Assembly (NCBI RefSeq): GCF_004014775.2
Contig: NZ_CP042808.1
Coordinates: forward strand, 1,302,001 to 1,366,000
Direction of reading: 5' to 3'
DNA from: Acetobacter oryzoeni
GTDB lineage: Bacteria; Pseudomonadota; Alphaproteobacteria; Acetobacterales; Acetobacteraceae
DNA length: 64,000 nucleotides
Part shown: in pieces, positions 1-64,000 of the stretch
Position numbering within the stretch: position 1 is the stretch's first letter
Layout of the letters: each line of letters starts with the position of its first letter
Program-made: the position numbers and the translations under genes
The notes under the pieces: model-generated
What the model saw: the letters and a program-made list of their open reading frames with translations, nothing else
What the model was told of the DNA's origin: nothing
The model's database searches: none

Positions 1-434
1 CTGGCCCGTTACAGAAACAGATTAATGATCCTGCATGGCAGGCACAGCACAAAGCCGGCAAACAGGCTGATTTTGCCCGCTCATCTTTAGAGATGAACCT
101 GCAAAACCTGAAAACACTGCATGATGCTGGTGTAAAAATCGGTTTTGGCACAGATAGCGGCGCCACCCCTTTGCGCGTGCCCGGTGTGGCAGAACATCGG
201 GAACTCGCCCTTACCGTGCAGGCAGGGCTAACACCTTTGCAGACTATTCATGTCGCCACCCAGAACGCAGCAGATTTGCTGAATCTTTCTGATAGGGGCG
301 TATTGGCACCGGGTAAACGGGCAGATGTATTGGTGGTTACCGGTAACCCTGCCGCCAATATAGCAAATGCCGACAAGATTATTGAAACATGGGAAAACGG
401 CGTAGCCATTTCTCCCCCTGTGCTGCAAAAATAA
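1..434 (+). CDS. Imidazolonepropionase-like amidohydrolase, C-terminal part
   Basis: The gene is cut by the window edge; the open frame runs from base 3 to the TAA at 432-434, giving about 143 C-terminal residues. The segment FGTDSGATPLRVPG carries the late metal-site Asp typical of amidohydrolase-superfamily TIM barrels. The end, GVLAPGKRADVLVVTGNP, is the usual C-terminal signature of imidazolonepropionase-like and prolidase-like amidohydrolases (return to the small beta domain). The N-terminal HxH motif and any signal peptide lie outside the window, so the substrate cannot be told. The next plus-strand gene begins after a riboswitch, so this one is probably the last gene of its own unit. 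Confidence 0.8.
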   Translation, partial: GPLQKQINDPAWQAQHKAGKQADFARSSLEMNLQNLKTLHDAGVKIGFGTDSGATPLRVPGVAEHRELALTVQAGLTPLQTIHVATQNAADLLNLSDRGVLAPGKRADVLVVTGNPAANIANADKIIETWENGVAISPPVLQK

Positions 435-511
435 AAAGCAGAGTTACCCCGGCCTTACCAGATTCACCTTGAATATGGCGTGCATAAAGGGCCCTGCCCT
501 GATACGTTAGG

Positions 512-612
512 CCTTACCGAGGGGTGCCCCGACATGGGGCTGAGAGATTGCAGAGCCAACAGGCAGCGCAATGACCCTTTGAACCTGATCCGGGTTATGC
601 CGGCGAAGGGAC
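512..612 (+). promoter_or_regulatory. TPP riboswitch (THI box)
   Basis: The conserved blocks of a thiamine pyrophosphate aptamer are present in order: GGGGTGCC at 521-528, GGCTGAGAG at 538-546, then ACCCTTTGAACCTGATCCGG near 574-593 and GCCGGCGAAGGGA near 599-611. The last two match the canonical helix that binds the pyrophosphate. The aptamer ends about 80 nt before thiD, a normal distance for an expression platform. Inferred role: repression of thiD when TPP is abundant. I did not find a clear intrinsic terminator between aptamer and gene, so control of translation start is more likely. Confidence 0.95.
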
Positions 613-690
613 AGGTTTGGCCACCCTATCCTTTTTGCTGGAATTGCGCGGCAGGGAGCCATGTTCTTGCGGAAAGGGAATTGCCTGACC

Positions 691-1491
691 ATGATCGCCA
701 ATGTTTTGAGTATTGCCGGCACCGATCCCACAGGTGGCGCAGGCATTCATGCAGATATTAAAGCATTTTCGGCCATGGGGGCTTATGGCATGGCGGCCAT
801 TACGGCTGTGGTGGCCCAGAACACCCAAGGCGTACGGTCCTTTGTGGCGCTAGACCCACAATTTGTGGGTGAGCAAATTGATAGCGTGTTTGATGACGTG
901 CGGGTGGATGCCGTTAAAATTGGAATGGTGCCCAATATCGGCATTGCCGAGGTTATTGCAGAACGGCTGCATCATCATGGTGCAAAAAATATTGTGCTTG
1001 ACCCGGTTATGGTAGCCAAAAGTGGAGATCACCTTCTGGAAAGCAGTGCAGTCAGCACTATCAGAGACCAGCTGGTGCCACTTGCAACGCTTATTACCCC
1101 CAACCTGCCAGAAGCAGGCGTTTTGCTGGATGCCGACCCTATGTGGACGCTGGATGAAATGCGCTTACGGGTAAAAGAGTTGGCCAAGCTGGGTTCAGAA
1201 TGGGTTTTGCTGAAAGGTGGCCATCTTGAAGGATCAACCGAGAGTGTTGATCTGCTGTATGGCCCCGATGAAATTATGGAGTTTGCAGCGCCCCGTATCC
1301 ACACACGTAATGACCACGGTACTGGCTGCACACTCTCTGCTGCAATAGCGGCGTTACTACCTTCCAAATCGGTGGAAGAGAGCGTGCGTGAGGCAAAAGC
1401 GTATCTACATGGCGCTCTTGCGGCGAGTGATACGCTTGATGTCGGGCATGGCCACGGCCCGCTGCACCATTTCCATCACCTTTGGAAATAA
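691..1491 (+). CDS. thiD: Hydroxymethylpyrimidine/phosphomethylpyrimidine kinase
   Basis: ThiD phosphorylates HMP and then HMP-phosphate to make HMP-PP for thiamine synthesis in the cytoplasm. The N-terminus MIANVLSIAGTDPTGGAGIH is the ribokinase-type substrate loop of ThiD, followed by VVAQNTQGV and KIGMV. The C-terminal anion-hole motif NDHGTGCTLSAAIAA with the catalytic Asp/Gly-Thr-Gly-Cys is intact. Starting at ATG 691 gives 266 residues, the usual ThiD length, and GGAAAGGGAA lies about 10 nt upstream. An ATG at 661 in frame would add ten residues before the conserved start and has a badly spaced ribosome site. The TPP riboswitch just upstream supports the thiamine role and explains regulation. 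No other thi gene adjoins it in the window. Confidence 0.96.
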   Translation: MIANVLSIAGTDPTGGAGIHADIKAFSAMGAYGMAAITAVVAQNTQGVRSFVALDPQFVGEQIDSVFDDVRVDAVKIGMVPNIGIAEVIAERLHHHGAKNIVLDPVMVAKSGDHLLESSAVSTIRDQLVPLATLITPNLPEAGVLLDADPMWTLDEMRLRVKELAKLGSEWVLLKGGHLEGSTESVDLLYGPDEIMEFAAPRIHTRNDHGTGCTLSAAIAALLPSKSVEESVREAKAYLHGALAASDTLDVGHGHGPLHHFHHLWK

Positions 1492-1499
1492 TGTGCGGT

Positions 1500-1532
1500 T
1501 TTATCGGCATCACATAGAATGATGCCGATAAA
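1500..1532. terminator. Hairpin between convergent genes, probable bidirectional terminator
   Basis: A perfect 13-bp stem (TTTATCGGCATCA at 1500-1512 with its complement at 1520-1532) closes a 7-nt loop. It lies between the end of thiD and the end of the convergent small gene at 1543. Neither strand has a clear T-run after the stem, so it may stall or protect ends rather than act as a classic intrinsic terminator. Confidence 0.6.
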
Positions 1533-1542
1533 CAGGGGTATA

Positions 1543-1845
1543 TCAGAGTTCAATATCTACTTCACGAATGCCAGCGCGCTGTGCGGCATCCGGGTGGCCT
1601 TGGTGGAACGGCTCATCTGCAAGCAGTTTCACGTCGCTCAGTTCAGATACGGCAAGGCAATCCCACTGCCCCTGAGCAGGCACGCGCTTTTCATGTGCAT
1701 CCACACCACGATACATCAGCACTTTTTCTACGCCATCTCCTTTGCCCAGAGCGTGGGGTGAACCAACCTGCGGCTTGTCATGAAGCGTAAAAGAAACGGC
1801 TTTTTTCTGTTCAATAGCGGTACGTAAAATGCTGTAAGCTGACAT
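1543..1845 (-). CDS. Small conserved-looking protein, WYL-like core, function unknown
   Basis: This encodes 100 residues, soluble, with no signal peptide or membrane segment. A strong ribosome site, AAAGAGGA, sits 7-8 nt before the ATG, which supports a real gene. The pattern LRTAIEQKKAVSFTLHDKPQ, then GSPHALG and VLMYRG, loosely resembles the small beta fold of WYL domains (residues that recognise a ligand or nucleic acid). There is no DNA-binding part, so it is not a WYL regulator of the usual kind. It is convergent with thiD and divergent from the DUF2946-like gene. I do not assign a function; the WYL likeness is a by-eye impression. Confidence 0.7.
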   Translation of the reverse strand: MSAYSILRTAIEQKKAVSFTLHDKPQVGSPHALGKGDGVEKVLMYRGVDAHEKRVPAQGQWDCLAVSELSDVKLLADEPFHQGHPDAAQRAGIREVDIEL

Positions 1846-2075
1846 GGTTTGTTTCCTCTTTGCAGGAATAACAGTCTAACCCGCATGCGGCTTAAAAAAG
1901 CTGTAAGCTGACAAAAGCTTCGTGCAGGTCTTTTACAGGGTTACGCCCCTGCACCCACAAAAGCGAGAGAACTGATATAGGAGCAGCTATACCTGCCCCT
2001 ACCACAGAACAGCCTTGCTGATCTGTGGCATGTGCCATTTTACAGCCCACATTGTGCAATGCCACTTACTCTTTC

Positions 2076-2105
2076 TTGACAAAAGGCAAATAATCTTCCT
2101 TTAAC
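2076..2105 (+). promoter_or_regulatory. Candidate promoter for the DUF2946/TonB receptor unit
   Basis: TTGACA at 2076-2081 is a perfect -35 hexamer; TTTAAC at 2100-2105 is a weak -10 (4 of 6) after an 18-nt spacer. A ribosome site GGAGAGGA follows at 2119-2126. I see no convincing Fur box, so iron control is not shown by the sequence. Confidence 0.35.
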
Positions 2106-2129
2106 AAGAGCACAATTTGGAGAGGATTT

Positions 2130-2600
2130 TTGTCTAGATCAGCCACCATGCACGCAAAAATGCGCCTGTTTGCCAGCCGATGGCTGGTGGCCATTTGCGT
2201 GATGGTGGGGCTTGTTGGGCAGCTTTTCCTCCAAAGCCATGCGCAGCTGGGGGAAATGCCCCGCGCTACGCTTGAACGCCTTACCGGCCTTCATATTGGC
2301 CCAGCACTTAAAAGCCCGGCATGCCCTGATATGGATGATGCCATGGTTATGCCTGACGATGATGAAGGGCATGATCCCGCACACCATTCGCATGATGATA
2401 ACAACGGGTTCTGCCCTCTCTGCCCGCTGCTGCAACTGCCTGATATCGCCTTTATCGGGGTTTTTATTGCCTTAAGCATTATGCTGCTGGCAAAGCGGCA
2501 GATCTATCATGATCGTGCCCCACGGGCTCCACCTGCTGGTGTTTTTACGGGCCTTCCCCATACACGTGGGCCGCCTCTTTCCCTGTCATGTCTTTACTGA
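2130..2600 (+). CDS. DUF2946-like small membrane protein
   Basis: This is a 156-residue protein. An N-terminal hydrophobic segment (about residues 13-32) is followed by an acidic, His-rich stretch, MPDDDEGHDPAHHSHDDN, then FCPLCPLL and a second hydrophobic segment with IAFIGVFIALSIMLL. The His/Asp stretch plus CPLC is the hallmark of DUF2946-type proteins, which often stand next to TonB receptors and metal genes; a metal-binding role is inferred, not proven. The start is probably TTG at 2130, with GGAGAGGA closely upstream; ATG at 2148 is the alternative but lies far from that site. It is the first gene of a likely unit with the TonB receptor and ABC transporter that follow. Confidence 0.75.
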   Translation: MSRSATMHAKMRLFASRWLVAICVMVGLVGQLFLQSHAQLGEMPRATLERLTGLHIGPALKSPACPDMDDAMVMPDDDEGHDPAHHSHDDNNGFCPLCPLLQLPDIAFIGVFIALSIMLLAKRQIYHDRAPRAPPAGVFTGLPHTRGPPLSLSCLY

Positions 2601-2604
2601 CAGG
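2582..2604 (+). terminator. Hairpin overlapping the end of the DUF2946-like gene
   Basis: CCTGTCA at 2582-2588 pairs with TGACAGG at 2598-2604, covering the stop codon. Five T residues follow at 2611-2615, six bases after the stem. It could be a weak terminator or attenuator ahead of the TonB receptor gene. Confidence 0.4.
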
Positions 2605-2649
2605 AACACGTTTTTGCGGCTGCTATCTGTAATATAATAGCATCTGTCA

Positions 2650-2685
2650 TTCCCGCCTTATGCGGGAACCAGCCATAAGGGCTGG
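2650..2685 (+). repeat. Two abutting perfect hairpins in the TonB receptor leader
   Basis: TTCCCGC-cttat-GCGGGAA (2650-2668) is followed with no gap by CCAGCC-ataag-GGCTGG (2669-2685). They lie 55 nt before the preferred start of the receptor. They may be a leader structure or a copy of a dispersed palindromic repeat. No B12-box sequence is present, so this is not a cobalamin riboswitch. Confidence 0.55.
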
Positions 2686-2740
2686 ATACATCAACCTGCC
2701 CTGTCAGCCTTTATGTATGACGCTGTCAGGACAGATAGGT

Positions 2741-4987
2741 ATGTCTCGTATTTTTCGAACACTCCCATGTTTTGGGGTTATGGTAGGCGGTCTTACGCTT
2801 ATCTGTGCGCCAGCATTGGCTGCTTCACCCCCCGTCTACTGCACGCCAACCTCAACCAGTGGGCCTAAAAAATGCAGCGCTTCAGGGCCTTCATGCGGGT
2901 GTTCATCTTCGGCAAATCACGCATCTGCTGAAACAACTCATCAGAATATTACTGTATATGGATCTGGCTCCCGACATTCCTACACTGTGCCAACAATAGA
3001 AGCGTGGGGGAAAACGCCGGTTGCACTGAAGGATATTCCCCAGTCTGTATCTGTCATTACACAGCAGCGTATGGAAGATTCCAACATGCTGACAATGACG
3101 GATGCCATGCGCCAGATTAACGGTATTCGGGTTATGCCGGCCTCTACGGCCAATTCGAATTTCTACTCACGTGGGTACCAACTCACCACTTCTGTGGATG
3201 GCACGCCAAACGCTTCAGGAACGTTGAATAACGCCAGTTTTGATCTTTCCATGTATGATCGTATCGAGGTGCTGCGTGGGTCTTCGGGCCTGTTACAGGG
3301 GGCTGGTGGCGCGGGTGGCGTTGTAAATGAGGTCACCAAAAAACCGGGGCAGGATTTTGCGCTAAGCGGTGCCGCCAGCGTTGGAAGCTTTAACAACTAC
3401 CGCGCTGATGTGGATATGACGGTAGCGCTCAACAAATCCAAAACTCTTCGCTTTCGCACGGCTGATCTGTTTGAAGATAATGATTACTTTTACAAATATG
3501 CCCATACCCGCAAATGGCAGGCCTATGGGGTGCTGGAGTGGGATATAACCCCGCGCACCACCTTTATGGTTTCTCACGCAGCGCAACAGCAGGATAATCA
3601 GGCCCCCTACTACGGATTGCCGCTTACAACGGCCAATACGCTGTGGTCTGGCAGCCGCTCGGCAAACCCTAGCCAGAGCTGGGGATATTCCAATTACATG
3701 ACTCAACAGACCATTGCCTCACTCAACCAGAAACTCTGGGGAGATTGGTCAGCAACAGCACGTGGCACATTTTACGATCAAAGCTACAACACGCTTTATA
3801 ACGAACCCTGGAACCAGATAGACCCCAGCACAGGGACCTTACAGTATCGGGACCAAGGCATTGCTGCCTTTAAGGGTACGAATTCATCACGCTCTGCGGA
3901 TATTTATGCCCAGGGCAGTTTCCATTTTTTAAACCGCACGCATCATGCGCTTTTCGGGTTTAACTATAATTCGTACGAACAGGTTACGCAGTATGCCAAC
4001 AACACCTGTAACGCCATCTATAATGATGTGAGCATAAACAACACGGATGTTGTTAAAAAACCCGCAGCGAGCTGTTTTAACTATGCCACAAACACCAATG
4101 GTTGGGGCACGGATGATTACGCCTATCAATGGGGGTTTTATGGCCAGCTCCGGTTTGAACTCACCAAAAAGCTCTCTCTTATTCTGGGCGGACGCGCCTC
4201 ACGCTATTACGAGAAACTGCGCGATATTGCCCCCGCACCAGCAACACAATGGCAGACAACATCCAACATACATGGAGAGCTTACGCCTTATCTGGGAGCA
4301 GTTTACCAGATTACGCCCCATATCTCTTGGTATGCCAGCTACTCCAGTATTTTCACCCCTTCTGTGGGCAAGGAAACGTATCACGGTGGCGGGCTAACGC
4401 CTCAGCGTGGTAACCAGATTGAAACCGGGTTTAAGGCGGAATATTTTCATGGCCGGTTAAATGTTTCTTCTGCTCTGTTCCGGATGGAGAGTGTAAACCA
4501 GCCGGTGCAAGACCCTCTGCATGCACAGTTTTACGTCACCACTGGGCCTATTCGCCGCCAGGGGTGGGAAATGCAGATAGATGGGCAAGTTCTGCCTAAT
4601 CTGGATGTTTCCATTGGCTATACGTATCTGGATACCAAAGTTTCCAATTCCCGCGTAAGCGATTTTGGCGGCGTTTACTCTCCCCACCACATGTTCAAAT
4701 CCTGGGTGCATTACACCGTGCCAGATGGACGGTTGAAAGACCTGAACATAGGGGTTGGAATAGATGCCAACAGCAATCTGCGCGGGAGTTACGCTACCAC
4801 CGTGCAAGGTGGATACATGACGATGGATGGCATGATTGGTTACAAGATCAACCGTAATCTGCGTCTGCAACTGAATGCCTATAATCTGACCAACCGCCAT
4901 TATTACGAACGCGCCAGTGGTATATGGCAGTTCAACTTTCCTGCAGCCCCTCGCAATTTCATGGCAACGCTTCGTGCTACGTACTGA
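2741..4987 (+). CDS. TonB-dependent siderophore-type receptor with Cys-rich N-terminus
   Basis: This is a 748-residue outer membrane receptor in the FhuE/FpvA style. The signal peptide is about residues 1-28 (ending CAPALAAS). Next comes an unusual segment with Cys at about 34, 45, 52 and 54, including CGC, before the TonB-box region. The plug has KDIPQSVSVITQQRMED, the RIEVLRGSSGLLQG signature and GGVVNEVTKKP. The rest is a 22-strand-type barrel ending in NFMATLRATY with an aromatic last residue. ATG 2741 is chosen because it starts the signal peptide directly and has an AGGACAGATAGG-like site; 2660 would add an unlikely extension. The next gene overlaps its end and encodes an ABC exporter, so receptor and transporter are probably coupled. 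The ligand is unknown; siderophore, metallophore or copper chelate are all possible. Confidence 0.93.
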   Translation: MSRIFRTLPCFGVMVGGLTLICAPALAASPPVYCTPTSTSGPKKCSASGPSCGCSSSANHASAETTHQNITVYGSGSRHSYTVPTIEAWGKTPVALKDIPQSVSVITQQRMEDSNMLTMTDAMRQINGIRVMPASTANSNFYSRGYQLTTSVDGTPNASGTLNNASFDLSMYDRIEVLRGSSGLLQGAGGAGGVVNEVTKKPGQDFALSGAASVGSFNNYRADVDMTVALNKSKTLRFRTADLFEDNDYFYKYAHTRKWQAYGVLEWDITPRTTFMVSHAAQQQDNQAPYYGLPLTTANTLWSGSRSANPSQSWGYSNYMTQQTIASLNQKLWGDWSATARGTFYDQSYNTLYNEPWNQIDPSTGTLQYRDQGIAAFKGTNSSRSADIYAQGSFHFLNRTHHALFGFNYNSYEQVTQYANNTCNAIYNDVSINNTDVVKKPAASCFNYATNTNGWGTDDYAYQWGFYGQLRFELTKKLSLILGGRASRYYEKLRDIAPAPATQWQTTSNIHGELTPYLGAVYQITPHISWYASYSSIFTPSVGKETYHGGGLTPQRGNQIETGFKAEYFHGRLNVSSALFRMESVNQPVQDPLHAQFYVTTGPIRRQGWEMQIDGQVLPNLDVSIGYTYLDTKVSNSRVSDFGGVYSPHHMFKSWVHYTVPDGRLKDLNIGVGIDANSNLRGSYATTVQGGYMTMDGMIGYKINRNLRLQLNAYNLTNRHYYERASGIWQFNFPAAPRNFMATLRATY

Positions 4988-6677
4988 TCCCCCCTCTTCT
5001 TCTCACTCTTTTTCGGACTGGAAAATTCTGCTTCCTTTCTGGGTGTCCGCAGAAAAATGGAAAGCATGGGGGCTGCTAGGGCTTATTATTGGGCTTTCGC
5101 TGCTTTATGTGCGCACTGCCGTATGGTTTGGCATTTGGGACCAAAAGTTTTTTGATGCCTTTTTTGCCTTCCATGTGCGCAAAGCCCTAGGCATGTTGCC
5201 GGTTTATATTGCGGCTTGCGCTCTTTCAGCCGGCATTTATGTGCTGCAAACCTATCTGACACAGATCCTTTCCATGCGCTGGCGCTTATGGAACACAAAG
5301 GTTTATCTGCAACACTACCTGAAAGACACGACCTATTACCGTTTGGAGCATGATGCCGCGCAGGCAGATAACCCAGACCAGCGTATTGCAGATGACCTTG
5401 CACAAATGACAACCCTTGTTCTTAAACTGGGGTTGGATGCTATTCAGGCTGTGATGACGTTGCTGTCATTCTCCATTGTTTTATGGGAAATCGGCGGAGC
5501 GTTATCGGTGCCACTTTGGGGGCATATCTATCATATTCCCGGCTATCTGTTTTTTGGAACAGTTCTTGTTTCTGTATTGGTTTCCTTTGTTATAGAAAAA
5601 GTGGGTGGCCCCTTAGTAAACGCTGATTATCAGCAACAGCATTACGATGCCGATTTACGCGCAAGCCTGCTTGATTTGCGGCGCAACTCTGAACAGGTTG
5701 CTTTTTATAAAGGGGAAGATGCTGAGCATCTGCGCTTTTCCACTCACCTAGCCCACATTGCCAAAAATTGGCGCAAGGTTGTGCATTACACCTGGCGTGC
5801 CAACTTTGTGGGAACGTTTTATAATCAAACCGCTTCCATTATTTTATGGGTTTTGCTGGTGCCCAAAATTATGGCGCATGCACTTACGTTTGGCACTTAT
5901 GCGCGTATCAATGCGGCTTTCATGCAGGTTCGAAGAAGTTTGCAATGGTTTATTGATAACTACACAGATCTAGCCAATCTGCGCTCCACATTGCAGCGTC
6001 TGGCTGAATTTGAACGCATCATACAGCAAAAGCCGAGACAAGGTATTGTTTGCAAACCTACAAACCAAAATACAGTTTCAACCCATAATCTGGTTCTTAA
6101 CCTGCCTTCCGGGCAGAGATTTCTGGACTTTGGCAGCCTGACATTTCAAGCCGGTGAGCGATGGGCCATTTACGGGGCATCCGGCAGCGGAAAGAGCACA
6201 TTTTTACGCTGCTTAGCCGGGTTATGGCCTTATGGCAGTGGAGAAGTGTGCCTTAACAGCGCGAAAGCCATGTTTGTTCCGCAACAAAGCTACGTGCCAT
6301 CGGGGCCTTTGCGGCAAGCCCTTTCCTACCCGTTATTGCCAGAGAAGCATGATTTGCACGCGTATGAAGCAGCCCTGCATGCCGCAAATCTGGGTGGTTA
6401 TGTGTCTCGTCTGGATGAAGAGCAAGTATGGGGGAATATCCTGTCTGGTGGAGAGCAGCAGCGTCTGGCCTTGGCACGGGTTTTTCTATTTCAACCCTCC
6501 ATTCTGTTTCTGGACGAAGCCACCTCTGCACTGGATGAAACCAATGAGCACGGCCTTTATGAGGCGCTGCTAACACTCTTGCCCAATTGTACAATTATCA
6601 GCGTGACACACCGCAAAGCGCTGCAAGATTATCATCAGAAACAAATTGTTTTACAAAATGGAAAGGCGTTCTTTTAA
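4974..6677 (+). CDS. SbmA/BacA (YddA)-type ABC transporter, fused permease and ATPase
   Basis: About 567 residues. The N-terminal half has several membrane helices of the SbmA/BacA-like transmembrane domain (LLPFWVSAEKWKAWGLLGLI, then FFDAFFAFHVRKA). The C-terminal half is an ABC ATPase with Walker A GASGSGKST, signature LSGGEQQRLALAR and Walker B ILFLDEATSALDE. The family includes E. coli YddA and mycobacterial Rv1819c, which handles cobalamin and other hydrophilic molecules. The start is uncertain: GTG 4974 overlaps the receptor gene by 14 nt and fits translational coupling; GTG 4917 would overlap by 71 nt. Sharing a unit with a siderophore-type receptor suggests moving the receptor's ligand across the inner membrane or recycling it. 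That is inference. Confidence 0.9.
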   Translation: MLRTDPPSSSHSFSDWKILLPFWVSAEKWKAWGLLGLIIGLSLLYVRTAVWFGIWDQKFFDAFFAFHVRKALGMLPVYIAACALSAGIYVLQTYLTQILSMRWRLWNTKVYLQHYLKDTTYYRLEHDAAQADNPDQRIADDLAQMTTLVLKLGLDAIQAVMTLLSFSIVLWEIGGALSVPLWGHIYHIPGYLFFGTVLVSVLVSFVIEKVGGPLVNADYQQQHYDADLRASLLDLRRNSEQVAFYKGEDAEHLRFSTHLAHIAKNWRKVVHYTWRANFVGTFYNQTASIILWVLLVPKIMAHALTFGTYARINAAFMQVRRSLQWFIDNYTDLANLRSTLQRLAEFERIIQQKPRQGIVCKPTNQNTVSTHNLVLNLPSGQRFLDFGSLTFQAGERWAIYGASGSGKSTFLRCLAGLWPYGSGEVCLNSAKAMFVPQQSYVPSGPLRQALSYPLLPEKHDLHAYEAALHAANLGGYVSRLDEEQVWGNILSGGEQQRLALARVFLFQPSILFLDEATSALDETNEHGLYEALLTLLPNCTIISVTHRKALQDYHQKQIVLQNGKAFF

Positions 6678-6706
6678 TTCTTAGCAAACTAGAGGAGAAA
6701 CCGCTT

Positions 6707-7462
6707 ATGCCCATTCGCATCGGCGTTGCTGGCTGGTCGGTTCCTGCCCAACTCGCTGCAGAATTTCCTGCAACTGGTACGCATCTTGAACGCTACGGCA
6801 CGCGTTTTTCTGCTGTGGAGATTAACAGCAGTTTCTATCGCCCTCATCAGCACAAAACTTATGTGCGCTGGGCGGCGAGCGTATCCTCTGATTTCCGTTT
6901 TTCCGTTAAACTTCCCAAGACAATTACGCATGAGCAGCGCTTTATAGGGTGCCAGGACCTTGTTGCGCGCTTTGCTGAGGAAACCAGCGGTTTAGGCAAT
7001 AAGCGTGGCCCTATTCTGGTGCAACTGCCCCCCAGTTTTGCTTATCCCGGAGATATTGCTGAACAGTTTCTTCATGATCTGAAAGTTATCATCAACGGCC
7101 CGGTTGTACTGGAACCTAGGCATGTAAGCTGGTTTCAGCCAGAAGTTGATCTAATGCTGAAAAGGCAGCATGTCTCACGGGTTGCGGCGGATCCGGCTCG
7201 ATTTGCTTCTGCTGCACAACCCGGAGGATGGAATGGTCTTGCCTATTTTCGGCTACATGGCTCTCCGCGCATTTATGAATCACCGTATAGCGCAGAAGCT
7301 GTGCAGGCACATGCAAACAGTGTTGCCGCATTAAGCGCATGTGGTACGGATGTTTGGACAATTTATGATAACACTACCTTTGGTGCCGCCACACAGAATG
7401 CACTTGAACTGATAGAGGCATTGCGGGCGTTAAAGCATTCACCCAGCATGATCACGGATTAA
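6707..7462 (+). CDS. DUF72 family protein
   Basis: A 251-residue cytoplasmic protein of the DUF72 (YecE-like) TIM-barrel family. Diagnostic pieces are IRIGVAGWSVP at the start, FSAVEINSSFYRPH, FRFSVKLPKTITH, GPILVQLPPSFAY, LEPRHVSWF and the late ARLH-like YFRLHGSPRIY. The biochemical role of the family is not settled. ATG 6707 has AGAGGAG about 9 nt upstream. It follows the ABC gene by 29 nt and precedes the SRAP gene by 20 nt, so the three are probably cotranscribed. Adjacency to a DNA-crosslink repair gene is the only functional hint. Confidence 0.93.
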   Translation: MPIRIGVAGWSVPAQLAAEFPATGTHLERYGTRFSAVEINSSFYRPHQHKTYVRWAASVSSDFRFSVKLPKTITHEQRFIGCQDLVARFAEETSGLGNKRGPILVQLPPSFAYPGDIAEQFLHDLKVIINGPVVLEPRHVSWFQPEVDLMLKRQHVSRVAADPARFASAAQPGGWNGLAYFRLHGSPRIYESPYSAEAVQAHANSVAALSACGTDVWTIYDNTTFGAATQNALELIEALRALKHSPSMITD

Positions 7463-7482
7463 CGTGCCTTTGGAGCCAGCTG

Positions 7483-8130
7483 ATGTGTAATCTCTATTCC
7501 ATGACATCCAACCCACAGGCCATTCGCAAGGCAGCAAAGGTGGTGGCAGACCACACGGGCAATCTTCAACCGTTGCCAGATATCTACCCCAACACCATGG
7601 CGCCCATTGTGCGCAATACAGCACAAGGCCGGGAATTGATGATGGCGCGCTGGGGCATGCCCACCCCACCAAACTATCTTAAGGGACACAAGGTTGACCG
7701 GGGTGTTACCAATATCCGCCACCCATCTTCCATGTGGTGGAAACGTTGGGAGCATGTGGGGCATCGCTGCCTTGTGCCGCTAACGGCTTTTTCAGAACCC
7801 ACGCGCCTGCCAGATGGTAAGTCACAACCCGTATGGTTTGCCCGTAGCGATGATGAACCTCTGGCATTTTTTGCCGGGATCTGGTGCCAATGGACATCTG
7901 TGCGCAAACTGGCAGACGGGGAAACAACGGATGATCTCTTTGGATTTCTGACCACAGAAGCCAACCGGGAGGTTGGAGCCATTCACCCAAAAGCCATGCC
8001 GGTTATTCTCACGCAGCCGGAAGAGCTGGATATCTGGATGAATGCGCCAGCGGAAGAGGCTCTTCAGCTCCAAAGCCCCCTACCAGATGGTACGTTGAAA
8101 GTGATTGCCCCAGCTAACGCCCAGAACTAA
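7483..8130 (+). CDS. SOS response-associated peptidase family (SRAP, YedK/HMCES-like)
   Basis: A 215-residue SRAP protein. The family covalently traps abasic sites in single-stranded DNA through the N-terminal Cys left after removal of Met. MCNLY gives Cys2, VTNIRHP supplies the conserved Asn region, RCLVPLTAFSEPT the acidic residue and AIHPKAMPVIL the active-site His. All key positions are therefore present, though FSEP and HPKAMP differ slightly from the commonest FYEW and HxRMP wording. The ribosome site TTGGAG is 8 nt before ATG 7483. Its neighbours are DUF72 upstream and a YegD-like chaperone downstream. Confidence 0.93.
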   Translation: MCNLYSMTSNPQAIRKAAKVVADHTGNLQPLPDIYPNTMAPIVRNTAQGRELMMARWGMPTPPNYLKGHKVDRGVTNIRHPSSMWWKRWEHVGHRCLVPLTAFSEPTRLPDGKSQPVWFARSDDEPLAFFAGIWCQWTSVRKLADGETTDDLFGFLTTEANREVGAIHPKAMPVILTQPEELDIWMNAPAEEALQLQSPLPDGTLKVIAPANAQN

Positions 8131-8195
8131 TCGCGCCTGTTATTGAGGAAAATGCAGATATCTGGTGCGGTAGAGCATCATGAGGCATGGACAGC

Positions 8196-9503
8196 ATGGC
8201 AAGTGGACATTATTTTCCGCCAACCATGATTATTTCAGCCCGCCCCATCCAGATCGGCATTGATTTCGGTACGACCAATAGCGTCATCGTTATCGCGCGT
8301 CCTGATCGTACCATTCAGACCATTTCTTTCCCTACGCCGGATGGTGGTTCTTCTCAAACCTGCCCCACGCTTCTTGCCTTATGGCAAGAGATGGAAGGCG
8401 GCAGGCGGCTGCTCCAGCGGGCTGTGGGCGCTTACGCTGTTGAGGCGCATCTTGATGATCCGTCCGAAACGCGGCTTATCATGTCCATGAAGTCTTATCT
8501 GGCTCAAGCCAGCTTTCGTGAGACACAGGTTTTTAGCCAGCGCCTTTCGTTGGAAAATCTGATTGCTACGTTCCTGCGGGAATTGATGGCGCTTACAGAT
8601 ATTACTCCGGCAGAATGCCACGTTACGGTTGGGCGGCCGGTGCATTTTGTAGGCGAAAACGCAGATAACGCCTTGGGGGAAGCCCGGCTAAGGGCGGCCT
8701 TTACGCAGGCAGGATTTGCAGATGTGGCCGTTATGATGGAGCCAGAAGCCGCGGGCTGGCGCTTCATGCAGCGGCTGGATCGGCCCGCAACTGTGCTGGT
8801 TGGTGACTTTGGCGGTGGGACGAGTGACTTTTCGATCATGCGTTTTGACCCCGCCAGCAATCAAGGGGCACAGCCGCTTGGCCATACAGGTGTAGGGCTG
8901 GCTGGGGATCAGTTTGATTTCCGTATTATTGATAATGTTGTGGCCCCTTATCTTGGGCGTGATTGCACATTCCGCATTATGGGAGGGGAGCCCCTGCCAG
9001 TACCTATTGAATGGTACCACTCTCTAGCACGCTGGCATCGTCTTTCTTTGATGCGCACTCCGCGTATTCTTAATGAAATTGCAGATGTTGCCCGAACGGC
9101 TTCTGAACCGGAAAAACTGAAAAGCCTGATAGAGCTTATTCGTGAGCAGCATGGGCAAGAACTTTATAATGCGGTTTCTGCCACCAAACGTGCTTTATCC
9201 TCTGCGGAAAGTGCTGAGCTTTCTTACTCTCAACCCGGTCTGGATATTAAAACAACCGTCTCACGCGCAGATTTTGACCGCTGGATTGCCCCTGATATTG
9301 CCAAACTTGGTGAAGGTATTGATCAAGCACTCAGTCAGGCCTCTCTTGCGCCAGAACAGATTGACCGCGTGTTTCTAACTGGGGGCACGTCTTTCGTACC
9401 TGCAGTTAGACAACTTTTTACGTCTCGCTTTGGAGAAGATCGGGTTGAATTGGGTGGGGAGTTTGTTTCTGTTGCCGAAGGGTTGGCGTTGGCCTCTGTG
9501 TAG
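8196..9503 (+). CDS. Hsp70 family protein, YegD-like
   Basis: About 435 residues. The actin-like ATPase domain shows phosphate-1 IGIDFGTTNSVI near the start, phosphate-2 VLVGDFGGGTSDFS in the middle and an adenosine-type motif VFLTGGTSFVPAVRQLF near the C-terminus. The substrate-binding domain of DnaK is missing, as in E. coli YegD, so it is probably a specialised Hsp70 relative and not the housekeeping chaperone. The start is ambiguous: ATG 8196 has GAGG 10 nt upstream; 8187 and 8226 are alternatives. It ends just before a hairpin and the convergent efflux operon. Confidence 0.92.
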   Translation: MASGHYFPPTMIISARPIQIGIDFGTTNSVIVIARPDRTIQTISFPTPDGGSSQTCPTLLALWQEMEGGRRLLQRAVGAYAVEAHLDDPSETRLIMSMKSYLAQASFRETQVFSQRLSLENLIATFLRELMALTDITPAECHVTVGRPVHFVGENADNALGEARLRAAFTQAGFADVAVMMEPEAAGWRFMQRLDRPATVLVGDFGGGTSDFSIMRFDPASNQGAQPLGHTGVGLAGDQFDFRIIDNVVAPYLGRDCTFRIMGGEPLPVPIEWYHSLARWHRLSLMRTPRILNEIADVARTASEPEKLKSLIELIREQHGQELYNAVSATKRALSSAESAELSYSQPGLDIKTTVSRADFDRWIAPDIAKLGEGIDQALSQASLAPEQIDRVFLTGGTSFVPAVRQLFTSRFGEDRVELGGEFVSVAEGLALASV

Positions 9504-9520
9504 GTTTTGGAGGCCTACAC
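9498..9520. terminator. Hairpin between convergent yegD-like gene and efflux operon
   Basis: GTGTAGG at 9498-9504 pairs with CCTACAC at 9514-9520 around a 9-nt loop, overlapping the stop codon of the yegD-like gene and lying next to the stop of the outer membrane factor at 9522. Its place between two converging stop codons suggests a shared terminator. No long T-run follows. Confidence 0.5.
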
Positions 9521-9521
9521 T

Positions 9522-10973
9522 TTACCCGCCTGAAACCACGTAAAGGCGAATGTAGTTCTCCATCAAACGTTGTTGCATGTTTAAAAGCTCAATCTCGGCA
9601 TCTAGATTGGCAAGCTGGCTGACAAGAAATTCTGCTTTAGATTCATCTCCGTGCCGGTAAGAAACCCCTACCCTTTTTGAGCTGATTTTTGCATTTTCAG
9701 CCATTTGCACAGCATTTCCATACTGTTCGCGTGTCATGTTGTAGTTGGCAAGAGCGTCTTCTGTTTCTTTCCAAGCATTTAACACAGTTCGCTTATATTC
9801 CAGCCCAGCGTTTTTGAGTTCGGATTGGCGCAATTCCACTTGTCGCGCAATTTTTCCACCTTCAAAAATAGGTAGTGTGAGCGTTGGGCCAAATTGAGTA
9901 TTTCGTGCGCCCCATCCGAACTCGGTTAAGGTTAACGCATCTATGGAGAGTTCGCCAGAAAACGTAATTCGGGGGTAAAAATCCGCCCTGGCAATACCAA
10001 CCATAGCTGAAGCTGCATGCAATCTTTGTTCAGCCGCACGAATATCTGGCCGACTTTTCACCAATACGGATGGAATTTTTAAAGGTGCTGGTGTGGTCTG
10101 AGTATAATCGATAGGTGAAAAACTATCATTCATTACAGATAAAGCATCTGGGCGGTTATATACTAACATGGAAAGCGCACGCTGCACGGCCAGCTGTGCA
10201 TTATCCAGTTCCTGATACTTCATAAAAACCTTATGAAACTGATTGCTTTGCTCAAGAAGAACTGTTTGTGAAATGAGACCGCGTTGATATGAGGCATTAT
10301 TTATAACTTCTATTTCTTTTAAAATATTGGATGCTTGTTTTTCTATTTCTACCATTTGTGCAAGATTGCGCCAAAGAAAATAGAGACGACAGATTTCTGC
10401 TTCGAATGAAAGAGACACAGCCTCTATATCATCTTGAAAAGCCTGACGGTTAGCATCTGCCACCTTCCGCATTAACTTATAGCGGCCCCATAAATCCAAT
10501 TCCCATGATGCAAACATGCCGGTATTAAAATTACTATAAGAAACCCCTTTAGGTTCTAGGTATGAACCACCTTGATCTAGCCCTAACAGAGGCCGCAATA
10601 CATCACCTATACCTGCTGTAGATGTATAATTTCTACTATACCCTGCTGTGCCGTTAATTTCTGGCATATTGGCGACATAGGCTATTTTTGTTTCAATGCG
10701 AGATGCCTGCAGTTTTTCATAAGCAATATTGATATCAATATTTTCCTGAAGGCCAATATCTATAAGCTTATCCAGCTCTGGTTGATTGAAATTTTGCCAC
10801 CATTTTTTTTGAACCTTCCCATTAAACTGCTGGGCAGGAGTATTCTCCCACATTTGTGGTAAGGCGACTTTGGGGAGTGGTGTTTTAGGCTGCAGGGAGC
10901 ATGCTCCCAACAATATTCCTGATAGTAAGAGTGCAACTGTATTTTTCTGGGATTTGGAAAATATAAAAATCAT
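9522..10973 (-). CDS. Outer membrane efflux factor, TolC/NodT (OprM-like) lipoprotein
   Basis: A 483-residue outer membrane channel subunit for RND efflux. A lipoprotein signal ends in LLLSGILLGACS, with the lipid-anchored Cys at about residue 25. Two outer membrane efflux domains follow: WWQNFNQPELDKLIDIGLQ, then RPDIRAAEQRLHAASAMVGIARADFYP, a stretch typical of the family, and a second coiled-coil repeat near the C-terminus. Its start codon overlaps the stop of the RND pump (ATGA), so translation is coupled. It is last of five genes on this strand. Base composition is AT-rich compared with the genes on either side. Confidence 0.94.
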   Translation of the reverse strand: MIFIFSKSQKNTVALLLSGILLGACSLQPKTPLPKVALPQMWENTPAQQFNGKVQKKWWQNFNQPELDKLIDIGLQENIDINIAYEKLQASRIETKIAYVANMPEINGTAGYSRNYTSTAGIGDVLRPLLGLDQGGSYLEPKGVSYSNFNTGMFASWELDLWGRYKLMRKVADANRQAFQDDIEAVSLSFEAEICRLYFLWRNLAQMVEIEKQASNILKEIEVINNASYQRGLISQTVLLEQSNQFHKVFMKYQELDNAQLAVQRALSMLVYNRPDALSVMNDSFSPIDYTQTTPAPLKIPSVLVKSRPDIRAAEQRLHAASAMVGIARADFYPRITFSGELSIDALTLTEFGWGARNTQFGPTLTLPIFEGGKIARQVELRQSELKNAGLEYKRTVLNAWKETEDALANYNMTREQYGNAVQMAENAKISSKRVGVSYRHGDESKAEFLVSQLANLDAEIELLNMQQRLMENYIRLYVVSGG

Positions 10974-13900
10974 TGGACAGCCTTATCTTTTTGTTTTTCA
11001 CCAAACATCACTAAGTAAAAAGCTGGCAAGGCAAGAAGAGTAAGAAATGTCGCAACACTCAAACCTCCAATCATGACAATGGCCATAGGTCCCCAAAAAA
11101 TATTGAAGGCCAAAGGAATGAAGGCAAAAACTGATGCTAAGGCTGTAAGTATAACTGGCCTTGCGCGTAATAGTGTTGCATCAATAACAGACGCATTTAA
11201 GGATAAGCCATTCCGCTTATTATATTCTATTTGATCAACCAATAAGATGGTATTGCGCATGATCATTCCAGCCAGAGCAATTAAACCTAACAAAGCCACA
11301 AAACCAAAGGGGGCATTAAAAATAAGCAAGCCCAATACAGCGCCTATTACCCCTAAAAAACTGGAGCATAAAACCAGTATAACACGGCTGAACTGTTGTA
11401 ATTGCAGCATCAAAATCAGCAGCATGATGCCTACTGTTGGGGGTAATAAAGCAAATATCGCATCATTTGCTGTTTGAGAAAGCTCGGCATCCCCCCCTAT
11501 TTCCACTCTATAACCATATGGAAGATGCTTTTTTATATTATCTATTTCAGGTTTTATTTGCTCAACAATGTCCAAGGGTTCGGCGCCCGGCAGAACATCA
11601 GATTGAACGGTTATGCACGGCGCCCCATTTCGCCGCCATATAACGGGAAAAACCTGTTTGACTTCCAAGGAGCCCAATTGACCTAAAAACACATTGCCCA
11701 TTGGCGTTTGTATCGGAAGCAGCATCCATAATTGCGGGTCATGACGGTATTTTTCTTCTGCACGAATAACCAGACTACGGTGATTATCTGTGCTGAAAAT
11801 TGTTCCTACCACTTCCCCAGAAAGAAAAGCCTGCAGCTGTTGTGCAACGGCAATGCGATTACTTCCAAAATGAACAACTTTACCTGAATCCAGCTTGAAT
11901 GATTCAGATAAAGTGCGGTTGCCCCAGTCAATTTGTACATCAGATGTGCCAGGTGTTTTTTTAAGAATATCTCTTATTTCATGGGAAATATTTATAATTT
12001 CATCTACATTGGGCCCGATAACCCGATATTGCACTGGAAAATCAGCAGTTGGCCCCAAGGAAAGTCTTTGTACATGAAGGCTTGCCGGGATATCATTAGC
12101 AAATTCTTTGATCTTCCTGAAAATTTCTTCTCGGGCATCCAGATCCTTGGCAACCAGCAAAAGTGTTGCGTGTGAAGCGCTGGGACTGGCAGGAATATAA
12201 GGCATGTAAAATCTGGGAGCACCATCTCCAATATGTGTTTCAATATGATACAGTGAAGGTAAGGATAAAATCCTGCTTTCAATATTACTTACAATTTTAT
12301 TTGTTTTACTCAGCGAGCTGCCGGGGGGTAATGCAACATCAACAATCAGTTCTGGACGGTCCGATAATGGGAAGAACTGCTGATTCACTAAGTTTGTGCC
12401 AAATATTGCAATAACAAGAAGAAAAATGGTTACTGCGCACACAGTTTTTCTTTTAACAATAACCCACTCAAGAATTTTTCTTAAAAGAAGAATGCTTTTG
12501 CTTTCTAACGAAGGTTCATTTTCTAGTGCATTTTTGGGTTGTGGTAAAAACCATACGCCAAGCAATGGTATAAAAACCACAGCTACAACCCAACTGCAAA
12601 GTAATGCCGCTGCACTTACCCAGAAAATTTCACCGGCATACTCACCTGTAGTAGATTTAGCTATTCCGACAGGTAGAAAGCTTATAATTGTGATTAACGT
12701 GCCCGTAAGCATGGGGAACGCAGTGTGCGACCATGCGTAGGATGCAGCATCCTCTCGGCTTGCGCCGTTAGATAACTGCACAATCATGGCCTCAATACTA
12801 ATAATAGCATCATCAACTAACAGACCAAGAGACAGTATTAAAGCACCAAGAGAAATACGCTCTAAGCTAATACCTGATATTTTCATATATAATGCGACAA
12901 AAGATAAGGTAAGCGGCACAGAAAATGCCACAACCATACCGCTTCGAAATCCGAGCGTGCCAAAAGCCACAATCAACACGACCAGGAGTGCAAAAAAGAA
13001 TTTTAAAAGGAATGTATTTACAGCTTCCTTAATAATTTTACTTTGATCTTCAACCTGAACAAACTTTAGCCCTGTAGGAAGGTCCGCATTTATTTTGCCC
13101 AGTTCTGTATTCAGCCTTTTACCTAAGGCCAGACCATCTCCATCTTTTGCCATTGCCACGGCTATAATTAATGCCGGCTGGCCATGATACCGGACAATGC
13201 TGGATGGAGGATCAACATATCCACGGCTAACAGTTGCAATGTCTTTAACATGCAAATTACCAGATTTTGAAGGTAATGTGATCTGCTCTATAGATTCCTG
13301 ATTATCTGCGGCACCAGAAACATCAATAGGTACATCAATGCCAAAGTCCAGCATGCCTCCTGAGGCAATAAGACTGTGCTGCTGTATAGATTCAGAAAAT
13401 TGCTGCAAACCTATACCCGTATTTTTTAGGCGGGTAGGATCTATATCTATATTAAATGTTGCTGGAATTTCTCCAATAACCTGTACTTTTCCAACATCAG
13501 GAATTCTCTGGAAACCTGTTTTGATTTTCTTGGCTATTGGAGAAAGACTGGATATTTCAGGGCCTGTGAGCGCAAAAGTATAACCATACACATCTGCAAA
13601 ATCATCGTTTACAGACAGACTGCTTCCTTCTGGTAAAGAAGGAGAAACATCAGATACTTTATTACGAACTTTTTGCCATATCTGCGGGACCTGCTCTTTT
13701 GGAGCATTATCATTTAATGAAACCTGAGTGACACAGAAAGACGGGTTACAGTAAGTAGAAAGGGAATCTAAAAATTCTATACCACGTAATTCTTGCTCCA
13801 GCGGATCTATAATTTGTGTCTGCAATGCGTCTGGGCTTGCACCAGACCATTGGGCCGAAATAGTCATGCTTTTTAATGTGAAATTAGGATCTTCAGCTCG

Positions 13901-14014
13901 ACCCAAATTTGCAAATTGCCATCCCCCTGCAATAAGAGAGATAATCATCAAAAAGCCAATAAGCTGAGGATGTTCCACACCCCAGCGAGATGGATTGAAC
14001 TTTTGAGACATCAT
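10970..14014 (-). CDS. RND efflux pump, inner membrane subunit (AcrB/MexK/TriC-like)
   Basis: A 1014-residue RND transporter with the usual two-fold layout: TM1 near residues 15-35, a large periplasmic loop, TM2-6, then a second set. The N-terminus has GWQFANLGRAEDPNFTLKSM, a wording seen in the MexK/TriC-like branch and not in AcrB. The TM4 proton-relay pair is present in LSLGLLVDDAIISIEAMIVQ. The C-terminal TM bundle has GLIALAGMIMRNTILLVDQI. It overlaps both neighbours by ATGA. Hand counts on sample lines (12781-12840 and 13021-13080, 21 G+C of 60 each) show strongly AT-rich DNA, which hints at acquisition. Substrates are probably antimicrobials or solvents but are not shown. Confidence 0.95.
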   Translation of the reverse strand: MMSQKFNPSRWGVEHPQLIGFLMIISLIAGGWQFANLGRAEDPNFTLKSMTISAQWSGASPDALQTQIIDPLEQELRGIEFLDSLSTYCNPSFCVTQVSLNDNAPKEQVPQIWQKVRNKVSDVSPSLPEGSSLSVNDDFADVYGYTFALTGPEISSLSPIAKKIKTGFQRIPDVGKVQVIGEIPATFNIDIDPTRLKNTGIGLQQFSESIQQHSLIASGGMLDFGIDVPIDVSGAADNQESIEQITLPSKSGNLHVKDIATVSRGYVDPPSSIVRYHGQPALIIAVAMAKDGDGLALGKRLNTELGKINADLPTGLKFVQVEDQSKIIKEAVNTFLLKFFFALLVVLIVAFGTLGFRSGMVVAFSVPLTLSFVALYMKISGISLERISLGALILSLGLLVDDAIISIEAMIVQLSNGASREDAASYAWSHTAFPMLTGTLITIISFLPVGIAKSTTGEYAGEIFWVSAAALLCSWVVAVVFIPLLGVWFLPQPKNALENEPSLESKSILLLRKILEWVIVKRKTVCAVTIFLLVIAIFGTNLVNQQFFPLSDRPELIVDVALPPGSSLSKTNKIVSNIESRILSLPSLYHIETHIGDGAPRFYMPYIPASPSASHATLLLVAKDLDAREEIFRKIKEFANDIPASLHVQRLSLGPTADFPVQYRVIGPNVDEIINISHEIRDILKKTPGTSDVQIDWGNRTLSESFKLDSGKVVHFGSNRIAVAQQLQAFLSGEVVGTIFSTDNHRSLVIRAEEKYRHDPQLWMLLPIQTPMGNVFLGQLGSLEVKQVFPVIWRRNGAPCITVQSDVLPGAEPLDIVEQIKPEIDNIKKHLPYGYRVEIGGDAELSQTANDAIFALLPPTVGIMLLILMLQLQQFSRVILVLCSSFLGVIGAVLGLLIFNAPFGFVALLGLIALAGMIMRNTILLVDQIEYNKRNGLSLNASVIDATLLRARPVILTALASVFAFIPLAFNIFWGPMAIVMIGGLSVATFLTLLALPAFYLVMFGEKQKDKAVQ

Positions 14015-15108
14015 GAATGATCATCCATTTGAACAATTTTCACGATATCTTCGTGGCGAAGAAGATCCGGGCCATTTGAAACAACAAGTTGCTGAGGCAA
14101 AAGCCCCGTTACAACGGCATCTTGCCCGCTCAAGCTTATAATCGTGATACGCTGTTCAGAAATATGTTGTTGGTCTTCACTCACTTTCCAAACATAAGGG
14201 AGCCCCTGTTTATAAAAAAGCGCTGTAAGAGGCACACGAACACGATTTTTTACTTGTTCTGGAATAAAGTTGACCAGAACTGAATCATTAAATGGTATTG
14301 GCAAGGGTGTTTTTAATAACACCCTTGCATGCCTTATTTTTGTTTCATCATCAAAGTATGGGCTGATACGTACCACCTCTCCTTGTGTAATAATAGATTG
14401 GGAGGTGCCTGTTGTAATCTTAATTTCGGCTTTCTCGCCAATATTTACACAATTTGAATCATATAATTCGACATCAATTTCGGGTTTTCCTGCAGCCAGC
14501 ACAGCAACCTCATTTCCTGCCCCGGTTAATGCACCGGGCTGCGTAGAAATTTTTATGAGAGTTCCATCCTCTGGGGCGCGTATCATGCTTTGCTGTTCAT
14601 GACTTTCAGCCAGTTTTACAGATTCTTTTGCGGCTTTTTCTTTTGCGCGCGCCATGGCGAGAGCTGATTGTCTATCTTTTATTGCGCTTGTAGATAAAGC
14701 ACCTATCGCATCCAAACCATTACTGCGCTTTACGAGATCAGAAAGTTGAAGTGTATTGGCATGTGCTTCTTCAAACTCATTCTGAGCTTGCGCCAGAAGA
14801 AGTTTTGAATCTGTATTGTGCATAACAACCAAAACATCGTCTTTATGTATGATTTCGCCTTCATGTACAGGAATATTTTTGATTTTTCCTTCCCTTACTG
14901 AAGAAACAGATATGATATGCTCGGTTGTGTAGAAACCTACATAGTTTGATGAGTTATGATTAGCTGGTACAACCTGAACTGCTTCAACAGGCTTTTGTTG
15001 TGGAGCTACAGTTTCAGGACGTTTTTCCTTGCAACCACTTGCAGATATAAAAGCTGCAATCAAAACAGCCTTATAAAAAAAATTTGTTTTTTTTCTGTTA
15101 TGATACAT
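14011..15108 (-). CDS. RND efflux membrane fusion protein (HlyD/AcrA family)
   Basis: A 365-residue periplasmic adaptor. The N-terminus has a hydrophobic signal ending SASGCKEKRPE, which could be a lipoprotein site (Cys about residue 26). The lipoyl-like halves are split by an alpha hairpin: SVREGKIKNIPVHEGEIIHK, then NEFEEAHANTLQLSDLVKRS, then IRAPEDGTLIKISTQPGALT. A beta-barrel and membrane-proximal domain follow. It ends in an ATGA overlap with the RND pump. The gap to the SMR gene upstream is 39 nt with no evident terminator, so I place it in the same operon. Confidence 0.94.
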   Translation of the reverse strand: MYHNRKKTNFFYKAVLIAAFISASGCKEKRPETVAPQQKPVEAVQVVPANHNSSNYVGFYTTEHIISVSSVREGKIKNIPVHEGEIIHKDDVLVVMHNTDSKLLLAQAQNEFEEAHANTLQLSDLVKRSNGLDAIGALSTSAIKDRQSALAMARAKEKAAKESVKLAESHEQQSMIRAPEDGTLIKISTQPGALTGAGNEVAVLAAGKPEIDVELYDSNCVNIGEKAEIKITTGTSQSIITQGEVVRISPYFDDETKIRHARVLLKTPLPIPFNDSVLVNFIPEQVKNRVRVPLTALFYKQGLPYVWKVSEDQQHISEQRITIISLSGQDAVVTGLLPQQLVVSNGPDLLRHEDIVKIVQMDDHS

Positions 15109-15147
15109 AATACTTACAACTATGCATTGGATCTATTGTGCGGGGTT

Positions 15148-15477
15148 CTACGTGTTGTGAATATTACTGCCATTAGACAGCAAAACACCAAAAAATATAA
15201 GAACAATACCTAATATTTGAGAGTAATCTAAGCTTTGATTAAAATAAAATCTGCTAATAAGGCATGAAAAAACAATACCTAGCCCAGAAGACACACTATA
15301 AACTACACTCATAGGTGTAATTTTTAAGGCAAGGGACAGAAAAAGGAATGATAACACATACCCAATACTCATAACGAAAATTGGGAGAGGTTTTGTGAAA
15401 TTTTGTGTTTCTTTAAGTGCTGCCGTGCCCACCACTTCAGCAACCACTGTAAAGAATATATATAAAAATCCTTTCAT
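15148..15477 (-). CDS. SMR family transporter with Trp63 replaced
   Basis: 109 residues and four membrane helices; it aligns to E. coli EmrE without gaps through residue 70. The essential proton/substrate Glu is conserved as Glu14 (VVAEVVGTAALK), and Tyr40 and Tyr60 are also kept. Trp63 of EmrE, in the substrate site, is Ser here (VVYSVSSGLGIV). That predicts altered specificity compared with classic quaternary-ammonium exporters. The gene overlaps the TetR regulator by ATGA, so it is the first structural gene under that regulator, ahead of a tripartite RND system. An SMR gene inside an RND operon is uncommon. Confidence 0.92.
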   Translation of the reverse strand: MKGFLYIFFTVVAEVVGTAALKETQNFTKPLPIFVMSIGYVLSFLFLSLALKITPMSVVYSVSSGLGIVFSCLISRFYFNQSLDYSQILGIVLIFFGVLLSNGSNIHNT

Positions 15478-16055
15478 TGTTCAATCTTTTTGGAATGTGT
15501 GATGTGTTCAATAATGTTCTGAATTTCTTCGTATTGAATACCATTCAGTTTTTCCGCGCCTAATATTTCCCACAGCGACAATCCATCTGCTGCTAGGCAG
15601 CATAGAATCATCAACGGTGAGCTTTCTTCAAAAAGACCAGTAGATTTTATTGTTTGCCAATAAATGCGCGTCCATTCCTGAGACAGTTTGCTGTCTGAAA
15701 GCATGACAGACAAAAGCTGGCGCAGAATAATATAGCTTTTATCCTGTGGGTTAGAGGCGTTTCCCAAGCCGATATAGGCACGTGCCGCTCGCCCAGTTTT
15801 CACTGGGTCTTTTTCCATGGTGGCCAGTATCTCATCTCTAAAGAGATTGAGTTCACGATGGAACAATCCGTCAAGAAGCTTCTCTTTGGAGGGAAAATGA
15901 TGCAGCAAGCCACCTTTGCTTACGCCTGCTTTTTGCGCAACCAGATTCAATGTCAGTTTTTGTGCACTTTCATGAATCAGTATTTCAGCCGCAGCATCTA
16001 AAAGATTGCTTTTTACGGATTCTGGATTGTTCGTACGTGTCTTATGGTTTGCCAT
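15474..16055 (-). CDS. TetR/AcrR family transcriptional regulator of the efflux operon
   Basis: 193 residues from ATG 16055. The N-terminal DNA-binding domain has LLDAAAEILIHESAQKLTL and the helix-turn-helix VAQKAGVSKGGLLHHFPSKE. The C-terminal ligand domain contains a run of Cys (LMILCCLAADGLS). A further in-frame ATG at 16112 would give 19 extra residues of non-family sequence and would run back through the putative promoter, so I reject it. No ribosome site precedes 16055, and the predicted transcript start is near the ATG, so the mRNA may be almost leaderless. The ATGA overlap with the SMR gene ties it to the operon; autorepression is likely (see the palindrome upstream). Confidence 0.93.
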   Translation of the reverse strand: MANHKTRTNNPESVKSNLLDAAAEILIHESAQKLTLNLVAQKAGVSKGGLLHHFPSKEKLLDGLFHRELNLFRDEILATMEKDPVKTGRAARAYIGLGNASNPQDKSYIILRQLLSVMLSDSKLSQEWTRIYWQTIKSTGLFEESSPLMILCCLAADGLSLWEILGAEKLNGIQYEEIQNIIEHITHSKKIEQ

Positions 16056-16061
16056 AGACAA

Positions 16062-16091
16062 AACATACCGGCTGGACGGTTTTTTGTAAAG
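16062..16091 (-). promoter_or_regulatory. Promoter with palindromic operator for the TetR efflux operon
   Basis: On the minus strand, TTTACA (complement of 16086-16091) and TATGTT (16062-16067) form a -35/-10 pair with an 18-nt spacer. Within the spacer lies ACCG-tccagc-CGGT (16067-16080), the arm wording common in TetR-family operators. The transcript would start within a few bases of the ATG at 16055. A repressor bound here would block RNA polymerase directly. The operator match is by eye only. Confidence 0.5.
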
Positions 16092-16103
16092 CCAAGATTC
16101 ACA

Positions 16104-16143
16104 GCACCCCAAAAATCAGATTTTAATGGTGTTTGGGGTGCTG
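16104..16143. terminator. Hairpin after the DUF2252 gene
   Basis: AGCACCCCAAA (16104-16114) pairs perfectly with TTTGGGGTGCT (16133-16143) around an 18-nt loop. It separates the end of the DUF2252 gene (16164) from the promoter of the TetR operon on the same strand. There is no T-run after the stem on the minus strand. Confidence 0.5.
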
Positions 16144-16163
16144 AAGGCTTTGTAATATGCTGT

Positions 16164-17606
16164 TTAAGATTTCTGCTTTTGAGATGTGCTTTCTTTGGAT
16201 GGTGATGCAGAAAGTTGGGTGGAAATACGACCAGTTTTAATGGCAGCACAAAAAGCTTTCCAATCAGCTTTTGTCTGATCTGCATAAGCAACGGAGAACC
16301 CAGCTATGGCATCAGCAAACGCACGCCCTCCTCCTAGATAGCCTGCTAAAGTGGCAACATCGGCAGAGCGTGCATGGGCACGTGCCAGCGTACGGCCACA
16401 TAAAAGCGCATAATCAGGCAGACCAACCTGTGCAAACTCTGCCCCAATTGCAGCCAAGCGCTGATCTTTCAACCGGCGCACATAAAACTGACGCTGCCCG
16501 ATAGAAAGATTCCCGGTTTCACCATCTGCTTCATCCGTGCCACAACTATGCGTCCAGCCTAAAAATGCATCAGATGCTGTTTGCATAATACGTTGCCCGA
16601 CCACAACACGTTCACCCTGATTGTGGAAAGGAGAAGGCTGAAGATATGGCGCTAAAACAGAAGTCTGGGCTTCCTTGATCTGAAGCAGCAAAACTTCATT
16701 ATCTGGCGTTGAAAATAGACCTATGGCGCAGAATGTCCCCACACTCCCTACCCCAACAACCTTGAAAATAACATCTTGCAATGCATAGCGAGAAAGCAGA
16801 ATAGCGCGCTCGGGAGGTTGTGTTGCAATATATCTGGCAAAGGCTGTGCGTATTGCGGCATCCTGTTCTGGCAGACGCACCACCAAAGGTGGTTTTTCTG
16901 TCAGACGCGGCGTTCCACAATCTTCCGCCACAAGGCCAAAATGTTTGCGCGCGCTTTCTAATCGCGCTTCCAACAGGCTCTGGACTTTTTTGCGAGCCTG
17001 TTTGTTCTGAAAACCCGCAATGGCAGCAGAAAGGTCAATGCGTTCTGCCCAGATTTCCAAAGGACTTATAGGGGCCAGATGCGCCATTTCCTGCGCATAG
17101 GATTGCGCCATGCTACGTGCCAGATTACGGGCAGATCCATCAGCAAGCCCTGCTTCCCGTCCAGCAAGAACCAAGGAGGTGCCTAAGCGTTTGATATCCC
17201 ATTCAAATGGAGCAGGAAGTGTTTCATCAAAGTCATTGATATCAAAAACCGGTATTCCTTCGGCAGAGGCATAGCTGCCAAAGTTGGCCAGATGGCAATC
17301 TCCGCAACTCTGCACTTTTGGGCCTGCGGTAAGTGTTCCAGCCAAATCTGCGGCCATCACCGCCGCCGCTCCGCGCAAAAACGCGAAAGGAGATACTGCC
17401 ATACGTGCATACCGCACAGGCAGCAATGCGCTGATCCGATGCGCCCCTTGCGCCTCAAGGATAGACACCGGATCCGCCCTTTTTTTTGAAGGATGCCATT
17501 CGGCTTGCTGGGTGCGTGGGGCAGCCTTACGAAGTTTTATGCCATTGGCATGGCGCAAGGTACGCGGGATAAGGCTTGCAGACTGAGCCGGATGAGATGC
17601 GATCAT
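16164..17606 (-). CDS. DUF2252 family protein
   Basis: 480 residues with the typical DUF2252 core: RMAVSPFAFLRGAAAVMAAD, then VQSCGDCHLANFGSYAS, then PVFDINDFDETLPAPFEWDI and KRLGTSLVLAGREAGL. The GDCHLANFG and DINDFDE segments resemble the catalytic and metal loops of aminoglycoside-phosphotransferase-like kinases. Phosphotransfer is therefore a reasonable idea, but no activity is established as far as I know. The C-terminus ends in a basic, Ser-rich tail. No clear ribosome site is seen before ATG 17606. It is transcribed alone: a hairpin follows it and a 272-nt gap precedes it. Confidence 0.92.
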   Translation of the reverse strand: MIASHPAQSASLIPRTLRHANGIKLRKAAPRTQQAEWHPSKKRADPVSILEAQGAHRISALLPVRYARMAVSPFAFLRGAAAVMAADLAGTLTAGPKVQSCGDCHLANFGSYASAEGIPVFDINDFDETLPAPFEWDIKRLGTSLVLAGREAGLADGSARNLARSMAQSYAQEMAHLAPISPLEIWAERIDLSAAIAGFQNKQARKKVQSLLEARLESARKHFGLVAEDCGTPRLTEKPPLVVRLPEQDAAIRTAFARYIATQPPERAILLSRYALQDVIFKVVGVGSVGTFCAIGLFSTPDNEVLLLQIKEAQTSVLAPYLQPSPFHNQGERVVVGQRIMQTASDAFLGWTHSCGTDEADGETGNLSIGQRQFYVRRLKDQRLAAIGAEFAQVGLPDYALLCGRTLARAHARSADVATLAGYLGGGRAFADAIAGFSVAYADQTKADWKAFCAAIKTGRISTQLSASPSKESTSQKQKS

Positions 17607-17878
17607 AAGCCATGTTTAGGCATAACCTTAGAAGTAAACCAGCAATCCAAGCACAAAGCATTACAGGTATGCCTTACGCTGGTATCTCTGGCCATATTTA
17701 GGACGAGTGTCTTTTTTAGGAACACACATTCCCTTTCTGCCGTTTTCAGGCAGGAACTTCGCAACCCAACATAGCGTTGGCCTTGTTATATAGACGTAAT
17801 GCCGGGATAAGTTTTTCTATCCCTGACATATTTTAATTTTAATCTTTTTGGCCTTTATACCATCAAGGAGCCTACCTT

Positions 17879-20026
17879 ATGACTGAAACACCCCCTCAGA
17901 CACCTGCAAAATCACACCCGGTGCTGATAGGGTTTGGCTCCTTCCTGCTGGCCATTATTCTGCTGATTCTGTTCTGGTCGTGGGACTGGTTTGTACCTTT
18001 GGTCAATTCCCGCGCTACAGAAATGCTCCATCGTAAAACAACTATTGAGCATCTGCATGTGGGCTTGGGCCGCATCACAACCATTCGCGTAGAAAACCTG
18101 AAGATTGAACAGCCTCAGACCTTTTCTCAGGAAAAAAGCCTATTTGCTGAATCCAAGGAATTAGCTGTTTCAGTCGATGTCTGGTCCTACATATGGCATC
18201 ATGCGCTCCATATTCCGCTTATAGCGCTGACAGACCCCAAAGCAGATATTCTTGCCCGCAAGAATGGTGAAAACAACTATACCTTTACTGCAGACGGAAA
18301 GCCTGCCTCCACAGATAAAAAGAACGCAGATAAGGCAACCAGCCTCCCTGATATTGGGGAACTGCGTATTACCAATGGCGCGCTGCATGTTCGGCATGAT
18401 CCGCTACAGGCTGATATGCAGATGGGAGTGGAAACAACCCCACCAGAAGGTAACAGCCGTGGGGCTCTGCGCCTCACAGCCAAGGGGCGTTATGCGCAAC
18501 AACCTATTACAGCCCGCTTTGTAGGAGGAACGGTTCTCTCTTTTGTTACAGATAAAGAACCCTACCCGGTTGATCTTTTTGTGCAAAATGGCCCAACAAC
18601 AGCCACACTGAAAGGTGATGTGGTCCACCCCCTCACTCTTGCTGGTGCCCGCCTGAAACTGCACTTTGCCGGGCCAGATATGTCCTTGCTGTACCCCCTC
18701 ACTGGTGTGCCCATTCCCCGCACGCCAGCTTACAACATTACTGGCGCTTTGGATTATACCCGTGAGCATATTGTGTTCCGAGATTTTGAAGGCAAAATGG
18801 GCACGAGTGACATTGGGGGGACCATTGAAGTCAACCCGCATGAAAAAACCATATTCGTACAGGCAAACCTTCATTCCAAGCAGGTAAATCTTGTTGATTT
18901 GGGGGGCTTTATTGGTGCAAAGCCAGATAAGACAAAGGCTGAAGAAAAAGCAGAAGCCAAAAGCAACACGGTGCTGCCTGATACGCCTATCAACATTCCT
19001 AAACTGAATGCTGTGAATGCTCATGTCACGTATCATGGGGCGCATATCGAAAACCAGAAAGTGCCGCTTGATAACATTGATGCCGAGTTTTTTGTGACTG
19101 ATGGCGCCATTGACCTCAAACGCCTGAATTTTGCGGTTGGAAATGGCACTTTGGCCAGTTCTGCCACCCTTAAGCCAGACGGCAAACTGTTTGATACGAC
19201 CGCCCGGATTGATTTTGCCCGGATTGATCTTTCACGCATAATGCAGGCCACTACAGATTCAAAAGCCCAAGGTATTATTGGTGGGCATATGACTCTGAAA
19301 GCAAAAGGTAATTCCATTGCTTCCTTAATGGCTGCTGGCAATGGGGGACTTACGCTGGTGCTGGATCAAGGCGGGGATATTACCGCTATCTTGCCAAGTG
19401 TGTTGGGGTTGCAATTGGCTAACGCTGTTCTTAGCGCGATTGGCCTGCCCTCCCATACAGATATTCGCTGCTTTATTGCCGATATGCCGCTCAAGAACGG
19501 TATTGTTTCCACTAACACTCTGTTGCTTGAAACGGGTGAATCTCGCACCTTGGGCAAAGGTACCATCAATTTCCGCACGAATAAGCTGGATTACGAACTC
19601 ACCACACGTTCACAAAACCCCACCATCGCTTCGTTGCCTGGTGCGTTTCATATTACCGGTCCCATCAAATCCCCTACTGTTTTGCCTGGTGCCGAAATTC
19701 TTGGCCGCGCAGCTGCGGCCGCAGGGCTTGGGTTTGTTTTTCCACCACTTGCTTTGCTTCCAACCATTCAGATTGGTGTCGGTGATAAATCTTTGTGCAG
19801 CCGTGCTGTTCAGGAAGTTAACAGCAACCCCGCAGCAGGCATTGCACCCGGAGCCTTGTCTCATGCACGTGGTTCCGTAGGAAAAAGCAAGCTTTCCCCT
19901 GCTAAATTCCGCACAGTAAGCAGTAAGAAATCGCAACCGGCTCAGCCAGCCCCAAAAGGACAGAAGCAAATGACACCTGCCGAAGTGCGAGCTGCATGGG
20001 ATGCAAAGCTAAAGAATAAAAAATAG
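17879..20026 (+). CDS. AsmA family protein
   Basis: 715 residues. One N-terminal membrane anchor (about residues 19-40, FLLAIILLILFWSWDWFVPL) is followed by a long beta-rich periplasmic region of AsmA/bridge-type repeats: RATEMLHRKTTIEHLHVGL at the start, and GIIGGHMTLKAKGNSIASLM plus NGGLTLVLDQGGDITAIL near the C-terminus. Known relatives (AsmA, TamB, YhdP) act in outer membrane lipid transport and homeostasis. The tail after residue 640 is basic and rich in Ser, Gln and Pro. The ribosome site AAGGAG lies 8 nt before ATG 17879. It is monocistronic, ending before a strong hairpin. Confidence 0.92.
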   Translation: MTETPPQTPAKSHPVLIGFGSFLLAIILLILFWSWDWFVPLVNSRATEMLHRKTTIEHLHVGLGRITTIRVENLKIEQPQTFSQEKSLFAESKELAVSVDVWSYIWHHALHIPLIALTDPKADILARKNGENNYTFTADGKPASTDKKNADKATSLPDIGELRITNGALHVRHDPLQADMQMGVETTPPEGNSRGALRLTAKGRYAQQPITARFVGGTVLSFVTDKEPYPVDLFVQNGPTTATLKGDVVHPLTLAGARLKLHFAGPDMSLLYPLTGVPIPRTPAYNITGALDYTREHIVFRDFEGKMGTSDIGGTIEVNPHEKTIFVQANLHSKQVNLVDLGGFIGAKPDKTKAEEKAEAKSNTVLPDTPINIPKLNAVNAHVTYHGAHIENQKVPLDNIDAEFFVTDGAIDLKRLNFAVGNGTLASSATLKPDGKLFDTTARIDFARIDLSRIMQATTDSKAQGIIGGHMTLKAKGNSIASLMAAGNGGLTLVLDQGGDITAILPSVLGLQLANAVLSAIGLPSHTDIRCFIADMPLKNGIVSTNTLLLETGESRTLGKGTINFRTNKLDYELTTRSQNPTIASLPGAFHITGPIKSPTVLPGAEILGRAAAAAGLGFVFPPLALLPTIQIGVGDKSLCSRAVQEVNSNPAAGIAPGALSHARGSVGKSKLSPAKFRTVSSKKSQPAQPAPKGQKQMTPAEVRAAWDAKLKNKK

Positions 20027-20074
20027 AAAAGCTGGTTTTATTTTCCTATATCTGTATTCTGATTAATGTGCATT

Positions 20075-20107
20075 CACTGCGGGCAAACAAAAGGTTTGTC
20101 CGCAGTG
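20075..20107 (+). terminator. Hairpin downstream of the AsmA gene
   Basis: CACTGCGGGCAAAC (20075-20088) pairs with GTTTGTCCGCAGTG (20094-20107) over 14 positions with one G-T pair and a 5-nt loop. It starts 49 nt after the asmA-like stop codon. Only TTG follows, so termination may depend on other factors. Confidence 0.6.
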
Positions 20108-20463
20108 TTGATAAGGCTGCTGGCCCATATATTATCCCAAACCAGAAAATCGCAGACACAAAATTACGATCTGCTTAATTTTCTTATAAACTCGTGCATA
20201 AAACGGGTTCTATTCTTGTGTATAGGCTTCGCTTTCCGCTGAATTTCCGAAAAATATATACATTTAATAAATACTTCTTGAATTATGCACTTATAATTCC
20301 GAAAAATGTTGATTGTATAATTAATTTTCACACACATTTATACAAAACAAATTATTTAGAAACCAATTACCCTTCAAATCTGTTGTGATGAGATAAATTA
20401 TGTGCCGACAGAACAGTCAGCATATGCTTTTCATGCCTTTCTGCGCTATTTTCGGAGATATAT
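20108..20463. other. AT-rich gene-free stretch before the amidohydrolase gene
   Basis: About 356 bases with no convincing gene; a 64-codon open frame inside it has no ribosome site and an odd composition. It probably carries the promoter and leader of the amidohydrolase gene. The only clear element is CGGAG just before the ATG at 20464. Confidence 0.6.
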
Positions 20464-22353
20464 ATGGCTGATATTATTTGCCGAAATAGCCTTCTGTTTG
20501 ATGGCTCTGGAGCACCTCCTGCCATTGCAGATGTTGCTGTTACGAATGGTAAAATTACTGCCATCGGATCTCATCTTGAAGCGGCATGTAATACTGTTGA
20601 GATAGAATGTCAGGGTTTATGGCTGATGCCAGGATTACTGGATATTCATACTCATCTTGATCTGGAAATAGAGCTCGCTCCCGAATTGCCAGAAGTAGTG
20701 CGGCATGGAACGACAACTGTTGTCATAAGTAATTGCTCTATTGGGGTCACATATGGCCATCAGCGCAGTAATGGCGAAGACCCTATTGTTGATTGTTTTG
20801 CACGGGTTGAAAACATGCCAAAACCAATCCTCAAAAGGGTTGCCGATGCATGTACGTGGTCAGATTCAGAAAGCTACCTTCATCATCTGGAAAGCCTGCC
20901 TCTGGGGCCAAATGTGGTGCCGCTCATACCTCATTCCATGCTCAGAATTGCAGTCATGGGGTTAACCGCATCTATCAGCAGGAAGCCAACACAGCAGGAA
21001 CTTGCCCATATGGTGCAACTTCTGGAAGCTGGCATGGCTCAAGGTTATGCCGGTTTCTCAACCGATGCACTGCCTTTTCATTTTCTGGCCAATTCACCCA
21101 ATAAAAAGAAAAAAATTCCAACACAGTATGCTTGTTTCCAAGAATTATCCCGGCTGACAAACATTGTACGACGTTATAATCGTGTTTGGCAGGCCACGCC
21201 CCCAAAAGACAATATTTTTGTTGCTGTACGCAGCTTTATGCTCAGCAGTGGACGCCTTTACAAGCATTCACTCAAAACCACAGTGTTGGCAGCGATTGAT
21301 CTACAAACCAACCGTTCCGCCATGTATCTTTGTCTCCTACTTTCTTCAATACTGAACTCGCGCATATTCAAAGGGAACTTGCGCTTTCAAGCTCTCTCCT
21401 CATCGTTTCGCATCTGGAGTGACGGCGCCATCAATCCGATTGCTGATGAAATCCCTGAATTTCGGGCACTTAACGAACTGGAACTAGATGACCGTTTGGG
21501 CCGTGCACGTATTTTGAACGATCCAAAATGGGTCAAAGCATTCCGCAAAATGTGGCTCAAAGGAAAAAATGGCTGGTCTTTTAGAAAAATATTGCGGCTT
21601 TTTCGCATGGAAGGCGTTGTGCTTACCCGAAATCTGAAAGACATGATTGTGGCGGAATGCCCGTTTGCCAGTTGGATTGGAGGCACACTGGAAGCCCCGT
21701 ATCGTAGGCTTCTTATGTATCAGGCTGCGGAGGCTCATAATGCCGCATCCACTGATGAAGAAGAGGTATTTTTCTCCAGTTTTCCGAACCCAATTAAAGA
21801 TGATGCTGCATTCTTTTTACATTTGCTGCGCACATGGGATACAGATTTGCGGTGGGAAACAACTTTTGCAAACCGGAATGTAAAAACACTTAAAAAGCTT
21901 CTGTTTCACAAGCAAACACTACCGGGTTTTAACGATAGCGGCGCACATCTTGCCAATATTGGTTTTTACGATGGAAACCTTCGTGCCTTAAAAATTGCAC
22001 AGCAAGAAGGATTGCAGCAGGTTTCTGTCATGGTTCATCGCCTAACAGGTCTTCCTGCCAAGTTTTTTGGAATTGATGCGGGGTTAGTGCGTCCTGGTAT
22101 GCAGGCCGATCTTTGCATTATTGATCCGATCGCTCTTGCACGGTGGAACCCTGAAAAAACATATCACTTTATACACCGTCCCCAATTTGGATGTCGGCAA
22201 GTTGTTAACCGTCCTGACGCTGTTGTGCGGAATGTTATTATTGGCGGCAAAGTAGCATGGCATGACAGCGAATATTCAGAGGAATTCGGAAAAACAGCAT
22301 ATGGGCGTGTCATCAGAGCAAAAGACCACCTATCGGAACAAAATATTCTCTAA
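20464..22353 (+). CDS. Amidohydrolase, N-acyl-D-amino-acid deacylase-like
   Basis: 629 residues, longer than the roughly 480-residue D-aminoacylases. The start ADIICRNSLLFDGSGAPPAI and IDVAVTNGKITAIG-like strand build the small beta domain. The metal motif is LLDIHTHLDLE (HxH), and HGTTTVVISNCSIGV carries the Cys seen at the metal site of D-aminoacylases. The late motif FNDSGAHLANIGFYDGN supplies the final Asp/Ser region, and the end GLVRPGMQADLCIIDP returns to the beta domain. The extra length is in the central part (about residues 200-470). No signal peptide, so probably cytoplasmic. CGGAG precedes the ATG. The substrate is unknown; N-acylated D-amino acids or related amides are likely. Confidence 0.88.
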   Translation: MADIICRNSLLFDGSGAPPAIADVAVTNGKITAIGSHLEAACNTVEIECQGLWLMPGLLDIHTHLDLEIELAPELPEVVRHGTTTVVISNCSIGVTYGHQRSNGEDPIVDCFARVENMPKPILKRVADACTWSDSESYLHHLESLPLGPNVVPLIPHSMLRIAVMGLTASISRKPTQQELAHMVQLLEAGMAQGYAGFSTDALPFHFLANSPNKKKKIPTQYACFQELSRLTNIVRRYNRVWQATPPKDNIFVAVRSFMLSSGRLYKHSLKTTVLAAIDLQTNRSAMYLCLLLSSILNSRIFKGNLRFQALSSSFRIWSDGAINPIADEIPEFRALNELELDDRLGRARILNDPKWVKAFRKMWLKGKNGWSFRKILRLFRMEGVVLTRNLKDMIVAECPFASWIGGTLEAPYRRLLMYQAAEAHNAASTDEEEVFFSSFPNPIKDDAAFFLHLLRTWDTDLRWETTFANRNVKTLKKLLFHKQTLPGFNDSGAHLANIGFYDGNLRALKIAQQEGLQQVSVMVHRLTGLPAKFFGIDAGLVRPGMQADLCIIDPIALARWNPEKTYHFIHRPQFGCRQVVNRPDAVVRNVIIGGKVAWHDSEYSEEFGKTAYGRVIRAKDHLSEQNIL

Positions 22354-22368
22354 TAGGCCGATTTTTTG

Positions 22369-22497
22369 GTGTTTGTTAAACAATTCTATCGGATTTACCT
22401 AAGCGTCAGATGGGGAAAACCCCCAACAATTCAACTTATTGTAGGGGCATTGTTATTTTGGGTAACTGTTCTTTATGATCCTGTTGCTTCTCAATAG
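22369..22497 (+). CDS. Possible 42-residue membrane peptide
   Basis: A GTG-started frame between two genes encodes 42 residues with a basic N-terminus (VKQFYRIYLSVRWGK) and one hydrophobic segment (IQLIVGALLFWVTVLY). That layout suits a small single-span membrane protein. The only ribosome-site-like bases (AGG) are far upstream, so evidence is thin. It would start 15 nt after the amidohydrolase stop and end 18 nt before the esterase start. Confidence 0.2.
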   Translation: MFVKQFYRIYLSVRWGKPPTIQLIVGALLFWVTVLYDPVASQ

Positions 22498-22515
22498 AAA
22501 TAAAGAGTTCTTTCA

Positions 22516-23460
22516 GTGACTACTCTGCCTTTGGTCGATATCGAACAGCGCGACATGATTGCGTCATTTCCGTCCTTCAACCCAGAGCAGGATGACCTGA
22601 TGGAGTTCCGCCGCAGCTTGGTTGAAGGGACAACAGCTCTCCTCAATTCTGGAGCTGTCAAATATGAGGAGCGACTAATCCCCGGCCCAGATGCAGCCCC
22701 GGATGTTCGCGTTATCCTGTTTCACCCACCTAAAACCAGCAGAACAACGTCTGCCATTCTTTACGTCCATGGTGGCGGCATGATTGCCGGAACCCCTGAC
22801 ATGCAGGCGGGTATGCTGGACCGACTGGCATCTGAAACAGGCACACTCATTGTCTCGGTTGATTATCGCTTGGCACCAGAAACGCCTTTCCCTGGTGGGT
22901 TGGAAGATGTTTATGCCGCACTGGTCTGGCTGCATGAGAGTGCGGGAGAATTGGGCATTAATTCTGAGCGCATCATGATTATGGGTGATAGTGGTGGAGG
23001 ATGTTTGGCCGCCGCCACAGCACTTCTGGCGCGAGATCGTGGCAAGATAAAATTGCACGCACAAGTCCTGATTTATCCAATGCTTGATCTGCGCACAGGC
23101 AGCACAAATGCGCCTTCAGATGATCCGACAACAGGAGAGTTTGTGTGGACACGCGCCCAGAACCAACATGCTTGGTCTGCCGTGCGTGGAGAATTGACTG
23201 ATGATGATCCGCAATTTGGTTATTTATCGCCTGCATTCATGCGTGATCTCTCCGGCTTGCCGCCAACATTCATTATTACTGGTGCGCTGGATCTATTTCG
23301 CGATGAAGATATTACTTTTGCGCAGCGCCTATGGAAAGCAAGCGTACCAACAGAACTTATCGTCTATGCCAATGCAGTACATGCCTTTGACCTATTGCCC
23401 TCCTCTCTAGGCAAACGTGTGCGTCATGATGTGTTGGAAGCCGTACGTCGCCTGTTATAA
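22516..23460 (+). CDS. Alpha/beta hydrolase, hormone-sensitive-lipase family esterase
   Basis: 314 residues. The oxyanion-hole motif LYVHGGGMIAG is followed by VSVDYRLAPETPFPGGLED and the nucleophile motif IMGDSGGGCLAA. The acid is in GALDLFRDED and the catalytic His in YANAVHAFDL, so the triad is complete. No signal peptide, so a cytoplasmic carboxylesterase for short acyl chains is expected; the natural substrate is unknown. The start is GTG 22516. The preceding gene, a deacylase-like amidohydrolase, is 162 nt upstream; a shared role is possible but not shown. Confidence 0.92.
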   Translation: MTTLPLVDIEQRDMIASFPSFNPEQDDLMEFRRSLVEGTTALLNSGAVKYEERLIPGPDAAPDVRVILFHPPKTSRTTSAILYVHGGGMIAGTPDMQAGMLDRLASETGTLIVSVDYRLAPETPFPGGLEDVYAALVWLHESAGELGINSERIMIMGDSGGGCLAAATALLARDRGKIKLHAQVLIYPMLDLRTGSTNAPSDDPTTGEFVWTRAQNQHAWSAVRGELTDDDPQFGYLSPAFMRDLSGLPPTFIITGALDLFRDEDITFAQRLWKASVPTELIVYANAVHAFDLLPSSLGKRVRHDVLEAVRRLL

Positions 23461-23609
23461 ACTTAAAAACTCCGCCAATACACGGCTTGCAAATCTGGCA
23501 CCAATTACAGACACTCCTCTTTCCTATGAAACATGAATAACTTTGCCATAATACAAGCGGTAGTTGTGTTATTGAGCGCATGATAACGGCAGATAAAGGG
23601 GACTTTTGG

Positions 23610-26600
23610 GTGGATACAGAGCAAAAACAGATTTCTGAAAACACCGATCACCCCATGCCTGCCGAAACACCATCGCTGCAAATCGCACTACAGGAAGCCG
23701 TAAATGCAAGCCTGTGGGAAAACAGTGTTCCCGTTCTTGAAGAACTTGCTTTCGACAACAAAACGGACGTTGAATACCCTGCCGTAGAAATTACCATCAG
23801 CAGTGAGCCTCCGTTTCTTACGCCACGCTCATGGATGTTGCAGCAGGTTCGCCCCCAAGAACTGCGCGTGCTGAATGATCGTGACATCACGCTTGATGGG
23901 GCATTGCTTTCCGCCCAAACAGAGGCTTCCAAAGCTGTCGTAACAGTTACCGCACGTGCCGGAGAGCAGGAATTAACCAAAACCACCCGCGATGTGCGCG
24001 TGTTGGCCCGTAATGAATGGGGCGGCTTATGTGGCATTCCTGATATTCTTGCAGCATTTGTTTTGCCGAATGACCCGGCAATAGCCCGTATTCTGCGCAA
24101 TGCAGCCGATATTTTGCAGCAGGCCGGGCAAGTTGCCTCGCTGGAAGGATATCAGGGCGATAAAACCAGAGTATGGGCACAGGCTCAGGCTATCTGGTGT
24201 GCTATTTGTGGGCTGAACATCACTTACATCAACCCTCCCGCATCGTTTGTGGAACATGGGCAACGCATTCGCCTACCCTCTCAGGTGTATGAAGAACGGC
24301 TGGCCACTTGCCTGGATACCACCGTTCTTTTTGCCGCCTGCCTTGAGGCCATTGGCCTGCGCCCATTGATTGTTCTTACCAAAGGGCATGCATTTGCAGG
24401 CTTCTGGCTTTCTCAGCAGGATGCAGGTGCATCCGTTGTTCAGGATCTGCCGGGCATACGCAACCGCCTGAAACTTGATGATCTGCGCGTTTTTGAAACA
24501 ACGCTTGTAACGGCTGCCCGCAAACCCAGCTTTGCAATTGCCTGTGAGCGCGGAGAGGCCCACCTGCGCGATATCGGCGATGATGACGAAGACGCATTCC
24601 GTGAAATTATTGATGTGCATCGCGCACGTCTTCGCCGCATCCGTCCTCTTTCTACACCAGGTTTGCGCACAGATACGGCGCTTGATGAAACCTCGGAAGA
24701 TACTTCCGAGCAGCCGCTTTTTGAGGCACCTCCGGCCCTGCGTGAGGAACGGGAAGAAGAACTGTTACCGGATCGCCCCGCTGATCGCGTTCAGCGCTGG
24801 TGCAATCGTCTTCTGGATATGTCAGCGCGTAACCGCCTGCTTAATTTGCCGAAGTCTGACCGTCAGCAAATTGAGATTGAGTGCCCAGAGCCTGCCACGC
24901 TGGAAGATATGCTGGCAGACATGCGCGCAGGCGGTAACGCTAAACCTTTACGCTTTATTTCTGCGCCAGACCTGATGGATGAGGATGATCCGCGCAACAA
25001 ATTCCTTCATCAAGACCGGCATCAGGAGGATGCCGCACGCGCCTATGCCATAGAGGCGCTTGCACGGCGCGAAATTGTTGTACCGCGCAAGAAAGAAAAC
25101 CTCCAGAACGCCCTTATCGAGATTTATCGCCAAGCCAGAGCTGCGGAGCAGGAAGGCGGCACAAACGTGCTCTTTCTGACCATAGGAGCTTTGGCGTGGA
25201 CACCAGAGGACAAAAGCAAGCCTTATCTTGCGCCACTTATTCTTGTTCCGGTTATTCTGGAACGCGCCAGCATTAAATCTCCCTTTACGTTACGTGCGCA
25301 CAGTGATGAAACCCGCATAAACACAACACTTTTGGAAATGCTGCGTGCGGATTATGATATCCGCATCCCCCTGCTGGAACATGAAAACCTTCCTGAAGAT
25401 GGTTCAGGGTTGGATGTGCCAAAAATTATCGAAGCATTCCGGCTTCATCTGCGCCACATTCCAGGATGGGAAATTCGTGAACATGTTAGTCTGACCACAT
25501 TAAGTTTCTCAAAGTTCTTGATGTGGAAAGATCTTCTTGAACGGCGAGACAAGCTGGCTACCAATGATGTTGCAAGCCGTCTGTTAAATGGTGTTCAAGA
25601 ACCCGAGCAAGATGGTGCTACACCTTCCAATAGGTTTGATGCTTCTCAGGATCTCGATACGGCGTTAGCTGAAGCTGATCTTGTCTGCCCAATGGAAGCT
25701 GATTCCTCACAGCTCAAAGCCGTGGCACGGGCTGCTGCGGGCGAAAACTTTGTGCTGATCGGCCCACCAGGCACAGGTAAAAGCCAGACTATTGGCAACA
25801 TTATTGCCAATACGCTAGCGCAAGGCCGCACCGTATTGTTTGTGGCCGAAAAACGCACAGCGCTGGAGGTTGTACGTAATCGGCTGGCAAAGCTGGGTAT
25901 TGCCGAGTTCTGTCTGGATCTGTTCTCACCCAAAGCCAGTAAAATGGGTGTGCTCCAGCAATTCCAGACAGCCCAGGCCGCGTTGGAAGATTTTCAGCAG
26001 GAAGAATACGCACACACAAAACAAACACTTGATGCGCTGCGGCTTGAACTGAATGCTTATGTTCACGCGCTCCATGCCCCACGCCGAAATGGTTGGACGC
26101 CGTACCGAGGTATTGGCATCACATTACGTGCGCAGGAAGAAAAAATCGTACGCATCCCCCTTGTATGGCGCGATGCTGATGCACATTCAAAAACAGATTA
26201 CGACAACCTAGTGCAGGCGGCCGAAGACCTGGCCACACTCTATGCCCGCATTGGCGATATTGTTGTATCTCCCCAATTAGCAGGCCTTGAGCAGACGGAA
26301 TGGTCCCCTCTGTGGGAGGCTCGGTTGCTGGAGACAGTCAAAGCAACGCTGGCAGCTTTGGGGGAACTCCGCAACGCGGCTCATGATGTGGTCAAGGCGC
26401 TTGCATTGGGGGCAGATAATTTATCATTTATCCGCCTCGGGCAGATTGATGCGCTATGCGCACATTTATTACAGCCCCATGCTGCCGGTTGGGCGTTTGG
26501 AGATGCCGCGCAGGACATTTGCAGCCAAGTGCTCGCAGAAAAAGAGCAGGTTGCCAAACATCGCACCCTTACTGAAGACCTGAATACACGCTGGAAAGAA

Positions 26601-29600
26601 AGCGTTGATACGCTTCCAGTATCTGACATTCTTGCTGAATGGCGCACGGCAAAAGAAAAATGGCTGATAGCACGTTCCATGGGGCAAAAAGCCATCCGCA
26701 AGCGGTTAAATGACCATGCCACAGCCATGCCGGAAGATTGCGAAAGTGATCTGGAAAAGCTGGTGGAACGCCAGACCATTGCCAGTAAACTGGAAGAAGC
26801 ACCACACAAGGCACATATCGGTGCCCTATGGCGCGGACTTGAGACTGATTTCGACCAGGTAAACCTTGTTTTTGAATGGGGACAGCAGGCCAGAAACCAT
26901 CTTGGCGGATGTATGGCAGACACCTCTGCCCTCCTCTCTGCCCGCGCCCATCTTAAAACCTTGCTCACCGAAGGGCAGGATCTGCTGGCACCGGGAGGCA
27001 GCGTTCATACTGCACTCACGCAGTATCGGGCTGCCTTCTCAGCACTGCAAACAACCCTGAAAACGCTTGCTGAGTGTAGTGCCAGTAATATCAGCGCTCT
27101 GGTAAACTCCAAGGCTCCTGATTGGCTTAACGAGGTTAGTGAAAAACTACAAAGCTGGAAAAATTCTGCACGTGAATTGCGGGACTGGTGCGCATGGCAA
27201 CGCGCCTGCCACCATGCAGCACAACTGGGCTTAACGCCTTTGGTGACCGCAATAGAGCAAGGTCTGGTTGCGCAGGAAGATGTGCTTTCTGTTTTTGAAG
27301 CAAATTACGCCCGTTGGTGGACCATGCATGCCGTAAGTGATTCCGCACTGTTAAGCGGTTTTGTGGCTGCAACGCATGAAGGGCGTATCCTGCGTTTTCG
27401 TGAACTTGATGAGAAACTGAAAAACCTAGCCGTAAGGTTGATACGTGCACGCTTGGCAGGACAAATTCCCGGGGAAGCCACGCGGCAGCATGACCCTGAA
27501 TACAAGGTATTAACGCGCGAAATTGCAAAAAAGACCCGTCATCTCCCGGTGCGTCAACTGGCTGAAAAAATGCCTCACGCCCTGCGCACGTTAACCCCCT
27601 GCCTGATGATGAGCCCTCTTTCTGTGGCACAATATCTGCCAGCCGATGCTGAGCCTTTTGATCTGGTAATTTTTGATGAGGCCTCTCAGATTGCAACATG
27701 GGATGCCATTGGCGCTATTGGCCGAGGAAAACAGGTTATTGTGGTGGGAGACCCCAAACAGCTTCCGCCAACAGACTTCTTTATAGCAGGCAAGGCTGCG
27801 GAGGATGCAGCCATATCCGATGAAATGACTGACCTTGATTCCATTCTGGATGAATGCCTTGGTGCAGGTATTCCTGCCATTAGTCTGGAATGGCATTATC
27901 GTAGCCGGCATGAAAGCCTGATCGCCTTCTCTAACCAGACATATTATAGCGGCAACCTCGTCACCTTCCCCTCACCTGTCACATCCGATCAGGCGGTATC
28001 ATTCCGTTTCGTGCCCAAAGGCATTTATGAACCCGGACGTAACGGCTCCCATACCAACCCTGTAGAAGCACGTATGGTGGTTGCCGAGGCGGTAAAGATC
28101 ATGCGGGATGGGCGGGAACGTTCCGTTGGTATTGTTACCTTTAATAGTGAACAGCAAAAACTGATTGTCGATCTGCTGGAAGCAGAAGTGCGCAAAGACC
28201 CAAGCCTTGAAAGATTTACGGGCGATGCCGCCCCAGAACCTCTGCTTGTAAAAAATCTGGAGAATATTCAGGGTGAAGAGCGCGATGTTATGCTGTTCTC
28301 CCTGACTTATGGCCCTGATGTTGCGGGCAAGATTTCCATGAACTTCGGGCCGCTTAACCGGGAAGGCGGTGAACGGCGCCTGAATGTTGCTATCACTCGT
28401 GCCAGAGAACAGTTGATTGTGTTCGGCTCACTCCGAGGCGACCAGATTGCAATTGAGCGCACGCGCGCCGCAGGTGTGCGTGATTTGCGCCGCTTCCTGC
28501 TCTTTGCTGAACGTGGCGCAACAGCACTGGCTGGTGCGCATGAAGGTTCTGTTGGTGGTTATGACAGTGTATTCGAAATTGAAGTTGCTTCTATGCTGCG
28601 TGCCAAGGGGTGGGATGTCATAACGCAAGTAGGTGTATCCGGCTTTCGTATTGATCTGGGTGTGGTGGATCCCGATCTGCCCACCACATTTTTAGCGGGC
28701 ATTGAATGTGACGGAGCGACCTATCACCGAAGCGCTACTGCGCGTGATCGGGATAGGCTTCGGCAGGCCGTGCTTGAAAACCTTGGCTGGAACATCCTGC
28801 GCATCTGGTCCACAGACTGGTGGACCAATGCACCGCGTGAAGTGGAACGGGTTGACCGTGCCCTGAACGCGTTTTTGGAAGAAGCACGCAAAAAACGGGC
28901 AGAACAGGCAGAACATGATGCGGCAATGGCAGCTGCAAGCCTAAGCGAGACTTCCCCCGAAATAGAGGAAATTCCTGCCAATTCTGTCGCTACATCTCAC
29001 GCGGAAAACCCACCATCCGATGCGTTGGCACTAGCTGCGCCACCATCTGAACCACTTTACGCCAAGGCTCCTACTGAAAGCGTTACACTCACGCCTTCAA
29101 AACCGGTGATTGATCCTTCCCGCTTTCATCAGGAAGATTATCTGCCCACATTAACGCAACTCATTCACCAGATTGTGGATGAGGCAGGCGTTATACGTGA
29201 AGATGTGCTTATCCAGACACTCTCGCGCGATCATGGCTTTGCCCGCGTGGGCAGAGAGATACGTGAGCGCATTCAACGTGCAGTTCCGTCCTCACTTGGT
29301 CGTACGGAAGAAAGTGTGGGTGTATTCCTGTGGTCAGAACGCCTGCCTGTTGCGCCACGCTTACCTCTGTCTTCTTTCTCTTCAGAAAAAAGCATAGATC
29401 CTACCAAAGTCCCGCTGCCTGCTCTGGTGGATCTTGCCTGCCGCGCTATCGCCATTGATTGCCCTGATGATGAAGCCATTACGCGTATGCGCGATGCATG
29501 CGGTATGAGCCGTATGGGGCAAGCAACACGCACCCGATTTGCTGAGGCTTTGCAAGCCGCGCGGCTGATGAATGATAATCAGACCGAAGTATTATCCTGA
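23610..29600 (+). CDS. Giant DUF4011 / SF1 helicase / PD-(D/E)XK nuclease protein
   Basis: About 1996 residues. Domains in order: a beta-rich N-terminus; a transglutaminase-like fold near 230-265 (RLATCLDTTVLFAACLEAIG with KGHAFAGFW); DUF4011 from about 394 (RWCNRLLDMSARNRLLNL); SF1 helicase with Walker A GPPGTGKSQTIGN at about 718, a very long helical insert, and motif II LVIFDEASQIATWDAI at about 1356. Helicase motifs EWHYRSRHESL, NIQGEERDVM and RRLNVAITRARE follow. A Vsr/DUF559-like nuclease lies near 1650-1730 (FEIEVASMLRAKGWDV, FRIDLGV, IECDGATYH); a DUF3320-like tail starts at about 1850. GTG 23610 has AAAGGGGA 7 nt upstream; ATG 23580 is the alternative. The architecture is known among candidate antiphage genes. 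It stands alone. Confidence 0.93.
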   Translation: MDTEQKQISENTDHPMPAETPSLQIALQEAVNASLWENSVPVLEELAFDNKTDVEYPAVEITISSEPPFLTPRSWMLQQVRPQELRVLNDRDITLDGALLSAQTEASKAVVTVTARAGEQELTKTTRDVRVLARNEWGGLCGIPDILAAFVLPNDPAIARILRNAADILQQAGQVASLEGYQGDKTRVWAQAQAIWCAICGLNITYINPPASFVEHGQRIRLPSQVYEERLATCLDTTVLFAACLEAIGLRPLIVLTKGHAFAGFWLSQQDAGASVVQDLPGIRNRLKLDDLRVFETTLVTAARKPSFAIACERGEAHLRDIGDDDEDAFREIIDVHRARLRRIRPLSTPGLRTDTALDETSEDTSEQPLFEAPPALREEREEELLPDRPADRVQRWCNRLLDMSARNRLLNLPKSDRQQIEIECPEPATLEDMLADMRAGGNAKPLRFISAPDLMDEDDPRNKFLHQDRHQEDAARAYAIEALARREIVVPRKKENLQNALIEIYRQARAAEQEGGTNVLFLTIGALAWTPEDKSKPYLAPLILVPVILERASIKSPFTLRAHSDETRINTTLLEMLRADYDIRIPLLEHENLPEDGSGLDVPKIIEAFRLHLRHIPGWEIREHVSLTTLSFSKFLMWKDLLERRDKLATNDVASRLLNGVQEPEQDGATPSNRFDASQDLDTALAEADLVCPMEADSSQLKAVARAAAGENFVLIGPPGTGKSQTIGNIIANTLAQGRTVLFVAEKRTALEVVRNRLAKLGIAEFCLDLFSPKASKMGVLQQFQTAQAALEDFQQEEYAHTKQTLDALRLELNAYVHALHAPRRNGWTPYRGIGITLRAQEEKIVRIPLVWRDADAHSKTDYDNLVQAAEDLATLYARIGDIVVSPQLAGLEQTEWSPLWEARLLETVKATLAALGELRNAAHDVVKALALGADNLSFIRLGQIDALCAHLLQPHAAGWAFGDAAQDICSQVLAEKEQVAKHRTLTEDLNTRWKESVDTLPVSDILAEWRTAKEKWLIARSMGQKAIRKRLNDHATAMPEDCESDLEKLVERQTIASKLEEAPHKAHIGALWRGLETDFDQVNLVFEWGQQARNHLGGCMADTSALLSARAHLKTLLTEGQDLLAPGGSVHTALTQYRAAFSALQTTLKTLAECSASNISALVNSKAPDWLNEVSEKLQSWKNSARELRDWCAWQRACHHAAQLGLTPLVTAIEQGLVAQEDVLSVFEANYARWWTMHAVSDSALLSGFVAATHEGRILRFRELDEKLKNLAVRLIRARLAGQIPGEATRQHDPEYKVLTREIAKKTRHLPVRQLAEKMPHALRTLTPCLMMSPLSVAQYLPADAEPFDLVIFDEASQIATWDAIGAIGRGKQVIVVGDPKQLPPTDFFIAGKAAEDAAISDEMTDLDSILDECLGAGIPAISLEWHYRSRHESLIAFSNQTYYSGNLVTFPSPVTSDQAVSFRFVPKGIYEPGRNGSHTNPVEARMVVAEAVKIMRDGRERSVGIVTFNSEQQKLIVDLLEAEVRKDPSLERFTGDAAPEPLLVKNLENIQGEERDVMLFSLTYGPDVAGKISMNFGPLNREGGERRLNVAITRAREQLIVFGSLRGDQIAIERTRAAGVRDLRRFLLFAERGATALAGAHEGSVGGYDSVFEIEVASMLRAKGWDVITQVGVSGFRIDLGVVDPDLPTTFLAGIECDGATYHRSATARDRDRLRQAVLENLGWNILRIWSTDWWTNAPREVERVDRALNAFLEEARKKRAEQAEHDAAMAAASLSETSPEIEEIPANSVATSHAENPPSDALALAAPPSEPLYAKAPTESVTLTPSKPVIDPSRFHQEDYLPTLTQLIHQIVDEAGVIREDVLIQTLSRDHGFARVGREIRERIQRAVPSSLGRTEESVGVFLWSERLPVAPRLPLSSFSSEKSIDPTKVPLPALVDLACRAIAIDCPDDEAITRMRDACGMSRMGQATRTRFAEALQAARLMNDNQTEVLS

Positions 29601-29620
29601 AAATATCAACAGGCATTGCA

Positions 29621-29654
29621 AGAATGAAGGTGTGTGACTGAGCACCTTCATTCT
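29621..29654 (+). terminator. Intrinsic terminator after the giant helicase gene
   Basis: AGAATGAAGGTG (29621-29632) pairs perfectly with CACCTTCATTCT (29643-29654); a pyrimidine run CTCTCTTAATT follows. The stem starts 21 nt after the stop codon. Confidence 0.75.
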
Positions 29655-29756
29655 CTCTCTTAATTGGCCATGACAGCATAAAAAAACCAAAGCGTTTGTA
29701 TGAACATACGCTCCGGCCAGAAATCAGCATGGCTAAGTTATTGACAGATATATTCG

Positions 29757-29782
29757 CGTCATAAATGTTGTATTTTATGACG
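29757..29782 (+). promoter_or_regulatory. Inverted repeat upstream of the acyl-CoA dehydrogenase-like gene
   Basis: CGTCATAAA (29757-29765) and TTTATGACG (29774-29782) form a perfect 9-bp inverted repeat with an 8-nt spacer, 30 nt before ATG 29813. A TTGACA sits at 29741-29746, so a bound dimer would cover the expected -10 region. The regulator is unknown. Confidence 0.5.
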
Positions 29783-29812
29783 AACCCATAGAAATGGTGA
29801 AATATATATTCC

Positions 29813-30964
29813 ATGTCAATTGATCTACAGACCGCGCACAGTGCCATTGATGCTGCTACGCATCTCAAGCAACAGTTTGCCACACGTGCCGCGCATCATG
29901 ATCGTACTGGAATTTTTGCGCAGGAAAATATTGAAGATCTTCGTCAGGCAGGGCTGCTGTCTTTACGTCTATCTACACCTGCGCGCCCTACGCCATTCAC
30001 ACTAACAGTTGTGCAGGACATTGTTGGGCAGATTGCTCAGGGTGATGCTTCTACAGCACTGGTTATGGTCAATCATTATATGGTACGCGCTGCCATTGCG
30101 CATCATCAATTCGGTTCAGATGAGGTCGCCCGCTGGATAGAGGATGAACAGCATGATCAACTGCTGAATATCCTTTTGGCAGAACCAGACCTAGGATCTA
30201 CATCTCGTGGTGGATTACCAGGCACAGTCGCCACCCGCACGGAAACCGGATGGGTTTTAACAGGACGAAAAGCCTATGTAACGGGCATTCCCGGTTTATC
30301 GTGGCTTCTGGTACGCGCCCGCACAGATGAGACCCCAGCACAAGTTGGCACCTTTATTGTTCCTGCCAAGGCAGATGGCATTGCTGTTCTTGAAAACTGG
30401 GACCACATCGGCATGCGGGCCAGCAATAGCCATGAGGTCATGTTTACCGAGGTTACCTTGCCCCTCGATGCAGCACTGGAATTACACGCGCCTGATGCAC
30501 CACCAATCGGGCGTAATACTCTTGTTTTATGGAATACAGGCCTGTTGGGGGCTTTGTATAATGGCATTGCGACCGCCGCATTGGCGTGGTTTTGTGACTT
30601 CCTGAAAAACCGCGTTCCATCCAATTTGGGAGCACCACTGGCAACACTGCCTTCAATGCGCGATGCTGTTGGCGGATTTACCATTACATTGCACATGAAC
30701 GCCATGTTGCTGCACCTTTACGCAGCAGATGTAGAGGCAGAGCATTCTCCCCAGCAACTAAAGGCACATGCAGCAGTTATAAAAACGCGTGTTGTAGATG
30801 CCGCTGCGGATTTTACATCTGCTCTCCTTGGTTTGGCTGGTAATGCCGGACTATCTGCTCACAATCCATTAGAGCGTGCCCATCGCGATGCGCTCTGTGG
30901 GCGTATTCACGCACCTCATGCTGAATTACTTCGGCGGATCGCAGGCCAGCAGGCTCTTTCATAA
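29813..30964 (+). CDS. Acyl-CoA dehydrogenase-superfamily flavoprotein
   Basis: 383 residues with the three-part acyl-CoA dehydrogenase fold. N-terminal helices carry ENIEDLRQAGLLSLRL and QIAQGDASTALVMVNHYM. The middle beta domain has LLAEPDLGSTSRGGLPG and GWVLTGRKAYVTGIPG, and HIGMRASNSHEVMFTEV follows. The C-terminal helical domain has ALLGLAGNAGLSAHNPLERA and HRDALCG. The C-terminal wording resembles the SfnB/DszC-like flavin monooxygenase side of the superfamily more than fatty-acid dehydrogenases, so oxidation of a small or sulfur-containing substrate is possible. I cannot place the catalytic base with confidence. It is preceded by a likely operator repeat and stands alone. Confidence 0.88.
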   Translation: MSIDLQTAHSAIDAATHLKQQFATRAAHHDRTGIFAQENIEDLRQAGLLSLRLSTPARPTPFTLTVVQDIVGQIAQGDASTALVMVNHYMVRAAIAHHQFGSDEVARWIEDEQHDQLLNILLAEPDLGSTSRGGLPGTVATRTETGWVLTGRKAYVTGIPGLSWLLVRARTDETPAQVGTFIVPAKADGIAVLENWDHIGMRASNSHEVMFTEVTLPLDAALELHAPDAPPIGRNTLVLWNTGLLGALYNGIATAALAWFCDFLKNRVPSNLGAPLATLPSMRDAVGGFTITLHMNAMLLHLYAADVEAEHSPQQLKAHAAVIKTRVVDAAADFTSALLGLAGNAGLSAHNPLERAHRDALCGRIHAPHAELLRRIAGQQALS

Positions 30965-31101
30965 ACTCGCAATCATTCTTGCTACTGGAAAAACCAATAC
31001 TCTTTCCTTTTGAAGGAAGATGGAGCTCTTCAAAATGAACCGACATGAATGTGTTAATATTGTCTGCTCATTTTTGTTGTTCATGATATAGAATCTTAAC
31101 C

Positions 31102-31800
31102 ATGACACATATCCCCGAAAAAAATGATTGTCCCGACATAACAAGGCGTACGGTGATTGTAGCAGGCGCAATGGCCGGCAGTATGGCTTTGGGTGGCAAA
31201 GCCCGCGCCAGCGGCCTTTCTGACACGTGGCAAAATGGGGTCTGGCTCAACAAGCCCCATCAAAGCGTGATCACGGCCGATACACTTGAGATGACAACGG
31301 ACAAAGGTTCCGATTTCTGGCGTGAGACCTTTTATGGGTTCACCCGTGATAGTGGCCATTTTTACGGCATCCATGCACCATCACGCTTTACCGCACAGCT
31401 GCGTATCCGTGCGGAATATGAGAAGCTGTATGATCAAGCCGGGCTTATGGTGCGGATTGATGAAAAACACTGGGTAAAGGCCGGTATAGAGCTTTCTGAT
31501 GGGCGCGCAATGCTCAGCAGTGTTCTTACAGATGGCTGTTCAGACTGGGCAACGGCCCCTTATGAAGGCGATCCAAAAGACTTTTGGATTCGAGCTACCG
31601 TAGCCGATGGTGTGTTAAGGCTTCAGGTCTCTGGTGATGGCAAGCTTTGGCCTCTGGTGCGCTTGGCCCCCTTCCCCACGGCCACGTCTTACCTGGTTGG
31701 CCCGATGTGTTGTACGCCCGAGCGTGAAGGCCTTAAAGTGCGTTTTTCTGACTGGCACCTCAGCGCGCCACTCGGTAAAGCTTTGCATGATCTGACATAA
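31102..31800 (+). CDS. DUF1349 domain protein with Tat signal
   Basis: 232 residues. The N-terminus has a twin-arginine signal (DITRRTVIVAGAMAGSMALG, cleaved after about residue 37), so the protein is exported folded. The mature part is a concanavalin-like DUF1349 beta sandwich: SDFWRETFYGFTRDSGHFYG, YDQAGLMVRIDEKHWVKAGI and WIRATVADGVLRLQVSGDG. Relatives are mostly cytoplasmic and uncharacterised, with a possible carbohydrate-related role, so the Tat signal is a noteworthy variation. Its stop overlaps the start of the acetyltransferase gene by one base (TAATG), so the two are translated together. Confidence 0.9.
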   Translation: MTHIPEKNDCPDITRRTVIVAGAMAGSMALGGKARASGLSDTWQNGVWLNKPHQSVITADTLEMTTDKGSDFWRETFYGFTRDSGHFYGIHAPSRFTAQLRIRAEYEKLYDQAGLMVRIDEKHWVKAGIELSDGRAMLSSVLTDGCSDWATAPYEGDPKDFWIRATVADGVLRLQVSGDGKLWPLVRLAPFPTATSYLVGPMCCTPEREGLKVRFSDWHLSAPLGKALHDLT

Positions 31801-32342
31801 TGGCGCACCGAAGCGAAAAACAGAAAATGTTGGCTGGCGATCTGTATATCGCCAGCGATCCTGAATTGCAGCAGGACATGGCGCAATGCGCTGAATGGCT
31901 GGTCCGATATAATAATCGTAAGGGATCTCTGACTGAACAACTGGGAGATATTGGAGAAAACGTCTGTATCCGCCCTCTTTTTCATTGTGATTACGGCTAT
32001 AATATTTTTCTAGGCGACAATATCTTTCTGAACTTTAACTGCATCATACTTGATGTGATGCCTGTTAGGATTGGAAGCGGCACGCAAATTGGCCCCGGTG
32101 TTCAGATCCTGACGGCAGACCATCCGCGGGATCCTGAACTACGTCAAAAAATGCTGGAGTTTGGCCAGTCTATTACCATCGGGAAAAATGTCTGGATTGG
32201 CGGCGGAGCTATTATCTTGCCCGGGGTTATGATTGAGGATAACGCCATTATTGGGGCTGGCAGTGTTGTTACGCATAACGTGCCTTCTGGTGTAACCGTG
32301 GCAGGCAACCCGGCACGCCCCTTACGCAGGATTGCTACATAA
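31800..32342 (+). CDS. Hexapeptide-repeat sugar O-acetyltransferase (maltose/galactoside type)
   Basis: 180 residues of the Maa/LacA family, which acetylates sugars using acetyl-CoA. A helical N-terminus (KQKMLAGDLYIASDPELQQD) is followed by left-handed beta-helix turns: FHCDYGYNIFLGDNIFLNFN, RIGSGTQIGPGVQILTADH (with the catalytic His in TADHP), IGKNVWIGGGAIILPGV and NPARPLRRI at the end. All hallmarks are present at normal length. ATG 31800 overlaps the stop of the DUF1349 gene. The pair may act on the same glycan, though one is exported and the other cytoplasmic. Confidence 0.93.
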   Translation: MAHRSEKQKMLAGDLYIASDPELQQDMAQCAEWLVRYNNRKGSLTEQLGDIGENVCIRPLFHCDYGYNIFLGDNIFLNFNCIILDVMPVRIGSGTQIGPGVQILTADHPRDPELRQKMLEFGQSITIGKNVWIGGGAIILPGVMIEDNAIIGAGSVVTHNVPSGVTVAGNPARPLRRIAT

Positions 32343-32603
32343 ACAAAATACTTAATTTCACTTTTACTTACATCATAAGATTAATATTTGGTTCGGTTTG
32401 CCAAGCTGCAAACATCTACACTTTTTTGAGGTGTAACCCTCATAGAATGCTGGTGTTCAAGAAATCTATTGATGAACTGCTCTGTCGATAATGGAGTAGC
32501 CATTTAAAGCCAAATATTCTGATATCTCCTTATAAAGACGTATATTTTCCGCCATGCCTCAGCCGAAAACATAAGGAAATTCCACGTCATCTTCCATCAT
32601 GAC

Positions 32604-32619
32604 ATTGTACATGTACAAT
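32604..32619 (+). promoter_or_regulatory. Perfect 16-bp palindrome, candidate operator
   Basis: ATTGTACATGTACAAT is perfectly self-complementary and lies 152 nt before the TonB receptor start. Its core, TTGT and ACAA around a short centre, resembles dimeric repressor sites such as those of GntR-family proteins. The cognate regulator is unknown. Confidence 0.5.
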
Positions 32620-32652
32620 TATTTATGGATTTAGCTGAACGGGATAAAAATG

Positions 32653-32676
32653 TTGCATTTCCGCAACGCAATGCAA
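32653..32676 (+). promoter_or_regulatory. Inverted repeat, candidate second operator
   Basis: TTGCATT (32653-32659) and AATGCAA (32670-32676) form a perfect 7-bp inverted repeat with a 10-nt spacer, about 95 nt before the TonB receptor start and 33 nt after the 16-bp palindrome. Confidence 0.4.
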
Positions 32677-32771
32677 AATATACGGCCCTGATATGTTTTT
32701 TTATATCGTTTCTTAAACGTAATAGTTTACGGCTGTGAAAGCAATAACGCTTCATCAGTGGGACATGAAAC

Positions 32772-35411
32772 ATGCGATTAGCCAGACGCTTTTCCCTTCT
32801 TGCCACCACACTCTGCACCGTTTTGCCTTCACTTTCAGTTGCAGAAACAACCGAAACAACAGCTACACACCGTAAAGTTTCACATCAGCATGCTGGGAGT
32901 GTAGCTGGTAAATCAGTTGCTCAAACTACAGCTCCCCCGGCAGCAACAGCCAGCCATAAAAAAAATAATACAAAAGCTCTATATGCTACGGATGTAGAAA
33001 CCGTAAATGTTTCAACCGGCACCCATTCAACCAACCGCAAGGCACGGCAGAGCACATCTCCCGTTACAGTTGTATCGGCCGCAACTTTGCGCCGTTCAGG
33101 GCAGGTCAACTTAGCAGATTCATTGGTCCGCACTTATGCTTCCATTAACGTGCAGGCTATGGCGGCAGATAGTGCAGCCCTTACGTCCTCCATTCAGATG
33201 CGAGGGCTTAACCCGAACGAAGTGCTGGTACTGGTTGATGGCAAACGCCGTCATTCAACCGCAAATATTGTTGCCGATGCCGGACCGCAGTTTGGTTCAA
33301 CCGGCGTTGATCTGAACATGATTCCGGCAAATGCTATTGATCATATTGAAGTATTAGAAGATGGCGCAGCCGCCATGTACGGTTCGGATGCCATTGCGGG
33401 TGTTGTGAATATTATTACAAAAAAGGAAGATCACGGCCTGCATATGTCTGCCCAGACAGGCGCCAATGCTTATAATGGTGATGGCTGGCAGTACCAATTA
33501 AATGCAGATGGTGGCCTGAAGCTGGGTGAAGATGGATACATCCATATATCCGGCCAGATCACACACACAGATCATTACGTTGTAAAAACAAAAGATCATC
33601 GCCTTTTAGGGTCATGGCCTGAAGGGGCAACAACAACGGGCTATTATAATGGTATCGTGCCCAACGCCATGAATGTGCCATTGGATTCCAATAAGATCAT
33701 GAGCACACCAGAGGAAACACGGGAAAACCTTGCCATTGATTTTGGCAAGAAAATTACCGATGGCATCAACTTTTATGGTTTGATCACCTACGCGCATCGC
33801 TATGGCGAAGCCTACGAAAACTATCGTATTCCAACCATAGCCCCCTCTTATTATCCTTATGGCTTCTCACCTCTCGAAACCATTCGGGAAGATGACTACG
33901 CGGCAACCCTTGGCCTTAAAGGTGATAACTTTTTCGGTTTTGATTGGGATCTGAGCACCACTTATGGTGCAGATGAAACTAAAATTGGCAATAAAAATAC
34001 AGCCAATACGGGTATGCTGTCTTCTGATTGTTCTTCAGATCCAACATCTTCCAACTACTCATCCCTTGGTTGTGGCTGGACCCCAACAACAGTTCGAGCT
34101 GAAACATACAGGTTGGCACAGTGGACCAATAATCTGGACTTTCGGCGGCACTTTAATATTGCCCAGAAAGTTCCCATGCTGCTGGCATTTGGCGGTGAAC
34201 ACCGGCTGGAAACATATGATCTAAAAGCTGGCAATGCCGCATCCTATATTCTGGGAGGAACACAAGGTTACGCCGGTATTGGGCCACAAAGCGCAGGCAG
34301 CTGGAGCCGTGATATCTGGGCCGCTTATGTAGATGGTGATTTCCACCCGCTTAAAAACTGGGATCTGGATTTTGCTGGGCGTTTCGAGCACTATACAGAC
34401 GTTGGAAATACCGAAAACGGCAAGGTTTCTACGCGGTATGATATAACCCGACGCATTGGTGTGCGCGGAACCATCAGCACCGGTTTTCGTGCTCCTACCC
34501 TGCCAGAGCAGCATTATTCCGCTATGAACGTGGATCCAAACGGAGCATCCGGCCTGTTGCCGGTTGATTCCGAAGCAGCCCGCACTCTGGGGGCTAGCAA
34601 ACTCAAGCCGGAACGTTCTGTCAGTGCCAGTGGTGGCATTGTTGTTGAACCTGTTGAAGGGTTCCATGTTGAAGCAGATGTTTATCAGATCAACCTGCGA
34701 GACCGTATTGTGGGCGGTGGCACGGTTAAAGGCGCATCGGCCATTTCGGCCATTGAACAACTTGGTTATCTGCTACCTTCCAATGGTCTGATTGCAGACA
34801 ACGTATCTGCATATTACATGACCAATGGTGCCAGCACGCGTACTCAAGGGCTGGATATCAAAGCAGACTATACGTTCCGTTTTCGTAAAGCAGGCACTCT
34901 GGCTTTAACGCTGGCGCTAGATCTCAATCGCACGCGCCTGCACCACAATGCTCTGGATACAAATGGCAATTCCTTGCTGAATGCACAGAATATTGCCTAC
35001 ATCACGACTGCCTACCCACGTAGTAAAATTATTCTGAACGCATTTTACCATTACAAAAACTGGGACTTTAACGTACGAGAAACCCGGTATGGTGAAACAA
35101 CCTCCATGCTGACCTATTACGACTGGCAGAACCAGAACACGCCCTGCTCTGGAGGTGGAAATCTGGCTTACTCCAACACGTGCTTTAGCCAGTTTAAAAA
35201 CACACCACGTTGGATGACCGATATTGAAATTGGTTACCGCTTTAACAAAAACTGGCACATGGCTGTTGGCGTCAACAATATTGCCAATGTCCGGCCCCGT
35301 ATTGTTGCGCAGATCAATAATTCGCGCGGTGCACAACCATATGACCAGTTCTCACTGCAGGTACCAATCACAGGTGCCTACTACTATGGTCGCCTGAACG
35401 CAGATTTCTAA
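32772..35411 (+). CDS. TonB-dependent outer membrane receptor
   Basis: 879 residues. A signal peptide (about 1-24, LATTLCTVLPSLSVAE) leads to a Thr/His/Ala-rich linker, then the plug: SPVTVVSAATLRRSGQVNLA, SIQMRGLNPNEVLVLVDGKR and IDHIEVLEDGAAAMYGSDAI, which is the classic plug end with GVVNIITKK. The barrel includes RGTISTGFRAPTLPEQHY and closes with YYYGRLNADF, ending in the aromatic residue needed for barrel assembly. The style is that of receptors for plant-type or vitamin-type compounds as well as siderophores; the ligand is not shown. A strong terminator follows, so it is transcribed apart from the amine oxidase operon just downstream. Confidence 0.95.
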   Translation: MRLARRFSLLATTLCTVLPSLSVAETTETTATHRKVSHQHAGSVAGKSVAQTTAPPAATASHKKNNTKALYATDVETVNVSTGTHSTNRKARQSTSPVTVVSAATLRRSGQVNLADSLVRTYASINVQAMAADSAALTSSIQMRGLNPNEVLVLVDGKRRHSTANIVADAGPQFGSTGVDLNMIPANAIDHIEVLEDGAAAMYGSDAIAGVVNIITKKEDHGLHMSAQTGANAYNGDGWQYQLNADGGLKLGEDGYIHISGQITHTDHYVVKTKDHRLLGSWPEGATTTGYYNGIVPNAMNVPLDSNKIMSTPEETRENLAIDFGKKITDGINFYGLITYAHRYGEAYENYRIPTIAPSYYPYGFSPLETIREDDYAATLGLKGDNFFGFDWDLSTTYGADETKIGNKNTANTGMLSSDCSSDPTSSNYSSLGCGWTPTTVRAETYRLAQWTNNLDFRRHFNIAQKVPMLLAFGGEHRLETYDLKAGNAASYILGGTQGYAGIGPQSAGSWSRDIWAAYVDGDFHPLKNWDLDFAGRFEHYTDVGNTENGKVSTRYDITRRIGVRGTISTGFRAPTLPEQHYSAMNVDPNGASGLLPVDSEAARTLGASKLKPERSVSASGGIVVEPVEGFHVEADVYQINLRDRIVGGGTVKGASAISAIEQLGYLLPSNGLIADNVSAYYMTNGASTRTQGLDIKADYTFRFRKAGTLALTLALDLNRTRLHHNALDTNGNSLLNAQNIAYITTAYPRSKIILNAFYHYKNWDFNVRETRYGETTSMLTYYDWQNQNTPCSGGGNLAYSNTCFSQFKNTPRWMTDIEIGYRFNKNWHMAVGVNNIANVRPRIVAQINNSRGAQPYDQFSLQVPITGAYYYGRLNADF

Positions 35412-35418
35412 AATAAGT

Positions 35419-35455
35419 AATGCAGAGCGTTTAATTTTAAACGTTCTGCATTTTT
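35419..35455 (+). terminator. Intrinsic terminator after the TonB receptor
   Basis: A stem of 16 pairs (one G-T) spans 35419-35452, from AATGCAGAGCG to its complement CGTTCTGCATT, and runs straight into TTTTT at 35451-35455. This is a textbook rho-independent terminator. Confidence 0.88.
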
Positions 35456-35502
35456 ACCGGTTCTTTTTGTAAGGGACCATGAGTAAAAAGCAGGAATACT
35501 CA

Positions 35503-37104
35503 ATGGCAAGTCCATCACGCACCCCTTCGCAAACACGGCGGCAACTGTTGAGCCGCATTGGCATGGTAGCAGGAAGCGCTGCACTTTATCAGGCCATGAC
35601 CAGCATGGGTCATGCCATGGGAACAGATTTTTCCGGCCCGCCCAAACTATCAGGGACAAAAAAAGGAACATCAGTTCTGGTTCTGGGGGCTGGCCTTGCA
35701 GGTATGTTGAGCGCCTACGAACTACGAAAGGCAGGATACAATGTTAAAATCCTTGAATTTCAATCACGTAGTGGTGGTCGTAATATCAGCCTGCGTGGGG
35801 GAGATACAGTAACAGAACTGGGGGGCGCAACGCAAAAAGTTGGTTTTGCTTCAGGAAATTATATTAATCCAGGCCCGTGGCGTATTCCCTACCACCATCA
35901 AGGACTTTTGCACTACTGCCGCGAATTTGGTGTGCAGCTTGAACCATTTATTGAGCTCAATCATAACAGCTGGCTCCATTCAACGGGCTCTTTTGGTGGC
36001 AAAGCTGTGCGCTACCGGGAATTGGCGGCTGATTTTAATGGATTTACGGCAGAACTGCTGGCCAAGGCAGTAGATCAACACAAGCTGGATGATCTAGTTA
36101 GCACGGATGAGGTTGCCCACCTTAAAGAGGCCATGCGTGGCTGGGGCGCCCTTACACCTGAATTGGCTTATACTAAGGGGAATACCAGCTCCTTACGCCG
36201 TGGGTTTGAAAAACCGCAGGGTGGTGGCTTGAATGGTGCCCCGGTTCCCTCTGATCTGATGCAGCGAAACGAAATTTGGAAATCCGGCATGTGGAACTGG
36301 ATGGCATTCCATGAGCGGCTGGATATGCAGACAACCATGTTCCAACCTGTTGGGGGCATGGATAATATTGGCAAGGCATTTACCAAGCAGGTGCGGGATT
36401 TACTGCAACTTCAATGCAAGGTTACAGCCATTCATCAAGACGTTAATGGCGTTACTGTAACCTATAACGATATGCAGCACGCTGGTGCAGTAAGGCAAGC
36501 CAAGGCTGATTATTGTGTATGCACCATCCCTCTTTCCATTCTGTCACAACTGGATGTGCAGGTAAGTGCTGGTATGAAAGCAGCCATAGGTGCTGTGCCT
36601 TACGCATCTTCCGTCAAGCTTGGTCTGGAGTTCAAACGGCGTTTTTGGGAGGAAGATGACCAGATTTACGGCGGTATCAGCTTTACCGATCAACCAATCA
36701 GCCAGATTTCCTATCCAAGCCACGGTATTTTTTCCAAAGGACCAGCCGTGCTGTTAGGAGGATATATGTTTGGCCCAGCAGCATATGACTTTGCTGGCAT
36801 GACACCACAAGAAAGACTGGAAGAAGGCATAAAACAGGGGCTGGCCTTTCATCCACAATACCGCAAGGAATTCCTTAATGGCGTGAGTTTTGCCTGGAGC
36901 CGCGTACCTTGGACATTGGGGTGCTGTTCTATGTGGAGTGAAGAAGCCCGCAAAACCCATTACAAAACCCTATGTTCGATTGACCAGAGGATTGTTCTGG
37001 CCGGAGAACACGCCTCTTACGTAGGATGCTGGCAAGAAGGGGCTATTCTTTCCGCGTTGGATGCCGTCACACGTTTGCACAAACGAGCACTGGGAGCCGC
37101 CTGA
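35503..37104 (+). CDS. Tat-exported flavin amine oxidase
   Basis: About 533 residues. A twin-arginine signal is at the N-terminus (SQTRRQLLSRIGMVAGSAAL). The FAD fold begins with VLVLGAGLAGMLSAYELRKA and SRSGGRN, the dinucleotide and GG-motifs of the monoamine oxidase family. The substrate domain includes QTTMFQPVGGMDNIGKAF. The end, RIVLAGEHASYVGCWQEGAI, is the usual flavin-contacting C-terminus. ATG 35503 has AGGA 7 nt upstream; ATG 35479 is also possible but its AAGGGA is too close. Its stop overlaps the start of a cytochrome c gene (TGATG), and a secreted RidA follows. The likely electron acceptor is therefore the cytochrome and not oxygen, as known for the NicA2-type oxidases. The amine substrate is unknown. 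Confidence 0.92.
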   Translation: MASPSRTPSQTRRQLLSRIGMVAGSAALYQAMTSMGHAMGTDFSGPPKLSGTKKGTSVLVLGAGLAGMLSAYELRKAGYNVKILEFQSRSGGRNISLRGGDTVTELGGATQKVGFASGNYINPGPWRIPYHHQGLLHYCREFGVQLEPFIELNHNSWLHSTGSFGGKAVRYRELAADFNGFTAELLAKAVDQHKLDDLVSTDEVAHLKEAMRGWGALTPELAYTKGNTSSLRRGFEKPQGGGLNGAPVPSDLMQRNEIWKSGMWNWMAFHERLDMQTTMFQPVGGMDNIGKAFTKQVRDLLQLQCKVTAIHQDVNGVTVTYNDMQHAGAVRQAKADYCVCTIPLSILSQLDVQVSAGMKAAIGAVPYASSVKLGLEFKRRFWEEDDQIYGGISFTDQPISQISYPSHGIFSKGPAVLLGGYMFGPAAYDFAGMTPQERLEEGIKQGLAFHPQYRKEFLNGVSFAWSRVPWTLGCCSMWSEEARKTHYKTLCSIDQRIVLAGEHASYVGCWQEGAILSALDAVTRLHKRALGAA

Positions 37105-37520
37105 TGCGTAAATTTCTTCTTGTTTCGGCTCTGGTGAGCATTCTTGTGCCTAGTGGTTGGGCTCGGGCAGATAGTGCAAGCGCTATATCCGGCAAAATGG
37201 AAGACTTACCATCAGGTGAGGCTATTTACCGGCATATCTGCCAGAGTTGCCATATGCCTGATGGACAGGGTGCCGTTGGAGCCGGGGCGCAAATTCCTGC
37301 CTTGGCGCATAATTCCCATTTACAGGTTGCAAGCTACCCTGCCACGGTTATCCTTAACGGTTACGGAGCCATGCCTTGGTTTGCGGGCTTGTTAAATGAC
37401 AAACAAATTGCGGATGTGGTGGATTATATTCGCACGCATTTTGGCAATAATTACAAAGATAAACTTAAACCGTCGGAAGTGGCACTCATGCGCCCTCACC
37501 TGACTGCAGAGGAGCAATAA
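37104..37520 (+). CDS. Small periplasmic cytochrome c
   Basis: 138 residues from ATG 37104. The signal peptide is about residues 1-23 (LVSALVSILVPSGWARAD). One haem c site, ICQSCHMPDG, is at about residue 50, and the axial Met is in NGYGAMPWFAGL. A C-terminal helix DKQIADVVDYIRTHFGN completes the class I fold. The start codon overlaps the amine oxidase stop, and a longer frame starting at 37026 lies wholly inside that gene and is rejected. Inferred role: electron carrier from the flavin amine oxidase to the respiratory chain. Confidence 0.92.
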   Translation: MRKFLLVSALVSILVPSGWARADSASAISGKMEDLPSGEAIYRHICQSCHMPDGQGAVGAGAQIPALAHNSHLQVASYPATVILNGYGAMPWFAGLLNDKQIADVVDYIRTHFGNNYKDKLKPSEVALMRPHLTAEEQ

Positions 37521-37524
37521 GTTC

Positions 37525-38046
37525 ATGCGTTTCTTCAAATTATTCGGGGTTTCAACCTTACTTGCGACAACAATTTTTGTAGCAATGGGATCAGCGGCAC
37601 CAGCATATGCTCAGAGCGATATTATACGGTATAACGAGGCGACTTTTCCTATTGCATCTGCAATTGAAGTGCCAGCCGGATATTCCACTATTTATCTGAG
37701 CGGTATGGGCGCTCCTGTAATCAACCCTCAAGCACCTGCAAAATCTCTGGAAGCCTACGGTAACATGGCAGCCCAAACGGAAGGCTCACTTAAACGAATA
37801 GAGGAAACACTCAAAGGCATGGGGCTAACCATGGGCAATATCGTGCAGATGCATATTTTTATGGTAGCCGATGCCCAAACCAAGAAACTGGATTTTGCAG
37901 GAATGATGGATGGTTACAAAAAATTCTTTGGCACAAAAGCACAACCTAACTTACCTGTGCGTTCAGCTTTTGCCGTAGCGCAGCTTGCTAATCCCGGATG
38001 GTTGATTGAAATTGAAGTTGTGGCCGTAAGACCAGCCCATCATTAA
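37525..38046 (+). CDS. RidA family protein with Sec signal peptide (periplasmic)
   Basis: 173 residues. An N-terminal signal peptide (LLATTIFVAMGSAAPAYAQS, cleaved near residue 30) precedes a complete RidA domain. The Arg and Glu that define imine-deaminase members are present, at about Arg146 (LPVRSAFAV) and Glu162 (WLIEIEVVAV), by comparison with Arg105 and Glu120 of E. coli RidA. Canonical RidA proteins are cytoplasmic, so export is unusual. AGAGGAG lies within the end of the cytochrome gene, 4 nt upstream of which translation stops, so the three genes form one operon. Inferred job: hydrolysis of the imine made by the amine oxidase. Confidence 0.92.
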   Translation: MRFFKLFGVSTLLATTIFVAMGSAAPAYAQSDIIRYNEATFPIASAIEVPAGYSTIYLSGMGAPVINPQAPAKSLEAYGNMAAQTEGSLKRIEETLKGMGLTMGNIVQMHIFMVADAQTKKLDFAGMMDGYKKFFGTKAQPNLPVRSAFAVAQLANPGWLIEIEVVAVRPAHH

Positions 38047-38068
38047 ATCAGATTAGTGTATCGGGTAT

Positions 38069-38100
38069 GGGCAAGATCTAGATGTCTCGAAATCTTGCCC
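38069..38100. terminator. Hairpin between RidA and the convergent HbpS-like genes
   Basis: GGGCAAGAT (38069-38077) pairs with ATCTTGCCC (38092-38100). It sits between two converging stop codons (38046 and 38113), as expected for a shared terminator, though no T-run is present. Confidence 0.6.
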
Positions 38101-38112
38101 TGCCCTCACACT

Positions 38113-38598
38113 TTAGGGATGGAAGGCCGAAGCGGTATCTGTTGCAACCGCATCATCTAAATCATCCGTTGCACCACTTACGCCCACAGCACCAATAAGG
38201 TATTGGCCACTCATAACAGGAGCAGACCCTGGCACAGCAGTAATGCCTGGCAATGTTGTTAAAAATGCCTGATTTTGACTGACACGCTCAGCAAGAACTT
38301 TTCCTCGTGAATGATATAGTGCTGCTGTGCGTGCTTTCTTGATGGCAGTTTCATCAGTTCCGGATTGAGAATCATCCATCCGGGTAAATGCAAGCAGCCT
38401 GCCCGATCCATCAACAACAGCAATGCTTACCTTCATGCCACGTTGTTTGGCTTCTGCCTCAGCTGCGTTAAGCAGGCTTTTTGCACCAGCATTACTCAGC
38501 ACATCACGCGTGAGTATCTTGCTGTCATCTGCATGTGCCACGGTTACTGTAGACAAGCATGCCAAAATGGCCAATGGCCCCAAATATGCACGTTTCAT
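38113..38598 (-). CDS. Secreted HbpS/GlcG-like protein, copy 1
   Basis: 161 residues. A signal peptide (about 1-23, LACLSTVTVAHAD) precedes a GlcG/HbpS domain: NAAEAEAKQRGMKVSIAVVD, GSGRLLAFTRMDDSQSGT, KKARTAALYHS and LIGAVGVSGATDDLDDAVA. The HbpS branch binds haem and cobalamin-like ligands in some species; others are of unknown role. It is downstream of a paralogue (copy 2) by 53 nt on the same strand, so the two are probably cotranscribed. They converge on the amine oxidase operon, which gives no shared transcription but suggests a shared periplasmic setting. Confidence 0.9.
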   Translation of the reverse strand: MKRAYLGPLAILACLSTVTVAHADDSKILTRDVLSNAGAKSLLNAAEAEAKQRGMKVSIAVVDGSGRLLAFTRMDDSQSGTDETAIKKARTAALYHSRGKVLAERVSQNQAFLTTLPGITAVPGSAPVMSGQYLIGAVGVSGATDDLDDAVATDTASAFHP

Positions 38599-38651
38599 CT
38601 GATATCTTATCCTAAAGCTGTTTTAACAACTTGTATTTTCAGGAAGACGCA

Positions 38652-39125
38652 TTAACGAAAATTCTTGGCTGTATCGACAACAAGAGCCTGTTCTGCTTCA
38701 TTGGTATCGCCACTTGTACCAATGCTGCCAACTACAGTATCGCCCTGTTTAAAGACCGCACCGCCAGCAGATGGCAAAATGCCAGGAACAAAACCAATAG
38801 GAAGATTTTGTGCACGCGCTGCTTCAAAAAATTCCATAGTATTGCGTGCAAATCGTGCAGCCGATTTAGCTTTGGCAATCGAAGCTTCTACGCATCCGGC
38901 ATATGCTCCCTGCATACGGATAAAAGCAACAAGATTGCCATCTGTATCTTCAATTGCAACGCATAGCTTAAGGTGTCGGCTTTCAGCCAAACCAACTGCA
39001 TAATGCGCCATATCCAACGCTGCTTCTGTTGTAATATTAAGCTGCGGTGCTGTGGATGCAGATTGAGCAAACGCAGTAGATGCACACAACGCAGTAGATG
39101 CAAACGCTGCAAGTATCTTTTTCAT
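38652..39125 (-). CDS. Secreted HbpS/GlcG-like protein, copy 2
   Basis: 157 residues from ATG 39125. A signal peptide (about 1-22, FASTALCASTAFAQS) precedes a GlcG/HbpS domain: YAVGLAESRHLKLCVAIEDT, GNLVAFIRMQGAYAGCVEAS and VGSIGTSGDTNEAEQALVVD. It shares the layout of copy 1 but diverges in the middle and keeps two Cys in the mature part that copy 1 lacks. A TTG at 39131 could start the frame but ATG is preferred. The 291-nt AT-rich region upstream must hold the promoter. Confidence 0.9.
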   Translation of the reverse strand: MKKILAAFASTALCASTAFAQSASTAPQLNITTEAALDMAHYAVGLAESRHLKLCVAIEDTDGNLVAFIRMQGAYAGCVEASIAKAKSAARFARNTMEFFEAARAQNLPIGFVPGILPSAGGAVFKQGDTVVGSIGTSGDTNEAEQALVVDTAKNFR

Positions 39126-39416
39126 TGCCAAGGGTACCTTATTGGAAGTGTTATTATTGACCCATCGTGACGTTTATTATCCCCAGCAAAATACCAAAGA
39201 ATGTAAACGCCTTTCACCACATAACTTGACATGAGAATCATCATATCGAGTAATAATTTACAACAGTATAAATAATAAATGTAATATTTATTTTCTTATT
39301 CACATATATTTGATTATTATAATGTAGTTTATTATATTTTTATTTCACTATATTACATGCATGTCCTGTGTAATAGTTTCCAAAATATCTCTTTCTGATG
39401 GTAACGTGTAGCCAGT
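39126..39416. other. Very AT-rich intergenic region
   Basis: About 291 bases with long A/T runs and no gene. It contains an inverted repeat AATAAAT/ATTTATT at 39274-39292, which could occur by chance in such a composition. It must hold the promoter of the HbpS-like pair and the transcript end of the DoxX-like gene. Confidence 0.5.
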
Positions 39417-40292
39417 TCATTTTTCGGCCGTCACATAATCTGGTCGAGTTGACACACAAAATGGTCTCAGAAATTGCGGCATCCAGCCGTGCGCGATAAG
39501 CCATCCATCAATGGAGAACTTCCCTGCCCCTGCAATAACAAAACTTGCAAAAAATACGATCATGAGCATTGGATATTCCCAACCACCAACTGGTAGATTA
39601 TTCCACGTAAATCCATCTTCAAAATGCCGACCGTACTGATTGGCAATAATATAATAAAGCGCAGCACCAATACCGGCCAACCGAGTAAGAAACCCCATAC
39701 CAACGCCAATGGCTATTGCTAGCTCACACAAGCCCGCAACAATTACACAAAAACCTCCAGAGGATAGGCCAAAACCAATAAAAACCTGAGACATATGATG
39801 AAAAGACTCTGTTCCTGCAAAAAGCTTTTCTGCAAAATGCCCTACCATATCAAAACCAAAATAGATGCGTATTGTTGCAACTTGCCACTGCAGATGACCA
39901 TTCCATCCAGAGAGACGATACTGCATCCAGTCATGCATCATGCAGTCAATATAAAGCGCCAGATAGATTAAAAACACGATTGTGGAACTTGCCATACCTG
40001 GAAACGAACCATGTATGGCAGCAACACGCCAACTGATTATGAAAGGCAGCAAGGAGGCTAAAAAACCAATTACAAAATTTTTGGGCATAACAGAAACAGC
40101 TATGCCTAATGCAATAAAGTCCAGTCCTATTGTGGATAAGCGCGCAAAATCAGGAATAACTGGCACAATAAAAGATGAATAAGCCATTGCGCAGATAGAA
40201 ACAGCCAGCGCTGCCCATAAAAGCCATAAAGGCACGTAACGCGGTCTTAGTGCAGCAAAGGAGGGAACCAATACATTTGGTTTCATAGACAT
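39417..40292 (-). CDS. DoxX-like integral membrane protein
   Basis: 291 residues from ATG 40292, with seven or so hydrophobic helices: PLWLLWAALAVSICAMAYSS, FVIGFLASLLPFIISW, IVFLIYLALYIDCMM and the C-terminal DoxX-like set GFCVIVAGLCELAIAIGVGM, IGAALYYIIA and LMIVFFASFVIAGAGKFSID. The latter four-helix part matches the DoxX/DoxD pattern; the N-terminal helices are extra. Family members are linked to quinone-coupled sulfur oxidation or redox stress, but the role here is unknown. The ribosome site AGAAGAAG is just upstream of 40292. The next gene upstream on this strand is the OprB porin, 157 nt away. Confidence 0.82.
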   Translation of the reverse strand: MSMKPNVLVPSFAALRPRYVPLWLLWAALAVSICAMAYSSFIVPVIPDFARLSTIGLDFIALGIAVSVMPKNFVIGFLASLLPFIISWRVAAIHGSFPGMASSTIVFLIYLALYIDCMMHDWMQYRLSGWNGHLQWQVATIRIYFGFDMVGHFAEKLFAGTESFHHMSQVFIGFGLSSGGFCVIVAGLCELAIAIGVGMGFLTRLAGIGAALYYIIANQYGRHFEDGFTWNNLPVGGWEYPMLMIVFFASFVIAGAGKFSIDGWLIAHGWMPQFLRPFCVSTRPDYVTAEK

Positions 40293-40449
40293 GAGTATTC
40301 TTCTTCTAAAAGATGCCAAAACCAAAACACTTGTATGGAAGTTCAATGACAACCACACAAAACTCATTACATATTTAAAAGTTTGCTCTTTGTGAAAATT
40401 TACCCATTTCTTTTCCTTTATATTGTGTAGGATTATGTATCCCTAATAC

Positions 40450-41820
40450 TTATAAAGTTACATGAGCGTTTATCCCCAATATTGCAGCATTCTTTACACG
40501 CCCAGAGCCTCCTGGGCGCCAAAAATACTGAAAATCTGGAGCAATATCGATGCCTTCACCAACATGAACGTTGTAAGTCGCATCAAATATTGATTCCCGG
40601 CTTGCCAAAAGTGGTCTATCCGGCGCGAGTGGATCTAGCAGAATTGCGCCATGTTCGGGTTGCCATATGGATTTAATATTGGGCCCATATCGTAATGCAG
40701 ACCATGTTAACCCCAATGCATCACGCGGGCGGCCAGCAAACTGACCAACATCCTCAATCCCTACGTAAGCTTGGTCTGAAATAACTGATATTCCAGAAGT
40801 AACATGCGTATAACCACCTAGAATGATAAGCCCACTATCTGAATATTGGCCATTCCGCATAAGCATCTGGTCAAAGGCAATGTAGCTAATCATCTGTCCA
40901 TGCCGCCAACGAGTTGGCGCATCTGTGTCTACTTCATTGTAAGCGTGCCGCGAGGTATCCCACAACATGCCGATCTTATAGTGACCATTAAGCTTATGAG
41001 CGCCAAATACCGGTTCATACCCGCCACCAATCGCCAGCGTAGCACCGGTTATATGATCTCCTCCCCAATCCGTGCCGGCTGTTCCACCTTTGAGCGGGCT
41101 GGTTTCATACGCACCTAATGTAATATAGGTCGGCTTAGTTGGCCTCACGCGCAGAACCATAGACCAGACTGTTCCGGGCCAAGAGGAATATCCGTCTGTT
41201 AACGTGGTGGCACGGGGCTGACTACATGTTGCTTGCCCCATCACCAAACATTGCAACGGGCTGGAATCAAAGTCTGGTCCTGGCGCATAACGGCCTGCAG
41301 TCAGAATGATCCTTTCATGCAACCATTTTTTTTGTGCATAAAAATATACAAGGTGTATGAGCACATTGCCGCCCCCACCATAAATCTGTTGAGGGTTCAC
41401 CACCCCATCCTGCAGTGCATCTGTTGAAAGCCTTCTACCGTGACGTTGCACCGCCGTGATTGTGGTGGTGAAATCTGGAATATTCAGTATCTTTTCCCAG
41501 TCAAAATCTACTTCAATGGCAACCTGCCCGGCAAAATCCTGTGCTTTGCGCGTGCCGCCTGAAATGTTGCCAGCAAATTCCGACCAGTCATCTAGCAGAA
41601 TATCGACCCCCTTTTTTGAGAGCGATTTACGCCACTCCCCAACCTCGCCACCCAAGAGATGCGTTGTGGGCGGTGGCGGCGGGTAATAGGAATCAGGCGG
41701 GATCGCATTAAGAATTTCTGGCCGAGCGCCAGGACCAGTGCTTGTTGACTGGCCCCATGCCTGAGCAGCAGGAAGCAGCATCACAGCTATAAAAACTGCA
41801 ATGAACGGAAAGTGCCGCAT
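40450..41820 (-). CDS. OprB-family carbohydrate-selective porin
   Basis: 456 residues. The signal peptide is about 1-23 (VFIAVMLLPAAQAWGQ). A Pro-rich segment (YYPPPPPTTHLLGG) leads to the OprB barrel: KSLSKKGVDILLDDWSEFAG, NVLIHLVYFYAQKKWLHERI, LTAGRYAPGPDFDSSPLQC and the C-terminal DATYNVHVGEGIDIAPDFQY. OprB proteins admit glucose and other sugars. It lies downstream of mmsA on the same strand (153 nt gap) inside a sugar-acid region, which fits uptake of the substrate into the periplasm. Confidence 0.93.
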   Translation of the reverse strand: MRHFPFIAVFIAVMLLPAAQAWGQSTSTGPGARPEILNAIPPDSYYPPPPPTTHLLGGEVGEWRKSLSKKGVDILLDDWSEFAGNISGGTRKAQDFAGQVAIEVDFDWEKILNIPDFTTTITAVQRHGRRLSTDALQDGVVNPQQIYGGGGNVLIHLVYFYAQKKWLHERIILTAGRYAPGPDFDSSPLQCLVMGQATCSQPRATTLTDGYSSWPGTVWSMVLRVRPTKPTYITLGAYETSPLKGGTAGTDWGGDHITGATLAIGGGYEPVFGAHKLNGHYKIGMLWDTSRHAYNEVDTDAPTRWRHGQMISYIAFDQMLMRNGQYSDSGLIILGGYTHVTSGISVISDQAYVGIEDVGQFAGRPRDALGLTWSALRYGPNIKSIWQPEHGAILLDPLAPDRPLLASRESIFDATYNVHVGEGIDIAPDFQYFWRPGGSGRVKNAAILGINAHVTL

Positions 41821-41973
41821 AACACACGGCCTATTCCAGATAAGAAGAAAAAGGAAACATACCGAAACCTCATTTATTTTTCTTGTTTTCGATTTCTTTA
41901 TTGTTTTTAAAGAGGGCAGACCTAGCCATCTTTTACGGGCTGTTTGCGTCCGCTTTGTTAACCTGTTGTTATC

Positions 41974-43467
41974 TTAACCATGCGTGGGCATGGAAAATTC
42001 TGCGCCTGTGCGAATTCCTGTCGGCCAGCGCTGTGTAACAGCCTTCATACGCGTAAAAAAGCGCACGCCTTCAGGACCATGCATATGGTGATCCCCAAAC
42101 AGGGAGTCCTTCCATCCACCAAAAGAATGAAATGCCATGGGCACCGGAATTGGCACGTTAATGCCAACCATTCCTGCCGAGACACGATGCGTAAAGGAAC
42201 GAGCACTGTCACCATCGCGCGTAAAAATGGCCGTACCATTGCCATATGGACTGTCATTGACCAGCTTAAGAGCCGTTTCAAAATCTGGCGCACGCATTAC
42301 GCACAATACCGGGCCGAAAATCTCCTCCCGGTAGATATCCATTTCCGTTGTCACATTATCAAAGAGTGTTCCACCAAGGAAAAAGCCATTTTCATAGCCT
42401 TTCACCACCTGTTCACGCCCATCAACAACCAATGTTGCCCCTTGCTCCACACCCCTATCAATGAGTTGTCGGATTTTGTTCCGATGCTGCGCCGTGACAA
42501 CCGGCCCCATCTCGCTACTTTCATCGGTGCCAACGCCAATGCGCAGCGCCTTTGCGCGTTCTGCAATCATTGTAACCAACGTATCGGCTACCGGACCAAC
42601 AGCTACAGCCACAGAAATGGCCATACAGCGCTCCCCAGCTGATCCATAAGCCGCACCAATCAAGGCATCGACAGTTTTCTCAATATCGCAATCAGGCATG
42701 ATGATTGCATGGTTTTTTGCCCCACCCAGAGCCTGCACACGCTTGCCTGCTGCTGTGCCTGTTGCATACACATGCTTTGCAATAGGCGTTGATCCAACAA
42801 AACTAACGGCGGAAATTGCAGGATGCTCAAGAATGGCGTTGACCATATCTTTGTCACCATGCACAACCTGCAACACACCATCTGGCAGCCCCGCCTCCTT
42901 GAAGATGTCTGCAAGTAGAACAGATGCTGATGGATCGCGCTCGGAAGGCTTCAAAATAAAGCAATTTCCTGTCGCAATGGCCATGGGCGCCATCCATAAA
43001 GGCACCATAACCGGAAAATTAAAGGGCGTAATACCTGCGGCAATGCCCAGTGGTTGGCGCATGGTCCACGCATCTATGCCCCGGCTTACTTGCTCGGTAT
43101 ATTCCCCCTTAAGAAGTTCTGGAATGCCTGTAGCAAACTCTACAACTTCCAGGCCGCGTATTACTTCTCCCTTTGCATCAGAACGCACCTTCCCGTGCTC
43201 CGCAGTAATAATGGCGGCAAGCTCATCTTGATGAGCCTCAATCAAATCACGCGCTTTAAACAGAATTCTTGCACGAGTAAGCGGCGGTGTTTCAGCCCAC
43301 CCCGGAAAAGCCTTCTGTGCGGCAGAAATGGCGGCTTCCAGATCATCAGCGTTACCCAGTGCAACCTGATTTGCTACTTCTCCTGTTGCCGGATTAAAAA
43401 CATCAAACCGCTGCGTTCCATGACCTTCTGTGTGATGTCCCGCAATAACATGAGGAATAGTAGGCAT
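41974..43467 (-). CDS. mmsA: CoA-acylating methylmalonate-semialdehyde dehydrogenase
   Basis: 497 residues. MmsA/IolA oxidises methylmalonate or malonate semialdehyde to propionyl-CoA or acetyl-CoA with CO2 release. The family wording is clear: [60 protein letters not shown] and the catalytic Cys in [17 protein letters not shown]. The MmsA-type NHA and ERCMAIS motifs set it apart from other aldehyde dehydrogenases. It follows the IlvD/Edd dehydratase on the same strand after 138 nt. Myo-inositol or beta-alanine/valine breakdown is the usual context; inositol dehydrogenase and a sugar porter are also in this window, but iolBCDE are not seen. Confidence 0.94.
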
Positions 43468-43559
43468 TCTTACCTCCAGTTTTTAATAAGTATTCGTGTA
43501 AAAGAAAAAGTATGAACAAACTTTCAGGCAAATAACGTTAGTAAGAAGTCTGTCCTTTG

Positions 43560-43580
43560 TGCTGGATCTCCAGCATTTTT
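43560..43580 (+). terminator. Terminator-like hairpin facing plus, with no plus gene before it
   Basis: TGCTGGA (43560-43566) and TCCAGCA (43569-43575) form a tight stem followed by TTTTT (to 43580) and further T-rich sequence on the plus strand. Both flanking genes run on the minus strand, so it would end an antisense transcript or be chance. On the minus strand it lacks a T-run. Confidence 0.35.
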
Positions 43581-43605
43581 TCTCTGCGGTTGCAGTTGAT
43601 TGGGG

Positions 43606-45384
43606 TTAATAAATGACAGGTTCTGGCACAGGAGCACCAAAATCTGTCTGAAGAAAATCGAAGTCACACCCTTCATTCGCTTGTCGCATGTGATGGGCTG
43701 CCATCCAGCCATAGCCGCGCTCATAACGCGGTTTGGGTGGCTTCCAACTGGCACGGCGATGAGCCAGTTCTTCATCTGAAACATCCATGGAAATCGAACG
43801 GCGTTCGACATCAATGCTAATGATGTCCCCCGTTTTTAAAAGCGCTAACGGACCACCAATGTAACTTTCTGGAGCAATGTGCAGCACACAAGCTCCGTAA
43901 CTGGTTCCGCTCATCCGAGCATCCGAGAGGCGCAACATGTCACGCACACCTTGTTTGATCAGTTTTTTAGGGATCGGCAACATGCCCCATTCCGGCATTC
44001 CCGGCCCACCTAAAGGGCCCGCATTACGCAGCACCAGAACATGGTCTGGGGTGACATCCAGCGTTTCATCTTCAATCGCTTTTTTCATTGTAGGATAATC
44101 ATCAAAAACCAATGCTGGTCCACTGTGTTTATGAAACTTTGGATCACAGCACGCAGGTTTCATAACACACCCATCTGGCGCAAGATTCCCACGCAGAACT
44201 GTCAGCGCTCCGCCTTCTTTTCCGGTAAACACCGGATTGTTGATCGGGCGGATGACATCATCATTATAAACCGCCATATTTCCGATATTTTCACCAATCG
44301 TCTTGCCAGTTACAGTAAGGCAAGAGAGCGTTAGAAAATCGGAAATACGGTTCATCAATGCGGCAAGACCCCCCGCATAATAGAAATCTTCCATCAGATA
44401 GGTCTGACCAGTTGGCCGTACATTTGCCAAAACCGGCACAGTCCGACTGGCTTGGTCGAAGTCATCCAAACCGAGATCAACCCCCGCCCGCCGTGCCATG
44501 GCAATAAGGTGGATGATGGCATTTGTTGAACACCCCATGGCCATAGCAACGGCAATAGCATTTAAAAATGCTGGTTTTGTCTGAATTTTTGATGGCCTCA
44601 GGTCTTCTTTTACCATATCGACAATACGCCGCCCGGAACTCTTGGCCATACGAATATGGTTGGAATCCACGGCCGGTATTGAACTCGCACCTGGTAATGA
44701 GAGACCTATGGCTTCAGCAATTGCCGTCATGGTGCTTGCGGTGCCCATTGTCATGCACGTACCGGCACTGCGCGCAATACCCTCTTCAACACCTTGCCAG
44801 TCTTCCTGGGTAATAGTGCCAGCTCTCAGCTCATCCCAGTATTTCCAGGAATCTGCGCCAGAACCCAGCACTTTTCCATGCCAATTTCCCCGCAACATCG
44901 GGCCGGCTGGTACATAAATTGCTGGAATATCCATACTTGTTGCGCCAAGCAGAAGGCCGGGGGTTGTTTTATCGCACCCCCCCATCAACACGGCCCCATC
45001 TACCGGGTATGCGCGCAGCAGTTCCTCTGCCTCCATGGCCAACATATTCCGGTACAACATGGTTGTGGGTTTCATGAAGTTTTCGGATAATGAGATAGCT
45101 GGAAGTTCCAGGGGAAATCCTCCGGCCTCCAATATACCGCGCTTTAAGTCCTCGGCACGTTGTCTGAAATGCATATGGCAGGGGTTGATATCAGACCAGG
45201 TATTGAGAATGGCAATAACGGGCTTTCCTTCCCAATCTTTCGAATCATACCCCATTTGCATTGCCCGTGAACGATGCCCAAAACTGCGCAAATCGGCCGG
45301 ACCGAACCACCTCTCACTTCTAAGCTTACGCTTTTCGGGGGCATCTATGGCCACATCCGGCTGAGTTCCGGCATCTTTCGTCAT
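43606..45384 (-). CDS. IlvD/Edd-family sugar-acid dehydratase (arabonate/xylonate dehydratase-like)
   Basis: 592 residues from ATG 45384, with AAGGAG 9 nt upstream. The family uses an iron-sulfur cluster and Mg to turn an aldonate into a 2-keto-3-deoxy acid. The opening LRSERWFGPADLRSFGHRSR and QMGYDSKDWEGKPVIAILNT with SDINPCHMHFRQRAEDLKRG are the wording of the pentonate dehydratase branch, not of valine-pathway IlvD. Cluster ligands are expected in NPCH, GGCDKTTPG and SAGTCMTMGT. LSDARMSGTSYGA near the C-terminus completes the active site. A divergent LysR regulator lies 124 nt away and mmsA follows. The substrate may be arabonate, xylonate, galactonate or a related acid; I cannot tell. 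Confidence 0.9.
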   Translation of the reverse strand: MTKDAGTQPDVAIDAPEKRKLRSERWFGPADLRSFGHRSRAMQMGYDSKDWEGKPVIAILNTWSDINPCHMHFRQRAEDLKRGILEAGGFPLELPAISLSENFMKPTTMLYRNMLAMEAEELLRAYPVDGAVLMGGCDKTTPGLLLGATSMDIPAIYVPAGPMLRGNWHGKVLGSGADSWKYWDELRAGTITQEDWQGVEEGIARSAGTCMTMGTASTMTAIAEAIGLSLPGASSIPAVDSNHIRMAKSSGRRIVDMVKEDLRPSKIQTKPAFLNAIAVAMAMGCSTNAIIHLIAMARRAGVDLGLDDFDQASRTVPVLANVRPTGQTYLMEDFYYAGGLAALMNRISDFLTLSCLTVTGKTIGENIGNMAVYNDDVIRPINNPVFTGKEGGALTVLRGNLAPDGCVMKPACCDPKFHKHSGPALVFDDYPTMKKAIEDETLDVTPDHVLVLRNAGPLGGPGMPEWGMLPIPKKLIKQGVRDMLRLSDARMSGTSYGACVLHIAPESYIGGPLALLKTGDIISIDVERRSISMDVSDEELAHRRASWKPPKPRYERGYGWMAAHHMRQANEGCDFDFLQTDFGAPVPEPVIY

Positions 45385-45508
45385 TCCATTACTCTCCTTG
45401 CACACCGTCCCCAGAACAGAGAAAGGATGTTTGTGCCTTCAGTTAGGACGTGACAGACGAAGAGTGTCCAACTTAGATACAGCATTGATTGAGATAGGAT
45501 TGATATTG

Positions 45509-46426
45509 ATGCTTCAGCTCACTCAGGTACGTTGTTTTGTAGCCGTTGCAGAAGAACTTCATTTTGGGCGAGCTGCCGCACGCCTGAATATGACGCAGCC
45601 TCCCCTTAGCAGGCAGATCCAACTGCTTGAACATACGCTTGGTGTAGGTTTGTTAGAGCGCACCAGCCGCAATGTGCGCCTTACTCAAGCAGGGATAGTC
45701 TTTCTTCCCGAAGCAAGGCGCCTGCTCCGCAGTGCAGAAGACGCAATGCTCACAGCTCGCCGCGCTGGACGCGGAGCATTGGGGCAAATTGCCATTGGTT
45801 TTACGCCATCCAGCAGCTACGACTTCCTGCCACGGCTGATTTCTGCCCTTCAGAATGAGTACCCCGATATCGAACTGATTCTGGAAGAAATGATTACGCG
45901 AGATCAAATTACTGCGCTGGCATCAAACCGCATTGATCTGGCCTTTGTACGCCCCCCCTTTGGGGCTACAGACGTAACATTTCAACCCGTTCGGTACGAA
46001 CGGATTGTAGCGGCTTTGCCCGCTCATCACCCACTAGCACACCGTATGGCCATCACATCTACGGATCTGGAAGGACAGGATCTGATTATGTATTCTGTGC
46101 TAGGTGGCGGTTATTTTCACGATCTTGTGCAACGGTTACTTGTGAGCGCAAACATCCAGCCACGGCTTATACACCGTCTAACACAGATTCACGCGCTTCT
46201 TTCCATGGTGAAAACTGGAGTGGGTATGGCATTGATTCCCGAATCCGCAGCGCGGCTTGGTATCGAAAATGTTATCTGCCGTCCTCTGGCATTTGGAGAT
46301 GATATTCAGGCCGAGCTTTACATGGCCCATCGCACACAGGACAACAGCCCACTTTTATCCAGTGTGATGGCTGTTGTGAGCAGAATTACAAAAGATGCGG
46401 TGCCTGTTTTTCCCCGCAATTTATAA
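45509..46426 (+). CDS. LysR family transcriptional regulator
   Basis: 305 residues from ATG 45509; GAGATAGGA lies 9 nt upstream. The N-terminal winged helix-turn-helix is typical: LQLTQVRCFVAVAEELHFGR, AAARLNMTQPPLSRQIQLLE and RTSRNVRLTQAG. The C-terminal ligand-binding domain starts about residue 90 (GQIAIGFTPSSSYDFLPRLI). A longer frame starting at 45398 would overlap the dehydratase gene's start and add non-family sequence. Divergent placement with the dehydratase and head-to-tail placement with the sugar-acid permease suggest that it controls both, probably in response to the sugar acid. Confidence 0.94.
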   Translation: MLQLTQVRCFVAVAEELHFGRAAARLNMTQPPLSRQIQLLEHTLGVGLLERTSRNVRLTQAGIVFLPEARRLLRSAEDAMLTARRAGRGALGQIAIGFTPSSSYDFLPRLISALQNEYPDIELILEEMITRDQITALASNRIDLAFVRPPFGATDVTFQPVRYERIVAALPAHHPLAHRMAITSTDLEGQDLIMYSVLGGGYFHDLVQRLLVSANIQPRLIHRLTQIHALLSMVKTGVGMALIPESAARLGIENVICRPLAFGDDIQAELYMAHRTQDNSPLLSSVMAVVSRITKDAVPVFPRNL

Positions 46427-46587
46427 CCTATCTGCGGCATAAACCTGGCGTTGTCAGAGCTAATAATGCGCATCCTGCATCAATCCATACGAAGTTTAAT
46501 TTTGACGTAAATACATATCGTGCGTTCCCTGTTTTCAGAAAGATCGCGTGAAGTCGACCGATAACGCGCATTGAAGGAGAAAACAGG

Positions 46588-47961
46588 GTGATCAGAACAA
46601 GAGAGCCAACAAGCTCCGCTATCACGCATGCTACGGCACCACCCGAAACATCCCGCGTAGGAGAGCGGAGTGCCGTTCGCTATAGTGTTCTTGCCTTTCT
46701 GTTCGTTATTACCGCGATCAATTACGGTGATCGTGCTACATTAGGGATTGCAGGCACCAATATCTCGCAAGATCTTGGCCTAACTCCCATTTCAATGGGA
46801 TACATTTTTTCCGCCTTTGGATGGGCCTATGTTCTCAACCAAATTCCGGGCGGTTGGCTTCTGGACCGTTATGGTTCCATTCGCGTTTATGGGTTCAGTC
46901 TCTTTGCGTGGTCAGTCTGTACGTTGGCCATAGCTGGTGTTTCCTATATTCCCTACACTCTTATTTTCCCGACACTTTTCCTATTATGGGCCACTCTTGG
47001 GCTTGTGGAGGCCCCTACTTTCCCGGCCAATAGCCGTATTGTATCAAGCTGGTTCCCAACCTCAGAACGTGGTCTGGCCACTTCCATTTTCAATTCGGCG
47101 CAGTATGTAGCGGTTGCATTCTTTGCTCCACTTATGGGCTGGGTTACCCAAACTTTCGGTTGGCAATACATTTTTAGCCTAATGGGCGCTTTAGGCATGA
47201 TACTGGCCATTCTATGGCTGATCAAAATGTATCCTCCCGCCCAACACCCCGGTGTGAATGCTGCTGAGCTTACGTATATGCGCGCTGGTGGAGCACTTGT
47301 AGATATTGATGACCGCGCTACTCGGGCCAAGCAAACCCTTACTGGCCAACAAATTCGTTTCATGCTTACCAACAGAACACTCTTGGGTGTTTATGGTGGT
47401 CAGTACTGCATTACGGCTCTTCTGTATTTCTTCCTGACATGGTTTCCCCTGTATCTGCATCAATCCCGCGGCTTCTCTCTTACTGCAACCGGGTTTGCTG
47501 CCAGTGTTCCTGCGTTATGCGGCCTTGTAGGCGCAATTTTTGGGGGCGCGCTATCTGATAAGCTACTGCGTGCAGGACATTCCGAAAATGTTGCCCGCAA
47601 AACCCCTTACATACTTGGTATGGCCACTGCATCAACCATTTGTCTTTGTAACTTTATTCAGTCTGGGTGGCTTATTGTCGCCGTGATGTCCATTGCCTTC
47701 TTCGGAAAAGGAATTGCGGCCATTGGTTGGGCTGTTATTTCCGATATTGCCCCTAAAGAAACCCCCGGTCTGGCGGCGGGCATTTTCAATGGCGTTGGAA
47801 ATATTGCAGGTATCGTAACACCAATCGTAATTGGATACATTGTAGCGTGGACCAAATCTTATGATGGCGCGCTTCTTTTTGTGGCGGCACACTGCATTGT
47901 GGCAATTGTGCTCTACCTCTTCGTTGTCGGAAAAATAAGAAGGCTCTCACTTCCTTCCTAA
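46588..47961 (+). CDS. MFS sugar-acid permease (ACS family, glucarate/galactonate type)
   Basis: 457 residues with 12 membrane helices. It fits the anion:cation symporter family of hexuronate, galactonate and glucarate permeases: TAINYGDRATLGIAGTNISQ in TM1, AFGWAYVLNQIPGGWLLDRY, EAPTFPANSRIVSSWFPTSE and RGLATSIFNSAQY are the family markers. The start is GTG 46588 with AAGGAG 8 nt upstream. It sits between the LysR gene and the MRJP/dehydrogenase genes, so it probably imports an acid made in the periplasm. Confidence 0.93.
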   Translation: MIRTREPTSSAITHATAPPETSRVGERSAVRYSVLAFLFVITAINYGDRATLGIAGTNISQDLGLTPISMGYIFSAFGWAYVLNQIPGGWLLDRYGSIRVYGFSLFAWSVCTLAIAGVSYIPYTLIFPTLFLLWATLGLVEAPTFPANSRIVSSWFPTSERGLATSIFNSAQYVAVAFFAPLMGWVTQTFGWQYIFSLMGALGMILAILWLIKMYPPAQHPGVNAAELTYMRAGGALVDIDDRATRAKQTLTGQQIRFMLTNRTLLGVYGGQYCITALLYFFLTWFPLYLHQSRGFSLTATGFAASVPALCGLVGAIFGGALSDKLLRAGHSENVARKTPYILGMATASTICLCNFIQSGWLIVAVMSIAFFGKGIAAIGWAVISDIAPKETPGLAAGIFNGVGNIAGIVTPIVIGYIVAWTKSYDGALLFVAAHCIVAIVLYLFVVGKIRRLSLPS

Positions 47962-48011
47962 AACGCTGTTCTCTCGTGAAATTCTAAAAACAATAAAAAG
48001 AAGAGACCAAC

Positions 48012-49211
48012 ATGATCAGCAACATCACTCTCTCAAATCATGCTTTTTCTCGGAGACATGCTCTCAAAAGTCTTGCTGGGGGCATTGCGTTAAGCAGTAT
48101 TGGCACAATCGGCATTTCACGTGCTGTGGCTGCAAATCTTCCCCCGCATTTACACGCAACTGTTATTGCATCTTCCCCGCGTTATCTGTGTAACGCCATT
48201 GCTGCAACACAAAATGGCACAGTATTTTTGGGGGCTCCACGATGGGAAGGCATGAATGATACCCCCGGTGTCTTTCGTGTATCTTCCAATGGAACACTTC
48301 AACCTTTTCCTGGAGGAACATGGAACCAGTGGAAGCAGGGTGCTGATCCAGCCAATGCTTTCATTATGATAAACGGCCTGCATATTTTCAGTGATGATAC
48401 CTTGTGGGTGGTTGATCAAGGTATAGACCCCTCTACAGGCAGCACAGTAGATGGCGGCCAAAAGCTGGTTCAGCTTGACCCGAAAACCGGCAAAGTGCTG
48501 CAGATTTTGCGTTGGGGGAAAGATATTCTGCCTACTGGCGCGGCAATGAATGATTTGCGCATTGCTGGAGATCTGATGTTCATCACAGATTCCGGTTTAG
48601 GTGGCATTATTATTTATAATATGCGCAGCGGAAAAACGGTAAGGCGGCTTTCTGAGCATCCATTATTACGGGCAACATACAGTAAACCCATGATCGGACG
48701 TGACGGCCATGTGTTCCGTGACAAGAATGGCAAGCGTCCTCTTGTTCATTCGGATATGTTGGAAATTACAGCAGACCGTAAATGGTTTTACTTCTCCACT
48801 CCTATCGGGCCGCTACGCCGTATTCCCACCTCGGCCCTTTTGGATGATAGTCAAACAGATGCTCAGCGCGCTGCGCAAATTGAAACAGTTATCGATATGC
48901 CAACCATGATGGGCACGGCGATTGATACACTGAACAATTTCTATTTTGCCGATGCAGAGCAAGGGCAAATTATTGTTTTGACACCAGAGAAAAAGAAACT
49001 TGTGTTGTTTGAAGATTCTCGGTTGGTTGATGGTGATGCGCTATTTATTACCGCCGATCGCAAAATGCTGGTGCCTATTCCTCAAACCGAACGGCTGCCT
49101 ACAAATAATGCAGGTGTAAACGCTTTAAAACCACCTTTTATCAGCCTTTCTTTTCCTCTTCCTGAAACACTGCAAGGTCATCGTCTAGGTGACGTTGTGA
49201 GTGGCCTTTAA
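48012..49211 (+). CDS. Major royal jelly protein/Yellow-like beta-propeller with Tat signal
   Basis: 399 residues. A twin-arginine signal (FSRRHALKSLAGGIALSSIG) predicts periplasmic location. The mature part follows the MRJP/Yellow pattern: NGTVFLGAPRWEG, GTLQPFPGGTWNQW, DTLWVVDQGI, LVQLDPKTGKVLQILRW and AMNDLRIAGDLMFITDSGLG with GIIIYNMRSGKTVRR. These are six-bladed propellers related in shape to SMP-30 and gluconolactonase. Function in bacteria is mostly unknown. It lies between a sugar-acid permease and a three-subunit FAD dehydrogenase, so hydrolysis of a lactone made by that enzyme is one idea; there is no direct evidence. AAGAAGAG lies about 6 nt upstream of the ATG. Confidence 0.9.
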   Translation: MISNITLSNHAFSRRHALKSLAGGIALSSIGTIGISRAVAANLPPHLHATVIASSPRYLCNAIAATQNGTVFLGAPRWEGMNDTPGVFRVSSNGTLQPFPGGTWNQWKQGADPANAFIMINGLHIFSDDTLWVVDQGIDPSTGSTVDGGQKLVQLDPKTGKVLQILRWGKDILPTGAAMNDLRIAGDLMFITDSGLGGIIIYNMRSGKTVRRLSEHPLLRATYSKPMIGRDGHVFRDKNGKRPLVHSDMLEITADRKWFYFSTPIGPLRRIPTSALLDDSQTDAQRAAQIETVIDMPTMMGTAIDTLNNFYFADAEQGQIIVLTPEKKKLVLFEDSRLVDGDALFITADRKMLVPIPQTERLPTNNAGVNALKPPFISLSFPLPETLQGHRLGDVVSGL

Positions 49212-49345
49212 AGGCATCAGAAAATTTAGAAAACAAACACTTTACCAAGACATTCCTAAAAAATTGTTTTCATCAGTGAAATGGTGAAAGCACAAAAACT
49301 CTGCTGCGTTGTGAATGGTAAGAAAAACCAGAGAGGACGATAGTA

Positions 49346-50071
49346 ATGAGACGCCGTGATGCTTTAAAGGGGGGGCTGGTGTTGTTAGCAACAAGCACGC
49401 TGGCCTCTATTTATAAACCTGCTTATTCAAAAACACTTGTGGGAGGAAGTGGCGGCTGGAAAGCACAGCCCCCGCCCCCATTATCCGTGGTTGATTCCAG
49501 CAAGTTGGTTTATCTTACACCAGATGAGGCAAAGCTGGTTGGGGCAGTATTTGATGTTCTTATACCTGCTGATGAACTTGGTATAGGCGCCACCGAAGCC
49601 GGATGTGTGACATTTCTTGATCATCAACTTGCAGGCCCCTATGGTTCAGCCGCAAAGGATTACAAGCTGGGGCCCGTTGTGGAAGGTCTGCCGCAACAAG
49701 GGCCACAAAGCATTGCAACACCAGCAGAAATCTATCGGAAGGGCTTGGCAGAACTCAATAACGTCAGCCAGAAAAAATTTGGTCATCCCTTTCTGAATCT
49801 AACAGAAGAACAAAAAGTCGCATTTCTTGAGGGAATGGAAGACGGAACGATTGATTTTGAAACCGTCAAAACCAAAGATTTCTTTACCCTTCTACTTCAA
49901 AACGTACGTGAGGGGTACCTGGCCGACCCAATGTATGGTGGTAATCGCGATATGGTTGGATGGAAGCTTATAGGGTTTCCTGGTGCAGTTTATGATTACC
50001 GTGACTGGATTGTCTCCAAACGCGGTCAAAAGATTGATGTGCAACCCGTTAGTCTTTTGCGGACTGGGTAA
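49346..50071 (+). CDS. Gluconate 2-dehydrogenase subunit 3 family protein (small subunit)
   Basis: 241 residues. A Tat signal (MRRRDALKGGLVLLATSTLA) is followed by the subunit 3 domain: KLVYLTPDEAKLVGAVFDVL, IPADELGIGATEAGCVTFLD, LNLTEEQKVAFLEGM and FFTLLLQNVREGYLADPMYG with NRDMVGWKLIGFPG. This small subunit carries the folded flavoprotein through the Tat pathway. AGAGGA precedes ATG 49346. The order small, large, cytochrome in the next two genes is the standard FAD dehydrogenase layout of acetic acid bacteria. Confidence 0.94.
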   Translation: MRRRDALKGGLVLLATSTLASIYKPAYSKTLVGGSGGWKAQPPPPLSVVDSSKLVYLTPDEAKLVGAVFDVLIPADELGIGATEAGCVTFLDHQLAGPYGSAAKDYKLGPVVEGLPQQGPQSIATPAEIYRKGLAELNNVSQKKFGHPFLNLTEEQKVAFLEGMEDGTIDFETVKTKDFFTLLLQNVREGYLADPMYGGNRDMVGWKLIGFPGAVYDYRDWIVSKRGQKIDVQPVSLLRTG

Positions 50072-50149
50072 TAACTCCACACCGATCTGCTGCCTGAAAA
50101 ATAATACTCAGCATATCCTCACAAAGTAATAAAAATAAGGTGCAGCCAA

Positions 50150-51925
50150 ATGCATTATAAAAGACCAAAAGCTGATGTTGTAATTGTCGGTCTAGGGTGG
50201 TCTGGTTCTACAATGGCCGAGGAGCTTACCCGTGCAGGATTGAATGTTGTTGCCATCGAACGCGGTGCGTGGCGTGAAACATCAACGAGCTTTCCCACAA
50301 CACGAAATCCGGATGAGCTAAGTGGGTCTATCCGTAAGGAAATCCTTCAAGCGCCGGTTACAGAAACCTATACGGTTAGAAATAAACCGGGCGAAACAGC
50401 GCTTCCTTTACGCAAATACCATAACCTGACTTTAGGCAATAACGTTGGAGGGGCCGGAACACATTGGGCTGGTGCCAGCTGGCGCTGGCAGCCTTTTGAC
50501 CACCAACCATATACCCGCATTATGGAGCGATATGGCGCCAAACAACTGGTAGATGGTCTTATCCTACAAGATTGGGGCGTTACTTATGATGATCTGGAAC
50601 CGTTCTATGATCGCTTCGAAAAAATTGCCGGAACATCAGGCACCGCTGGTGTTATCAATGGTGTAAAGCAGCCGGGGGGCAATCCGTTTGAAGGGTCCAG
50701 AACCAGCCCTTACCCAACCCCTGCCCTAGAACGTACGCGCGCCAATATTTTGTTTGCAGAAGCAACAACACGGTTGGGTTATACGCCTTTTCCCGTGCCT
50801 TCTGCCATGATTGGGGCTCCTTACACCAATGCACTTGGCATCAATCTGGCCCCTTGTACCTATTGTGGATACTGCCAGCTTTATGGATGTGGCAACTGGT
50901 CCAAATCTAGCCCCAATATCTGCATTCTTCCTGTTCTTATGCAGCGTCCAAACTTTACAGTCGTTACGGAATCAGAAGTTGTTCGCATTAATACGACACC
51001 AGATAAAAAAACGGCTACAAGTGTTACGTTTGTAGATTCAGATGGCAATATTGGAGAACAACCCGCTGATATTGTTATTGTTGCCACATTCACGCTCGAT
51101 AACACCCGGCTTTTGCTCTTATCCGGTATTGGCACCCCATATGATGCTGTATCTGGAGAAGGTGTTGTGGGAAGAGCATTTACATTTCAAACGCTCTCCT
51201 GGGCATTCATGTTTTTTGAAAATGAATACCTCAATCCATTCATGAATACGGGAGCTTTGGCGACACAGATTGACGATTTTAATGGTGATAATTTTGATCA
51301 TACAGGACTAGGATTTATAGGCGGTGCCGGAATTCAATCCTTGTGCAATCAAGGGTTGCCAATTGGCATGTCTGGTCTTGTTCCTGAAGGTAGCCCCAAA
51401 TGGGGAAAAGGCTGGAAACAGGCTTTCCAGAAAGCATATCAGAATTATGCGCAAATTCAGGGGCAAGGCACAAGCTTTGCACACCGTGAACAGTTTATGG
51501 ACCTTGATCCAACTTACAAGGATAAGTTTGGGCAACCTCTGCTGCGTATTACATATGATTATAACGAGAATGACCGCCGGTCTGGTCGGTTTATCCGAGA
51601 CAAATGTGCAGAAATTGCCAAGGAAATGGGCGCTAGAGAAGTTACTGGTGTTTCATTGGCAGACCAACCCTATTCTGGTTACACACCGTGGGATTCATCT
51701 CATGTTCAAGGGGGAGTGGTCATGGGGGAAAATCCTAAAACCAGTGTGCAAAACCGTTATCAGCAAAACTGGGATATTCCCAATCTGTTCGTGATTGGTG
51801 CCTCCTCCTTTCCCAATAATGCCGGATACAACCCAACTGCTGCTGTAGGCGCAACAACGCTGTGGACGGCAAAAGCCATTACAGATCTGTATCTCAAAAA
51901 TCCTGGCCCATTGGTGAGACTGTAA
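50150..51925 (+). CDS. GMC-family FAD dehydrogenase large subunit (gluconate 2-dehydrogenase type)
   Basis: 591 residues, no signal of its own, as expected when it is carried by subunit 3. The FAD site is VVIVGLGWSGSTMAEELTRA with AIERG; GNNVGGAGTHWAGASWRW is the GMC flavin loop. A Cys-rich patch LAPCTYCGYCQLYGCG at about residues 230-245 may hold an iron-sulfur cluster, as described for related membrane FAD dehydrogenases. The C-terminal NLFVIGASSFPNNAGYNPTA carries the active-site His/Asn region. AAGG lies 9 nt upstream of the ATG. The subunit oxidises a sugar, polyol or aldonate; the exact substrate is not readable here. Confidence 0.94.
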   Translation: MHYKRPKADVVIVGLGWSGSTMAEELTRAGLNVVAIERGAWRETSTSFPTTRNPDELSGSIRKEILQAPVTETYTVRNKPGETALPLRKYHNLTLGNNVGGAGTHWAGASWRWQPFDHQPYTRIMERYGAKQLVDGLILQDWGVTYDDLEPFYDRFEKIAGTSGTAGVINGVKQPGGNPFEGSRTSPYPTPALERTRANILFAEATTRLGYTPFPVPSAMIGAPYTNALGINLAPCTYCGYCQLYGCGNWSKSSPNICILPVLMQRPNFTVVTESEVVRINTTPDKKTATSVTFVDSDGNIGEQPADIVIVATFTLDNTRLLLLSGIGTPYDAVSGEGVVGRAFTFQTLSWAFMFFENEYLNPFMNTGALATQIDDFNGDNFDHTGLGFIGGAGIQSLCNQGLPIGMSGLVPEGSPKWGKGWKQAFQKAYQNYAQIQGQGTSFAHREQFMDLDPTYKDKFGQPLLRITYDYNENDRRSGRFIRDKCAEIAKEMGAREVTGVSLADQPYSGYTPWDSSHVQGGVVMGENPKTSVQNRYQQNWDIPNLFVIGASSFPNNAGYNPTAAVGATTLWTAKAITDLYLKNPGPLVRL

Positions 51926-51927
51926 TC

Positions 51928-53184
51928 ATGACACGAAATCTGCTTCAGCGTACTGTGCGTCTCAGTTTTCGCAATAGCATTATTTTTTCTCTTACGGCGC
52001 TTCCCGTTTATGCTGCGCAAGCTGAAAACGTACATGTAGAACACGGCCGGTATCTCTCAATCGCCGGGGATTGTCTTGCGTGCCATACCACCGCAGGAGG
52101 CAAACCTTTTGCCGGTGGGCTTGACCTGAAAACGCCATTTGGCGTTATTACCACCAGCAATATCACTTCAGACAAAGAAACCGGTATTGGTAACTGGACA
52201 TTCCAACAGTTTGATAATGCAGTTCGTCATGGCAAAGGCCCCAATGGGCACCTTTACCCCGCTATGCCCTATACTGCTTACGCTCAGATAAGCGACACTG
52301 ACATTGCTGATTTGTGGTCATACATTCAAACAATAGCGCCTGTTCATAACAAGGTAGAAAGCAACAAACTTCCTTTCCCGTATAATATTCGGGCCTTGCT
52401 GGTATTTTGGAATCTTTTATTCTTTAACAATTCTGCATTTGTGCCTGATCCTACCAAAAGTGCAGACGTAAATCGCGGTGCCTATCTGGTTAAGGGTCTG
52501 GAACATTGTGGAACATGCCATACCCCCAAAAATGCTTTTGGGGGTGATACAAAAGATGCGTTCCAGGGCGCATCGCTTCAGGGATGGTACGCGCCAGATC
52601 TCACCAACAATGCCCATATTGGTCTTGGTCGATGGACTATAGAAGACATTGTTGCATATTTGCGAAGCGGCACTAACCGCTATACCGCTGCATACGGGCC
52701 CATGACGGAAACAATCGTCAATTCCACACAGCACCTCACCGATGCAGATCTGCATGCGATTGCAGTTTATTTTAAATCTTTACCACCACGCAACATTACA
52801 ATCCCTGCACCTCTTCCAACGTCTAACGAACAGGTGCAAGCCGGACAACATGAATTTATTGTAGAATGTAGTGCCTGCCATAAAAGCGATGGTACAGGGA
52901 TATCAAATATGATTCCTGATCTTCGGAATAATTCAGCTATTAATGCTAAAAATCCAGATAGCCTGTTGAATATTGTGCTGAAAGGCACAGACGGGCCAGC
53001 AACACATGCAAACCCTACAGGCGCGGCAATGCCAGGATTTGATTGGAAATTGCAGGATCAGCAAATTGCTAATGTTCTAACTTACATCCGCAATAGCTGG
53101 GGAAATGCTGCACAAGCCGTTTCCGCAACCGATGTCAATAAAGCAAGGGCTGCCATTGGCGCCCAACCGGCAACCTTACGCTAA
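51928..53184 (+). CDS. Triheme cytochrome c subunit of the FAD dehydrogenase
   Basis: 418 residues from ATG 51928, only 2 nt after the large-subunit stop. The signal peptide is about 1-35 (IIFSLTALPVYAAQAE). Three haem c sites are present: DCLACHTTAGG, HCGTCHTPKN and ECSACHKSDG, spaced as in alcohol and gluconate dehydrogenase cytochromes. Axial Met candidates are in YPAMPYTAY, YGPMTETI and AAMPGFDW. A conserved stretch LPFPYNIRALLVFWNLLFF lies between haems 1 and 2. It passes electrons from the flavoprotein to ubiquinone in the cytoplasmic membrane. A strong palindromic terminator follows. Confidence 0.95.
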   Translation: MTRNLLQRTVRLSFRNSIIFSLTALPVYAAQAENVHVEHGRYLSIAGDCLACHTTAGGKPFAGGLDLKTPFGVITTSNITSDKETGIGNWTFQQFDNAVRHGKGPNGHLYPAMPYTAYAQISDTDIADLWSYIQTIAPVHNKVESNKLPFPYNIRALLVFWNLLFFNNSAFVPDPTKSADVNRGAYLVKGLEHCGTCHTPKNAFGGDTKDAFQGASLQGWYAPDLTNNAHIGLGRWTIEDIVAYLRSGTNRYTAAYGPMTETIVNSTQHLTDADLHAIAVYFKSLPPRNITIPAPLPTSNEQVQAGQHEFIVECSACHKSDGTGISNMIPDLRNNSAINAKNPDSLLNIVLKGTDGPATHANPTGAAMPGFDWKLQDQQIANVLTYIRNSWGNAAQAVSATDVNKARAAIGAQPATLR

Positions 53185-53227
53185 CACACATTCTCTTAAT
53201 CTCTGTTCTATTCAAATCAGTAGAAAA

Positions 53228-53257
53228 TGGAGGGTTTTAAAACCCTCCACGTCTTTT
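53228..53257 (+). terminator. Terminator after the FAD dehydrogenase operon
   Basis: A perfect palindrome, TGGAGGGTTTT followed directly by its complement AAAACCCTCCA (53228-53249), leads into CGTCTTTT. It ends the dehydrogenase unit about 44 nt after the last stop codon. Confidence 0.75.
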
Positions 53258-53390
53258 ATTCGTTCATACAGGCAGTAACTCATCATAAAAATGACAAGAT
53301 CCGGCTTTCGCGCACAGGTCCCTCACAGCCAACGGCCTAAACGCTTTAACCGGCAAGACGGACTATGAACCGTTCAAAGGTTCTCAAGCA

Positions 53391-54584
53391 ATGAGCAATG
53401 TAGTGGCTAAGGACACCGCTGCCCCATTTCGACAAATGGCGGCCCTTTTCGCTTTAGGTAGCTGTGCGCTCCTAAACGTCTACGCCACGCAACCCATCCT
53501 GCCCGACATCGCCCGCCGGTTTGGTGTCAGCCTTGGTGCAAGTACTTGGACAATCAGCACCTCCACACTGGGTGTCGCAGTTGCTGCCCCGCTGGCAGGC
53601 GCCATATCCGATCGCTTCGGCCGCAAACGTGTTATGGTGGTGGCCCTTGTCGGACTGATCCTCACAACCGCCTCCTGCGCTCTGGCATGGGATTTTACCG
53701 CTCTGCTTTCCCTGCGATTTGCGCAAGGGTTGCTGGTGCCCTTCATCTTTACTGCCGCTCTTGCATACATCGCCGAGGAGTGGTCCGGGCGCACGGCAAC
53801 CACCATGAACGGCGTATATGTGGCGGGCACGGCATTTGGTGGATTTTGTGGGCGGTTTCTTGCTGGTGCTGCTGCGTCCTTCACCGGCTGGCTCTCCACT
53901 TTTGTGGTTTTTGCGGTTCTTCTGGTGCCAGTGCTTGCGCTCACAGTATTCTGTGTGCCCACGGAGCGTCGGTTCAAAGCCAGTGCGTCTCTTGGAAACA
54001 GTTTGCGGAATGTCGCAAAGGGAGTGAGGGACTGGCGGCTGCTCGCCACATGCTTTGTCGGGGCTAGCCTGCTGTTTCAGCAGGTCACATCCTTTACCTA
54101 TCTGAGCCTGCGTCTGGCAGCTCCACCGTTCAGCCTGACCTCAATTGAAGTTGGTGCCCTGTTTGTGGTCTTCCTTCTGCCTGTTACAGTCACGCCCTTC
54201 TTCGGGCGTCTGATCGGCATAATCGGGCGAACGCAGGCGTTTCTGCTCTCACAGATCGCCGGAATTGCCGGAATTGCCCTGACACTTTCCGCCTATCTGC
54301 CTTCTATCATAGTCGGGCTGGCTCTCTCCTGCATGGCCGTTTTTGCCGGACAATCCTGTGCCACCGGTTATACTGCCCGACATGCCAGAAGTGGTCGGTC
54401 TGCGGCCACAGGCCTCTATCTCACATGCTATTATCTGGGTGGCAGTATCGGGGCTGTTGCCCCTGCCTCCCTGTATGTCCATCACGGCTGGCTTTGCTGT
54501 GCTATTCTGATCAGTCTGGTGGCCGTAACCAGCACAGTACTTGCACGAGCAGCATGGCGGATGACAACCCCGACGGAACAGTAA
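53391..54584 (+). CDS. MFS transporter, YnfM/arabinose-efflux-like
   Basis: 397 residues, 12 helices, DHA1-type drug or sugar exporter. Markers are NVYATQPILPDIARRFGVSL in TM1, LAGAISDRFGRKRVMVVALV between TM2 and TM3 and LLSLRFAQGLLVPFIFTAAL in TM4. The gene is clearly richer in G+C than its surroundings (36 of 60 in line 53641-53700), with wider use of C-ending codons. It is flanked by terminator-like sequence upstream and a 131-nt gap downstream, so it is probably independent. A recent acquisition or simply different selection could explain composition. ATG 53391 has only AAAGG 13 nt upstream. Confidence 0.9.
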   Translation: MSNVVAKDTAAPFRQMAALFALGSCALLNVYATQPILPDIARRFGVSLGASTWTISTSTLGVAVAAPLAGAISDRFGRKRVMVVALVGLILTTASCALAWDFTALLSLRFAQGLLVPFIFTAALAYIAEEWSGRTATTMNGVYVAGTAFGGFCGRFLAGAAASFTGWLSTFVVFAVLLVPVLALTVFCVPTERRFKASASLGNSLRNVAKGVRDWRLLATCFVGASLLFQQVTSFTYLSLRLAAPPFSLTSIEVGALFVVFLLPVTVTPFFGRLIGIIGRTQAFLLSQIAGIAGIALTLSAYLPSIIVGLALSCMAVFAGQSCATGYTARHARSGRSAATGLYLTCYYLGGSIGAVAPASLYVHHGWLCCAILISLVAVTSTVLARAAWRMTTPTEQ

Positions 54585-54715
54585 AACCTTCCCACCCACT
54601 TTTTTGTAGGGAGGAAGGGAACAGACAAAGAGTTCAATCTGTTTTCCTTAATACTGAAAACTTATGTATCAGTATCCTCTTTTATAAATAACATATCAAA
54701 TCAGGAAGATCTCTC

Positions 54716-55723
54716 ATGCTTGGAATTGGAGTTCTAGGCTGCGGTCGTATCGGCGCCATGCATGCCGCCAATATTGCGGCGCATGCAAAAGCACGGGTTA
54801 CAGCAGTGTATGATATCAACCATGCAGCCGCACAGGCTGTATCCGCCATAACCGGTGCACCAGTGATGGCATCTGCATCCGAGGTTTTTGCCTCACCTGA
54901 TGTGGATGCGGTGCTGATCGCAACAGCGACCGATACCCATGCGGACCTGTTGGAACAGGCGATTGCAGCAGGCAAACCCGTGCTCTGCGAAAAACCGATT
55001 GATCTCAGCCTTACGCGCGTAGATCGTTGTGCCGCAGCCATAGCGCATACATCCCTGCCGGTTCAAATCGGTTTTGTGCGGCGTTTCGATCCCGGACATA
55101 AGGCTGTGTTTGAGGCCGTTCATAACGGCAGTATAGGAAAACTACACCAACTCATCATTACGTCACGTGATCCAGGGTTTCCGCCACAAGCCTATCTGGA
55201 AAAGTCCGGTGGGATCTTGCGGGATATGACAATCCATGATTTTGACATGGCCCGTTACATTCTGGGTGAGGAACCTGCACGCGTATTTGCAGTAGGATCA
55301 CGCCTTGCTGCCCCTACCCTTATGAACGTGCTAGATGATGAAGATACCATCACTGTTGTGATGACAACACATTCGGGCAAACAGGTCATCTTGATGAATT
55401 CGCGTGAAGCAACATATGGCTACGATCAGCGTGTCGAAGCTTTTGGTAGCCTCGGAATGGCTGTTTCTGAAAACCGTCGTTCGCATCATATGGTCCTCTC
55501 TGGCAGCTCATTTACTGGCCAGGCGGCTCCCTTGCTAAACTTTTTTATTGAACGCTACCGCGAGGCTTTTGATGCAGAGATTGATGCCTTTGTAGATACC
55601 GTGGAAAACGGTAGCCCCGTTGCTGTAAGCTATCATGATGGAAGACAGGCGCTGGTTCTTGCTGAAGCAGCTTTAAAATCACTGCAGGAAGGACGTATCG
55701 TGGATGTGAGCGAAATAGGATAA
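54716..55723 (+). CDS. iolG: Inositol 2-dehydrogenase (Gfo/Idh/MocA family)
   Basis: 335 residues. The Rossmann start IGVLGCGRIGAMHAANIAAH is followed by the family CEKP site (AIAAGKPVLCEKPIDLSL), VQIGFVRRFDPGHKAVFEAV and RDMTIHDFDMARYILGEEP, which carries the catalytic Asp and His typical of IolG. It oxidises myo-inositol to scyllo-inosose with NAD. AGGAAG lies 9 nt before ATG 54716. It stands alone, convergent with a sugar porter gene, and the other iol genes are not in this window; mmsA (iolA-like) is about 11 kb away. Confidence 0.9.
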   Translation: MLGIGVLGCGRIGAMHAANIAAHAKARVTAVYDINHAAAQAVSAITGAPVMASASEVFASPDVDAVLIATATDTHADLLEQAIAAGKPVLCEKPIDLSLTRVDRCAAAIAHTSLPVQIGFVRRFDPGHKAVFEAVHNGSIGKLHQLIITSRDPGFPPQAYLEKSGGILRDMTIHDFDMARYILGEEPARVFAVGSRLAAPTLMNVLDDEDTITVVMTTHSGKQVILMNSREATYGYDQRVEAFGSLGMAVSENRRSHHMVLSGSSFTGQAAPLLNFFIERYREAFDAEIDAFVDTVENGSPVAVSYHDGRQALVLAEAALKSLQEGRIVDVSEIG

Positions 55724-55731
55724 TCACATTC

Positions 55732-55759
55732 TGGCCATGCGGCAGAAACCGCATGGCCA
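55732..55759. terminator. Hairpin between convergent iolG and sugar porter genes
   Basis: TGGCCATGCGG (55732-55742) and CCGCATGGCCA (55749-55759) form a perfect 11-bp stem with a 6-nt loop between the stops at 55723 and 55780. It probably terminates both transcripts. Confidence 0.7.
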
Positions 55760-55779
55760 AACCTGCCGATAAAATATAT

Positions 55780-57261
55780 TCATTTTTGAATGGGAATATC
55801 CGTCAAACCTTCTTTCGAAGCGGTCAATGGCCCAGTCCCGCGTTGACGTTTTGGCGTGAGCATAACGCTTTCGATCTTCTCCAGTGCAATGCCTTTTGTT
55901 TCCGGCACGTACCGTTCTACAAACCACCATGAAAAAAGTGTGAAAAGTGCAAAAAGCCACATCGGCAGCGCACCATGAAAAAGCGAATCCAGCCTCTGAT
56001 TTTGCGCGATCATTGGGAAAAGCTGGCTGACAATAAAGTTCATCACCCAGTTAGCCGACACGGCAATGCTCATACCCACGCCACGGATCCGATTGGGGAA
56101 TATCTCGGCAATCAGCACCCATGTCAGCGGCCCCCATGACAGACCAAAGAGCAGCATATAAACCAACATGCCGGCCAAAGCGGCATATCCTTGGGTTTGC
56201 GTATACAGTGCCCAAGAGGCCAGCAGCAAACCAATAATCATACCGATTGACCCAAAGCGGAACAGTGGCAGCCGCCCCTTGTGATCAATAACCCAGCTTC
56301 CCAGTACCGCACCCGATACGGAAGCCACCCCGATCCAGATGGTTTGAAACAAAGCATTTTGCACACTGCCACTCACTGAACCCAGTACCAGCGGAGCGTA
56401 GTACATCATGCTGTTTACACCTGTCAGTTGCTGCAGCATGGCAACTGATGCTCCCACAAAAATAATCCAGCGCGCCCCCTTTGAGGCAACAGCGCGCCCC
56501 AATTCAGATGTTTCAATTTTATGTTCCAGTGATTCTTTAATTTCTGTCAGAACTGATTGTGCATGGCGTTCATTGGAAATACGGGTGAGCGTGCGCATTG
56601 CATCATCATCACGTCCGCGCAAAACATGCCAGCGCGGGGATTCAGGCATAAAGAAAATCGCGATACAAAACACAATACATGGAATGACTTCCGAACCTAA
56701 CATCCATCGCCATCCCACATTTGTCAGCCACACTTCACTGGCGCTTCGTGCGATCAAGTAATTGACGATGAATACTGCCAACTGCCCCCCTACAATGGCA
56801 AAAGATTCCATGTAAAGCGCTCGCCCTCGCATGTCTTTTGGAGAAACTTCCGACATGTACATGGGGGAAATGGAAGATGCCACACCTACTGCAACCCCAC
56901 CAATAAAGCGATAGATTACAAACCATGTAAAACCTGTCGCCAACGCTGCCCCAATTGCAGAGGCCGTAAACAGCACGGCGGAAACGGCCAATGTTGGGCG
57001 ACGACCAAAGCGGTCTGCCAGCCAGCCCGAAACAGCTGCTCCCAAAATACAGCCAAGCAGAACGTTGGAAACTGCCCAGCCAATTTCTGCCGGGGATAGG
57101 TGAAAATAAGACTGCAAGGACCCCACTGCGCCTGAAATGACGGCTGTATCATAACCGAACAGAATGCCACCCAACGCTGCAATTGCGCATATTCGCAGCA
57201 CGTAACCCACATCATGTTTATCCGATTGGACAAACATGATATCTTTTAAGGATCTTTTCAT
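55780..57261 (-). CDS. Sugar porter family MFS transporter
   Basis: 493 residues, 12 helices, of the XylE/GalP/IolT type. Family signatures are present: LGGILFGYDTAVISGAVGSL in TM1, WLADRFGRRPTLAVSAVLFT, MYMSEVSPKDMRGRALYMES and the post-TM6 PESPRWHVLRGRDDDA, then YVPETKGIALEKIE at the end. It would take up a sugar or cyclitol by proton symport. GGAG is 9 nt before the ATG. It lies downstream of the six-gene catabolic operon on the same strand but after 236 nt, so it may have its own promoter. Inositol fits the neighbouring iolG but is not proven. Confidence 0.93.
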   Translation of the reverse strand: MKRSLKDIMFVQSDKHDVGYVLRICAIAALGGILFGYDTAVISGAVGSLQSYFHLSPAEIGWAVSNVLLGCILGAAVSGWLADRFGRRPTLAVSAVLFTASAIGAALATGFTWFVIYRFIGGVAVGVASSISPMYMSEVSPKDMRGRALYMESFAIVGGQLAVFIVNYLIARSASEVWLTNVGWRWMLGSEVIPCIVFCIAIFFMPESPRWHVLRGRDDDAMRTLTRISNERHAQSVLTEIKESLEHKIETSELGRAVASKGARWIIFVGASVAMLQQLTGVNSMMYYAPLVLGSVSGSVQNALFQTIWIGVASVSGAVLGSWVIDHKGRLPLFRFGSIGMIIGLLLASWALYTQTQGYAALAGMLVYMLLFGLSWGPLTWVLIAEIFPNRIRGVGMSIAVSANWVMNFIVSQLFPMIAQNQRLDSLFHGALPMWLFALFTLFSWWFVERYVPETKGIALEKIESVMLTPKRQRGTGPLTASKEGLTDIPIQK

Positions 57262-57497
57262 TTTTTACCACTCCAACAGGTATTTGTTCTTGTTGTTCTG
57301 TTTCAGCAGAGTGACGCGGAGATACTTCCTGCGCCTTTCAATGAATCCGACCGTAGGATACGCTGCGTGGTAGAAGATTTTTCCGAAAAACTATGCCTAC
57401 GGCCTGTGCTATCCAGAAACCCAAAATCCAGATTCAGTGCTTTGTTACATCGCCAAACACTGTTTTATAGGCAGCAAGAGCACCTCTGAATTGGGAA

Positions 57498-58073
57498 TTA
57501 CAGGGGAGATTTCATATCCTCCATTTCGAAATCGGGAGTATTAGAACTCTCTATTCCCCCTTTACTTTCCAGAACGCGCCATCCCTGAACAATTTCGTAG
57601 GAATGTGTGTGAATTTCGATAATGGTGCCAAAGGGATCACGACAGTACGCCATCCTGTAAATTCCAGATGGCGGACGATCATCCCATATCTGTGAAATCT
57701 GGCTACCTCCGGTTGCAACAATCTTATTGATCAGACCGTCTATATCCGGATCGGTGACGCATATATGGAAAGGGCCAGATTGATCAAACCTGATATCAGT
57801 GGTGTTTGCCAACGTGGCAGGCAAGACAGGCTGAAACAGCTCAATACCCACTCCGCCCCCAGTTGAAAGATGTGCGATGCGCACATGCTTGCACCGCTCC
57901 CCCAACGCATCCTGAAACTGCGCGACAACTGGCGGGTTGGCAACCAGATCAAAAGGACCACTGAACAGCCGATACCCTAGAACCTCTCCATACCATGCAA
58001 TGGCACGGTCGATATCCGGCACACTAATACCGATGTGATTAAGCGGCCGGGGACAAGTCATTGATGTCATCAT
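57498..58073 (-). CDS. VOC (glyoxalase-fold) protein
   Basis: 191 residues. Two beta-alpha-beta-beta-beta modules of the vicinal oxygen chelate fold are visible: RPLNHIGISVPDIDRAIAWY with GYRLF, and GPFHICVTDPDIDGLINKIV with GTIIEIHTHSYE. Metal ligand candidates are His in NHIGIS, Glu in GVGIELFQ, His in PFHICV and Glu in IIEIHTHS. An extra acidic C-terminal tail follows. Activities of the fold range from lyase to epimerase and dioxygenase. It is the last gene of the minus-strand operon, 37 nt after the second Gfo/Idh/MocA gene, so it may act on a sugar intermediate. Confidence 0.9.
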   Translation of the reverse strand: MMTSMTCPRPLNHIGISVPDIDRAIAWYGEVLGYRLFSGPFDLVANPPVVAQFQDALGERCKHVRIAHLSTGGGVGIELFQPVLPATLANTTDIRFDQSGPFHICVTDPDIDGLINKIVATGGSQISQIWDDRPPSGIYRMAYCRDPFGTIIEIHTHSYEIVQGWRVLESKGGIESSNTPDFEMEDMKSPL

Positions 58074-58110
58074 TTTTGCCCTTACATAAATAAGGCCACA
58101 TGGTTCTGGA

Positions 58111-59244
58111 TTATGAAACAGCTTGCGCCATCACGCCGATCAAGTCGCTATCCGAAGGTTCATCTTCGACGGGCGGCAGAATGACCATCTGCTCCCGCTG
58201 TATCCCCTCCCGCGCAGCAAGAGGCGGCAGAGACTGAGGTTTTCCGGTAATGAGTGCGGCTTCCACAGCTTCCAGAACACGTACATCACGCAATCCATCC
58301 TCCCCATCTGGTTCGGGGTTGCGGTCATTCAGGATACATTCCGAGAAATAAAAGGTTTCTCCCCCGAACTGCTCAACGGGGCCATAAGTGTGATGGTCTT
58401 TTTTTCCGTCAATCAACGTGCTGTACGTAATGGCGACAGATGAACCAAAAGTATAACATGGGCCGACTTTCACACTGCCACGGCTACCAAAAAGGGTTAG
58501 GCCTTCTACTGGCGCGCAGGCATAGCTGACCGTAAAATCTGCAATCCGCCCATCAGCAAACCGCAGTATGACCGAAACCGTATCGTCAAAATTGAAGTCC
58601 CGGTCTGGCGTGCATACACCAACTGCTGTAACCTCCACGGGTTCAGCCCCAAACATGTGGCGGACTGCATTGATAGGATAATTGCCAAGATCCGGCACCG
58701 GGCCCGACCAGTAACCGCCATGGGCACGATGGTTTGATTGCGATACATCCTGCCCAAAAACCGAACTGAAACCGACAAGGGTTCCAAAATCCCCATTACG
58801 GCAGCGTGATACCAGTTCCACCGTTCCCGGCTCACAATGCAGCCGGTAGGCAATCATAAGCTTGCCTCCGCCGATACGTTGAGCCTGCAGAATTGCCTCG
58901 CAATCCTCCACACTGGTTGCCATGGGTTTTTCAAGCAGAAGATGTAACCCTGCCTCCAGCACCGGAACCGCATATTGCCTGTGCAGCCCGTTTGGTGTTG
59001 CCAGATAGACTGCATCAATCTCTCCCGATGCCAGAAGGTCGGGGAGTTCATCATAATGCCACACCCGCACACCATAGCGGGCTTCAAGCGCTTCTGCCTT
59101 CTTCATGTCGCCGGTTACCAAGGCGGCCAAGGTAGAATTGGTGGCCCGCGCAATACCGGGAATAAAAGACTGCTGAGAGATTTGCCCGCACCCAATTACC
59201 GCGTAGCGAATCTTTTTGTCATGGATAAGCTGATGCATGGTCAT
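58111..59244 (-). CDS. Gfo/Idh/MocA family oxidoreductase, copy 1
   Basis: 377 residues. The NAD(P) fold is YAVIGCGQISQQSFIPGIAR; the catalytic-site motif is LHLLLEKPMATSVEDCEAIL (EKP), and GPVPDLGNYPINAVRHMFG fits the D-xylose dehydrogenase or glucose-fructose-oxidoreductase-like branch. GGAGGA lies just upstream of ATG 59244. It follows copy 2 by 30 nt in the operon. It is only distantly like copy 2, so the pair are not a recent duplication. It has no Tat or Sec signal, so it is cytoplasmic, unlike glucose-fructose oxidoreductase of Zymomonas. Confidence 0.91.
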   Translation of the reverse strand: MTMHQLIHDKKIRYAVIGCGQISQQSFIPGIARATNSTLAALVTGDMKKAEALEARYGVRVWHYDELPDLLASGEIDAVYLATPNGLHRQYAVPVLEAGLHLLLEKPMATSVEDCEAILQAQRIGGGKLMIAYRLHCEPGTVELVSRCRNGDFGTLVGFSSVFGQDVSQSNHRAHGGYWSGPVPDLGNYPINAVRHMFGAEPVEVTAVGVCTPDRDFNFDDTVSVILRFADGRIADFTVSYACAPVEGLTLFGSRGSVKVGPCYTFGSSVAITYSTLIDGKKDHHTYGPVEQFGGETFYFSECILNDRNPEPDGEDGLRDVRVLEAVEAALITGKPQSLPPLAAREGIQREQMVILPPVEDEPSDSDLIGVMAQAVS

Positions 59245-59274
59245 TCCTCCATGAAGTCATGGAATATGTAGGCG

Positions 59275-60453
59275 TTATGCCTTTTCGTACTGACGATACT
59301 CTTCCTGATGCTGAACCATATCTGTTGGCACATCCCGCCAAGCAGCAGCCCTGCTTGAGGCGTGAATGGTTTCCACCAATGTTTGAATGCGCAAACCTGC
59401 GCGAAAATTAAACGGTTCAGGCTGATGGCCGGCAAGTGCTTCCAGATACCTTGCGACTTCTATGGCCTTCAGGTCATTGAAACCCAATTGGTGCCCTGGT
59501 GCTACGCAAAACAGGCCATAAGGTGCGTGCTCTGGCCCTGCTTCAATGCGGCGGAACCCTTTACGCCCCCGCGCATCAGTGGTGGAGAAAAAATGCAGTT
59601 CATTAAATCGTTGCTGGGTGAAGGCAAGCGCGCCCTTTGTTCCGTATATCTCAAAATCATGCTGCATGGTGCGGCCGGTTGCAATCCAGTTCCCCTCAAC
59701 CGATCCTGTTGCGCCATTCTCAAAACGCAGGAGCGCGCGCCCAATATCGTCTACCTGCACTTCACGCGTGCCCCCTTTGCCATCAGGCCGCGTTTTAATG
59801 ACTGTCACACAGTCCCCCATCACCTGCGTAATTGCACCTGCGGCTGGTCCCATTAAAAATTCGGCTGTTGCCAGAGCATGGCTGCCAATATCAGCCAATG
59901 CTCCGCCACCTGCCGGATCAAGACGAAACGTGAAAGGAGACATGGCGTCCGCCATATAATCTTCAGCGTGTAGCCCGCGGTATCCCCTGATCTCACCCAG
60001 TTCCCCCGCCACAATCATGTCTCGCGCCAGTGCGAGCATGGGGTTACAGAGATAGTTGAACCCAACCTGTGTTTTTACTCCTTTTGCTTCAGCTGCATCG
60101 GCCATTTCACGCGCATCAGCAGCAAGCGGAGCCAGAGGTTTTTCACAATAGACATGCTTGCCAGCAGCAATTGCCGCCAAAGCCATTTCCTTATGAAAGG
60201 CGTTAGGGGCAGTAATATTAACGACGTCGATGTCCGGATCGTTAACAAGCGCGCGCCAGTTGCTGGTGGAGCGGGCAAATCCTAAAGCCTCAGCCGCCTT
60301 TGCTGCCGTCTCATCGGAAATGTCAGCCAGACACGTCAATTCCAGCTGAAACGGAAGATCAAACACACGGGATGCGGTTGCATAACCAAAGGCATGGGTG
60401 CGGCCCATAAAGCCACTCCCAATCAGGCCAATACGCAGTTTACGTTTGGTCAT
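59275..60453 (-). CDS. Gfo/Idh/MocA family oxidoreductase, copy 2
   Basis: 392 residues. The start RIGLIGSGFMGRTHAFGYAT and the motif AGKHVYCEKPLAPLAADARE mark the family. GGGALADIGSHALATAEFLM carries the catalytic Asp/His region, and GYRGLHAEDYMADAMSPFTF is typical of the longer inositol/levoglucosan-dehydrogenase-like members. Its start overlaps the stop of the D-2-hydroxyacid dehydrogenase gene by ATGA, so translation is coupled. Substrate unknown; a sugar, a cyclitol or a keto-sugar is expected. Confidence 0.91.
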   Translation of the reverse strand: MTKRKLRIGLIGSGFMGRTHAFGYATASRVFDLPFQLELTCLADISDETAAKAAEALGFARSTSNWRALVNDPDIDVVNITAPNAFHKEMALAAIAAGKHVYCEKPLAPLAADAREMADAAEAKGVKTQVGFNYLCNPMLALARDMIVAGELGEIRGYRGLHAEDYMADAMSPFTFRLDPAGGGALADIGSHALATAEFLMGPAAGAITQVMGDCVTVIKTRPDGKGGTREVQVDDIGRALLRFENGATGSVEGNWIATGRTMQHDFEIYGTKGALAFTQQRFNELHFFSTTDARGRKGFRRIEAGPEHAPYGLFCVAPGHQLGFNDLKAIEVARYLEALAGHQPEPFNFRAGLRIQTLVETIHASSRAAAWRDVPTDMVQHQEEYRQYEKA

Positions 60454-61412
60454 TTCACAAATTCCCTATTCACAACAAGGGCGGGATCAAGTGCCCCTGC
60501 AAAAAAATCCAGAACGTTCTTTACGGAATAAACAGCCATGCGTTCGGCTGCCTGTACGGTCAGCCCGGCGATATGGGGGGTAAGGATAACCTGATCCATA
60601 TCCATGAGCAGGTTATGGGTAGAGGGCGGCTCGGGGTCGAATACATCTAACCCCGCGGCGGCAATGCGCCCGCTAGACAGAGCCTCCGCCAGGGCCACTT
60701 CATCCACCACGCCGCCACGCGCGGTATTGACAAGAATGGCCCCCGTTTTGACGTGCTGCAGTTCAGCCGCTCCCAAAAGTGGGCGATCCGCTTTGGGCAC
60801 GTTAACCGAAATGATATCCGCCCACTCCAGCCCGGCATGTAAAGTTTCGACGTTACTGACTGCACCAGATGGCCATTTACCTTGGGCCGCAAGGTACGGA
60901 TCATATGCCCGGATATCCATGCCAAACCCGGCTGCCATAGTGGCAAGATGGCGGCCCGTGCGACCGTATCCGAGTATGAGAAGACGCCTGCCCCTTACCT
61001 CGGACGCCATAAGCCTGTTGCGCCACTCCCACTGCCCATTGCGCACAGCCTTGTCTGCCTGAACCAGATACTTGGCGCAGGCGAGGATGAGCATCATGGC
61101 GTGCTCGGCAACAGATACAGAATTAACATCACCTGCAATACACAGGGTAATGTCACGTGCATCCAGCGCGGGTAGATCAATAGCATCATACCCGACACCA
61201 TGACGGGAAACGATTTTCAGCTTTGGCGCTCTAGCCACTGTTGTAGCGGAAAGAGGCTGAGTGCGCAGGATTAGCGCATCGGCATCCGCCACAAAAGGAA
61301 CGTAACTGCTTTCCGATATATCTTCGATATAATCATAAGTTATATCAGGAGAGTTATCGAGCAGAGCAATCCCCGCCGGATGTAGATGCCCCGCCACCAG
61401 GATATGGGGCAT
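60450..61412 (-). CDS. D-2-hydroxyacid dehydrogenase
   Basis: 320 residues of the D-isomer-specific 2-hydroxyacid dehydrogenase family. The NAD fold is RRLLILGYGRTGRHLATMAA; the catalytic Arg is in LVNTARGGVVDE, Glu in DVFDPEPPSTH and His in LTPHIAG, so all three residues are present. The N-terminal part has VSRHGVGYDAIDLPALDAR. It overlaps the aldolase gene by one base (TGATG) and the next gene by four (ATGA). In this operon it could reduce glyoxylate, hydroxypyruvate or another 2-keto acid released by the aldolase. Confidence 0.93.
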   Translation of the reverse strand: MPHILVAGHLHPAGIALLDNSPDITYDYIEDISESSYVPFVADADALILRTQPLSATTVARAPKLKIVSRHGVGYDAIDLPALDARDITLCIAGDVNSVSVAEHAMMLILACAKYLVQADKAVRNGQWEWRNRLMASEVRGRRLLILGYGRTGRHLATMAAGFGMDIRAYDPYLAAQGKWPSGAVSNVETLHAGLEWADIISVNVPKADRPLLGAAELQHVKTGAILVNTARGGVVDEVALAEALSSGRIAAAGLDVFDPEPPSTHNLLMDMDQVILTPHIAGLTVQAAERMAVYSVKNVLDFFAGALDPALVVNREFVK

Positions 61413-62224
61413 CAGTACACGCCTCCCTCTACAACCCTCACGCTATCGCGGCTGACCAGCTTGCGAAACTGCGCAACGCTGGCGCCAGCAGCAGCAGCAA
61501 GCAGCCGGGAATCCCCCGATACAGTGGTCATATTGAATCCCCAGCCTATTGCGCGGGCAGCATATTCCGGCGTGCCACAATGCAAAGCTGCACGAATGCC
61601 ACTTTCCTGACAGGCTGCGAGGATTTCATGGAGGCTTTCAATGATCTCCGGTTCTTCACGGTCAAACCCCGGAGGCAAACGCCCTTCAGCCAGGCTAAAC
61701 GTCAGGTCGGCAGGGCCAACATAAATGCCATCAAGACCCGGCGTTGCAGCAATTTCGGCCAGATTGTCCATGCCTTGCCGTGTCTCAATCATGGCAAAAG
61801 CAAGTATTTCGTCATTCGCTCCACTGGCATAGTTACTGCCTGCAGAAAACGAAACCCGCGTTGGGCCAAAACTGCGTTGCCCATAAGGGGGGTAGCGCAT
61901 GTAGCTTACAAATTCGGCTGCCTGCGCCGCTGTGTTGACCATGGGGCAGATAACGCCATAGGCACCGGCATCAAGCATTTTCATGATGATACCCGGTTCC
62001 ATCCACGGTACGCGGACCATAGGCACCACGCCAGAGGCACGCATGGCCTGCATCATGGGCAGTGCATTGGAATAATCTAATGCGCCATGCTGCACATCTA
62101 TGGTGACTGAATCATAGCCTTGAGCCGCCATGATTTCGGCCGTGAAAGGATTACCGATGGAACACCAGCCATTAAGCGTGGGTTTTCCTTCAGCCCAAAG
62201 TTTCTTGAGACGGTTGGGGATCAT
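61412..62224 (-). CDS. HpcH/HpaI family aldolase
   Basis: 270 residues. Class II, metal-dependent aldolases of this family split 2-keto-3-deoxy acids into pyruvate and an aldehyde. Markers are SVTIDVQHGALDYSNALPMM (His), VVPMVRVPWMEPGIIMKMLD (Arg), AYGVICPMVNTAAQAAEFV, FAMIETRQGMDN (metal Glu) and GIYVGPADLTFSLAE (metal Asp). It starts one base after the aldehyde dehydrogenase stop. The natural partner is a sugar-acid dehydratase such as the one at 43606-45384; the aldehyde could then go to the dehydrogenase upstream. Confidence 0.93.
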   Translation of the reverse strand: MIPNRLKKLWAEGKPTLNGWCSIGNPFTAEIMAAQGYDSVTIDVQHGALDYSNALPMMQAMRASGVVPMVRVPWMEPGIIMKMLDAGAYGVICPMVNTAAQAAEFVSYMRYPPYGQRSFGPTRVSFSAGSNYASGANDEILAFAMIETRQGMDNLAEIAATPGLDGIYVGPADLTFSLAEGRLPPGFDREEPEIIESLHEILAACQESGIRAALHCGTPEYAARAIGWGFNMTTVSGDSRLLAAAAGASVAQFRKLVSRDSVRVVEGGVY

Positions 62225-62225
62225 G

Positions 62226-63662
62226 TCAGAACACCACCTGTGCCAGTTTTACGTCCAGATAATCCAGAATGCCTTCGCTTCCCCCTTCCCGCCCCATGCC
62301 GGAAAAATTGGTGCCACCAAAAGGCGCTTCTGCTGCTGCAAGAGCTGCGGAATTAATACCCACCATCCCAGCTTTCAGTTCAGCAATCGTGCGGCGTGCC
62401 CGTGTGGGAGATCGGGTAAAGGCGTATGCTGCAAGCCCCATATCCGATGCATTGGCACGGGTTAGAACTTCGTCATCACTTGAAAAACGGCTGATGGCGG
62501 CAATGGGGCCAAAATTTTCTTCTGCCATAACCCGCATATCGTCCGTCACATCGGTCAGGACTGTCGGTTCATAGAAATAGCCGCTGTTGAACCCTGATGG
62601 GCGCTGCCCGCCTGTGCGTAACTGCGCACCACCCGTTAAGGCCTCGGCAACAATGGCTTCCATTTCTGCCAGACGATGCGCATTGATGAGCGGCCCCATC
62701 CCCACGTTTTCATCCAGTCCGTCACCCAGCCGGATTGCTTTTGCGCGCGTGGTAAACCCATCTACAAATGCATCATACAGGTGATCATGGATAAAAAAGC
62801 GATCAGGAGCCACACAGACCTGACCAGTATTCCCAAACTTTGTTTGGGCCGCCGTATTAAGGGCCAGATCCAGATCAGCATCATCGTAAACAATCAGCGG
62901 TGCATTACCGCCCAGTTCCATGGATACTTTCTTCATTGTATCGGCAGCATCACGGATCATCTGCTGACCAATACGTGTAGACCCGGTTAACGATACCTTC
63001 CGCACGGCTTTTGAAGCCATAATGGGACGGTAAGTCGCCTCGGTTGATCCCACTACCAGATTAATGACACCAGATGGCAGATTTCCGGCCAGACAGCAGT
63101 CAAACATAACCATTGCTGTGCCTGGTGTTTGTGACGATGGACGAGCAATTACAGAACATCCCGCCGCCAATGCCGGAGCCATTTTGCGCGCCAGAAGAGA
63201 TGCAGGAAAGTTCCACGCCGTAAATGCTGCAACCACACCTACCGGTTCATGACTGACATCAAACCGGCCGCCAGGAACACGGCTTTCTATAATACGCCCA
63301 TAGATACGGCGGGCTTCTTCCGCATACCATCGGAATTGGTCAATACTCAGCCCCCATTCTCGACGTGACTGTGCAAGGGGCTTACCTGTTTCACTTGAGA
63401 TCATCTGCGCGGCTTCTTCTGTGCGCCGACACATTTCATTGGCAATGGCATGCAAGGCATCTGCACGCTTCTGAGCAGGAGTGGTGGACCATCTGAGAAG
63501 CCCGAGCTGTGCAGCTTCTATTGCCGCCTGCGTATCCTCAACGCCTGCACTTGGCACTTCTCCCAGCGGGCTTTCCGATACGGGGCTTATCACCGGCTCA
63601 GTTGCTTCTCTGGCTGCCTTGCGCCATGCACCATCAATAAACAATCCGAAATTCGTGTACAT
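62226..63662 (-). CDS. NAD(P)-dependent aldehyde dehydrogenase, GabD-like
   Basis: 478 residues from ATG 63662, with AGGGA 7 nt upstream; a longer frame to 63695 has no such site. Family motifs are VAAFTAWNFPASLLARKMAP, SLTGSTRIGQQM, the active-site Glu in SMELGGNAPLIVYDD and the nucleophile Cys in GNTGQVCVAPDRFFI, with MAEENFGPIAAISRF later. The wording is closest to succinate-semialdehyde and glycolaldehyde/lactaldehyde dehydrogenases. It is the first gene of the operon and only one base separates it from the aldolase gene, so it probably oxidises the aldehyde that the aldolase makes. Confidence 0.92.
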   Translation of the reverse strand: MYTNFGLFIDGAWRKAAREATEPVISPVSESPLGEVPSAGVEDTQAAIEAAQLGLLRWSTTPAQKRADALHAIANEMCRRTEEAAQMISSETGKPLAQSRREWGLSIDQFRWYAEEARRIYGRIIESRVPGGRFDVSHEPVGVVAAFTAWNFPASLLARKMAPALAAGCSVIARPSSQTPGTAMVMFDCCLAGNLPSGVINLVVGSTEATYRPIMASKAVRKVSLTGSTRIGQQMIRDAADTMKKVSMELGGNAPLIVYDDADLDLALNTAAQTKFGNTGQVCVAPDRFFIHDHLYDAFVDGFTTRAKAIRLGDGLDENVGMGPLINAHRLAEMEAIVAEALTGGAQLRTGGQRPSGFNSGYFYEPTVLTDVTDDMRVMAEENFGPIAAISRFSSDDEVLTRANASDMGLAAYAFTRSPTRARRTIAELKAGMVGINSAALAAAEAPFGGTNFSGMGREGGSEGILDYLDVKLAQVVF

Positions 63663-64000
63663 TATTCGGTCCCTGTTATTTTTATGACACGACATGCGGC
63701 GATTGACCTGATCGCCTGTGCAGTAAAAGCAGAAAGGTATTTTGCGTTCCCTTTCTGAGTAAAACTACACTATTTCTTGTTGGTCCTTCTGACTGCACCA
63801 ATGAGTGAATTTTTAACGGTAGAAGTATTTTTTACGAACCAGTAAAAACAGGCCAAGTGATGTATCATTATTCCAGAAAAGAAATAATGATACCTAACAG
63901 CACAATGAACCAACTTCTGCTGTGTGACGTTCACTACTGGCAGGCCATCAGTTCATTTAGATGTCCGAAACGCCCGTGCGAGTATCGGGCTGGATTTCGT
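63663..64000. other. Gene-free region upstream of the catabolic operon
   Basis: About 338 bases to the window edge with no convincing gene on either strand; it should hold the promoter of the minus-strand operon starting at 63662. The only clear element is the stem at 63862-63893. Confidence 0.6.
63862..63893. promoter_or_regulatory. 11-bp inverted repeat upstream of the catabolic operon
   Basis: GTATCATTATT (63862-63872) and AATAATGATAC (63883-63893) are perfectly complementary around a 10-nt centre, 200 nt before the aldehyde dehydrogenase start. It may be an operator or the terminator of a gene beyond the window. No T-run follows on either strand. Confidence 0.4.

What the first reader, a model, noticed from the sequence alone, without database searches (positions are those of the whole stretch)
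35503..38046. Periplasmic amine oxidase, cytochrome c and exported RidA in one operon
Seen: a Tat-signal flavin amine oxidase, a Sec-signal monohaem cytochrome c starting in the oxidase stop codon, and a RidA protein with its own signal peptide 4 nt later. Known: NicA2-type amine oxidases use cytochrome c instead of oxygen, and RidA members with the Arg and Glu seen here hydrolyse imines; RidA is usually cytoplasmic. Inference: a self-contained periplasmic pathway that oxidises an amine or amino acid, sends electrons to the respiratory chain and clears the reactive imine at once. I know of no description of such a module.
Basis: partly seen in the sequence, partly recalled or inferred. Interest (0 to 1): 0.78.

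Follow-up and report, generated by a model that had tools for sequence, protein, structure and literature searches.

The report
Exported amino-acid oxidation operon in Acetobacter
Three neighbouring genes appear to make an exported enzyme set that oxidises amino acids outside the inner membrane, hands the electrons to a small cytochrome and clears the reactive by-product; the same gene set was already described in a related bacterium, where it is needed to make a plant hormone, so this is mainly a new copy with a few unreported features.

Summary
In detail: 35503-38046 carries a Tat-signal flavin amine oxidase, a Sec-signal monohaem cytochrome c (TGATG overlap) and a Rid protein with its own signal peptide. 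The oxidase is of the Rhodococcus opacus L-amino-acid oxidase type (best sequence and fold match 2jae; carboxylate-binding Arg and Tyr in 69 of 69 relatives), not NicA2-like. I add: (1) this Rid (Rid3-like) is exported nearly everywhere (79 of 80 named loci by a crude rule; 1 of 160 control frames); (2) the cytochrome is the most faithful partner (beside 24 of 24 close oxidases in the family; 16 have Rid within 1.5 kb); (3) a TonB receptor of one subfamily lies beside 10 of 24, and a related one inside the operon in some other alphaproteobacteria; (4) this genome has no recognisable cytochrome c oxidase, so where the electrons go is open. Best reading: periplasmic cytochrome-c-linked L-amino-acid dehydrogenase with an exported imine deaminase. 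New member of a known kind, with features worth testing.

The parts
35503..37104 (+). FAD L-amino-acid oxidase/dehydrogenase (lao), Tat signal
   Evidence: Pfam Amino_oxidase; 2jae E 1.8e-84, profile E 3.8e-136; AF2 model pLDDT 90, Foldseek top hit 2jae TM 0.85/0.95; RR motif in 69 of 69 named relatives with free choice of start codon and in 23 of 24 close family members, L083 being the exception
37104..37520 (+). Sec-exported monohaem cytochrome c (cccA-like), start overlaps the oxidase stop by 1 nt
   Evidence: CQSCH motif; Pfam Cytochrome_CBB3; adjacent to 24 of 24 close oxidases in the family
37525..38046 (+). exported Rid protein, Rid3-like (ridA of the lao cluster)
   Evidence: Pfam Ribonuc_L-PSP; PDB 9bka/9bkc PSPTO3006/PFL1385, called Rid3 in PMC5619798; Ile at the Tyr position; signal-like N-terminus in 79 of 80 relatives
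32772..35411 (+). TonB-dependent receptor upstream; recurrent neighbour, probably its own transcript here
   Evidence: same subfamily beside 10 of 24 family oxidases
35419..35452 (+). strong hairpin followed by a U-rich stretch between receptor and oxidase, terminator-like
   Evidence: stretch folds at -20.2 kcal/mol, z -5.7; not reported by the consensus terminator scan

Best explanation
The operon encodes a periplasmic L-amino-acid dehydrogenase. The FAD enzyme is exported by Tat, binds an L-alpha-amino acid (tryptophan is the substrate implied by the orthologue's mutants) through its conserved Arg/Tyr carboxylate clamp, and takes a hydride from it, making the alpha-imino acid. The reduced flavin passes electrons to the translationally coupled cytochrome c. 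The Sec-exported Rid hydrolyses the imino acid to 2-oxo acid and ammonium in the periplasm. The 2-oxo acid (indole-3-pyruvate from tryptophan) leaves the cell or is taken up. Shown by sequence: family, motifs, export signals, conserved gene order. Shown by others in the orthologue: lao insertion abolishes indole-acetic acid, and cytochrome c maturation mutants, as cited there, make 5%. Inferred: cytochrome rather than oxygen as acceptor, Rid action on this imine, and the onward route of the electrons, which in this genome cannot be a recognisable cytochrome c oxidase.
For: Closest structure and fold: R. opacus LAAO; Arg127 and Tyr421 in 69 of 69 relatives. Cytochrome gene next to 24 of 24 close oxidases, of which 16 have Rid within 1.5 kb, so the cytochrome is the tighter partner. 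Rid Arg146/Glu162/Glu164 in 80 of 80 named and 9 of 9 class-sample relatives; Rid3 proteins PSPTO3006 and PFL1385 hydrolyse imines made by a venom LAAO in vitro (PMC5619798, passages). Orthologue (78.6% oxidase, 58% cytochrome, 60% Rid identity) in G. diazotrophicus: lao mutants make no detectable indole-acetic acid and leave tryptophan; ccm mutants, as cited there, make 5% (PMC5053998). In the window all three proteins carry export signals.
Against: LAAOs of this fold are known as oxygen-using (recall for R. opacus LAAO); no gating residue was tested. The G. diazotrophicus insertions lower all three transcripts, so single-gene roles are not separated. This genome's only full haem-copper oxidase is a quinol oxidase, so a cytochrome c acceptor needs an unknown exit; one genome with the pair, G037, has neither CoxB over cut-off, FixO nor cytochrome c1. 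Eight of 24 close oxidases have no Rid within 1.5 kb: five lie in genomes that hold the exported Rid elsewhere (G000, G128, G048, G042, G123), three (G069, G109, G130) in genomes without a close Rid. One exported Rid relative, L086, lacks the catalytic Arg and has no oxidase nearby. Signal peptides were called by a crude rule, not SignalP.
Confidence: 0.72

Rival explanations
1. A true oxidase: the periplasmic LAAO uses oxygen and makes hydrogen peroxide; the cytochrome works with a dihaem peroxidase to remove the peroxide, and Rid clears the imine.
For: LAAOs are the nearest structures and are described as peroxide-making (PMC5053998 discussion). The genome has two MauG/MbnH-type dihaem proteins and no CoxB over cut-off.
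Against: Neither dihaem gene is near the module, and both match MbnH/MauG models (one over its cut-off). The cytochrome overlaps the oxidase gene and is kept with it in 24 of 24, which fits a direct redox partner better.
Confidence: 0.17
2. The module mainly serves a TonB-imported substrate: the receptor brings a scarce or bulky amino-acid compound into the periplasm, where the oxidase deaminates it; free tryptophan is a side substrate. (Compatible with the best explanation.)
For: Same TonB receptor subfamily beside 10 of 24 family oxidases; a related receptor on the same strand between or after module genes in L203, L208, L211 and L150.
Against: Not within 1.5 kb of the other 14 of 24 (four of the 24 have short flanks) nor of 58 of 65 named oxidases (in L165 one lies 660 nt from Rid); in genomes such as G030 the nearest relative is on another contig; a terminator-like hairpin separates the genes here.
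Confidence: 0.3
3. Rid acts not as an imine deaminase but as a structural subunit of the oxidase, as proposed for the algal LAAO M-beta subunit.
For: The periplasmic Chlamydomonas LAAO complex has a RidA-like subunit (PMC5053998 discussion; PMC10805672).
Against: Catalytic Arg and Glu are kept in 80 of 80; 3 of 24 close oxidases lie in genomes without a close Rid.
Confidence: 0.12

Closest known systems
lao-cccA-ridA cluster (GDI2456-GDI2454) of Gluconacetobacter diazotrophicus PAL5, Rodrigues et al. 2016, PMC5053998
   Same: Same three genes, same order; oxidase 78.6%, cytochrome 58%, Rid 60% identical to locus L111, G. diazotrophicus PA1 5; Tat signal on the oxidase; cytochrome and RidA proposed as helpers. 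L111's Rid also has a signal-like N-terminus.
   Different: The paper's two uses of 'signal peptide' concern methods and the oxidase, so I saw no statement that RidA is exported; 'TonB-dependent receptor' has 0 occurrences. Our host is another genus (Acetobacter, inferred).
L-amino acid oxidase of Rhodococcus opacus (2jae)
   Same: Best sequence and fold match; carboxylate Arg and Tyr align.
   Different: 35-36% identity; known as an oxygen-using oxidase (recall); no cytochrome or Rid partner known to me.
Rid3 proteins PSPTO3006 and PFL1385 of Pseudomonas (9bka, 9bkc)
   Same: Closest solved Rid relatives; imine deaminases in vitro.
   Different: That paper has no occurrence of 'signal' or 'periplasm'.
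Periplasmic LAAO LAO1 with LAO2/RidA of Chlamydomonas (PMC10805672)
   Same: Periplasmic LAAO with a RidA partner; LAO1 needed for indole-acetic acid from tryptophan.
   Different: Eukaryote; makes peroxide; no cytochrome partner in the passages read.
Slr0782 L-arginine oxidase/dehydrogenase of Synechocystis (PMC2242806)
   Same: Putative FAD amino-acid dehydrogenase thought to feed an electron transport chain rather than oxygen (passages).
   Different: Not compared by sequence here; 'cytochrome' has 0 occurrences in that paper. The cyanobacterial relatives found here, L140 and L173, have oxidase plus exported Rid without a cytochrome match.
Nicotine clusters of Agrobacterium tumefaciens S33 and relatives (PMC7688666)
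   Same: The cluster figure legend lists a Rid protein, a TonB-dependent receptor and a cytochrome c (passages).
   Different: The Rid there is a Rid6 protein proposed for a step that the review places in the cytoplasm; different enzymes.
NicA2 nicotine oxidoreductase
   Same: Same broad flavin amine oxidase superfamily; cytochrome c as acceptor is the parallel.
   Different: No row named as a nicotine enzyme among the 60 profile matches shown (of 121) or the 50 Foldseek rows shown; it may be listed under a generic name or lie below the cap.

Membership tests
lao-cccA-ridA cluster (Rodrigues 2016) | three genes in the order LAAO, cytochrome c, Rid on one strand | tested here: met
lao-cccA-ridA cluster (Rodrigues 2016) | orthology to GDI2456-2454 | tested here: met
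   78.6/58/60% identity to L111, G. diazotrophicus PA1 5, same order; no tree made
lao-cccA-ridA cluster (Rodrigues 2016) | needed for indole-acetic acid from tryptophan | not testable with these tools
   mutants exist only for the orthologue
R. opacus-type L-amino acid oxidase | fold and carboxylate-binding Arg84/Tyr371 (residue roles from recall) | tested here: met
   Arg127 and Tyr421 align with 2jae chain positions 83 and 370, one less than the recalled numbers in both cases; 69 of 69 relatives; TM 0.85/0.95
R. opacus-type L-amino acid oxidase | oxygen as electron acceptor | not testable with these tools
   needs purified enzyme
NicA2-type cytochrome-linked amine dehydrogenase | sequence/fold closest to NicA2 | tested here: not met
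   R. opacus LAAO is closest and other LAAOs follow; not filed here
NicA2-type cytochrome-linked amine dehydrogenase | electrons go to a cytochrome c, not oxygen | not testable with these tools
   only genomic linkage, 24 of 24
Rid family, Arg-bearing imine deaminases (RidA, Rid1-3) | conserved catalytic Arg and Glu | tested here: met
   Arg146, Glu162, Glu164 in the window protein; 80 of 80 named and 9 of 9 class-sample relatives; 17 of 18 in alignment A2 for Arg146 and Glu162
Rid3 subfamily | nearest to Rid3 references; active-site Tyr replaced by Ile (PMC4433059) | tested here: met
   best PDB matches are two Rid3 proteins; Ile43 stands where a RidA-like protein (L021) has the aromatic residue, and is Ile in 80 of 80 and 9 of 9; no tree made, and that this is the Tyr site rests on one pairwise alignment

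The most novel reading that the evidence does not exclude
A widespread group of Rid3-like proteins works only outside the cytoplasm, as secreted or lipid-anchored imine deaminases tied to cytochrome-c-linked amino-acid dehydrogenases and, in several lineages, a dedicated TonB receptor. In acetic acid bacteria that have lost cytochrome c oxidase, the module keeps its cytochrome and drains electrons by an undescribed route (for example into quinone through another membrane cytochrome).
Probability: 0.4. Interest if true: 0.58.

Novelty: new member of a known kind. Interest (0 to 1): 0.36.

Why it matters
It links a gene cluster with mutant evidence for auxin production to a wide export pattern: the imine deaminase travels with the enzyme that makes the imine. 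That makes testable whether imine damage is a problem in the periplasm, where the PLP enzymes usually thought to need Rid protection are few (recall). It also exposes a gap: a conserved cytochrome in genomes without a recognisable cytochrome c oxidase.

Tried and rejected
Rejected: NicA2-like oxidase (R. opacus LAAO and other LAAOs rank first). Rejected: the two HbpS-like genes at 38113-39131 as module parts; no match in the A. lovaniensis locus L101 or in the 40 family stretches. Kept open: TonB receptor as part of the module. Consensus promoter and terminator scans were uninformative (promoters 7 found against 13.2 in shuffles, terminators 6 against 7.6). Paper search with 'RidA family protein', amine oxidase, cytochrome c, operon: 0 papers. 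Fourteen family loci carry only a distant oxidase (36-41% identity, L087-L100): none has a match to the module's cytochrome. A first CxxCH motif scan there was faulty (it missed the known cytochrome of L082); repeated, it finds no CxxCH on the same strand within 1.5 kb in 12 of 14 and a short frame of 73 codons with CRSCH in L097 and L099; L087 and L096 have less than 1.5 kb of downstream DNA.

Limits: signal peptides were called by a home-made rule. The first version was loose and also rang in several of the distant Rids used as controls, so the stricter rule with shifted-frame control is the one quoted. The one miss, L104, is a contig-end fragment whose signal-like stretch has no in-frame start. 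E. coli, phage and plasmid collections were not searched.
Full report
WHAT IS THERE. The three genes are as described. The oxidase (35503-37104) has a twin-arginine N-terminus; the cytochrome starts in its stop codon (TGATG) and has one CxxCH; Rid starts 4 nt after the cytochrome stop and has a charged start, a hydrophobic core and an A-x-A-type cleavage site. Pfam agrees. The host is most likely an Acetobacter: its oxidase is 93% identical to that of A. lovaniensis, and G117, listed as same genus, has a contig of the same length (21,482) as an Acetobacter sp. AN02 contig; this is inference.

WHICH ENZYME. Against solved structures the best match is the Rhodococcus opacus L-amino acid oxidase 2jae (E 1.8e-84; profile E 3.8e-136). 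An AlphaFold2 model (pLDDT 90) matches 2jae at TM 0.85/0.95, ahead of snake, fungal and other LAAOs, with monoamine oxidases further down (50 rows shown). The Arg and Tyr that hold the substrate carboxylate in 2jae (residue roles recalled) align with Arg127 and Tyr421 and are unchanged in 69 of 69 named relatives, all 69 with an RR motif in the first 40 residues when the start codon may be chosen. In the family set 23 of 24 close oxidases have RR; L083 has RK. So the likely substrate is an L-alpha-amino acid.

WHICH RID. The best solved relatives are the Rid3 proteins PSPTO3006 and PFL1385. Niehaus et al. 2015 state that Rid3 has Ile in place of the active-site Tyr (PMC4433059, passages); the window protein and 80 of 80 named and 9 of 9 class-sample relatives have Ile at the matching place (Ile43). 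The catalytic Arg and Glu residues are kept in the same 80 and 9. One exported family relative, L086, has Gly, Thr and Phe instead at 146, 162 and 43, and no oxidase in its 13-kb stretch.

PARTNERS. In the Acetobacteraceae sample (150 genomes) I fetched 40 stretches. Counting the window, 24 oxidases score above 700 bits: all 24 have the cytochrome next door, 16 have Rid within 1.5 kb and 10 a TonB receptor of the same subfamily within 1.5 kb (four of the 24 have short flanks, so Rid and receptor are lower bounds). Of the 8 without, five lie in genomes that hold the exported Rid elsewhere (the second copies of G000, G042 and G123; G128; G048) and three in genomes without a close Rid (G069, G109, G130). 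The window's genome holds a second oxidase-cytochrome pair (76% and 53% identical) with no Rid in 14 kb. The cytochrome is therefore the core partner and Rid the accessory. Fourteen distant oxidase loci (36-41% identity, L087-L100) have no match to this cytochrome; one further distant oxidase, L080 (39.6%), does have cytochrome and Rid.

HOW WIDE. A scan of named genomes with the Rid alignment kept 80 loci: Acetobacter, Komagataeibacter, Gluconacetobacter, Mesorhizobium, Paracoccus, Dyella, Xanthomonas, Pseudomonas, Alteromonas, Variovorax, cyanobacteria and others. Of 80, 66 have oxidase, cytochrome and Rid on one strand within 1.5 kb; one more (L164) has the cytochrome slightly farther; two cyanobacterial loci have oxidase and Rid without a cytochrome match; 11 have no oxidase in the stretch (two of these, L104 and L170, are contigs of about 4 kb). 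Rid has a signal-like N-terminus in 79 of 80; the same rule rings in 1 of 160 shifted frames, which are often cut by stops. Twelve of the 80 and three of the nine class-sample loci have a lipobox-like cysteine in the signal region (some, such as L130, look accidental). In the class-level sample, 11 of 385 genomes have this Rid at E 1e-15 or better. Two of the 11 are the window and G056 (L069), both with signal and all three genes. For the other nine, all nine show an export-like N-terminus on reading the translations (L205 may be a membrane anchor), eight have an oxidase, six the cytochrome and three a TonB receptor in the stretch; in L205 Rid and oxidase lie on opposite strands.

TONB RECEPTOR. 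The nearest relative of the 32772-35411 receptor in its own genome is 44-47% identical over two pieces; the genome has 22 plug-domain matches. The subfamily lies beside the module on either strand in the family. In L203, L208, L211 and L150 a related receptor (444-464 bits against 1,160-1,435 for the family's own) is on the same strand between or after the module genes; L211 has a second such receptor off the module (434 bits). Relatives are also often unlinked: 17 of 22 genomes with the oxidase-cytochrome pair have one at E 1e-40 or better, for example G030 on another contig. In the named set it is within 1.5 kb of 7 of 65 oxidases. In the window a strong hairpin follows the receptor gene, so it probably has its own transcript. 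I read this as a recurrent but optional outer-membrane partner; the substrate is unknown (nearest solved receptors are siderophore, colicin I and B12 receptors, matching the plug end).

ELECTRON ROUTE. The window's genome has one full haem-copper oxidase, typed CyoA/CyoB, a quinol oxidase, and a divergent COX1-like protein (44.8 bits, over the Pfam cut-off of 34.8; 50.6 bits against a cut-off of 670.75 for CtaD) beside a haem O synthase gene. It has no CoxB over cut-off, no FixO, and two cytochrome c1 genes. I did not search for cytochrome bd. This matches published A. pasteurianus 386B: truncated chain, ubiquinol oxidases, two bc1 sets, ctaA/ctaB called remnants of a cytochrome c oxidase cluster (PMC6915089, passages). 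Of 22 family genomes with the oxidase-cytochrome pair, 13 have CoxB over cut-off and 9 do not; FixO is in 2, both with CoxB; cytochrome c1 is in 21, the exception being G037, which has none of the three. So in part of the family the cytochrome's electrons cannot go to a recognisable cytochrome c oxidase; some transfer to quinone or another haem protein is needed. Cut-off-based absence in drafts is weak evidence; for the window's genome (completeness 100, 4 contigs) it is stronger.

WHAT WAS KNOWN. Rodrigues et al. 2016 (PMC5053998; abstract, passages, Results part 1 and Discussion part 1 read) found that two Tn5 insertions in the G. diazotrophicus lao gene abolish detectable indole-acetic acid, that lao, cccA and ridA transcripts drop in the mutant tested, that the oxidase is R. 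opacus-like with a Tat signal, that ccm mutants (cited work) make 5% of the auxin, and that OperonDB shows the organisation in Caulobacter and Xanthomonas. They proposed the cytochrome as electron partner and RidA as imine hydrolase. Niehaus et al. 2015 (PMC4433059, passages) reported RidA or sometimes Rid3 genes clustering with FAD amine oxidases. Chlamydomonas has a periplasmic LAAO with a RidA-like partner (PMC10805672, passages), so an exported RidA beside an LAAO is not without precedent. A fur box ahead of a group including lao is reported in G. diazotrophicus (PMC9368920, passage). Export of the bacterial Rid was not found in my searches (open-licence papers only), nor the TonB association.

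VERDICT. What I did not find in print is the near-universal export of this Rid, the optional TonB partner, and the presence of the module's cytochrome in genomes without a recognisable cytochrome c oxidase.

Noticed in passing
38113-38598 (-) and 38652-39131 (-): Two HbpS-like (PF03928) genes with signal-like starts in tandem, convergent with the operon; no match in the A. lovaniensis locus.
   Followed up: partly
49346-53184 (+): Gluconate-2-dehydrogenase-like trio: PF13618 small subunit, GMC flavoprotein, cytochrome c with three Cytochrom_C stretches; a possible quinone-linked exit for periplasmic electrons of the same general kind (inference).
   Followed up: partly
48012-49211 (+): Protein with a major royal jelly protein domain (PF03022).
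   Followed up: no
L199:2931-5149 (own genome, C1 about 1724-1726 kb): Divergent COX1-like protein (44.8 bits) beside a haem O synthase, looking like a remnant of a lost cytochrome c oxidase cluster.
   Followed up: partly
L061:5799-7816 (own genome, C1 about 2356-2358 kb): Second oxidase-cytochrome pair with no Rid and no related TonB receptor in the 14-kb stretch.
   Followed up: partly
L200:4771-6195 and L202:5138-6457 (own genome): Two MauG/MbnH-like dihaem proteins; the first is about 3 kb from one of the two bc1 sets.
   Followed up: no
L140, L173: Cyanobacterial loci with oxidase and exported Rid but no cytochrome match beside them.
   Followed up: no
L086:6220-6729 (-): Exported Rid relative without the catalytic Arg and without an oxidase in its stretch.
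   Followed up: no
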